From: Chitinophagales bacterium
GTDB taxonomy: Bacteria; Bacteroidota; Bacteroidia; Chitinophagales; CAIODY01
Direction of reading: 5' to 3'
Length of the DNA stretch: 36,741 nt
Assembly: GCA_947449695.1 (NCBI GenBank)
Contig: CANFST010000029.1
Location: 1 to 36,741 of the forward strand
Shown: piece after piece, positions 1 through 36,741 of the stretch
Layout: every line of letters starts with the position of its first letter
Position numbering within the stretch: the stretch's first letter is position 1
Position numbers and translations under genes: made by a program
The notes under the pieces: generated by a model
Seen by the model: only the letters and a program-made list of their open reading frames with translations
Database searches by the model: none
Told to the model about the DNA's origin: nothing

Positions 1-987
1 CATCTTACCGAAAATTTTGAAACAAAAAATAAATCTGTAATCAAAGGCGTTGGCGATGATTGTGCTGTGATTGATAATGGTACTGATAAGTTCACATTGG
101 TAAGCACTGATATTTTAGCTGAAGGAATTCACTTTGATTTGATGTATACTCCTTTAAAGCATTTGGGTTACAAGGCTGTTGCAGTTAATCTGAGTGATAT
201 TTATGCCATGAATGGAAAGCCTTTATACATAACAGTTTCAATGGCATTGAGTAGCAAATATACAGTAGAGGCAATCAGCGAAATTTACGAAGGAATGAAA
301 GCTGCTTGTGAAAAGTATGGCGTTGATTTGATTGGAGGTGATACCACAAGTTCATTGAAAGGACTATTTTTAAGCATCACTTTAATTGGTGAAGTGGAAA
401 AGGAAAAAGTAGTTTATCGTAGTGGTGCAAAGCCTAAAGATTTAATTTGTTGCAGTGGCGATTTAGGTGCGGCATTTATGGGTTTACAATTATTAGAACG
501 TGAAAAGCAAGTATTCATAGCCTATCCGGGCGCTTCAACGGATTTGGAAAATCAAAAGTATTTATTGCAGCGTCAGTTAAAGCCTGAGCCACAAAAAATG
601 ATTATTGATATTTTGGCTGAAAAAAATGTAGTGCCTACATCAATGATAGACGTATCAGATGGCTTGAGCAGTGAATTACATCATTTGTGCACAAACAGCA
701 AATGTGGTGCTGTGGTTTATGAAGAAAAAATACCAATACAATCTGATACTTATGAAATGGCAGTGAAATTGAATATTGACCCGGTTACCACAATGATGAA
801 TGGTGGAGAAGATTATGAGTTGTTATTTACCATTTCACAAAATGATTATGAGAAAATAAAAGATGAACCAGAAATTCGTGTAATTGGCTACACAACTGAA
901 GAAGTTGGGGTGGTTGACTTAATAACCAAAGGCGGCAATAAAGTAAAAATTGATGCTGCAGGTTGGAAAGCATTTAATAAGGAATAA
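1..987 (+). CDS. thiL: thiamine-monophosphate kinase (ThiL), 5'-truncated
   Basis: ThiL phosphorylates thiamine monophosphate to the cofactor thiamine diphosphate with ATP, in the cytosol. The reading frame is open from the first base of the window, so the start codon lies upstream; 328 residues are visible and roughly 10-20 should be missing. Visible PurM/ThiL-superfamily motifs are the N-terminal GVGDDCAV nucleotide/Mg site (residues 17-24 of the visible part), VNLSDIYAMNGKP, LIGGDTT, SMIDVSDGLSSEL and the C-terminal GGEDYELLF signature. A GTG occurs in frame at position 67, but starting there would delete the GDD motif, so it is rejected. It ends 11 nt before the ComF-type gene and is probably cotranscribed with it. 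No other thiamine gene is in view. Confidence 0.93.
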   Translation, partial: HLTENFETKNKSVIKGVGDDCAVIDNGTDKFTLVSTDILAEGIHFDLMYTPLKHLGYKAVAVNLSDIYAMNGKPLYITVSMALSSKYTVEAISEIYEGMKAACEKYGVDLIGGDTTSSLKGLFLSITLIGEVEKEKVVYRSGAKPKDLICCSGDLGAAFMGLQLLEREKQVFIAYPGASTDLENQKYLLQRQLKPEPQKMIIDILAEKNVVPTSMIDVSDGLSSELHHLCTNSKCGAVVYEEKIPIQSDTYEMAVKLNIDPVTTMMNGGEDYELLFTISQNDYEKIKDEPEIRVIGYTTEEVGVVDLITKGGNKVKIDAAGWKAFNKE

Positions 988-998
988 ATATTTTACTG

Positions 999-1703
999 AT
1001 GATTGCTGCGATAAAAAATAATTTTGAAAACGTATTTCATTTATTTTTTCCAAACCCATGTTTGGGATGCGGCAAGCAATTATTTAAAGGTGAGGAAATT
1101 CTTTGTATGGTTTGTGAAAGCGAATTGCATATCACTCCGTTTCATCAACACCAATACAATTTTGTAAGCGAAAAATTTGTTGGCAGAGCGAAAGTTGAAA
1201 ACGCAACAAGTATGTTGTTGTTTGCAAAAGAAGGTATGGTGCAACATTTAATGCACCTTTTAAAATATCAGAATAAGCCTGAGGTTGGAATTTATCTTGG
1301 AAAAAAATATGGTGAATTGATTAAAAAGGAATCGGCTTACCAGCATATAGATTGCATTGTTCCAGTGCCTCTTCATGAAGAGAAGAAAGCAAAACGTGGT
1401 TATAATCAATCAGAATATTTTGCAATCGGGTTAGGTGAAGCTATGAATACACCTGTGTTGGCAAATGGTTTAAAAAGATTAAATCTGAAAGAGTCGCAAA
1501 CCAGAAAGAAAAAATTTGAACGCTGGAAAAATGTTGAACACGATTTCGATTGCCCCAATGAATCGCTTTTAGAAAACAAGCACATATTGTTAGTAGATGA
1601 TGTGCTCACAACAGGAGCAACGTTAGATTCTTGTTGCAGCGTTTTGAATCAAATTAAAAATATAAAAGTGAGTATTGCAACAATCGCAGTGGTAATGCGA
1701 TAG
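999..1703 (+). CDS. ComF family phosphoribosyltransferase-like protein
   Basis: A 234-residue ComF/GntX-type protein. An N-terminal zinc ribbon is formed by C21-x2-C24 and C36-x2-C39. A type I phosphoribosyltransferase fold follows, with the VPVPL strand (about residues 121-125), RGYNQ (133-137) and the PRPP-binding loop LLVDDVLTTGAT (about 197-208) containing the DD pair. In competent bacteria ComFC helps natural transformation; in many other bacteria its role is unsettled, so only the family is firm. It starts with ATG 11 nt after thiL. Its stop lies 7 nt from the stop of the convergent gene on the other strand, with no terminator hairpin between them. Confidence 0.88.
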   Translation: MIAAIKNNFENVFHLFFPNPCLGCGKQLFKGEEILCMVCESELHITPFHQHQYNFVSEKFVGRAKVENATSMLLFAKEGMVQHLMHLLKYQNKPEVGIYLGKKYGELIKKESAYQHIDCIVPVPLHEEKKAKRGYNQSEYFAIGLGEAMNTPVLANGLKRLNLKESQTRKKKFERWKNVEHDFDCPNESLLENKHILLVDDVLTTGATLDSCCSVLNQIKNIKVSIATIAVVMR

Positions 1704-1710
1704 TTTGCTT

Positions 1711-2400
1711 TTAATATTTCCTCATTTTGAACAAGCGAATTCCAAAATAAATCAACACTAACAAAATAAAAAATACAGGCGAAAAGCCCATTAACAATAA
1801 CGATAAGCTGCTTTTATTTGTATATGATGTAAGGTTATTGCTTTCCTTGATTAAATCTTTTGTTAGTTGGGCTGATAAATCTTTTTGCAAATCTTGAAAT
1901 ACTTGAAATGATGGCCGCAAACTTTGCAAACGATAATCAGCAGCTTTATCTACCTCCTTGTTATTAATCAATTGCATAAAAGTATCTAATCTGATTTTGT
2001 AATTGCTATAAGATTCATTAATAGAATTTATTTGGTCTTTATCTCTAAAAATAGCAAAAGTTGAGCTGTCGAATTTTTTTAAATCTTCATTAGTCAATTG
2101 GACAAAATTCCAAACATTTTTTTTGAATTTATTTTCCTCAATTTCATCTTCTTTTACTATAAGATTTACCGCATTTCGTTGAATGTTGCTGGAGTGAACC
2201 AACATGCTGTTTACCGCTTTAATGTCATAGGAACTTGCAGCAATTAAATCAGAATATTTTTTGTCAATTTGCCGAGAATTCAGGTATTGTAAAGATTGTG
2301 CAACAAAAATGATAAGCGCAAAAAACAAGAAAACGAATAAAGCAATTCTTTCCTGATTGAAAAAATTTGATTTGTTGTTTTCTGAATCTGGTGTTTCCAT
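1711..2400 (-). CDS. two-TM protein with four-helix-bundle-like ectodomain
   Basis: Unrecognised 229-residue protein. After a polar N-terminus there is a TM segment (IALFVFLFFALIIFVAQ), then about 150 residues of predicted helical, charged extracytoplasmic sequence, a second TM segment (LSLLLMGFSPVFFILLVLIY) and only about 10 cytoplasmic residues (RLFKMRKY). The TM-helical bundle-TM layout resembles the ligand-binding half of chemoreceptors and sensor kinases (4HB_MCP-like), but there is no HAMP, kinase or MCP signalling domain. ATG at 2400 is preferred over an in-frame TTG at 2439 because a TACATTTG -7-like box (2418-2425, minus strand) lies between them. Its stop is close to that of the convergent comF gene, and the ABC-F gene ends 45 nt upstream. 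Function unknown. Confidence 0.75.
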   Translation of the reverse strand: METPDSENNKSNFFNQERIALFVFLFFALIIFVAQSLQYLNSRQIDKKYSDLIAASSYDIKAVNSMLVHSSNIQRNAVNLIVKEDEIEENKFKKNVWNFVQLTNEDLKKFDSSTFAIFRDKDQINSINESYSNYKIRLDTFMQLINNKEVDKAADYRLQSLRPSFQVFQDLQKDLSAQLTKDLIKESNNLTSYTNKSSLSLLLMGFSPVFFILLVLIYFGIRLFKMRKY

Positions 2401-2417
2401 GTTGTATAGTTTGTTGA

Positions 2418-2425
2418 CAAATGTA
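2418..2425 (-). promoter_or_regulatory. Bacteroidota -7 box (TACATTTG) before the two-TM gene
   Basis: On the minus strand the sequence TACATTTG matches the Bacteroidota TANNTTTG element 17 nt before ATG 2400. A TTG at the -33 spacing is not obvious, so this is only a half-match. Its position supports the ATG start over TTG 2439. Confidence 0.3.
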
Positions 2426-2445
2426 AAACTTTCTATCAAAAAAAA

Positions 2446-4359
2446 TTAACCGATTTCACTCACCAATTCTTCCCAACTATTCATCAAAGCCAGCAATTCA
2501 TTTTTTAATTTTTGGTGTTCAGCAAACAATTGCTTGTATTCGTTGCCATTGAAATCAGCCATGCTACCCATTTTTGATTCGATTACCGAGATTGCATGTT
2601 CAGTGGTGGCAATTTTCTTTTCGCAATTTTCTAAATCTTTTTTGCGACGTTCTTTCTCTTTTTCATCAACACGATTATCTGATTTTTCTTCTTTTGATTT
2701 CTTTTCTTTGGCTTTCAGATTGGCAGCCATTTGTTCTTCAAAATCACGAATGTTGCCTAGTTTTTTCTGCTCTAAGAAATAGTTGATATCACCCAAATAT
2801 TCTTTCACATTACCATCTAAAAATTCAAAAGTTTTGGATGTTAAACCAGCTAAGAAATCTCTATCATGACTGATTACAATGATGGTTCCGTTAAATCTTT
2901 CCAATGCGTCTTTTAATACTTCAATGCTTCGGATATCTAGGTGATTCGTAGGTTCATCTAGAATCAAAACGTTGTGTTCTTCCAACATCAATTTTGCTAA
3001 ACTCAATCTACTTTTTTCACCACCACTCAATACTTTTACACGTTTGGTTACATTTTCACCACTGAATAAAAATGCGCCAAGCAAACTTCTTGCATTCATA
3101 TTAGCACCTGGATGCATAGCATTTTCAATAGTTTCAAGTACCGTATCGTTGCTTTGTAATTTTTCAGATTGATGCTGAGCATAATACCCGATTGAAACAT
3201 TTGTTCCAATATTTAAAACGCCTTCAAAATTTTCTTCACCCACAATCATTTTACCCATAGTGGTTTTACCCATTCCATTCTTACCTACAAAACCAATTTT
3301 TTCACCACGTTCTATTTTTAAACTTACGTTTTTCAGAATATTTTTTTCACCAAAACTTTTGCTTAAACCAATAACTTCAATCACATTTAAACCACTTCTT
3401 GGCGCATCGGGAAAAGTGAATTTCATAGAAGAAGTATCCTCATTATCAACTTCCATCACCTCCATTCTATCCAGCTTTTTAATGAGTGATTGAGCCATGG
3501 TGGCTTTACTTGCCTTGGCTCTGAACTTATCAATCAATGCTTCAGTGCGTTCATATTCTTTCATCTGATTTTTTTGCGTAGCCAGTTGCAACTCACGTTG
3601 GGTAACTCGTTCAATCAGATAGTCATCGTATTTGCATTTGTAATCATAAATTTTTTGATTACTGATTTCAATAGTTCTGTTGGTAACTGTATTCAAGAAA
3701 GTTCTATCATGACTTACCATTAAAACAACGCCGCTATAATTATTCAACCATTCTTCCAACCATTGAATACTTTCAATATCCAAGTGATTGGTAGGTTCAT
3801 CCAATAAAATTACATCGGGATGTTGCAATAGAATTTTCGCCAACTCAATTCGCATTAACCAGCCTCCACTCAATTCTGAAGTATGACGGTCGAAGTCAGT
3901 TTGTTTAAAACCCAAGCCCTCTAATACTTTGATGGTGTCTGCTTCGATAGTTTCAGCACCAAGTAAATCCAGACGTTCTAAAATATCGCTTTGTTCCACC
4001 AACCAATCCATGTATTTATCATGATTGGGATCGGTATTGATAATTAAGTCGGTAACTTCTTCCAAGCGTTTTTGTAAACGCATAATTTCATCAAAAGCAG
4101 TTTTAGTTTCAGCCAAAACTGTTTTATCTAAATTGACTTTTAAATCTTGTGGGAGGTAGCAGATTTTAGTTCCTTTTGCTACATCAATTGAGCCTGTGGT
4201 GCTGTTTTGCCAACCTGCAATAATTTTCATTAAAGTGGATTTGCCTGCACCGTTTTTGCCAGCCAAACCTACACGTTCACGTGGGTTGATAACAAAACTG
4301 ACATTGTCGAAAAGCACTGTGGCTCCGAATTTTACTGATACTGAATTTACCGTTAACAT
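2446..4359 (-). CDS. ABC-F family ATP-binding cassette protein
   Basis: A 637-residue duplicated ABC ATPase without membrane segments, hence ABC-F: soluble proteins that act on the ribosome (Uup/EttA/YdiF-like or antibiotic-protection types). First cassette: Walker A GLAGKNGAGKST (31-42), signature LSGGW, Walker B VILLDEPTNHLD. A charged linker of the P-site-tip type follows. Second cassette: Walker A GFVGKNGMGKTT, signature LSGGEKSRLSLAK, Walker B LILDEPTNHLD. The last 90-100 residues are a Lys/Glu-rich coiled coil (ANLKAKEKKSKEEKSDN onward), as in Uup/YdiF-like members. ATG start. The MFS gene lies 81 nt upstream on the same strand. Subfamily, and so housekeeping versus resistance role, cannot be decided by eye. 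Confidence 0.93.
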   Translation of the reverse strand: MLTVNSVSVKFGATVLFDNVSFVINPRERVGLAGKNGAGKSTLMKIIAGWQNSTTGSIDVAKGTKICYLPQDLKVNLDKTVLAETKTAFDEIMRLQKRLEEVTDLIINTDPNHDKYMDWLVEQSDILERLDLLGAETIEADTIKVLEGLGFKQTDFDRHTSELSGGWLMRIELAKILLQHPDVILLDEPTNHLDIESIQWLEEWLNNYSGVVLMVSHDRTFLNTVTNRTIEISNQKIYDYKCKYDDYLIERVTQRELQLATQKNQMKEYERTEALIDKFRAKASKATMAQSLIKKLDRMEVMEVDNEDTSSMKFTFPDAPRSGLNVIEVIGLSKSFGEKNILKNVSLKIERGEKIGFVGKNGMGKTTMGKMIVGEENFEGVLNIGTNVSIGYYAQHQSEKLQSNDTVLETIENAMHPGANMNARSLLGAFLFSGENVTKRVKVLSGGEKSRLSLAKLMLEEHNVLILDEPTNHLDIRSIEVLKDALERFNGTIIVISHDRDFLAGLTSKTFEFLDGNVKEYLGDINYFLEQKKLGNIRDFEEQMAANLKAKEKKSKEEKSDNRVDEKEKERRKKDLENCEKKIATTEHAISVIESKMGSMADFNGNEYKQLFAEHQKLKNELLALMNSWEELVSEIG

Positions 4360-4440
4360 AAGGGCGGCGAAGATAACAAGAAGAAATAGTTTAATTGCAA
4401 GACTGATGAAACAATAATTATAATTCTATTTCAATAACGA

Positions 4441-5667
4441 TCAATCCTCCAAATGCAATTTCCACAATTTAGGCGCTAGTTTTATTGTGCTTAAGCATAC
4501 GCCAATATTTACTGTTGCACCTGCAATTACCGAAGGCACTAAACCCAGCAAACGAGCCGCCATACCCGATTCGAAGCTGCCAATTTCATTGCTGCTGCCA
4601 ATGAAAATAAAATTAATTGCCATCACCCTGCCTCTCATTTCGTTAGGTGCATAAATTTGGTAAATCACGCTTCTCACAATCACACTCACATTATCAAATG
4701 CGCCACTCAACAATAAAAATGCAAGACTTAAATAAAAAATTTTCGACAACGCAAAGCCAATCATACACACACCAAACAACAACACATTTATCACAAACCA
4801 TTTGCCAGCATGGCGTTTGATAGGATGATATGCCACCCACAAGCTGCACAATACAGCACCCAATGATGGTGCAGCTCTCATCAAACCAATTTCAATTTTG
4901 CCCACATGCAAGGTTTCATAAGCGAACACAGGAATCAGCGCAACTGCGCCACCAAACAGCACTGCCAACATATCCATTGCCATTGCTGATAGCATAATTT
5001 GATGATGAAAAACAAAATGAATTCCTTCTTTCAATCGTTGCAAAGTTGTTTCCATCGGCTTCTTCACTTCAATATGTTTGTAGCGAACGCTGATAAAAAA
5101 AATAAATCCGATGATAACTAATGCTACCACAATCAGCATCGAAATTTTTTCGCCAATGATGCCATACAATAAGCCACCCAACGCTGGACCGGCTACTGTG
5201 GCTGAATTCCAAACAATACTTCCCCAAGTTGCTGATTGACCGTACATTTCTTTTGGAACAATTTGCGCCATCATTGCACTTTGTGCTGGTGCAAAAAATC
5301 CACGAGCAATGCCCGTTAAAAAAATGACGCCGTAAAAATATTTTACCAGCAAACGTGGCTCTGATAGTGGATTCCAAACTAATGCAGCAAATAAAATTGC
5401 ACAGAATAAATAACCGCCGACTGATGCTAAAATAATTTTTTTTCGATTGTATAAATCAGCTACGTTACCCGAAAATAATGCCACAGCCATAAATGGAATA
5501 GCTTCTGCTAATCCTGTAAAACCCAATGCCAATGGGCTTTTGGTGATTTCATACACAAAAATGCTGATGATTACACTTTGCATTTGCAATCCTAAAATGA
5601 ACAAAAATCTGCCCAATTGGTAATTACGATAATCTCTGATTTTTAAAATATTGAAAGCTGTTAACAA
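4441..5667 (-). CDS. MFS transporter (EntS/MFS_3-like)
   Basis: A 408-residue polytopic protein with about 12 hydrophobic segments, typical of the major facilitator superfamily. The N-terminal INKL-like stretch FNILKIRDYRNYQLGRFLF and the loop between TM2 and TM3, GNVADLYNRKKII, match the MFS motif A pattern (G-x3-D-x2-R/N-R-K). The second-half loop NEMRGRVMAINFIFIG is typical of the EntS/multidrug-like (MFS_3) group. These are inner-membrane, usually proton-coupled exporters of small molecules; the substrate is unknown. It precedes the ABC-F gene on the same strand with an 81 nt gap and could share its transcript. There is no siderophore gene nearby to justify an EntS call. Confidence 0.85.
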   Translation of the reverse strand: MLTAFNILKIRDYRNYQLGRFLFILGLQMQSVIISIFVYEITKSPLALGFTGLAEAIPFMAVALFSGNVADLYNRKKIILASVGGYLFCAILFAALVWNPLSEPRLLVKYFYGVIFLTGIARGFFAPAQSAMMAQIVPKEMYGQSATWGSIVWNSATVAGPALGGLLYGIIGEKISMLIVVALVIIGFIFFISVRYKHIEVKKPMETTLQRLKEGIHFVFHHQIMLSAMAMDMLAVLFGGAVALIPVFAYETLHVGKIEIGLMRAAPSLGAVLCSLWVAYHPIKRHAGKWFVINVLLFGVCMIGFALSKIFYLSLAFLLLSGAFDNVSVIVRSVIYQIYAPNEMRGRVMAINFIFIGSSNEIGSFESGMAARLLGLVPSVIAGATVNIGVCLSTIKLAPKLWKLHLED

Positions 5668-5826
5668 GAGAAAAAAATTAAATAGTGTAATGGTGTTTCA
5701 AAGGAATTCTAATTACATCGAAACGAAAAATATTGACCTGTTATTTTTTGCACAATGAAATTTTAACAACACTATCCCAAATAAAAAGTTTGATTTACTA
5801 TTTTTGAACTCTTTAAAAAACCTTCA

Positions 5827-7053
5827 ATGCCAAGAGTTTTACGTATCATTAATCGACTGAATTTAGGCGGACCAACTTACAATGCCGCCTATCTCACTAA
5901 ATATTTAGCACCCGAATTTGAAACGCTTTTAATTGCTGGAAACAAGGATGAAACCGAAGCCAGTAGCGAATTTATCGTAGATAGTTTGGGGTTGAAAGCT
6001 CGATATGTAAATGGTATGTATCGCAGTTTGAATCCGCTGAAAGACAGAAAAGCATTTGCCGAAATCAAACAAATCATTCGTGAATTTAAACCAGATATTG
6101 TGCATACTCATGCGGCAAAGTCAGGCGCATTGGGGCGTTTGGCGGCAGCGCAATGTAAAGTGCCAGTGATTGTTCACACCTTTCATGGTCATGTTTTTCA
6201 TTCTTATTTCAATTCGATGGCAAATAATGTGTTCATCAATATTGAACGATATTTGGCAAAAAAATCAACAGCCATTATTGCTATCAGCGATTTGCAAAAA
6301 AAGGAACTGACAAAAGATTTTAGCATTTGTGCGCCAGAAAAAGTTCATGTTATTCCGCTAGGGTTTGATTTACATCGTTTTCAAAATAATCAAGCGGAGC
6401 AGCGAAAACAATTTCGTGAGTTTTATGGATTGGATGAAAACACAGTAGCAGTGGGTATTATCGGTCGATTGGTGCCGATTAAAAACCATGTCATGTTTTT
6501 GCAAATGGTAAAAAACATAAAGGATGCTGTTACACAAAAAGTGAAATTCTTTATCATCGGCGATGGCGAAGACCGAATGAAAGTAGAAGCAAAAGCAACT
6601 GAATTAGGCATAAACTTTTCATCGCATCATTGGATTGAAAATGAAACAGAGCGAAATAAAATTTCAACCAAACCAAATCTTGAAAGCGAAATTATTTTTT
6701 GTAGCTGGATGCAAAATATCCCAACAGCTTTAGCTGGCTTGGATTTGGTAACGATGACATCTTTCAACGAGGGCACACCAGTAAGTTTAATTGAATCTTT
6801 AGCAGCCAACAAACCAGTTGTTTCAACCAAGGTTGGTGGTGTTGCAAATGTAGTGCAGGATAATGTTACAGGATTTTTAACCAAAACTTCTGAAATAAAT
6901 ATTTTCTCACAACACGTAAAAAATTTGGTTGCTAATCGTGGGCTTCGTGAGCAAATGGGTCGGAAAGGTTTTGAAAGTGTAAACCAAAAATTTGGTTACG
7001 AAAGATTGGTTGAGGATGTAAGACAATTGTATTGGCAATTGTTGAAACAATAA
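5827..7053 (+). CDS. GT4 family glycosyltransferase
   Basis: A 408-residue GT-B glycosyltransferase. The N-terminal acceptor domain has the glycine loop NRLNLGGPTYN (residues 9-19) and PDIVHTHAAKSGALGR. The donor domain has VGIIGRLVPIKNH and the retaining GT4 signature FNEGTPVSLIESLAANKP with the E-x7-E pair, followed by the GGV...VTGFL loop. It probably adds a sugar to a cell-surface or capsular polysaccharide or glycolipid at the membrane, but donor and acceptor cannot be read. About 20 polar residues (HHWIENETERNKISTKPN region, around residues 268-288) interrupt the donor domain where family members are usually continuous. ATG start; plsY follows after 32 nt. Confidence 0.87.
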   Translation: MPRVLRIINRLNLGGPTYNAAYLTKYLAPEFETLLIAGNKDETEASSEFIVDSLGLKARYVNGMYRSLNPLKDRKAFAEIKQIIREFKPDIVHTHAAKSGALGRLAAAQCKVPVIVHTFHGHVFHSYFNSMANNVFINIERYLAKKSTAIIAISDLQKKELTKDFSICAPEKVHVIPLGFDLHRFQNNQAEQRKQFREFYGLDENTVAVGIIGRLVPIKNHVMFLQMVKNIKDAVTQKVKFFIIGDGEDRMKVEAKATELGINFSSHHWIENETERNKISTKPNLESEIIFCSWMQNIPTALAGLDLVTMTSFNEGTPVSLIESLAANKPVVSTKVGGVANVVQDNVTGFLTKTSEINIFSQHVKNLVANRGLREQMGRKGFESVNQKFGYERLVEDVRQLYWQLLKQ

Positions 7054-7085
7054 AAAATGGTATATTCGCATTCTTTTTGAATTCA

Positions 7086-7736
7086 ATGTTTCCAGTTTTA
7101 GAAAATATCGCCATTCTGTTAGCCTATTTTTTGGGCTCAATTCCAACTGCAGTTTGGGTAAGTAAATATTTTTATGGTATTGATATTCGTCAGCATGGAA
7201 GTGGAAATGCCGGTACCACCAATACTTTACGAACTTTAGGTAATGTACCTGCAGTGTTTGTTCTGTTAGTGGATGTTTTAAAAGGAATTGCTTCAATTAA
7301 GTTAGCTTACTTGTTCTCAACTTATTCACCATCTTCTGATGCTTTTATTAATTTTCAAGTGATATTAGGTATTGCAGCTGTTACTGGGCATGTGTTTCCG
7401 ATATTTGCGCAGTTTAAAGGCGGAAAAGGAATTGCAACTATGTTTGGTGTTTTATTGGGCATTCATACTGAAGTTGCTTTGCTCTGTATGTTAGTGTTTT
7501 TTATATCTTTAGTGTTTTCGAAATATGTATCTCTTAGTAGTTTGATTGCAGGTGTAACTTTACCACTCTTGATATTTATTGCCTTTAAACATGATGATCA
7601 AATATTATTAAGAATGTTCGCAATAACAGCTGCCTTCATTGTGATTGCAACACACCAAAAAAATATCCAACGCTTGATGAATGGCACTGAAAGTAAAACG
7701 TATATTTTCAAAAAGAATCGTAATAATAATCAGTAG
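7086..7736 (+). CDS. plsY: acyl-phosphate:glycerol-3-phosphate acyltransferase (PlsY)
   Basis: PlsY transfers an acyl group from acyl-phosphate to glycerol-3-phosphate in the inner membrane, the first step of phospholipid synthesis. The 216-residue protein has about five TM segments and the family motifs: GSIPTAVWVSK near the N-terminus, GSGNAGTTNTLRTLG (glycerol-3-phosphate region), and FKGGKGIATMFGVLLG (acyl-phosphate region). Family length is usually 190-220. ATG 7086 is chosen because the frame's earlier ATG at 7032 would overlap the glycosyltransferase end and add 18 residues absent from the family. It is likely cotranscribed with the upstream GT4 gene. Partner plsX is not in the window. 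Confidence 0.94.
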   Translation: MFPVLENIAILLAYFLGSIPTAVWVSKYFYGIDIRQHGSGNAGTTNTLRTLGNVPAVFVLLVDVLKGIASIKLAYLFSTYSPSSDAFINFQVILGIAAVTGHVFPIFAQFKGGKGIATMFGVLLGIHTEVALLCMLVFFISLVFSKYVSLSSLIAGVTLPLLIFIAFKHDDQILLRMFAITAAFIVIATHQKNIQRLMNGTESKTYIFKKNRNNNQ

Positions 7737-7921
7737 TTTTTTAATTTCCCATTGAACATCTCTTTTGCAAGATAAAAACAAGTGAGAGCTTAAACATCAG
7801 AAGTTGGTTTTAGATTTCGGATGTGGAACATATGTAGAGTTGATTTAACCTCTTCTTCATTTTTCTTTTCTACTTCAACCATCTTTTTCGTTTATTTTTA
7901 TCGCATCAAAATTTTATTTCA
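7737..7921. other. 185-bp intergenic gap, plsY to pafA
   Basis: No gene, RNA or clear hairpin was seen. The last 40 bases before the pafA start contain an AT-rich TATTTTTA, a one-mismatch version of the TANNTTTG promoter box, too weak to call. Confidence 0.4.
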
Positions 7922-9562
7922 ATGAAGAAAATTTTCATTCTCTTTTTTTCGTTTAGCAGCTTTTTTGTTTTTGCAGAAAAAAATAATTCTGTTCAAAACC
8001 AACGCCCAAAGCTGATTGTAGGCATTGTGGTTGACCAAATGCGCTACGATTATTTGTATCGCTATTACAACAAATTTGGCAATGGCGGTTTTAAACGATT
8101 GATGAACGAAGGTGTGAATTGTGTTAATACGCATTACAACTACATGCCCACTTACACAGGTCCAGGGCATGCCAGTATTTTCACAGGCACAACGCCTGCG
8201 GTGCATGGTATTGTGGGTAATAATTGGTGGAGCAAAATCAACAATGCGCCAATGTATTGCGCCGATGATAGCACTGTTCAGACTGTTGGTGCTGCTGATA
8301 AAAACGGGAAAATGTCGCCACGAAATTTATTAACCACAACTATCACTGATGAAGTAAAATTGTTCAGCAATTTTCAATCGAAAGTATTTGGCATTGCATT
8401 GAAAGACAGAGGTGCAATTTTGCCAGCAGGACACACTGCTAATGCGGCTTATTGGTATGATACAAAAAACGGAAGGTGGATTAGCAGCACATTTTATTTG
8501 AAAGAATTACCTCAATGGGTAAACGATTTTAATGCCAAGCATTGGGTTGAATTTTACAATGCCGATTGGAATACTTTGTTGCCAATTGAGCAATATACTG
8601 AATCAACTTTTGATAATGCTGATTGGGAAGGTACTTTCAAAAGTGAGCAACAGCCTACGTTTCCACATTCAATGACAAAAATTATTACTGCCGATTCTTC
8701 TTTAAAATTTAGTTTGATTGCTTCAACACCATTTGGAAATACTTTAACAAGACAATTTGCAGAATCGGTTTTAGACAACGAAAAGCTGGGAACTGGCTCT
8801 TCCACTGATTTTCTAACAATTAGTTTTTCTTCTACTGATTACGTTGGTCATAAATACGGACCCAACAGTATTGAAGTCGAAGATGTGTATCTTAGATTGG
8901 ATAAGGATTTGGAAATTTTATTGAATGACTTAGATAAAAAAATTGGCAAAGAAAATGTGTTAGTATTTTTAACAGCCGACCATGGCGCAGCACATTCACC
9001 TAATTTTTCTGTTGCTCATAAATTGCCAGGTGGCATTTGTGACTCAAAAAAAATAAAAGACAGTTTGCAACAACAAATGAAATTGAGGTATGGTGAAGGC
9101 TCATGGATAGTAGGTTTGGAGAATCAACAAATTTATTTGAACAGAAAATTGATGACGCAAAAAAACATCAATGCTGATGAAGCGATTGCAAAATGTGTGA
9201 ATTATTTGAATCAAAATTTCAGCACCATTCAACAAGTTTTTGCTGCTTCATTGTTTCAAAATCAAAATTTAAAAACACCTTTTTTTAAAGAAATGCAAAA
9301 TGGTTTTTTTGAAAAACGTTGTGGCGATATTTACATCACTTTAGAAAGTGGATGGCTGGAAGATATGAACAAAGGCACATCACACGGCACCTCCTACGCT
9401 TATGATACGCATGTGCCATTGTTGTTTTGGGGAAATAATTTGAAAGCGCAAGAAATAAATTCAGTGGTTGAAATAACTGATATTGCACCAACAATTGCTA
9501 ATCAATTGCATATTCAAGAACCAAGCGGTTGTATCGGAAAAGTAATTGATTTAAAAAAATGA
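7922..9562 (+). CDS. pafA: PafA-type alkaline phosphatase
   Basis: A 546-residue secreted or periplasmic phosphomonoesterase of the alkaline phosphatase superfamily, PafA type, known in Flavobacteria as phosphate-irrepressible. A Sec signal peptide (residues 1-18, ending FVFA) starts the protein. Active-site positions line up almost exactly with the characterised Elizabethkingia PafA: zinc ligand D38 (VVDQMRYD), nucleophile T79 (PTYTGPGHAS), N100, K161/R163 (KDRGAILPAGH), D306 and H310 (STDYVGH), D353-H354 (TADHGAAHSP) and H488 (GTSHGTSYAYD). All catalytic elements are intact. It liberates inorganic phosphate from diverse monoesters. A bidirectional terminator follows. Confidence 0.9.
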   Translation: MKKIFILFFSFSSFFVFAEKNNSVQNQRPKLIVGIVVDQMRYDYLYRYYNKFGNGGFKRLMNEGVNCVNTHYNYMPTYTGPGHASIFTGTTPAVHGIVGNNWWSKINNAPMYCADDSTVQTVGAADKNGKMSPRNLLTTTITDEVKLFSNFQSKVFGIALKDRGAILPAGHTANAAYWYDTKNGRWISSTFYLKELPQWVNDFNAKHWVEFYNADWNTLLPIEQYTESTFDNADWEGTFKSEQQPTFPHSMTKIITADSSLKFSLIASTPFGNTLTRQFAESVLDNEKLGTGSSTDFLTISFSSTDYVGHKYGPNSIEVEDVYLRLDKDLEILLNDLDKKIGKENVLVFLTADHGAAHSPNFSVAHKLPGGICDSKKIKDSLQQQMKLRYGEGSWIVGLENQQIYLNRKLMTQKNINADEAIAKCVNYLNQNFSTIQQVFAASLFQNQNLKTPFFKEMQNGFFEKRCGDIYITLESGWLEDMNKGTSHGTSYAYDTHVPLLFWGNNLKAQEINSVVEITDIAPTIANQLHIQEPSGCIGKVIDLKK

Positions 9563-9580
9563 TATAGAATATATTGTGAT

Positions 9581-9619
9581 AAAAAAGAGCCAAACATTAA
9601 TTTGTTTGGCTCTTTTTTT
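9581..9619. terminator. bidirectional intrinsic terminator
   Basis: Inverted repeat with left arm AAAAAAGAGCCAAAC (9581-9595), an 8-nt loop and right arm GTTTGGCTCTTTTTTT (9604-9619). A-tract and T-tract flanks let it terminate both pafA (+) and the convergent T9SS cargo gene (-). Confidence 0.9.
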
Positions 9620-9625
9620 GAAAGT

Positions 9626-12505
9626 TTAATGATGTAATACAGATAGCTTCTGATAATATTTTCTATGTTGTGCATCAATTACTTCCAACTGATAAAGTCC
9701 ATTTGGTAAATCACTCACATCAATGTTGTTGAGTTTTTGATTCAATTTTTCCTTTAATAAAATACTTCCATTTAAGGTGATAATTCTAACTTCATTCATT
9801 GAAGAGCTAGAAACTTCAATTTGTAATTTTTCATCTGTTGGATTGGGGAAAATTTTGAAATAGTTGTTGTTTGAAAAACTTTCTATACCTGTTGCAATGC
9901 TGATGTGATAACAGCTACCAGTATCCAAACAACCATTGTAGTTTAAAACTAATTGATAATCGCCTGTTGAATCAGCTACAAATTTTCGTTCGGAAATAAT
10001 ATGGATGGGTTTTTTAGTATGACAATCTATCCAATAGAAAACAGAACCTAAACCGGTTGCATAAAGTGTATCAGCAGTTCGAATCACTGATGTATCTGGA
10101 TTATTTACAGTTAATTGCAATTTATTTATAGTATCACAATTTATTCCCCCTGCTAATGCTGGAATGGTATCTAAAATATATGTACCCGATGTATTAAAAG
10201 TATGATTTAGGATGCTGTAAGTTTGTCCATTGCAGATTGAATGATAAAGTGTTTTTACATTTAATTGGTAAACAGTTAAATAAAGTGAAATAAAAGAATC
10301 ACAACCGAATTGATTGATGGTGGTATCATAATAAACACCAGTTTGATTTAAAATCTTACCCCTGAAGTTGTAGAATTTGTTGGCACAAATTTGTCCGAAA
10401 ATGGCTTTAAAAGTATAATTATGAACTTTTAGATGCAGAGTAATAATCGAATCACAGCCTTGTGCATTTGTTAGCGTATCATAAAAAACACCTGTATGAT
10501 TAAATAAATGTCCGTTCAGATTATAAAATTGATTGCTACAAATGGTATCCCAAATTGCCGATGTGCTTGGATAACGTAAAGATAAATTTAGTGTTACGAT
10601 TGAATCGCAACCTAAATAAGATAATACTGTATCAATAAAAATACCTGAAGAATGTAAAATTTTATTATGAAAATTATAGGAGTAGCCATTGCAAATAAAA
10701 TCGTTGCCGGTGCCGTATACTGGTGATAGCACATTTAAATGAAGTGTTATAATTGAATCGCAACCTAAATAATTCAACATAGTATCATTGTATGTTCCAC
10801 TGTTTGTGAGCAATGAAGCATGAAAAGGAAAATAGCTTCCAATGCAAATGTTTTGATACAAGGTATCATATGATTTTTTTATTACATGCAATGTGATTTG
10901 TATAATTGAATCGCAACCAAAATGATTAGTAAAAGTATCGGCATAGATACCTTGATTATACAAATGAATACCATTTAAATTATAATAATTTCCTTCACAA
11001 ATAGTTTGATTGTAATTGTTGAAATTATAGGGCAGAACGCTTAAAACCAATGTATTTATAGAATCGCAACCTAATGAATTTGTTAAAGTGTCGAAGTAGG
11101 TTCCTGAATTGGTTAAAATTTTACCATTGAAATTATAATAACCATTACTGCAAATCTGTTTATTGAGCACAAGGCCATAATGTGGAATAACTGTTAAATG
11201 CAAAATTCTAACTGAATCGCAACCTAAATAATTAGTAAAATTGTAAGAGTAATTACCGCTACTTGTTAAGGTGTCATTATAGATAATATAGGATTGTGTG
11301 TAGCAAATTTTTGCTGGAATAATTACATGAGAAGATGAACGAACTGTTAAATTGAGTTCTGCAATAGAATCGCATCCTGCAGCACTTAACAAGGTATCAG
11401 AATAAACCCCGGTTAAGTGTAATTGATTATTTCCAAATTGATATGTTGTTGAATCGCATATAGATGCAGTAAGCTGAGTGTATTTATTTGCACATTGAAC
11501 AAAAATTCTTACTGTGGCTGTATCGCAGAAGTTTGTTGTGCCATTGAAATAACATGTAAAATATTTGAAGGAATCAACGCCACTAAAATTTACATTTGGA
11601 TGGTAAACTATTTCATTATTTAGTTGATTGATGTAACCATGTGCAGGTTGATTATGGTTAAACTGCATGGCATAATTAAATTGCGGAAAATCATTTTGAA
11701 AAATATTTAATGTATCGTTTAATTGATTGGTATTAAACACATAATAATCATCTACTGCTAAATAATTATGTGATCCAATATTTACACCAAAAGATAAAGT
11801 ATCAAAGCATGTAAGCGAATCGCCACTTATTCTAAAATTCTTTACAGTTACTTCAGTGATATTGAAATAATTATATTGACCATTATTGAGGGTAATAATA
11901 TTGCTATAAGATAAATTTACTGGGGATAGAGAATAGTAGTTAGTATAGAAATGCTGATTATTAAAAGAATCAACTAAAAAATTAGAACTGAAAGTGTAGT
12001 CGGAAGAATAAAATCCTAATTTATTGGTGATTGGATATTTTCCAAAATAACTTGGAAAACTATCTGTAACAGTTAATATATTGCTTTGTATCCGATAGCC
12101 GAATAATTTTGAATGCAAGTTTTTTATTACATCGCAAAGCGTTTCACCAACAAAAATATACATTTTTTGAGTGTCAGTAGTTGATGTTTGTGTGTTGAAA
12201 ATAGAATATAGGATTGTATCAATACCGATAAAATTAGGATTGGGTGTATATTCCAACGAATCATACTTTGTGGAAGCTGTAAAGTTTGGTTGGCTTAAAA
12301 TGCCATGTGAAATACCATGCAATGTGGCACTAAAAGTTACATTGCAAGAGAACAAAACAATGCTATCATTTGATAATGGTTTTATCTCGTTGTTATTGCT
12401 ATTTGCAGCAAAAAAATAAATATCACGAGTTAAAAAATTTTGCGCATTTACTTTTACAAAGGCAATCAACAACAAAAAACAAAGAATAAATTTATTACTT
12501 TTCAT
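9626..12505 (-). CDS. repeat-rich surface protein with T9SS sorting domain
   Basis: A 959-residue secreted protein. Residues 1-21 are a Sec signal peptide ending VNAQ. Two Ig/cadherin-like modules are suggested by YTPNPNFIGIDTILYSIF (86-103) and YHPNVNFSGVDSFKYF (301-316). Residues about 341-801 are nine repeats of 51 residues, each with a Cys near the start and a G-C-D-S-I motif 28 residues later, then a L-x-L-x-V strand. The C-terminus (about 880-959) is a type A T9SS sorting domain: IFPNPT, then VRIITLNGS, LPNGLYQLEV and a final KLSV strand. It is expected to be exported by Sec, crossed through the T9SS and anchored or released at the cell surface. The role is probably adhesive or structural, but no ligand or enzymatic domain is visible. 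The gene is convergent with pafA and shares its terminator. Confidence 0.88.
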   Translation of the reverse strand: MKSNKFILCFLLLIAFVKVNAQNFLTRDIYFFAANSNNNEIKPLSNDSIVLFSCNVTFSATLHGISHGILSQPNFTASTKYDSLEYTPNPNFIGIDTILYSIFNTQTSTTDTQKMYIFVGETLCDVIKNLHSKLFGYRIQSNILTVTDSFPSYFGKYPITNKLGFYSSDYTFSSNFLVDSFNNQHFYTNYYSLSPVNLSYSNIITLNNGQYNYFNITEVTVKNFRISGDSLTCFDTLSFGVNIGSHNYLAVDDYYVFNTNQLNDTLNIFQNDFPQFNYAMQFNHNQPAHGYINQLNNEIVYHPNVNFSGVDSFKYFTCYFNGTTNFCDTATVRIFVQCANKYTQLTASICDSTTYQFGNNQLHLTGVYSDTLLSAAGCDSIAELNLTVRSSSHVIIPAKICYTQSYIIYNDTLTSSGNYSYNFTNYLGCDSVRILHLTVIPHYGLVLNKQICSNGYYNFNGKILTNSGTYFDTLTNSLGCDSINTLVLSVLPYNFNNYNQTICEGNYYNLNGIHLYNQGIYADTFTNHFGCDSIIQITLHVIKKSYDTLYQNICIGSYFPFHASLLTNSGTYNDTMLNYLGCDSIITLHLNVLSPVYGTGNDFICNGYSYNFHNKILHSSGIFIDTVLSYLGCDSIVTLNLSLRYPSTSAIWDTICSNQFYNLNGHLFNHTGVFYDTLTNAQGCDSIITLHLKVHNYTFKAIFGQICANKFYNFRGKILNQTGVYYDTTINQFGCDSFISLYLTVYQLNVKTLYHSICNGQTYSILNHTFNTSGTYILDTIPALAGGINCDTINKLQLTVNNPDTSVIRTADTLYATGLGSVFYWIDCHTKKPIHIISERKFVADSTGDYQLVLNYNGCLDTGSCYHISIATGIESFSNNNYFKIFPNPTDEKLQIEVSSSSMNEVRIITLNGSILLKEKLNQKLNNIDVSDLPNGLYQLEVIDAQHRKYYQKLSVLHH
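10103..11485 (-). repeat. nine in-frame 51-residue (153-bp) protein repeats
   Basis: First cysteines fall at protein residues 350, 401, 452, 503, 554, 605, 656, 707 and 758, exactly 51 apart every time. Second cysteines (GCD motif) fall at 378, 429, 480, 531, 582, 633, 684, 735 and 790; the last unit carries a 4-residue insertion. At DNA level the clearest shared words are around GAATCGCAACC, spaced 153 bp apart; elsewhere the copies have diverged substantially. Confidence 0.92.
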
Positions 12506-12510
12506 AATCT

Positions 12511-12539
12511 CAAAATTACTTTAATCATAGAATAGACAA
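12511..12539 (-). promoter_or_regulatory. possible Bacteroidota promoter for the T9SS cargo
   Basis: On the minus strand TTG (12537-12539) is followed by 18 nt and TAATTTTG (12511-12518), matching the TTG / TANNTTTG layout. It sits only 5 nt before the ATG, so transcription would start at or just inside the codon, giving a leaderless mRNA. That makes the call uncertain. Confidence 0.3.
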
Positions 12540-12603
12540 TAATTTAAGGCATTTCGTTTCAGTATTATTAACTAACAAAACGATGTTGTCATTCTTTCTT
12601 TCG

Positions 12604-13629
12604 CTACAAATAATTTTGTAATTGAAAATTTGCTTGATTTACAAAATTACCTTTCTCCATTTTTTTCATTCGATGAGCCAAATAAATTTGCTCGGTTTGC
12701 CCAGGCGTTGGAATAAAAATAGCTGATTTGCCAATCGCATCCAAATCCATGATGGTGCTATAGCCGCTGCGGCAAATAATTTTTTTTGCGCCTATTAAAT
12801 AACTTAAAATTTCAGAGGGATTGACGTAAGGAAAATATTGAACTAGATTAGGAAATTCACCCAAAAGAGCCACATTTCTAACTTTTCCACCAATCACAAT
12901 TATTTTTTTGTCCAGTTCTTTTTGATGAGGTAACTGGGAGAATACTTTTTCTTCTAACAAAGTTCGTTGCGGTTCAGGTCCCGAAATCAGAATTAAAATG
13001 TCAGATTCAATTTTTGAATTGCTAAGGTTCAATTTTTTAAATCTGCTCAAAGGTTCAATAAATTTGATGTTTCGCAGCTTTGAATTGCAATGCGATAATT
13101 TTCCACTCAAACTTTTTTCTTCTGATTCATAATCTGGAATCCAACATTCATCAAAATTTTTGATTCTTTTTTCAATCAAATTTTTAGTGATTGATTCTGC
13201 CCATTTAAAACCTTCAGGCATTTGCAATTGCAATTGATGTGTAATGAAAATGCTACTGCATTTTTTTGTAAATAAACCATACCGATTATCAGAAATCACT
13301 ACCTCAATTTTTTCTTTTTCAACAATATTATCCAACCATTGATTTTCTTTTTTAAAGCATTTTAATAAATGTGGAATTTGCTTCAAAAGCTTCCACCAAA
13401 GCCATTTTCCATTGTTTGAATATTGAACATTGTAGTTAAATAACTTTAAAAAATTCAGATTTGGAAATTCGTTATTCAATAACTTTTCAATCGCTCCATC
13501 AGCAGCAATCACAACTTCATTATTTTGTTCTAATAAATTTTGAATTACAGGAATGCAACGAGTTGCATGTCCCAAACCCCAATCTAATGGTGCAATTAAT
13601 ATTTTTTTATGACTGATTTCTGTTTTCAC
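12604..13629 (-). CDS. glycosyltransferase, GT28/MurG-like fold
   Basis: A 341-residue protein of a Bacteroidota family annotated as glycosyltransferase. The N-terminus has the acceptor-domain loop APLDWGLGHATRCIPVI (about residues 13-29). The C-terminal donor domain has ILISGPEPQRT, KIIVIGGKV and the UDP-sugar binding region CRSGYSTIMDLDAIGKSAIF followed by PTPGQTEQIYLAHRM, the pattern seen in MurG and related GT28 enzymes. No TM segment is seen, so it is cytosolic or peripheral. Substrate unknown; MurG itself is excluded by the divergent N-terminus. The start is GTG at 13629, with no nearby in-frame ATG that keeps the LDWGLGH loop. It is divergent from the ftsB-like gene. Confidence 0.78.
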   Translation of the reverse strand: MKTEISHKKILIAPLDWGLGHATRCIPVIQNLLEQNNEVVIAADGAIEKLLNNEFPNLNFLKLFNYNVQYSNNGKWLWWKLLKQIPHLLKCFKKENQWLDNIVEKEKIEVVISDNRYGLFTKKCSSIFITHQLQLQMPEGFKWAESITKNLIEKRIKNFDECWIPDYESEEKSLSGKLSHCNSKLRNIKFIEPLSRFKKLNLSNSKIESDILILISGPEPQRTLLEEKVFSQLPHQKELDKKIIVIGGKVRNVALLGEFPNLVQYFPYVNPSEILSYLIGAKKIICRSGYSTIMDLDAIGKSAIFIPTPGQTEQIYLAHRMKKMEKGNFVNQANFQLQNYL

Positions 13630-13691
13630 TTTTATTAAACAACAAACAAAGAAAAGTTAAAAATAAATGCTTCTTTAAATAATATGCGGTT

Positions 13692-13699
13692 TATTTTTG
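13692..13699 (+). promoter_or_regulatory. -7 box (TATTTTTG) before the ftsB-like gene
   Basis: Matches TANNTTTG and lies 13 nt before the ATG at 13713. The -33 region has only TTC at about 18 nt spacing, so the promoter is half-supported. Confidence 0.3.
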
Positions 13700-13712
13700 T
13701 CGGAATCAAAGT

Positions 13713-14033
13713 ATGAACAAACTCAGTATTTTATGGGAAAAATTACCAAGCATCATTAAGAACAAGTATTTGCTTGCGCTTATTTTGTTTGCCGTTTGGA
13801 TTATTTTTTTCGACCACAATAATTTAATTAATCAGTGGCAAACCGATAAAGAATTGAATTCATTGCTACAAAAAAGAAATTTTTACAACAATGGCATCAA
13901 AGAAATTAATCAAACAAAAGATGCTATGTTTTCTAATGCTGATAAATTAGAACGCTTTGCCCGTGAACGATATTTGATGAAAAAAAACAACGAAGATTTG
14001 TTTATTATAGAACGAGATACGGTTCATAATTAA
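13713..14033 (+). CDS. septum formation initiator family protein (FtsB/DivIC-like)
   Basis: A 106-residue bitopic protein: a short basic N-terminus, one TM segment (YLLALILFAVWIIFF, about residues 19-34), then a periplasmic coiled coil (about 40-75) and the family-type C-terminus LERFARERYLMKKNNEDLFIIE. FtsB/DivIC forms the FtsQLB/DivIB-FtsL-DivIC complex that activates septal peptidoglycan synthesis. Length and layout match the family. The start is an ATG with a -7 box just upstream. Neighbours give no further support, as no other division gene is in the window. Confidence 0.85.
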   Translation: MNKLSILWEKLPSIIKNKYLLALILFAVWIIFFDHNNLINQWQTDKELNSLLQKRNFYNNGIKEINQTKDAMFSNADKLERFARERYLMKKNNEDLFIIERDTVHN

Positions 14034-14124
14034 TTCCATTTTCCTCACAATTCATTGCTGACAGGCCTTTTGAATATAACGTAATTGTTTATAACAATTT
14101 GCACTTTTATTATTTTAGATTGTT

Positions 14125-14132
14125 TAACTTTG
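14125..14132 (+). promoter_or_regulatory. -7 box (TAACTTTG) before the TPR gene
   Basis: TAACTTTG matches TANNTTTG and ends 21 nt before ATG 14154. A TTTG at 14098-14101 is 23 nt upstream, slightly longer than the usual 19-21 spacing. It supports ATG 14154 as start, since the earlier in-frame TTG at 14085 lies upstream of this promoter. Confidence 0.35.
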
Positions 14133-14153
14133 AATAACCAATCAACTATTGCC

Positions 14154-15566
14154 ATGGAAGAATTTGAAAATGCAGAGCCAGCGGATGTGGAGTTAAACAT
14201 TGCCATTGAGCGATTTGAAGAAATGTTGCGCCGCAACAAAAGATATTTTTTCGACCAACATATTTTAGTGCAGATAATCGACCATTTTATTGGTTTGGAT
14301 GATATGACCAAGGCAACAGAAGCGGCGAACTTAGCTGTTGAGCAATATCCGTTTTCGATTGAATCGTGGTTGAAACGAGCACAAATATTTACCGAAGAAG
14401 GCAAGTATGAAGCGGCTTTGAAGATTCTGGACAAAGCCGAAAGTATAGAACCTAACGATATTAATGTGTTGCTGATGAGAAGTGATTGTTTGTTGCTGTT
14501 AGATAAATATCAGCAAGCAGTTGAGATTTTGCAAACAGGTTTAGAAAAAGCAAATGAAGATGAAAAAGATTTGTACCATTTAGAAATTGCCGATGTGTAT
14601 TTTGAGTGGGACAATATGGATAAGGCTTTTGAGCATGTTGTAAAATCATTACGTGTAAATCCTACCAACGAATATGCGCTGAACAGAATTTGGTATTTAA
14701 CCGAAGTAACCAACAAATATGAAGAAAGCGCTGCTTTACACAATTGGATTATAGATGAACATCCTTTTTGTTATGCAGCTTGGACAAATCTTTCGCAAGC
14801 ATATAGTGGTTTGAATTTGCTTGAAAAAGCATTGGAATGTTGCGAATATGCTATGGCAATCAACGAAAATATAGATGTTGCTTATCGTGATGCTGGTGAG
14901 ATTTTGATTGAATTAAAACGATATAAAGATGCACTCGAAAATTTTTCAAAAGTGCAATCGTTAGTTGTTCCGGATGCTTTTTTATTGTTCAATATGGGTT
15001 TTTGTTTTGAACGTTTAAAAGATTTTAGTGCAGCCCGAAATCATTATCAACGGAGCATTCAGACTAATAAAAATTTTTCTGATGGCTATTTTCAAATTGG
15101 CGAAACCTACGCCAAAGAAGGTGATTGGAAAAAAGCAATTCCATATTATCGCACCGCGACAAAGTTGAATGAAAACTATTTACCATATCGTGGTAAATTG
15201 GCAAAAGCAATGTTGATGAGTGAATATTATAGAGAAGCAGGAAAATTGTTTATTGAATTATTAGAACACAATCCAAAGAAAAAAACTTGGTGGCAAGGTT
15301 TGATAAAAGTTTATTTAGAATTAGGAAAAGTAGAAGATGCTTTTTTTGCTTACAATCAAGCCATCAGTTATTTGGGCAACACTGCCGATTTTAATTATAT
15401 TTCAGTTGCAATTTTTTGGGCTGGTGGTCAGCAAATCGCAGCTCTATTGGCTTTGGAGAATGCATTGGCAGAAAATAAACGTAGATATAAAACGCTTTTT
15501 GAATTAATGCCTGCCTTGTTGAAAGAACCAAAAATTTTGCATGCTATAGCAATGGCAAGAAAATAA
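14154..15566 (+). CDS. tetratricopeptide repeat protein
   Basis: A 470-residue protein made almost wholly of TPR-type helix pairs, with no signal peptide or TM segment from ATG 14154, so probably cytosolic. Typical TPR units include SWLKRAQIFTEEGKYEAAL, AWTNLSQAYSGLNLLEKAL, DAFLLFNMGFCFERLKDFS and DGYFQIGETYAKEGDWKKA, repeated at about 34-residue spacing from near residue 60 to 430. TPR arrays are protein-interaction scaffolds; the partner is unknown. It starts 120 nt after the ftsB-like stop. Its stop lies 5 nt from the stop of dnaE on the opposite strand, with no visible terminator. Confidence 0.85.
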   Translation: MEEFENAEPADVELNIAIERFEEMLRRNKRYFFDQHILVQIIDHFIGLDDMTKATEAANLAVEQYPFSIESWLKRAQIFTEEGKYEAALKILDKAESIEPNDINVLLMRSDCLLLLDKYQQAVEILQTGLEKANEDEKDLYHLEIADVYFEWDNMDKAFEHVVKSLRVNPTNEYALNRIWYLTEVTNKYEESAALHNWIIDEHPFCYAAWTNLSQAYSGLNLLEKALECCEYAMAINENIDVAYRDAGEILIELKRYKDALENFSKVQSLVVPDAFLLFNMGFCFERLKDFSAARNHYQRSIQTNKNFSDGYFQIGETYAKEGDWKKAIPYYRTATKLNENYLPYRGKLAKAMLMSEYYREAGKLFIELLEHNPKKKTWWQGLIKVYLELGKVEDAFFAYNQAISYLGNTADFNYISVAIFWAGGQQIAALLALENALAENKRRYKTLFELMPALLKEPKILHAIAMARK

Positions 15567-15571
15567 TTATT

Positions 15572-18500
15572 TCATGACATTTCATTTAGTTTAACTCCCA
15601 TTAACGGCAATGCTTTCAAGCTGTTGAATAATTCGTTAGCTGGTTCCACTTTTATTGAAGTTGATTTTAGCAAAACATTGTAATTGGTATCAGGGTCTAG
15701 CAATCTTACTTTCAGTTGACATCGCCCAGGATATTGATTGCATATAGCTTTTAGTGATTGAATAAATTTAGCATCTACATCTTTTAAGTTGACAAACACC
15801 GATAAGTTTTTTGCTTCCTGGTCTCTTACTGTACTCAACAATTGCATCGAACTGATTTTAAATTCATACTGGTCGGCATTTCTAAATCGTTGCTTGTAAA
15901 CACCTTTGATGTACAGTGAATTTCCCAATTCTAAGTACTGATTGTACTTCACATAATCTTCTTTGAACAACATAAATTCAGCCGTGCCTTTAAAATCTTC
16001 CAATGCAAATCGCACATACTTATTGCCGTTTTTATCTAATCGCACATCAGCTTTAGATACAATGCCAGCAATGCTTACAGCCTTATCTTTCACATTGGTG
16101 TAAGTGGTTAAATCAGCATTAGTAAAATTTTCAATTTCCAATCGGAAAGTATCTAGTGGATGTCCGCTCAAATAAAAACCTGTTACTTCTTTTTCTTGTC
16201 GCAAGCGTTCCATCAAGTTCCAATGTGGCACTTCAGGAAATGTTGGTTCTTTGATGGTCATGGATTGTGATGTAGCACCAAACAAACTTGATACACTACT
16301 TACTTTTGAATCTTGTGCTTGCCCAGCCCAACGAATAGAACTTTCAATAAATGATGTGCCTTCATTTTTTCCAATCTCAAAATATTGCGCCCGATGCCCA
16401 GCATTAAAATCATCCAAAGCACCAGCCATAGCTAATGCTTCCAGACTTTTTTTATTTACAGTTCGCAAATTCACACGTTTCATCATTTCAAAAAATGATT
16501 TAAACGCACCATTTTTATTTCGTTCGTCAATAATACTTTCTACCGCTGCATCGCCTAAACCTTTGATGCCACCTAATGCGAAGCGAACTTTTCCTTCTTT
16601 GTTTACTAAAAAAGTTTTTCCGCTTTCATTAATATTTGGTCCTAACACATCAATTCCACTGCGTTTGCACTCTTCCATGAAGTAAGTAATCTTATCAATA
16701 CTTCCGGCATTGTTCAACAATGCAGTCATGTATTCTGCTTGATAATGTGCTTTTAAATAAGCCGTTTGATAACTCACCACCGCATAGCAAGCCGAATGCG
16801 ATTTGTTGAAAGCATATTGTGCAAACTTTGTCCAGTCTTCCCAAATTTTTTCCAATTTATTTTTCGGATGACCTTTGTCTGTTGCTCCTTCAATGAATTG
16901 TGCTTTCATTTTTTCCAACACACTCAACTGCTTTTTTCCCATTGCTTTTCGCAACACGTCTGCATCACCTTTGCTGAAGCCAGCTATAGACTGACTCAAC
17001 AACATCACCTGTTCTTGATAAACTGTGATGCCATAAGTTTCTTTTAAATATTCTTCTAACTCTGGTAAGTCGTATTCAACTTTTTCTTTGCCATGTTTTC
17101 GGGCAATATAATTCGGAATATATTCTTGCGGACCAGGACGATTCAACGCATTCAATGCAATCAAATCCTCAATGGTATTGGGTTTCATCTGCCTTAGAAT
17201 CGAAGGTACATGCTCGGCTTCAAACTGAAAAATGCCGACCACATTTCCACTTTGATACAATTGAAAAGTTTTTTCATCGTCTAAAGGAATGTTATCAATG
17301 TCAATTTCAACACCATGATTTTGCTTGATTAATTCCAAAGCATTTTTTATGATGCTCAAAGTTTTTAAACCCAAAAAGTCCATCTTGATTACACCAGCAT
17401 CTTCAATCATAGTGCCTTCAATTTGTGTAACCCACAGCGGAGAATCTTTTTGAATGTACACAGGAATCAACTCTGTCAAGTCTTTTGGTGCGATGATGAT
17501 GCCTGCAGCATGAATGCCTGTGTTACGAACTGAGCCTTCTAATTTTTCTGCTTCTTGCAAAACTTTTGCTTGTAAATCGCTACCAGAGCGTATTTCACGA
17601 AGTCGTTTGGCATTTGCAATATCATCTTGCTTTAATTCTTCTTTTTCTTCTAGTGAATCTTTTCCTGTCAAAGGCGCATTCAGCAAACGTTTTAATGAGA
17701 TGCCAGGTTTTTCTGCAACAAATTTTGCTAAAATATTCGATTCGTTTAATGGCAATTCCATCACCCTTGCCACATCCTTAATACTTGATTTGGCAGCCAT
17801 TGTGCCGTAGGTAACAATTTGTGCCACCTGATTTTTTCCGTATTTATCCACCACATAATCAATCACACGTTGCCTTCCTTCATCATCAAAATCTGTATCA
17901 ATATCGGGCATTGACTTACGGTCAGGATTTAAAAATCTTTCAAACAGCAAATTGTATTTCATTGGGTCGATATTGGTAATCTCAATACAATAAGCCACCA
18001 CCGAACCAGCAGCAGAGCCACGTCCGGGACCAACCATTACACCTATTTCTTTTCCCTTGCGGATGAAATCACTCACAATTAAAAAGTAACCAGCAAATCC
18101 CATTTTCAAAATAACATCCAATTCGAAATTGATTCGCTCTTCTGTTTCGGCATTCAAATCTTTGTAGCGTTTTTTTGCGCCTTCAAAAGTTAGATGACGC
18201 AAGTATTCATCGGCATTTGCAAAATTTTGTGGAATTGGAAATGCAGGTAGCAGAATATCTTTTTTCAATTTCAGATTATCTACCTTATCTACAATTTCAT
18301 TAGTATTATCAATACTTGCAGGCACATCAGAAAATAATTTTTCCATTTGCGCTGTGGTCTTGAAATAAAATTCGTTGTTAGGAAAACCAAATCTTTCATT
18401 CTTAGCATCGCCAATTTTTGTGCTTTGATTTTCGCCAGTATTCACACACAACAAAATATCATGCGCATTAGAATCTTGTTGTTCAACATAATGCGAATCG

Positions 18501-19114
18501 TTAGTAGCAATAATTTTTACGTTGTATTTTTTTGCAAATCGCAACAAGACTTCATTCACTTTATCTTGTTCGGGTAGGCTATGGCGCTGCAATTCCACAT
18601 AATAATCTTCTCCAAAAATATTCAACCACCATTTGAATTCTTCTTCTGCTTTTTCTTCACTTTCGTTCAAAATCATTTGTGGAACCATTGCACCTAAACA
18701 ACAAGTTGTGGCAATTAATCCTTCGTGATATTGCTCTACCAATGATTTATCAATCCTTGGCCATTTGCTATACAAGCCTTCAATGTAGCCAAGAGAGCAG
18801 AGTTTGCTCAAATTCTGATAGCCAGTTGTATTTTTAGCTAACATCAATTGATGATAGCGTTTGTCTAAATTTTCTTTTGTGAAAGTTTTTTTATGACGGT
18901 CTTCTACCACATAAAATTCGCAGCCAATAATAGGTTTAATATTTTTCTTCTGGCATTCATTTACAAATTTGAAAACGCCAAACATATTGCCATGGTCAGT
19001 GATGGCAATTGCTTTCATGTTGTCAGCAACGGCTTTGTCAACTAACTGGCTGATGCCACTTGCACCATCAAGCAATGAATATTGAGTATGAGAATGGAGG
19101 TGATTAAAAGTCAT
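15572..19114 (-). CDS. dnaE: DNA polymerase III subunit alpha (DnaE)
   Basis: Replicative polymerase, 1180 residues from ATG 19114. A PHP domain opens the protein (HLHSHT at 5-10, D40-H41, E66, H88, C138/C139, D206-H208). The polymerase palm has VGPGRGSAAGS (361-371) and PDIDTDFDD with catalytic D404 and D406, plus D579 (KMDFLGLKTL). Helix-hairpin-helix and OB-fold regions follow, and a clamp-binding-like VSSLFG stands between them. The frame is open 51 nt further upstream, but those residues are hydrophobic and not family-like, so the HLHSHT-proximal ATG is chosen. Its PHP metal ligands appear intact, suggesting intrinsic 3'-5' proofreading. Convergent with the TPR gene. Confidence 0.96.
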   Translation of the reverse strand: MTFNHLHSHTQYSLLDGASGISQLVDKAVADNMKAIAITDHGNMFGVFKFVNECQKKNIKPIIGCEFYVVEDRHKKTFTKENLDKRYHQLMLAKNTTGYQNLSKLCSLGYIEGLYSKWPRIDKSLVEQYHEGLIATTCCLGAMVPQMILNESEEKAEEEFKWWLNIFGEDYYVELQRHSLPEQDKVNEVLLRFAKKYNVKIIATNDSHYVEQQDSNAHDILLCVNTGENQSTKIGDAKNERFGFPNNEFYFKTTAQMEKLFSDVPASIDNTNEIVDKVDNLKLKKDILLPAFPIPQNFANADEYLRHLTFEGAKKRYKDLNAETEERINFELDVILKMGFAGYFLIVSDFIRKGKEIGVMVGPGRGSAAGSVVAYCIEITNIDPMKYNLLFERFLNPDRKSMPDIDTDFDDEGRQRVIDYVVDKYGKNQVAQIVTYGTMAAKSSIKDVARVMELPLNESNILAKFVAEKPGISLKRLLNAPLTGKDSLEEKEELKQDDIANAKRLREIRSGSDLQAKVLQEAEKLEGSVRNTGIHAAGIIIAPKDLTELIPVYIQKDSPLWVTQIEGTMIEDAGVIKMDFLGLKTLSIIKNALELIKQNHGVEIDIDNIPLDDEKTFQLYQSGNVVGIFQFEAEHVPSILRQMKPNTIEDLIALNALNRPGPQEYIPNYIARKHGKEKVEYDLPELEEYLKETYGITVYQEQVMLLSQSIAGFSKGDADVLRKAMGKKQLSVLEKMKAQFIEGATDKGHPKNKLEKIWEDWTKFAQYAFNKSHSACYAVVSYQTAYLKAHYQAEYMTALLNNAGSIDKITYFMEECKRSGIDVLGPNINESGKTFLVNKEGKVRFALGGIKGLGDAAVESIIDERNKNGAFKSFFEMMKRVNLRTVNKKSLEALAMAGALDDFNAGHRAQYFEIGKNEGTSFIESSIRWAGQAQDSKVSSVSSLFGATSQSMTIKEPTFPEVPHWNLMERLRQEKEVTGFYLSGHPLDTFRLEIENFTNADLTTYTNVKDKAVSIAGIVSKADVRLDKNGNKYVRFALEDFKGTAEFMLFKEDYVKYNQYLELGNSLYIKGVYKQRFRNADQYEFKISSMQLLSTVRDQEAKNLSVFVNLKDVDAKFIQSLKAICNQYPGRCQLKVRLLDPDTNYNVLLKSTSIKVEPANELFNSLKALPLMGVKLNEMS

Positions 19115-19174
19115 TAATTTGAGAATGAGGAAATTTGAAAATTTGAAAATGAAATACAATTTCACTTCTTACTG

Positions 19175-19204
19175 CGAATGTAAAAATATTAATGCAGGCT
19201 TCAA
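19175..19204 (-). promoter_or_regulatory. possible dnaE promoter
   Basis: On the minus strand TTG (19202-19204), 19 nt, then TACATTCG (19175-19182). This is one mismatch from TANNTTTG at the standard Bacteroidota spacing, about 60 nt before the dnaE ATG. Confidence 0.38.
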
Positions 19205-19291
19205 CTCTTTATTTTATTACGTTGCAAAAATGTGGATGGATTGTGAAGAAGGAATTTGGAAGATTCCAAAATATGCTATGTGAAAGCTATT

Positions 19292-20584
19292 TTAAAGCAA
19301 TTTCTTTTTTTGAGCAATAAAAAAATAAATCACACCAACTAAAACCAGTATCAGCGCTATTATTTCGGCTTGTGTAGGATGAAGACCGAAAATTGTGTAG
19401 GTACTATTCACCCGAATTAACTCAATCAAGAATCTTTCGCAGCCGTTTACAATCATGTAAAAAGCCATCACTTGCCCGGGATATTTGAATCGATTTCGAA
19501 ATTTCCATATCACAAAAAATAAAAACAAGCACATCAAAATTTCGTATAGTGGTGTTGGAAAAACCGGTAATGGCAAAACGGCACAATACTTTCCCGTACA
19601 GTCTTTCATAGCAATTCCTTCGTTGCCCACGTTATGCGGATAGTTGTAAGCAAATAACCAATTGGGTAAAAAACTAGGTCCTTTGAAAAATGCATGAGGG
19701 GCTTGTGTTGTATCGCCAAAATGATTGTTGAAAAAATTTGTTTGTGTTTGAAATGTGGTGTGATAATGATTGGGCGAATTTGCCACAATTACTTTTGAAT
19801 TTTCATTTACAGCATAAGCAGTGTTAAAAATTCCCCAATCACCATCGCCTGCAAACTGACATCCCATGCGACCTAGAGCATAGGCAATCATTAATGAAGG
19901 TGCAATAATATCAGCCATTCGATGGAATGAAATTTTATTTTTTATCACCCAATAAGTTACTGCAATTGCTCCAACAATTAATCCACCATAAAAAGTTAAA
20001 CCTGCGCCGCTGAACAACATACCCAATGGGTCGGCAATAAATGCACTCCAATTTTCAAAACAATCAAACAACTTTGCGCCAATAACGCCACCAATGGCAG
20101 CACGAATAAATATTTCGCCCACCAAATCTTTTGGTTTCAACAAAATGGTTTCTTCTTTTGGATCGGCTAATTGTTGTTTTTTCTTTTCGGCAAAAACCCA
20201 ATACATCATCAATGCTGCTAAAATTATAGCGGTAATAAAATTTCCTTTTGATGAAAAAACTGCCGCTTGAATATCGGCAGTGGTGTTGTTGAAATCTGTA
20301 ATCAATAAGCCCAGTTTATAACCCAATGCAAAACCAACAATTCCGTTGAAAGCCAATTCCATAGCCGATGCTGGCTTGCCGATAATTTGTTTTCGAATCA
20401 ATGGTTTTAATATGCCAGCAGCTTCTTTTTCTTGCAATCCTTTTTTCAAAATGTAAACCGCTGCCAAAAAAGACAACGCCAGCATTACACCAAATGTGTT
20501 GAATACTTGCAACAATTGGCTTAAAAAATTTGGTAGATGACCACCAAATAAATCGTTGAAAAAATAAGAGAGATTAGGATACAT
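19292..20584 (-). CDS. lgt: prolipoprotein diacylglyceryl transferase (Lgt), long form
   Basis: Lgt transfers diacylglycerol from phosphatidylglycerol to the lipobox cysteine of prolipoproteins in the inner membrane. The 430-residue protein is much longer than the usual 260-300. Family landmarks are GLTFYGGLI (196-203), GRMGCQFAGDGDWG (238-251), PTPLYE (343-348) and GCERFLIELIRVN (381-393) with R384, plus about seven TM segments. Extra length comes from an N-terminal TM region and a roughly 85-residue insert (about 252-336) after the GDGDWG loop, probably periplasmic. Two positions differ from the E. coli enzyme: Tyr199 where it has His103, and Cys242 where it has Asn146. It lies 57 nt downstream of the anti-sigma gene. 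Confidence 0.9.
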   Translation of the reverse strand: MYPNLSYFFNDLFGGHLPNFLSQLLQVFNTFGVMLALSFLAAVYILKKGLQEKEAAGILKPLIRKQIIGKPASAMELAFNGIVGFALGYKLGLLITDFNNTTADIQAAVFSSKGNFITAIILAALMMYWVFAEKKKQQLADPKEETILLKPKDLVGEIFIRAAIGGVIGAKLFDCFENWSAFIADPLGMLFSGAGLTFYGGLIVGAIAVTYWVIKNKISFHRMADIIAPSLMIAYALGRMGCQFAGDGDWGIFNTAYAVNENSKVIVANSPNHYHTTFQTQTNFFNNHFGDTTQAPHAFFKGPSFLPNWLFAYNYPHNVGNEGIAMKDCTGKYCAVLPLPVFPTPLYEILMCLFLFFVIWKFRNRFKYPGQVMAFYMIVNGCERFLIELIRVNSTYTIFGLHPTQAEIIALILVLVGVIYFFIAQKKKLL

Positions 20585-20641
20585 ACTTCAAGAAATGAGA
20601 AGTTAAAAGTAAGCAGAAATGAATGAACGATAGATTTGAAG

Positions 20642-21430
20642 TTAAATTTTCCCCAACACTTGCATGGTGGATAGCGTCGGGATGCTTGCACCACCAGTAT
20701 TTTCAATGGTTACTGCAAATGCTTGTGCTGTGTCAATTTCTTTCATCGCTTGCAAACCATTGTTGAAAGTATTTTTATCAAAAACACCAGCATCAACAGG
20801 TTTGCCATCTTTCATTGCCCACAACTGATAAACTTTTCCATCGCCAGGATTTTGCAAACCGCAATTATCTAAATAAACTTGATGCGTAACTGCATTCCAA
20901 TAAACACACACCATTTTATGTTCGCCCGAAACGCTTGCCAATCCTACTCTTTTAAAATCATGCGAACGAAAGACTTTCAAATCGGAAAAATCTTTTTCTA
21001 CACTTTTTTGCAAATTTTCATTTTGCCATTTCAATTGCTCATCATCACTTTTCAATTGAAAAAGTGAAGCATGTAAATCGCTTCGCTGCTTCATCAGATT
21101 GCTTATCAAAAACCCTGAACCAATCAATAACAATAGCATTGCGGCTGCTGAATATTGCCAAAAGAAAGATTTTTTTTGTGGTGTAAATTCTAAAATGTTC
21201 GAGTTGGTTAAATTCAATTCCCTCAAAATATTTTCTTTCACAGCCAATGAAGGAATTTTATTCTCATGCTCCAAAGCCTCTATCATAGCTTGTTCTATGC
21301 GTTCCACTTCTTTTTGCACTTCAGGAAATGATTGCATGGCTTCATACACCAAATGGGTATCTGCTTCGTTGAGATTTCCTGCAACAAACAGTTCTAAATT
21401 ACCACTTTCTATTAATTCTTTTCGTGTCAT
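20642..21430 (-). CDS. anti-sigma factor, RskA-like
   Basis: A 262-residue bitopic protein. The N-terminal cytosolic helical region (1-75) would bind the sigma factor; it has no zinc-binding HxxxCxxC motif. One TM segment spans about residues 88-112 (FFWQYSAAAMLLLLIGSGF). A short coiled coil follows, then a periplasmic RskA-type domain (about 150-262) with KVYQLWAMKDGKPVDAGVF and the C-terminal VTIENTGGASIPT. RskA proteins hold their ECF sigma inactive at the membrane until proteolysis releases it. The gene starts 4 nt after the sigma gene's stop, as expected for a sigma/anti-sigma pair. The inducing signal is unknown. Confidence 0.88.
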   Translation of the reverse strand: MTRKELIESGNLELFVAGNLNEADTHLVYEAMQSFPEVQKEVERIEQAMIEALEHENKIPSLAVKENILRELNLTNSNILEFTPQKKSFFWQYSAAAMLLLLIGSGFLISNLMKQRSDLHASLFQLKSDDEQLKWQNENLQKSVEKDFSDLKVFRSHDFKRVGLASVSGEHKMVCVYWNAVTHQVYLDNCGLQNPGDGKVYQLWAMKDGKPVDAGVFDKNTFNNGLQAMKEIDTAQAFAVTIENTGGASIPTLSTMQVLGKI

Positions 21431-21434
21431 TTTG

Positions 21435-21944
21435 TTAATCGAAATATTTTCTTAACTCCATCAAAGCTGCTCTGCATCTAGTTTTTACCGTTCCAATCGG
21501 AATTTTCAACCACTCTGCTGCATCGCTTTGCGAAAAGCCTTTGTAATAAACCAAATCAATTACTTCGCGATATTCGGGTTTCAATTTATCCTGCAATTTT
21601 AGCAAGCCAATATTTTCGGGTTTGAAACTATCTACACTTTTACTCCAAACATTTACGTTGTTTTCAATCGTTTGGTTTTGTTGTGCATTTTTAAAGCCTT
21701 TGCTCCGAGTGGCATCAATGGCCTGATTGCGGCACACATTCAACATCCATGTAAATAAAGTTCCTTTTTGTTTGTCGTATTGCGCTATGTTTTTCCAAAT
21801 TTTTACAAACGATTCTTGCAATACATCTTCGGCTAAAATTTGATTTTGCAACAACCGAAACACAACAGCAAATAAGGCTTTCGAGTAATTGTCATACAAA
21901 TAATTAAATGCCTTTTCATTACCCATTTTTAGTTGAGCAACCAA
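21435..21944 (-). CDS. ECF RNA polymerase sigma factor, SigK-like; start uncertain
   Basis: An ECF sigma-70 factor of at least 169 residues. Region 2 contains AFNYLYDNYSKALFAVVFRLL, AEDVLQESFVKIWKN and GTLFTWMLNVCRNQAIDATRS. Region 4 contains YREVIDLVYYKGFSQSDAAEWL followed by IPIGTVKTRCRAAL, the helix-turn-helix for -35 recognition. The listed 5' end is an in-frame TTG at 21944, but that lies inside the conserved N-terminal DELVAQLKMGNEKAF stretch. The frame stays open upstream to a stop at 22017-22019, with only ATT (22004, 21983), CTG (21980) or ATA as codons, and no ATG. The true start is probably 20-60 nt upstream. The anti-sigma gene follows after 4 nt. Confidence 0.88.
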   Translation of the reverse strand: MVAQLKMGNEKAFNYLYDNYSKALFAVVFRLLQNQILAEDVLQESFVKIWKNIAQYDKQKGTLFTWMLNVCRNQAIDATRSKGFKNAQQNQTIENNVNVWSKSVDSFKPENIGLLKLQDKLKPEYREVIDLVYYKGFSQSDAAEWLKIPIGTVKTRCRAALMELRKYFD

Positions 21945-22050
21945 TTCATCTTCGCTAAATATTTTTGTAGTTGTTGGCAGAATGCTTTGTTTTTTTGATG
22001 CAATTTTAAAGATTTTTCATCACTAATGCACGAATGTTTTTGATTAAGTT

Positions 22051-22058
22051 TATGTTTG
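22051..22058 (+). promoter_or_regulatory. -7 box (TATGTTTG) before dtd
   Basis: TATGTTTG fits TANNTTTG 18 nt before the dtd ATG at 22077. No TTG is seen at the standard -33 spacing. It also argues against the in-frame TTG at 22056, which overlaps the box. Confidence 0.33.
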
Positions 22059-22076
22059 AATTTTAAAATCAAAATA

Positions 22077-22529
22077 ATGAGAGCAGTTATTCAACGGGTA
22101 GCAAAAGCATCCGTAACTATTGATGAAACCTTAAAAGCTAATATTAGTAAAGGATTGCTTGTTCTAATAGGAATTGAAGATAGTGATAAGGAGGATGATT
22201 TGAATTGGCTTTCCAACAAAATTTGCAACCTCAGAATTTTTGATGATGCTGACGGTAAAATGAATTTAAATGTGAAAGATGTTGGCGGCGAAATATTGTT
22301 AGTAAGTCAGTTTACTTTATTTGCAAAAACAAAAGGCAACAACCGACCGAGTTATATCAAAGCGTCTAAACCGACTTTTGCTATTCCGATGTATGAAAAG
22401 ATGATTGTAGCATTAGAAAATATCTTAGGTAAACCAATTGCCACTGGCACATTTGGAGCCGACATGAAAATAGAATTAATCAACGATGGTCCAGTAACAA
22501 TTTGGATGGATACAAAAAATAAGGAGTGA
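22077..22529 (+). CDS. dtd: D-aminoacyl-tRNA deacylase (Dtd)
   Basis: Dtd removes D-amino acids wrongly attached to tRNAs. The 150-residue cytosolic protein starts with the family N-terminus MRAVIQRVAKASVTI. It has the active-site region LLVSQFTLFAKTKGNNRPS, then YIKASKP, and the C-terminal Gly-cisPro-containing motif NDGPVTIWMDT. Length equals the usual 145-150. ATG 22077 is chosen because the motif begins at that residue. The gene stands alone between divergent sigma and convergent selD genes; its stop is 2 nt from that of selD. Confidence 0.96.
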   Translation: MRAVIQRVAKASVTIDETLKANISKGLLVLIGIEDSDKEDDLNWLSNKICNLRIFDDADGKMNLNVKDVGGEILLVSQFTLFAKTKGNNRPSYIKASKPTFAIPMYEKMIVALENILGKPIATGTFGADMKIELINDGPVTIWMDTKNKE

Positions 22530-22531
22530 TT

Positions 22532-23593
22532 TTACAAATCTACTTTTACTAATATGGTTTTTTCCTGTGCTGGAATCATCCGCCCAATTGGCTTTGCAAA
22601 GGTTTCGCCAATTTTATTTTTCAAGAAAATTTCGAATTCATTTTTTGCTTCATCATTTACTGTAATCAACAAACCACCAGAAGTTTGTGGATCGGGTAAA
22701 AAATTAAAAGCATCCATCACTGGTACATTTTCAAGAAACTGAATTTGTTCGCCAAAGCTATTCCAATTGCGACTTGTTGCATCAGGACGAATACCTTTTG
22801 CAGCTAAAGTTTTTGCTTCAGTTAAAATTGGAATGTTATTCCAAAACAATTCAGCACTCAATCTTTTTTTATCGCACATTTCCACCAAATGCCCAGCCAG
22901 CCCAAATCCTGTAACATCGGTCAAAGCTGTGATGCCTGCAAGATTGTGTAATTCTTCACCCAATTTATTCAGTTGGGTCATCCAGTACACAGCCGTTTTA
23001 TAGTCATCTTCATTCAACAAACCTTTCTTTTCTGCTGAGGTTAAAATGCCCAACCCAAGCGGCTTAGTAAGGTATAACCAATCGCCAACTTGTGCTGTAT
23101 TATTGCGCAGTAAATTTTTGTTTTCTACCATACCACTCACTGCCAAACCAAAAATTGGTTCGGCAATATCAATGCTATGTCCGCCAGCCACTGGAATATT
23201 GGCTTCAGCACAAATAGCTCTTGCGCCTGCTAAAATTTGTTGTGCAGTTTCCGAAGAAATTTTTTCCGTAGGAAATCCTAAAATAGCCAGTGCCATCAAG
23301 GGTTTCCCACCCATAGCATACACATCGCTGATGGCATTAGCTGATGCTATTCTACCAAAATCAAAAGCATCATTCACAACTGGTGTAAAAAAATCAGTGG
23401 TAGAAATCAATGAAGTTCCATTGCCTAAATCGTACACCGCAGCATCATCAGCACTTTCGTTGCCCACCAATAAATTTGGAAATGTAACAGGTGAATTATT
23501 TTGCAAAATTTCTTGCAACATTTTTGGTGCAATTTTGCAACTGCAACCAGCATTTTTGCTAAAAGAAGTGAGTAATAATTTTTCGTTTTTCAA
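22532..23593 (-). CDS. selD: selenide, water dikinase (SelD)
   Basis: SelD makes selenophosphate from selenide and ATP, the selenium donor for selenocysteine or 2-selenouridine tRNA. The 353-residue protein has the catalytic loop AGCSCKIAP with Cys17 (Cys, not Sec) and Lys20, ADDAAV (49-54) for Mg-ATP, ISDVYAMGGKPLMAL, AGGHSID, TDVTGFGLAGHL and DPQTSGGLL, all diagnostic. The start must be TTG at 23593: an in-frame stop lies two codons upstream, and the first in-frame ATG (residue 25) would remove Cys17. It begins 9 nt after purS and is the last gene of the run. Which selenium pathway is used cannot be seen here. Confidence 0.95.
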   Translation of the reverse strand: MKNEKLLLTSFSKNAGCSCKIAPKMLQEILQNNSPVTFPNLLVGNESADDAAVYDLGNGTSLISTTDFFTPVVNDAFDFGRIASANAISDVYAMGGKPLMALAILGFPTEKISSETAQQILAGARAICAEANIPVAGGHSIDIAEPIFGLAVSGMVENKNLLRNNTAQVGDWLYLTKPLGLGILTSAEKKGLLNEDDYKTAVYWMTQLNKLGEELHNLAGITALTDVTGFGLAGHLVEMCDKKRLSAELFWNNIPILTEAKTLAAKGIRPDATSRNWNSFGEQIQFLENVPVMDAFNFLPDPQTSGGLLITVNDEAKNEFEIFLKNKIGETFAKPIGRMIPAQEKTILVKVDL

Positions 23594-23602
23594 TGCTTAC
23601 AA

Positions 23603-23854
23603 TTAAGCAGAGTGAATACTGATTTCAAAATGCTCCATCACTTGATTGGCTAACAATTTCTTGCAAGCCGCTTCGGCAAAGGATTTAGCTTCGCTTTCGT
23701 TGGCTGCTTCCAATTCTAAAGTAATATGCTTGCCAATGCGAACATTGCTGATGGTTTTAAAATCTAAATTTTTCAAACCGCCCAAAACAGCTTTCCCTTG
23801 AGGGTCTAATAGTTCTTTTAACGGCATCACATTTATTTCGGCTTTGAATTTCAT
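23603..23854 (-). CDS. purS: phosphoribosylformylglycinamidine synthase subunit PurS
   Basis: An 83-residue PurS, the small bridging subunit of the three-part FGAM synthase (PurL-PurQ-PurS) in purine synthesis. It matches the family start KFKAEINVMPLKELLDPQGKAV, read here in two parts (KFKAEINVMPL, then DPQGKAVLGGL). The strand/helix pattern continues with VRIGKHITLELE and the C-terminal helix AEAACKKLLAN, ending in VMEHFEISI. Length matches the usual 80-90. purL and purQ are not in the window. It lies 13 nt after pssA and 9 nt before selD on the same strand, so is probably cotranscribed with both. Confidence 0.88.
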   Translation of the reverse strand: MKFKAEINVMPLKELLDPQGKAVLGGLKNLDFKTISNVRIGKHITLELEAANESEAKSFAEAACKKLLANQVMEHFEISIHSA

Positions 23855-23867
23855 GACAATATTTTTA

Positions 23868-24596
23868 TCAGTTTTTGTTTAAAAAAGAAAATTCGATTTT
23901 GCTGCAAATCAAATAAGTAGGCAAAATTACTAATGCTGCTGCCCATTTCAAAACGATTATCGCAATAATTGAAACGCCAATTAAAATCCAGCGCATTATA
24001 AATTGTTTACCTATCATAGCCTTGGGGCTTAATTTGAACATTTCAATGCCACTCACCATTAAATAAGAAAGTACTACGATAAGACCCAATAAATAATTGC
24101 TGTTTAATATTTTACTACTCAACATTGAATTGTTATCGTACAACAAAATCATTGGCAAACAAGCTATAAACAAAGCCACAGCAGGTGTTGGCATGCCTTT
24201 AAATCGGTCAGGTTTATTTTCTGTAGTATTAAAAATAGCTAATCGCAAAACTGCGAAAGCTGTTACCAAAAATGCTGGATAGAAAAATGCTGTGTTTGTT
24301 TCGATGGCATTTGTTTTTTGTGCAAAAGCCCAAGCCAGCAGTTGAAATAAGATCATACCAGGCGCAACACCGAATGTTACCGAATCTGCTAATGAATCTA
24401 ATTCTTTGCCAATGCTGCTTTGTGCATTTAATAATCGGGCAACAAAGCCATCTAAAAAATCCATTACAGCGGCAACAAAAATCAACAGGCAAGCAATATG
24501 TGTTCGCCCCGAAAATACTTGTACGATGGCAATACAACCGAAAAGCAAGTTGCTAATCGTCATTAAGTTGGGCAGTTGTTTTACTATTTTAATCAT
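23868..24596 (-). CDS. pssA: CDP-diacylglycerol-serine O-phosphatidyltransferase (PssA)
   Basis: Makes phosphatidylserine from CDP-diacylglycerol and serine, the precursor of phosphatidylethanolamine, in the inner membrane. The 242-residue protein has about seven hydrophobic segments and a full CDP-alcohol phosphotransferase motif: D49-G50-x2-A53-R54-x8-G63-x3-D67-x3-D71 (MDFLDGFVARLLN, then SSIGKELDSLADSV). The N-terminal PNLMTISNLLFGC is typical of the PssA subgroup. Phosphatidylserine decarboxylase is not in the window. It sits between the polytopic membrane protein (39 nt) and purS (13 nt). Confidence 0.92.
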   Translation of the reverse strand: MIKIVKQLPNLMTISNLLFGCIAIVQVFSGRTHIACLLIFVAAVMDFLDGFVARLLNAQSSIGKELDSLADSVTFGVAPGMILFQLLAWAFAQKTNAIETNTAFFYPAFLVTAFAVLRLAIFNTTENKPDRFKGMPTPAVALFIACLPMILLYDNNSMLSSKILNSNYLLGLIVVLSYLMVSGIEMFKLSPKAMIGKQFIMRWILIGVSIIAIIVLKWAAALVILPTYLICSKIEFSFLNKN

Positions 24597-24635
24597 GAAT
24601 TTTTAATGAAAATATTTTTCAAAAGTAGAGATAAT

Positions 24636-25625
24636 TTAAGACAAAGATTTTTTTGAAAAGGTAAGGGAAGATAATTCGCCAAAAATTCCTTTGATGGAAA
24701 CTATGTTCAGTGGAAATTCTAATAACACATGCAAAAAGCTAAGAAAATAAAGCCATTGAAAGCCTAATGCATAATCTTGCCAATACAAAAACAAGGAAAC
24801 GAGCCACAAAAAAATCACGATGGCAAATCGCTGTTTGGGCACTTCATGCCAACGAATAATTTTTGTTTTTGAAAACCAATTTAAATAATGATAAGTGTAA
24901 GCATAGGCTATAAACCGCATCACTACTATACCTATAGATGAATTGTAAACATGATTATGTAAATCATTAGGTGCTACTTTAAAAAAATTGTAAAGAATGA
25001 TTTGATTCAAAGCCTCAAAATTTTGATAAGCATTAAAACCATAATTAGTGATAGGGAAAAATGTTTTTTCGGGCATAATACTGAACAATAATACAGGGCA
25101 AAGCATCATGACAAAAAATGAAAAATATCCGCTGCTACTGCGGCTTTTCAACGCCCCATACAACAAAAACAAAGCGGTGAAAACGAACACATGAATTAAT
25201 GTAGGCAGAAAAACTGAGAGAAATAAAACGGCATGGTCGGCCAAATACATAGTAAGGCAGACTAAAGCAATGCCAGCCAACTTATACCAATTATTTTTTA
25301 CAAAAATTAAAATGATAGCACTCAAAAAAGCTATGTAAATGGCTCTGTTAGTGGCTTGGTCGGTGATACCTAAACTTAAATCGAACTTTTGATTGAGCTG
25401 CGCTGCTAGTAAAAACAAACCCACCAATAACAAAACAATCACATCAAATTTTCCTTTGGTGTAGTAATTTTTATCATGCAACCAACTGATTTCTGTGAGA
25501 TAATGCAAAGGACCTAAAACTGCATAGGCAAATAAAAAAACTTCAAATGGCAATAACATGGCTACACCTGCCGAAATCAACATCAGCAATATGTTCATGT
25601 AATTTATTTTTGCAGTTGTGTTCAT
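24636..25625 (-). CDS. polytopic membrane protein, family not recognised
   Basis: A 329-residue protein with about 8-9 TM segments and no motif I can assign firmly. Distinctive are histidine-bearing stretches near membrane borders: GPLHYLTEISWLHDKNYY (about residues 38-55), LADHAVLFLS, and in the C-terminal third LHNHVYNSS and YTYHYLNWFSKTKIIRWHE. Several His/Asp pairs placed like this are seen in membrane metalloenzymes, including Brp/Blh carotenoid cleavage enzymes, but the similarity is too slight to name. ATG start; 51 nt after the MBL gene and 39 nt before pssA, in the same orientation. Confidence 0.7.
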   Translation of the reverse strand: MNTTAKINYMNILLMLISAGVAMLLPFEVFLFAYAVLGPLHYLTEISWLHDKNYYTKGKFDVIVLLLVGLFLLAAQLNQKFDLSLGITDQATNRAIYIAFLSAIILIFVKNNWYKLAGIALVCLTMYLADHAVLFLSVFLPTLIHVFVFTALFLLYGALKSRSSSGYFSFFVMMLCPVLLFSIMPEKTFFPITNYGFNAYQNFEALNQIILYNFFKVAPNDLHNHVYNSSIGIVVMRFIAYAYTYHYLNWFSKTKIIRWHEVPKQRFAIVIFLWLVSLFLYWQDYALGFQWLYFLSFLHVLLEFPLNIVSIKGIFGELSSLTFSKKSLS

Positions 25626-25676
25626 TTTGCTTGAAACTATTTTTGAAAATTATTGTTCAAAACTAATCACTAAAAA

Positions 25677-26477
25677 TTATTTTTTTATCACCATTCCGTT
25701 CTCCATTTTCAATTTACAAAATGGCGTTTTCAAGTCGTGGAAGAATAAAAACGTGTAATCATTTTCAATTCCTTCTTGTGTGTACTGCTTCCGCAAAGCT
25801 GCGCTACGCTTGCCATCAAAGTCGTATTTGGCAATAAATTTTCGTTGCATTTGCGAAAATTGTGGTGCTACATCACCACCGTAAAAATATTTTTCTCCAT
25901 TTGCATGGATGCGAAAAACCTGATGAAATGGCGTATGTCCACCACAAATTTCATAACTGATTTCATCATTAATTTTTCCATCGCCATCCAATAATTCTAT
26001 TTGTCCACTCTGTTTTAGCGCTTCTAAAATTTCTAAATCGTAAGAACTGCCAGCATGGGCATAAGCATAATTCCATTCTTCATTTTGCAAATAATATTTT
26101 GCGGTTGGAAAAGCAGCAAATAAATTTCTGGTTTGCGAATTTTCCTTTATACAAACAGCACCGGCATGGTCTTTGTGCAAGTGGGAAAGCAGCACCAAAT
26201 CTATATCTTCTGGTTGTAAACCAATTTGCTTTATTAAATTATAAATCACCAATTCATTGTCAGAATCATAAAATCCTAAGCCAGTATCTAATAAAATATT
26301 TTGTGTTTCAGTAACCAAAAGAAATGGTTGAATTTCTACCAACAATGAAGCTGGTCGGTCGGTCATTGAATCTTTTGAACCATCAAACGGTTTGAAAATT
26401 TTATCCCAACCAATGGTGTAGCTGCCTTCGGATAAAGGATAAATTCCTGTTTTTATTTTTTGCAATTTACTAATCAT
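25677..26477 (-). CDS. MBL-fold metallo-hydrolase
   Basis: A 266-residue metallo-beta-lactamase-fold protein with a full metal site: H99-x-H101-x-D103-H104 (LLSHLHKDHAG), H181 (CGGHTPFHQ), D202 (FYGGDVAPQ) and H247 (FFHDLK), plus ILLDTGLGF near residue 62. No signal peptide. The layout resembles the AHL-lactonase/RNase-independent hydrolase subgroup, but the substrate is not predictable. It begins 8 nt after the FAD oxidoreductase gene, so the two are almost certainly cotranscribed. Confidence 0.85.
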   Translation of the reverse strand: MISKLQKIKTGIYPLSEGSYTIGWDKIFKPFDGSKDSMTDRPASLLVEIQPFLLVTETQNILLDTGLGFYDSDNELVIYNLIKQIGLQPEDIDLVLLSHLHKDHAGAVCIKENSQTRNLFAAFPTAKYYLQNEEWNYAYAHAGSSYDLEILEALKQSGQIELLDGDGKINDEISYEICGGHTPFHQVFRIHANGEKYFYGGDVAPQFSQMQRKFIAKYDFDGKRSAALRKQYTQEGIENDYTFLFFHDLKTPFCKLKMENGMVIKK

Positions 26478-26485
26478 TTTCAGTT

Positions 26486-27622
26486 TTAAATTCCACTTTC
26501 TAAAATCAAATTTGAGCCATCCATTCCTGTTTGGGAACCTAATGCTACTCCCATTCCATTACATCGCAAAGCCACAGCCATTGAGCTATTTAGCCATTTT
26601 GTAATCGGCAATTTTTCGTTACTAACGCCCATAATTCCACTCCAACGCATATCAATTTTATAATCATTTTTTGGTAAAATAATTTCTTTTAAAATTTTAT
26701 CCAATTGCTGCTGAATTAAATCAGTTAATGCAATTTCAGATGTTGTTTCTTCTTCAAAGGCCAAATTTCTTCCGCCGCCAAACAACACTCTATTGCCCAC
26801 ATTTCTAAAATAATAGAACCCATTTTGATAATGAAAAGTTCCTTTTATTTTCAAATTCTTAATTGGCTTTGTAATCAAAACCTGCGCTCGAGCTGGCTTT
26901 ACATCAATGTTTGGTAAAAGTTGCTGAGCAAATCCATTGGTGCAAATCAACACTTTTTTTGCAGCAAAATTAAAATCATTGGTTTGTAAAACTGCTTTAT
27001 TTTCTTCATCAACAATGTTTTCAATTTTCAAGCCGAATAAAATTTGCACACCAATTTGTTGCACTTTTTGCAACAATGTTTTCATCATTTTTCCAGTATT
27101 GATTTGTGCTTCAAAATCATTGTGAATCAAGTGTTCAACTTTATTCAATCCAAATTCAGCAATCTTTTCATCAGCATTTGAAAATATTTTTTCGCTGCCA
27201 ATTATTGCTTTCAAATTTTTATTCAACGTATTAATTTCATCGCTGCATTTTTCAAAAACTTCTTTTTCTGTTTCTAAAAAAATTTCATTGCCACCAAAAT
27301 ATTCGATGCCTAAGTTTTCTTCACCGATATTTTTTTTCAGCAATTGCAAGCCTTTCCAGCGTTTTTCAATTAAAGATAAAACCGTTTGTTCATCGCTGTT
27401 TCTTATATCTTCTAAAATCTCACTGACACTACCAAAGCAAGCAAAACCTGCATTACGACTAGTTGCACCATGAGGCAATGATGCTCGTTCAACAACAATA
27501 ATATTTAATGCAGATTCTTTTTGTTTCAAATGCAAAGCTGCTGAAAGCCCCACTAATCCTGCACCTACAATGCATACATCTACATTTGTAAAAAAAGTTT
27601 CTCGTTCCCAATAGGAAAGCAT
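26486..27622 (-). CDS. FAD-dependent oxidoreductase (DAO/DadA-like)
   Basis: A 378-residue amine/amino-acid oxidase-type flavoprotein (DAO family). The Rossmann motif VCIVGAGLVGLSAAL has G20-x-G22-x2-G25, with E45 at the end of strand 2. HGATSRNAGFACFG (51-64) is the second FAD contact, KVLICTNGFAQQLLP is the conserved ATG-type motif region, and the C-terminal CNGMGVALGS closes the FAD site. The subgroup is the one often called glycine oxidase or DadA-like; the actual substrate is unknown. It is the first gene of the leftward run and starts just after the OmpA gene's terminator, so the run's promoter should lie near 27625-27700. Confidence 0.85.
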   Translation of the reverse strand: MLSYWERETFFTNVDVCIVGAGLVGLSAALHLKQKESALNIIVVERASLPHGATSRNAGFACFGSVSEILEDIRNSDEQTVLSLIEKRWKGLQLLKKNIGEENLGIEYFGGNEIFLETEKEVFEKCSDEINTLNKNLKAIIGSEKIFSNADEKIAEFGLNKVEHLIHNDFEAQINTGKMMKTLLQKVQQIGVQILFGLKIENIVDEENKAVLQTNDFNFAAKKVLICTNGFAQQLLPNIDVKPARAQVLITKPIKNLKIKGTFHYQNGFYYFRNVGNRVLFGGGRNLAFEEETTSEIALTDLIQQQLDKILKEIILPKNDYKIDMRWSGIMGVSNEKLPITKWLNSSMAVALRCNGMGVALGSQTGMDGSNLILESGI

Positions 27623-27651
27623 CAGTTGATTTTTCTGTGAATTTAATAAAA

Positions 27652-27692
27652 AAAATCCACAACACTTTCTGCAATAGAAAGGTGTGGATTTT
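27652..27692 (-). terminator. intrinsic terminator after the OmpA-domain gene
   Basis: Arms 27652-27670 (starting AAAATCCACA) and 27676-27692 (ending TGTGGATTTT) pair with one small bulge, leaving a 5-nt loop. The minus-strand product ends in a T-rich stretch (27646-27655). It separates the OmpA gene from the FAD gene run. Confidence 0.75.
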
Positions 27693-27708
27693 CAAAACAA
27701 AAAAGCCC

Positions 27709-29760
27709 TCAAGAGTTGGATGAGTTTAATTTTTTAAGTTCTTCACTTACTTGTTTTAAAGAGGTATCAAAAAAAGTTAGTTGATAAGCAGCCTTGCTTC
27801 CAGCTTTAGTTTTCATTGAAGCCATTTGCAATTTTCCATTTTTTAATTTTACTCCGACAATAGTGATGTTAGTATTTTGAGGGATGGAATTTGCCTGATA
27901 AACTGATTGGTCTATTTGTTCTGCGGTAATAAAACTATTAATGTCATTACAAACAATGTAGTATTTAACGCCTTCATCATTCTCTTTGATTTTCACATCT
28001 ACAAGCGGCGCTTGATTGTCATAAAATCTATCGCAATTTATCCATTGCATATCGCTAACTGTAAAAACATAATTATCTATACCGCCTAGATTTTTTTCCT
28101 TTAAAGCCTCTTGTGCTATAAGCTGATTACATTCTTTTACATAGTTTTTTACTCCCAGGCTATCTACCATCTTGTTGTAATATTTGTTGCAAACTATCTG
28201 AATATTATAGATTATTGAATCTCCGTTTTTAAAAGTAAGTACCCGTGTAGCCCAATATCCATCGCTTCTGAAAAAGAAATTGTCTTGTTTTATAGTGCAA
28301 TTTGCTGTTCTTTTCAAATCAATATTTTGCAAACCAATATTTTTAACAATCAGATTTTTAATTTCTTCATCACTCACATCAAACTGGTTTGAGGAATAAA
28401 ATCGTAATTGTGTATTTGAATAAATAGGTTGATTAAACATGTTATTTAGATTTTCATTTAATCGCTTGGCGACACTACTTCTCATCCGTTGCGCTATGTA
28501 ATTTTTTAATTCAGAAATCCTGCTTGAAAGTTTTGTGTAAAAGGCAATTGAGTCTGCTTTGTAGGCTGGTAGTTTTCTTTCTAAATAACTTCTCATTTCG
28601 GTTTCATATTTATCAATTGATTTTTCTTGATTAGCAATTTTTGCGTCATAATTCTTTTTGTAAGGTTCATTCAAAGCTTCTTCTTTTCTTTCTATTCGTT
28701 TGTGCATGGCAAATAATTTTTCAAAAAAATTGGGCTCATATTTTAGTTGTCGATATGGTTTTAAACCCTTCGGAGTTTTTGGTGCAGAAGGTTTTGCTGG
28801 TTCATTCAGCGCAGAAGCATAGCTATTAATTGGGTTAACAATCTCTTCATTCATCCTAATTTTTTTGATTTTGGTAAAATCTACATTAAGCTTTTTGGGC
28901 TGTGAAGTTTGCCCAGTAGGGCGCCAATTAATTTTGCCACTGGCAGTTTTTTCACCAACGAACAATTGCATACCAGACTCAAGTTTTTTAGCAGGAATTG
29001 AAACTTTCATTTTTGCTCCATTTTTTAGTTTCATTTTCTTTCCACCTGAAGATGCTTCTACGTATAGCATTCCACCAGTTTGCAATATTTTCCCATTACT
29101 AGTGGTGCTTAAATCAGCTGAAACAATATCTGCTGGCGAAATTGCTTCTTTCAACAATAATTCAATTTTATCTTTGGCAGAGGAACCATCTGGCATTGTT
29201 AGTTCATTTGCATTAACATTGATAGTGGTTCCATCTTTTGCTTTGATTTCATTTATTCCATTTTTGAGTTCAAATTTTTGTTCATTCCGCTTTTCAATTG
29301 TTTCCAAAACTTCATTAACAGAATTGAAATAAAAGATTGTAGTTCGCAAATCAACCCGTCTGTTACCAGCTTTGCCTTCATCAGTCGAATTGCTGAATAG
29401 TGGCTTTTCTTCGCCATTTGCTTTCGCTTTTATTTTTGAAACAACAATGCCATTTTTGGTTAGATAATATTCAACACTTGTTGCTCTGTTTCTGGATAGC
29501 ATATCGTTATAATTATTGCTACCGTCAGCATCTGTATTAGCTTCTAAGTAAACGTTATAATCTAAACTTTTTTTGAGTTGACGGATAAATGAATCTAATC
29601 GCTGTGTTGACGGATTATCCAAATCAAATTTGTCACTTTTGAAATACACACAATAATTGACTGATACTGCTTTTTGAGCTTTTGCACAAAAAGAAAAAAG
29701 GATGAAAACAAGCAAGCAAATAATTGCTTTTAAAACAAAAATTGAGATTCTGGGATTCAT
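27709..29760 (-). CDS. envelope protein with N-terminal OmpA domain
   Basis: A 683-residue protein from ATG 29760. Residues 1-29 form a signal peptide (KAIICLLVFILFSFCAKAQ). An OmpA/MotB-like peptidoglycan-binding domain follows directly: CVYFKSDKFDLD, YLEANTDADGSNNYNDMLSR, RATSVEYYLTKNGIV and EGKAGNRRVDL. Next comes a beta-rich ZU5-like region (GTTINVNANELTMPDGS; KMKVSIPAKKLESGM), then a Lys/Glu-rich helical stretch and an unrecognised C-terminal domain. Most family members carry OmpA at the C-terminus, so the order is reversed here. It would tether to peptidoglycan in the periplasm. The in-frame codon at 29832 is not used: its 24 extra residues precede the signal peptide. Confidence 0.82.
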   Translation of the reverse strand: MNPRISIFVLKAIICLLVFILFSFCAKAQKAVSVNYCVYFKSDKFDLDNPSTQRLDSFIRQLKKSLDYNVYLEANTDADGSNNYNDMLSRNRATSVEYYLTKNGIVVSKIKAKANGEEKPLFSNSTDEGKAGNRRVDLRTTIFYFNSVNEVLETIEKRNEQKFELKNGINEIKAKDGTTINVNANELTMPDGSSAKDKIELLLKEAISPADIVSADLSTTSNGKILQTGGMLYVEASSGGKKMKLKNGAKMKVSIPAKKLESGMQLFVGEKTASGKINWRPTGQTSQPKKLNVDFTKIKKIRMNEEIVNPINSYASALNEPAKPSAPKTPKGLKPYRQLKYEPNFFEKLFAMHKRIERKEEALNEPYKKNYDAKIANQEKSIDKYETEMRSYLERKLPAYKADSIAFYTKLSSRISELKNYIAQRMRSSVAKRLNENLNNMFNQPIYSNTQLRFYSSNQFDVSDEEIKNLIVKNIGLQNIDLKRTANCTIKQDNFFFRSDGYWATRVLTFKNGDSIIYNIQIVCNKYYNKMVDSLGVKNYVKECNQLIAQEALKEKNLGGIDNYVFTVSDMQWINCDRFYDNQAPLVDVKIKENDEGVKYYIVCNDINSFITAEQIDQSVYQANSIPQNTNITIVGVKLKNGKLQMASMKTKAGSKAAYQLTFFDTSLKQVSEELKKLNSSNS

Positions 29761-29979
29761 ATTGGTAGATTTTAGTTGTGAAAAAATACAAGCTAAGAAT
29801 CTGCTGAAAAGCTCACTACACAATACTTTCAATAAAAATTCAACAGGGTAAAATTTGGTTCAATAATAAAAGTTTTACAAAATGAAGGGTATGAAAAACA
29901 AGACTGTTTACGTGGGTAATTGAAAAAAGTTTTAAGAATCTTCATTTTTTTTTGTGTATTTTACAATAAATGTTTTACG
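29761..29979. other. 219-bp divergent intergenic region
   Basis: Lies between the divergent OmpA-domain and lipoprotein genes, so it should hold both promoters. I found no full TTG/TANNTTTG pair, only near matches such as TATTTTTT on the minus strand. No RNA or hairpin was seen. Confidence 0.4.
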
Positions 29980-31578
29980 ATGAAAAAAAATCTACTCGGT
30001 TTATTGCTAATTGCAGTCATTGCTTTTTCTTGTTTAAAACAAGATGATTTAAAGCTGAAAAACCTTACTATTAATGGTTTTGCGCCTGATTGGGCATTGC
30101 CGATTACCAACACTACTTTAACTTTGCGAAATGTTGTGCAGCATGCTAATGTTGGAAACACTTTAACAGTTGATTCAACTGGTTTGTATTCCATTCATTA
30201 TGATGGAAGATTATTGACGGCATCTGCTGCGGATTATATAAAAATCCCTGACCAAAATTTTAATACAACAGGAATCCCTTTATCATCGCCTATTTCATCG
30301 CCTTCTTTCTTTTTAACTGTCAGCGATACTTTTGCAGACCATTTCACTTATACTGATACAACTGGTGCACAATTAAATCATTTGAACATTAAATCAGGGA
30401 TGTTGCAAATACAAGTACAAAGCACATTTCAACAAAATATTTCAGCACAACTTATTTTTCCTTCTGTCAAAAAAAGCGGAAATGCATTATCCATTAATGT
30501 TTTACTGAATTATCCAACTACTTCCTACAATCAAAATATTGATTTAAGTGGGTACAATATTGATTTCACAACAGGCTCACCAGCGTATAATAATTTGCCT
30601 TACAAAATCATTTACAGCATTGTTGGTATTGGCAATCCTATCAATACCACTGATAATATTTCTGCCAATATCAATTTAACCAACCTTCAATTTTCCTTTG
30701 CTGACGGCTATTTGGGGCATCACACTATTCCAATTTCAAAAGATACTATTGCTATTGAAATTTTCAACAACACTTTAAATGCTAACATTTTTTTAGAAAA
30801 CCCTATCATCAAACTATCCATTGATAATTCATTCGGATTAAGTGCTGTTGGTACTTTCAGCACATTTGAAGGCATTACAAAAAATGGAACCATCAATAAT
30901 ATTGGCGGAAATTTCTTCAATAATCCAATTGTATTAAATGGCCCAACTGTTGTAGGCACAACGGTTGTGAACAATTATCAAATAGATAAAACGAACAGCA
31001 ATGTGCAAAATGTTTTCAACCCAGCACCCAACAGAGTAGTGTTTCAAGGCAATATTGATATTGGCTCTGGCACACCAGTTTATAATTTCATCACAGATAC
31101 GAGTAAGTTGATTGTCAACGCCGAAGCCATACTGCCAGCTTGGTTCAAGATTATCGATTTCAATTTACAAGATACTTTGAAAATGACTTTCCCAAAGGAT
31201 ACAGATATTTTGACCAAGGTTCAATTTAAAATGTTGTGTGAAAATGCTTTTGGATTGTATGCTTCGGTGCAAATGTATTTTACCGATAGCACTTACAAAA
31301 TTTTGGATTCGTTGATTGCGCCACCTAATAGCAGTAACATTATTGCTGAAGCGCCTGTCAATGCTAATGGTGTGGTGAACGGTTCTAAAATTCAGGAATC
31401 TGTTTTTGATATGGATAAAACTCGTTATCAAAAACTAGCACCAAAAGTTCGATATGGTTTGCTTCGAGGAAATTTAAAAACGAGTTCGACCATTTCTATT
31501 CAGATTCATTCCAAGGATTATTTAAGGGTGCAATTGGCTGCCAGATTTTTGCTCAACATCAAACATTTAAACAACTAA
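29980..31578 (+). CDS. predicted lipoprotein, unknown function
   Basis: A 532-residue protein with a lipoprotein signal peptide: MKKN, a hydrophobic core and the lipobox IAFSC, giving acylation at Cys18. The remainder is Thr/Ser/Asn-rich and beta-strand-like throughout, with repeated LxI/NI strand patterns, consistent with stacked beta-sandwich domains. No enzymatic motif is seen. ATG 29980 is chosen because the signal peptide begins there; the frame's earlier start (29920) adds a second hydrophobic stretch. It is followed after 10 nt by the DUF5723-like outer-membrane gene, suggesting the two act together at the outer membrane. Lgt, encoded in this window, would lipidate it. Confidence 0.75.
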   Translation: MKKNLLGLLLIAVIAFSCLKQDDLKLKNLTINGFAPDWALPITNTTLTLRNVVQHANVGNTLTVDSTGLYSIHYDGRLLTASAADYIKIPDQNFNTTGIPLSSPISSPSFFLTVSDTFADHFTYTDTTGAQLNHLNIKSGMLQIQVQSTFQQNISAQLIFPSVKKSGNALSINVLLNYPTTSYNQNIDLSGYNIDFTTGSPAYNNLPYKIIYSIVGIGNPINTTDNISANINLTNLQFSFADGYLGHHTIPISKDTIAIEIFNNTLNANIFLENPIIKLSIDNSFGLSAVGTFSTFEGITKNGTINNIGGNFFNNPIVLNGPTVVGTTVVNNYQIDKTNSNVQNVFNPAPNRVVFQGNIDIGSGTPVYNFITDTSKLIVNAEAILPAWFKIIDFNLQDTLKMTFPKDTDILTKVQFKMLCENAFGLYASVQMYFTDSTYKILDSLIAPPNSSNIIAEAPVNANGVVNGSKIQESVFDMDKTRYQKLAPKVRYGLLRGNLKTSSTISIQIHSKDYLRVQLAARFLLNIKHLNN

Positions 31579-31588
31579 AATTCACCTC

Positions 31589-32971
31589 ATGAAAAAAAAT
31601 ATTTTAGTTGTTTTGATTTTTCTTACAATAAAAGCAAATGCTCAAGAAGAGCTAACTATGAGGTTTTTGCCACAGTTGCAAGAATCAGGTTGGGCAATGC
31701 CTTGTAATAGAACTGATGCGAAAATTTCATTTGGTTTGCCGATATTATCATCTACTTCGGTACATTTATTTAGCAACGGATTTACTTATCATGACCTGTT
31801 TAAAAATGTCGGTGATACTACTTATTTGCAATTAGGCAATGTGATTAATCAATTAAAAACAAACAATTTTGTTGGATTCGGGATGACCACTTCTTTGTTT
31901 AATTTTAATTACACAGGTAGAAAAATTTCAGTTGGCTTCTTCATTAATTTAAAAACAGTTTCGCAATTTACTTACCCTGGTGACTTGTTTAAGCTGCTGT
32001 GGAATGGCAATGGACCTTATCTTGGGCAAACTATGCAGATTGGAAATTTCGGTTTGAATGCCATGGTGTACACTGAATATGGTCTGCATTTTTCAACCAC
32101 TTATAAAAAGAAATGGACGTTTGGTATTAACCCAAAATTGTTGTTTGGAAAATTTGATATTAACACACAAAACACTTCGGTCACTTTATATACTGATCCC
32201 AGTTATTATCAAATGACTGCCACTGCCAATTTGAATATTCAAACATCTGGCATTCCTGATAGTGCTCAGCAAAATGACAATAAATATTTAAAGAGTTTGA
32301 TTTTTAATACAGCCAACAAAGGCTTTGCGCTTGACTTTGCAGCGAAATATCAATATCGCTATAACATTAGTTTTGCGGCTGGTATCAATGATTTAGGTTT
32401 CATCAATTGGAAAAGTAACATCACCAATTATACTTCAAATATTTCCAACGTAAACTTTGATGGATTTCATGCCGAGAATTTTTTTCAGAATGATACCAGC
32501 ACAGACTATTCAACAAAAAATTATACCGACAGCTTGAAAAAAAAATTGCAATTAGTGAAGAATTACAACAATTATTCTACGGCAATTCCTATCAATTTTT
32601 TTGCAATGGCAACTTATGGAATTGGTATTCATCACAAATTTTCAGCACAATTTAATTGGTATAGTTTTGCCAATAGTCAAAGCAAAGCTTTATCGTTGTG
32701 TTATCAATTAAAATTAGGAAAACATTTGTCAGTTGCTGCTACTTATACCGGCAAAAGCCGCTCCCCGTTTAATTTAGGCGGTGGATTGATTTTTCAGTTC
32801 CTGAATATGCAATGGTATTTTGTAACCGATAATTGGTGGGCTGCTGTACGACCTTTGGATTCAAAAAATGTAAATCTTCGTTTCGGAATGAACATTGTTT
32901 GGGGCGATGCAAACAAGAAATATGATGACGTACCAAAACCTATGATGGAAGAATTAAAAGAAAAGAAATGA
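31589..32971 (+). CDS. outer-membrane beta-barrel protein, DUF5723-like
   Basis: A 460-residue secreted protein with a signal peptide ending IKANAQ (about residue 18). It then has FLPQLQESGWAMPCNRTDAK and alternating aromatic strands through to the end (QYRYNISFAAGINDLGFINW; LSVAATYTGKSRSPFNLGGG), typical of an outer-membrane barrel. Layout and length fit the Bacteroidota DUF5723 family, of unknown function; I place it there by overall look, not by an alignment. The preceding lipoprotein gene ends 10 nt before it. Its stop lies 12 nt from that of convergent rsgA. Confidence 0.7.
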   Translation: MKKNILVVLIFLTIKANAQEELTMRFLPQLQESGWAMPCNRTDAKISFGLPILSSTSVHLFSNGFTYHDLFKNVGDTTYLQLGNVINQLKTNNFVGFGMTTSLFNFNYTGRKISVGFFINLKTVSQFTYPGDLFKLLWNGNGPYLGQTMQIGNFGLNAMVYTEYGLHFSTTYKKKWTFGINPKLLFGKFDINTQNTSVTLYTDPSYYQMTATANLNIQTSGIPDSAQQNDNKYLKSLIFNTANKGFALDFAAKYQYRYNISFAAGINDLGFINWKSNITNYTSNISNVNFDGFHAENFFQNDTSTDYSTKNYTDSLKKKLQLVKNYNNYSTAIPINFFAMATYGIGIHHKFSAQFNWYSFANSQSKALSLCYQLKLGKHLSVAATYTGKSRSPFNLGGGLIFQFLNMQWYFVTDNWWAAVRPLDSKNVNLRFGMNIVWGDANKKYDDVPKPMMEELKEKK

Positions 32972-32983
32972 AATGATCAAATA

Positions 32984-33922
32984 TTATTTTTTCTGCCAAA
33001 ACTTCAATCCAGAATTTAATTCATCCAAAATACTTAAGTAGCTTGAAAAGCGCAGTGGATGAATGTTGCCAGCTTCTAATTCATTTTTCACTGCACAGTT
33101 AGGTTCATCAATGTGTAAGCAATTATTGAATTTGCAATTGCCCGAAACTCTTCGCATTTCAACAAAATATTGCGATACTTCTTCAGGCTGCATATCAGCA
33201 ATGCCCAATTCTCTTACGCCTGGTGTATCAATGATAAACCCACCAAAATCCAACGGATGCATTTCACCAAATGTAGTGGTGTGTTTTCCTTTTTCGTTGT
33301 ATTCAGATACTTGTGATGTTTTTAAATTCAACGATGGACACACAACATTGATGAATGCTGATTTCCCCAACCCACTCTGTCCGCTAATAAGTGTAGTTTT
33401 ATTTTGTAAAATATTTTTCAGTGGCTCAATGCCGTAATTATTTTTCACTGAAATTAAATGCACTTTGTAGCCCAACGATTCATAAATACTTTGTGCTTCT
33501 ACAAATTTTTCCATTTCTTCATTGCCATAAATATCGGCTTTATTAAAAACAATTTGCGGCGGAATATGATACGCCTCGGCAATCACCGTCAGCCTATCAA
33601 TAAAGCCCAGCGGCACTCGTGGCTGAATTAAAGAAGCGAAAATCAAAACCAAATCTAAGTTGGAAGCAATAATTTGTTTGTGAGCTTTGCGATGAATATC
33701 AGTACGGCAGATGTAATTTTTCCTATCGTGTAATTTGTTGATGATGCCAATGGCGGCATCTTTTTCTTCTTCCACATCCACCCAATCACCTACTGCTATT
33801 GGGTTAGAGAATTTGCCAGTACCCAATCGAAAAGTGCCTTTGATGCGGCAGTTCAAAATTTTTTGTTCATCGGTGAGCACCGAATACCAACTGCCTGTAG
33901 ATTTAATAACCGTTCCTTTCAA
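32984..33922 (-). CDS. rsgA: ribosome small subunit-dependent GTPase A (RsgA)
   Basis: RsgA is a circularly permuted GTPase that checks late 30S maturation. The 312-residue protein has an N-terminal OB fold (about 1-65), then G motifs in permuted order: G4 NKAD (127-130), G1 GQSGLGKS (181-188), G3 DTPG (232-235). The C-terminal zinc site is C263, C268, H270, C276 (GNCKFNNCLHIDEPNC). The start is TTG at 33922, giving the family N-terminus MKGTVIKSTGSWY; the upstream in-frame stop at 33935-33937 is the stop of the GGGPS gene. That leaves a 12 nt gap, so cotranscription with GGGPS and accA is likely. Confidence 0.94.
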   Translation of the reverse strand: MKGTVIKSTGSWYSVLTDEQKILNCRIKGTFRLGTGKFSNPIAVGDWVDVEEEKDAAIGIINKLHDRKNYICRTDIHRKAHKQIIASNLDLVLIFASLIQPRVPLGFIDRLTVIAEAYHIPPQIVFNKADIYGNEEMEKFVEAQSIYESLGYKVHLISVKNNYGIEPLKNILQNKTTLISGQSGLGKSAFINVVCPSLNLKTSQVSEYNEKGKHTTTFGEMHPLDFGGFIIDTPGVRELGIADMQPEEVSQYFVEMRRVSGNCKFNNCLHIDEPNCAVKNELEAGNIHPLRFSSYLSILDELNSGLKFWQKK

Positions 33923-33934
33923 CCAATTTTTTAT

Positions 33935-34696
33935 TTACGCAGAAATCAAAGAAGAATATTCATGAATGGCATTTGCCATTTCTAAAATCAATTGCGGATT
34001 TTTCTCGGCTGCATTGCCCACCACAATCACATCAGCCCCTGCACGACAATTGGCTACTGCCTTTTCGGGTGTTAAAATTCCACCACCCACAATCAATGGG
34101 ATTTTTATTTCGCCGCTTACTGATGAAATTATTTTTTCGCTAATTGCATTTTTTGCGCCGCTACCAGCATCCATGTAAATCAATTTCAATCCTAACATTT
34201 CGCCTGCAATAGCTGTACATGCAGCTATATCGGGCTTGTTGGCTGGGATAGGTGTGGTATTGCTGATATAAGAAACGGTAGTGTGAGTGCCTCCATCAAT
34301 CAATATATAGCCTGTTGGCAAAATTTGTAAACTGCTTTGTTTTAAATACGGAGCAGCTATAACATGTTGTCCAATAAGCATTTCAGGGTTTCTACCACTA
34401 ATTAATGAAAGAAAAAATAGCGCATCGGCTTTATCATTTATCTGCATCACACTGCCCGGAAAAAGAATAGTAGGGATGTTGCAATTGCTTTTTATTAATG
34501 ACAGGCAATCATCTAATTTGTCTTTTGTCAACAAACTTCCACCCACAAATAAAATATCAACCTTTGCTTTTACTGCTATATCAATTGTATGCTGTAAAAA
34601 ACTATCATCCTGTTTATCAGGATCAATAAGCAAAGCAAATTTCTTTTGTTGATTTTTTTTTGCTTGTTCCAATAAATGCAAAACATCGTGTCGCAT
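33935..34696 (-). CDS. geranylgeranylglyceryl/heptaprenylglyceryl phosphate synthase family
   Basis: Joins sn-glycerol-1-phosphate to a polyprenyl diphosphate through an ether bond (PcrB/GGGPS family, TIM barrel). From ATG 34696 it has 253 residues. Family motifs are LLIDPDKQ, VDILFVGGSLLT, GYILIDGGTHTTVSYIS, IYMDAGSGAKNAI, LIVGGGILTPE and GADVIVVGNAAE. Bacteroidota members form the bacterial branch of the GGGPS group, some shown to make geranylgeranylglyceryl phosphate; the length of the chain here cannot be read safely. The TTG three codons upstream (34705) is a less likely start. It lies 32 nt after accA and 12 nt before rsgA. Confidence 0.9.
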   Translation of the reverse strand: MRHDVLHLLEQAKKNQQKKFALLIDPDKQDDSFLQHTIDIAVKAKVDILFVGGSLLTKDKLDDCLSLIKSNCNIPTILFPGSVMQINDKADALFFLSLISGRNPEMLIGQHVIAAPYLKQSSLQILPTGYILIDGGTHTTVSYISNTTPIPANKPDIAACTAIAGEMLGLKLIYMDAGSGAKNAISEKIISSVSGEIKIPLIVGGGILTPEKAVANCRAGADVIVVGNAAEKNPQLILEMANAIHEYSSLISA

Positions 34697-34728
34697 GAAT
34701 GGCAAAGATAAATTTTATATTACAGAAA

Positions 34729-35685
34729 TTAGTTATTTTCATTTACCTCACCCATAGCATCAAATTTTGCAATTCTTTTCTTCACCCGTTCTTCAGCAGA
34801 TTGTTCTTTTAATTCAGTTAAATATTTTTTAATTTCTTTTTTAATAATAGCAGCCATCTCTGAAGGATTAGCATGTGCTCCACCCAAAGGTTCTTTAATT
34901 ATTCCATCTACTAGATTAAAAGAACGCATATCGTCGGCAGTTAGTTTTAATTGTTCTGCAGCTTTTTCTTTAAAATCCCAACTACGCCATAAAATTGAAC
35001 TGCAACTTTCTGGCGAAATAACTGAATACCAAGTGTTTTCAAGCATCAATACTTTATCTCCAATTCCTATTCCTAATGCACCGCCTGAAGCCCCTTCACC
35101 AATAATAATACAAATGATCGGCACTTTAAGTTTTGCCATTTCAAATAAATTTCTTGCAATCGCTTCCCCCTGCCCTCTTTCTTCTGCTTCTAATCCTGGA
35201 TATGCTCCTGGTGTATCAATAAATGTAATAACAGGTTTATTGAACCTTTCAGCTATTTTCATTAATCTCAAAGCTTTTCGGTAACCTTCTGGATTAGGCA
35301 TTCCAAAATTTCTGTATTGACGTTGTTTTGTATTCGAACCTTTTTGTTGTCCAACAATTATTACCGACTGGCCATCAATTAAGCCCATTCCGCCTACCAT
35401 GGCTTTATCATCTTTGACGTTTCTGTCACCATGCAATTCTATAAATGATTCACAAATTTGTTCAATATAATATAGTGTGTAAGGTCTTTCTGGATGACGG
35501 CTCAACTGCACACGTTGCCAAGGACTAAGTTCACTATAAATCTTCTTTTTTAATTCTATAATTTTATGCTCTAATTCTTTCACAGTTGAGCTCATATCAA
35601 CCTTTGTTTTTTCCGCAATCTCATTCGTTTTTTCAATTTGTTTATAAAGTTCTTCTATTGGTTTCTCAAAATCTAAAAATGTCAT
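34729..35685 (-). CDS. accA: acetyl-CoA carboxylase carboxyltransferase subunit alpha (AccA)
   Basis: Alpha subunit of the carboxyltransferase that moves carboxyl from biotin to acetyl-CoA, giving malonyl-CoA for fatty acid synthesis; it works with AccD, not in this window. From ATG 35685 it has 318 residues, the normal length. The N-terminal [18 protein letters not shown] is diagnostic. Further motifs are [59 protein letters not shown] and [18 protein letters not shown]. The 18 extra codons upstream are not family-like and overlap the promoter box at 35706. It begins a likely three-gene transcript accA-GGGPS-rsgA. Confidence 0.96.
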
Positions 35686-35705
35686 GGTTTTGATTTTTGT
35701 TTTGT

Positions 35706-35713
35706 CAAAAATA
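35706..35713 (-). promoter_or_regulatory. -7 box (TATTTTTG) before accA
   Basis: On the minus strand TATTTTTG matches TANNTTTG, 20 nt before the accA ATG. TTTC sits 18 nt further upstream in place of TTTG. Confidence 0.38.
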
Positions 35714-35741
35714 CACTTTGAAATTAAATTTGAAAGCATCC

Positions 35742-35771
35742 TTTGAATTTTAAAATTTAATTTTACCTTTG
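35742..35771 (+). promoter_or_regulatory. Bacteroidota promoter for tRNA-Asp
   Basis: TTTG (35742-35745), 18 nt, then TACCTTTG (35764-35771). Both elements match the Bacteroidota TTTG / TANNTTTG pair, about 36 nt before the tRNA 5' end. This is the best promoter in the window. Confidence 0.65.
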
Positions 35772-35797
35772 CACTCCAATTTTTTTAGTTCAAAAAA

Positions 35798-36741
35798 CTA
35801 ATAAATGGTGTGGTAGTTCAGTTGGTTAGAATGCCGCCCTGTCACGGCGGAGGTCGCGGGTTCGAGTCCCGTCCACACCGCTGAAAGGGACTTTTGATAA
35901 TTTATATCAAAAGTCCCTTTTTTATTCTCGGTTGAAAACCGCTTCCAATCAGCGATTTGAGCAAATACCAAATTTATTTTCGTGGTTCGAAATGTATGAT
36001 TTTGACGATTGTAGTAAATTCCTTCAGGAAACATTAATTTCTGCAATTTTTCTTTTGATGAGTAATCCGTAGAACTCCATGCTGTAGCAAGGTTCGCAGT
36101 AAAATTCAATGCCTTTTCTAAGTTGTTTTGCAGGTTCGAAATATCAATATTGGAATCACACAAATTTTCCTCTATTGTCTTTTTTTCTTGTTGGTATTTC
36201 AATAAGAATTTTTCATAAACAGGTTTGGGAATCTCTATTTTAATAAAATGCCTTTCTTCTATATCATCAATCTTTTTCTGTACCTCCGTTAAATTACTTT
36301 TGATAACCTTCTGTTCCGAAACGTTATCTTCTTGTTGCTTTTCTACTTCGCTGATGACTTCGTATAAGAATGGTTTAATGCAATCGGCATTCATCTGAAA
36401 TTGATTTAGGAAATCGGCAAATAACTCATGCATTTGTTTTGCACTTTTGTTGCAGCGGCAACCATTTGTTCTGCATTTGTAATAATACAAACCCTTAGCT
36501 TTCACGATATACCCAGCAAATGGTTCTTTGCAATCATCACATTTCATAAATACTTTTAATGGAATATTGTCATTCTCTTTTCGATGTGGGACACCAAACC
36601 TTGAAGAGTTTTGCATGATATCATTAATACGTAAAAACATTTCTTTCGTAATCATTTTTTCATGCGTACCTTCTACTACTTCACCATCTAATAAGCCGTG
36701 AGCAATTAAGCCACAGTAAAATGGATTTTTAAAAATTTTCA
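35798..36741 (-). CDS. large serine recombinase, C-terminal part (runs off window)
   Basis: The frame is open to the window's right end. The visible 314 codons start within a recombinase domain (KNPFYCGLIAHGLLDGEVVEG, read as KNPFYCGLIAHG then LLDGEVVEGTHE; next ITKEMFLRIND). A zinc beta ribbon follows (MKCDDCKEPFAGY; CRTNGCRCN), then a long coiled coil and a family-type tail (GIYYNRQNHTFRTTKINLVF). The N-terminal catalytic resolvase domain is outside the window. The ATG at 36655 is internal, not a start. The frame has no stop before it reads antisense through the tRNA terminator and the whole tRNA-Asp, ending at 35798; its last 27 codons are thus tRNA-derived. Such enzymes integrate and excise mobile elements. 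Confidence 0.85.
   Translation of the reverse strand, partial: KIFKNPFYCGLIAHGLLDGEVVEGTHEKMITKEMFLRINDIMQNSSRFGVPHRKENDNIPLKVFMKCDDCKEPFAGYIVKAKGLYYYKCRTNGCRCNKSAKQMHELFADFLNQFQMNADCIKPFLYEVISEVEKQQEDNVSEQKVIKSNLTEVQKKIDDIEERHFIKIEIPKPVYEKFLLKYQQEKKTIEENLCDSNIDISNLQNNLEKALNFTANLATAWSSTDYSSKEKLQKLMFPEGIYYNRQNHTFRTTKINLVFAQIADWKRFSTENKKGTFDINYQKSLSAVWTGLEPATSAVTGRHSNQLNYHTIY
35807..35880 (+). tRNA. tRNA-Asp (GTC)
   Basis: A 74-nt cloverleaf. The acceptor arm is GGTGTGG with CCACACC, and discriminator G80 follows. The D-arm region is TAGTTCAGTTGGTTAGAA. The anticodon stem CCGCC/GGCGG encloses loop CTGTCAC with anticodon GTC (35841-35843). The T-arm GCGGG-TTCGAGT-CCCGT is intact. The 3' CCA is not encoded. 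A strong promoter lies upstream and a 16-bp hairpin terminator follows after 3 nt. The antisense strand is open as the tail of the recombinase frame. Confidence 0.97.
35884..35923 (+). terminator. tRNA-Asp terminator, inside the recombinase frame
   Basis: A perfect 16-bp inverted repeat: AAAGGGACTTTTGATA (35884-35899), 5-nt loop, TATCAAAAGTCCCTTT (35905-35920), then T to 35923. The T-tract is on the plus strand only, so it terminates the tRNA, not the recombinase. Confidence 0.9.

Follow-up and report, generated by a model that had tools for sequence, protein, structure and literature searches.

How does a recombinase gene come to run, with no stop codon of its own, into the antisense strand of an intact tRNA gene? 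The question is raised by the right end of contig C29 from a Chitinophagales bacterium, a stretch of 36,741 nucleotides that is the whole contig and is called the window below. The contig is one of 99 in a 3.14-Mb draft genome and ends inside the recombinase gene. The sole long frame there (36741-35798, minus strand) has 313 codons, is cut off by the contig end, and traverses a hairpin and then tRNA-Asp before it stops (Table 1). An initial annotation had stated that the recombinase has no stop ahead of tRNA-Asp and that its last 27 codons (residues 287-313, the WTGLEPATSAVTGRHSNQLNYHTIY region) are complementary to the tRNA, and both statements were borne out by the frame and the ARAGORN tRNA call. 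The reading favored here, which is very probable, makes the right end of the window the attL of an element integrated by a large serine recombinase (LSR) at the 3' half of tRNA-Asp, with attP inside the LSR gene itself. The annotation had likewise put the attachment site in or beside the tRNA's 3' half, and had proposed an element continuing to the right and a C-terminus that differs between integrated and excised forms; these proposals gain support from near-identical copies at other loci of the genome and the genus.

Table 1. Features at the right end of the window and the basis of their assignment
Feature	Position	Strand	Basis
accA (acetyl-CoA carboxylase alpha, named from sequence), chromosomal flank	34729..35739	-	
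Tail of the recombinase frame from antisense tRNA-Asp, in place of the native tail; stop 35800-35798	35798..35879	-	
tRNA-Asp(GTC), probable integration target	35807..35881	+	ARAGORN
Positions 1-72 of tRNA-Asp, chromosomal; base 73 (35880) onward, element-derived			Empty site and element pairs
T-loop GGTTCGAGT, at 11-19 bp from the crossover centre and predicted as the attB zinc-domain (ZD) motif	35859..35867	+	Sequence; 5-bp shift relative to attP arms; ZD model (PMC3783163)
Predicted crossover dinucleotide CC, tRNA positions 71-72	35878..35879	.	Core common to the C2, G272 and G304 elements maps here
Putative element-borne tRNA terminator hairpin, 17-bp stem, also translated within the recombinase	35883..35921	+	Folding
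Element-encoded recombinase part (C-terminal half, with PF07508, a weak zinc ribbon and a coiled-coil region), truncated where the contig stops	35880..36741	-	

Assignment of the truncated gene to the LSRs rests on a Pfam match to the PF07508 Recombinase domain (residues 1-43, 1.4e-05, above cut-off) and on an 888-bp DNA match at 95% identity, which begins inside the tRNA and reaches the contig end, with a complete LSR gene in contig C2, which adjoins tRNA-Ser(TGA) and encodes both PF00239 (1.8e-26) and PF07508; the window gene is thus a probable LSR. Its zinc ribbon (PF13408) scores 18.1 bits, below the Pfam cut-off of 25.3, and the catalytic domain (PF00239, N-terminal resolvase) falls outside the window, the contig ending first. 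The N-terminal half is not assembled separately, and its resemblance to the C2 copy is the probable reason. Contig C78 was considered as the continuation of the window and rejected, its LSR N-terminus being 95% identical to that of C52 and not C2-like. An AlphaFold model of the C2 copy in its integrated form consists of beta strands followed by a 49-residue helix (residues 359-407); pLDDT is below 50 from residue 513 on, and the hairpin-encoded linker and antisense-tRNA tail therefore look unstructured in the model.

A comparison of the tRNA-Asp locus with that of a relative free of the recombinase, envisaged in the initial annotation, could be made with same-genus genome G002. There the accA-tRNA-Asp neighborhood is kept, a different terminator lies 3' of the tRNA, and the LSR is absent, while in the window ARAGORN finds the tRNA intact at the junction, the pattern of integration with a restored tRNA. 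The far end (attR) of the window element was not located in the draft assembly, and a search with the native tRNA-Asp flank from G002 found the flanking genes situated elsewhere in the window's genome (G000) and in same-genus G001; the claim therefore rests on the near-identical copies in the genome and genus. One contig end of G001 (C98; L054 7312-7500) carries tRNA-Asp, hairpin and inverted tRNA-Asp, which is probably an assembly fold-back at the hairpin and thus an artefact.

Junctions were obtained at base resolution from two comparisons of other elements. The same-genus genomes G380 and G272 share a tRNA-Glu locus that holds, in G272, a 23.5-kb insertion including an LSR; attB reads ..GGTTCGATTCCCGTACCGGCTACAAAGCC, attL ..CCGGCTACGAAACG.. 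and attR ..CTATAGAGGCTACAAAGCC, with GGCTAC as core. In the complete genome G304, tRNA-Leu(CAA) and tRNA-Leu(CAG) each hold an element. The LSR ends of the two are 97.9% identical, and their far ends are nearly identical through the core GGGCAC and then pass into different native flanks, each with a terminator-like hairpin. Flank comparisons of G348, G212 and G139 with G304 failed to delimit the element, and it was the element-to-element comparison that succeeded. The empty site and the element pair both place the crossover centre at tRNA positions 71-72. The duplicated core revealed by comparison is about 6 bp in the G272 and G304 elements, and their far ends hold no displaced piece of the tRNA. 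The initial annotation was wrong to expect a second tRNA-Asp fragment, because the identical core is only this long.

Within the window's genome, an attL near tRNA-Ser and an attR (C2:14171-14219) bound about 34 kb, and the same LSR end occurs in same-genus G001 at tRNA-Ser(TGA) and tRNA-Ser(GCT), together with a matching attR. The C2 attL and attR have 51 bp in common, hairpin included, and LSR att sites are imperfect palindromes, both of which favor the palindromic terminator hairpin, instead of the tRNA end, as the attachment site. However, the hairpins of other elements are unrelated to this one, the attR sides of G272 and G304 bear a native terminator and no element hairpin, and tRNA-Asp of G002 lacks the hairpin. 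The hairpin was rejected as att centre on these grounds, and an attachment site of this kind is very improbable. Crossover in the tRNA end, the preferred reading, must accommodate a second hairpin copy beyond attR in C2 and G001, followed in G001 by a remnant of an LSR 3' end (80% over 120 nt). This second hairpin, on the chromosomal side of attR, is read as a relic of an earlier element at the same tRNA, and the C2 copy counts against the preferred explanation to the extent that it demands this extra step.

The geometry of the att sites, as it emerges from comparison, bears on the type of enzyme involved. The attR arms of Ser-type and Leu-type elements carry TTTCGAAC/GTTCGAAC at 16-24 from the centre, and the tRNA side carries xTCGAACC (T-loop) at 11-19, so that the ZD motif is displaced by exactly 5 bp between the two in both types. 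The LI integrase has the same 5-bp shift, from 16-24 in attP to 11-19 in attB (PMC3783163). The motif match in attP is weak in the Glu clade (GTTTGGAAG). Four Ser-type attR arms were located by means of the tail peptide (see below), which overlaps the motif; the arms of C2, G001 and both G304 elements were located without it. We infer that the zinc-ribbon domain reads the near-universal T-loop GGTTCGA, in which case one enzyme could serve several tRNAs, provided that these have the 71-72 pair and base 73 in common. Consistent with this idea, near-identical LSRs occur at Asp and Ser tRNAs (CC-G) and likewise at a pair of Leu tRNAs. A different history would have a tyrosine integrase insert the element at the tRNA, with the LSR as a mere passenger near its end, and tyrosine integrases are indeed the usual users of tRNA genes, the only ones known according to Islander (PMC4383910). 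Yet the 3' end of the LSR gene is itself the junction, with the crossover inside the LSR frame, the core is just 6 bp, and the ZD-motif shift is typical of LSRs, which makes such a history highly improbable.

Entry of the LSR frame into a tRNA is also the pattern found when related loci are surveyed. With the C2 protein as query (E <= 1e-30), matches were found in 79 of the 396 genomes of the order. At 67 of 75 homologous LSR loci a convergent tRNA lies within 200 nt, and the frame enters the tRNA in every one; tmRNA (ssrA) is the convergent partner at two further loci of the 75 (L079 3069-3435 and L118 1609-1974). The tRNAs belong to 11 isotypes (Arg, Ser, Leu, Pro, Met, Asn, Glu, Asp, Phe, Val, Lys), which appear to group by clade on the LSR tree. 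A scan of named genomes yielded 80 LSR loci, a set overlapping the 75, with a tRNA or tmRNA present at 70 and entered by the frame at 69; these loci are from Bacteroidota wherever the record title gives a lineage. The window's genome has six PF00239 matches, none of them on C29. The match on C78 is truncated at its contig end, and the other five LSRs, with intact 3' ends, all run convergently via a hairpin into a tRNA in the same frame (C2, Ser; C52, Met; C41, Met; C1, Val; C20, Arg), the antisense T-arm codons giving G-x-E-P-like motifs. The antisense-strand stop lies anywhere from 8 to 1049 nt beyond the RNA 3' end among the surveyed loci, and the integrated tail is therefore not conserved.

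Because 67 of 75 homologous loci are alike, chance is excluded for the window frame, and the remark in the initial annotation that serine recombinases use tRNA genes less commonly does not hold for this LSR clade, in which tRNA use is the rule. An accidental run-in, in which an LSR gene that has decayed at the 3' end adjoins by coincidence a tRNA with no attachment site, might appeal to the incomplete window copy and to an antisense T-arm that happens to be an open frame, but it is scarcely credible, being already refuted by the base-resolution junctions of the empty site and element pair and by a frame that is always the same across 11 isotypes and tmRNA. One LSR, nearly identical to the tRNA-Ser LSR of L059, lies at a site that is not a tRNA but has part of the motif, GCGGAGAAGAAGGGATTCTCC (L061, ~3039, reverse strand), a probable secondary integration site.

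A hairpin follows the tRNA in all 67 loci (median -21.5 kcal/mol), and at 66 of them the T content at its foot is greater in the tRNA direction (8.3 vs 2.8 of 12). The window hairpin (-22.7 kcal/mol, z -8) has a U-run in the tRNA direction only, and in G272 and G304 the native terminator of the tRNA was found displaced to attR. These comparisons indicate that the element hairpin is a replacement terminator for the tRNA; it does not resemble a terminator of the LSR gene. The initial annotation was right that the recombinase frame crosses a terminator, but this terminator belongs to the element and is not the tRNA's own.

When the attR and attL arms were joined in silico, the LSR proved to be in frame with a tail from the far end of the element. 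Such native tails include SAGSKFNISNQFLKDLEDIVSFMKRFKSL in C2, PRTISSSNFSIEDVKNILLYQIENLST in G304 and ASIGASLEEFAADINAVLELKIKSKNPDPIELGF in G272, each followed by a stop, which falls 24-36 codons past the core in all rebuilt circles. Beyond the att arm, the mean BLOSUM score of the tail is +14.0 in the LSR frame, compared to -4.5 and -6.8 in the other frames; none of 2000 codon shuffles matched the LSR-frame score, and the three clades found without tail-based searching give a permutation p of ~1.5e-4 for tail coding. This similarity is specific to the LSR frame, arguing that attP sits within the LSR gene. SSV-type archaeal integrases also have attP within the integrase gene, but they are tyrosine enzymes whose gene is split and gains no new tail. 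A search for the tail peptide in G308, G390, G334 and G328 gave no convincing match. In G049 (C1, ~1172182 and 1173166) and G184 (C13, ~44886 and 45671), two native-tail ends lie within 1 kb of each other, which points to remnants that several elements left in tandem at a single tRNA. Searches for close relatives returned five phage matches, all at ~30% identity over less than half of the protein, and none among plasmids or viral contigs; consequently, no natural circle was found.

On the favored reading, the LSR recombines attP of the element with an attB formed by the 3' half of tRNA-Asp, the crossover falling at tRNA bases 71-72 and the zinc-ribbon domain contacting the T-loop, a protein-DNA contact proposed from the motif positions. 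With attP lying inside the recombinase gene, at its 3' end, the enzyme made from a circle, a form presumed for the window copy as well, would terminate in the native 24-36-codon tail with its own stop. Upon integration this tail would come to lie at the element's far end, and the LSR frame would be fused to antisense tRNA. The end of the element would provide tRNA base 73 and a one-way terminator in place of the displaced native one, so that the tRNA would remain functional. The two protein forms may differ in activity: it is possible, though rather doubtful, that the whole clade evolved to read the T-arm, which tRNAs and tmRNA have in common, and that tail exchange acts as an inbuilt switch, the native tail favoring integration of the circle and the antisense-tRNA form being weakened or biased, in which case insertion itself would set directionality.

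Exchange of the integrase tail and rare serine integration at tRNA genes are both already known. In streptococcal ICEs with a single serine integrase, inserted at rumA, the crossover likewise lies in the 3' end of the integrase gene, and the 3' parts of integrase and target are swapped with a change of C-terminus; the target is one protein gene and not a tRNA or tmRNA, and neither target restoration nor a built-in terminator is described in the accessible part of that account (PMC4701971). According to a 2011 survey, tRNA genes are rarely entered by serine integration; phiRSM1 is named there, and eight Mycobacterium AICEs are reported (PMC3218068). The Mycobacterium AICEs at tRNA-Leu and the Ralstonia phage phiRSM resemble the present elements in having a serine recombinase at a tRNA gene, but phiRSM has a resolvase/invertase-type enzyme and a 13-bp core, and C-terminal exchange is not reported for either in the accessible text (PMC3218068, PMC4471427). 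A Riemerella tRNA-Arg island was rejected as a serine precedent, since it uses a tyrosine integrase (PMC6764341). Large serine integrases of the LI/A118 type share the ZD-motif positions and short core, but their attB is not a tRNA (PMC3783163). The tyrosine-integrase islands of Islander (2014) also target tRNA genes and restore them with island sequence; their enzyme family is different, and a piece of the tRNA stays behind at their far end, unlike the ~6 bp left here (PMC4383910). The main text of Durrant et al. (2022) does not mention tRNA (PMC10083194). A literature search covering mainly papers outside subscription journals found no description of an entire LSR clade targeting tRNA and tmRNA genes, nor of its combination with tail exchange on this scale in Bacteroidota.

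A widespread Bacteroidota LSR clade that targets tRNA and tmRNA genes systematically stands against both the restriction to tyrosine integrases stated by Islander and the "rare" of the 2011 survey. Its natural att pairs of known geometry, from 11 tRNA isotypes and tmRNA, would form a series for the study of target choice by serine integrases, and its members are candidates for DNA insertion at tRNA genes in Bacteroidota. Tail exchange also accounts for recombinase genes with predicted products that finish in a peptide read from antisense tRNA, and it opens the function of the LSR C-terminal tail to direct tests.

The genes beside the integrases deserve a brief description. In the C2 element (L016 1848-12788), type I restriction-modification genes (HsdR, a BRO-N protein, HsdM and HsdS) lie beside the LSR, and a two-component propeller sensor is also present; no conjugation domains were found by Pfam among the scanned C2-region proteins, which include the type I restriction genes instead. 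On C78 (L017 1-9009), the LSR N-terminus at the contig end is followed by a MerR-like regulator, HsdR, HsdS and an AbiEi/AbiEii pair, which is defence-type cargo next to an integrase.
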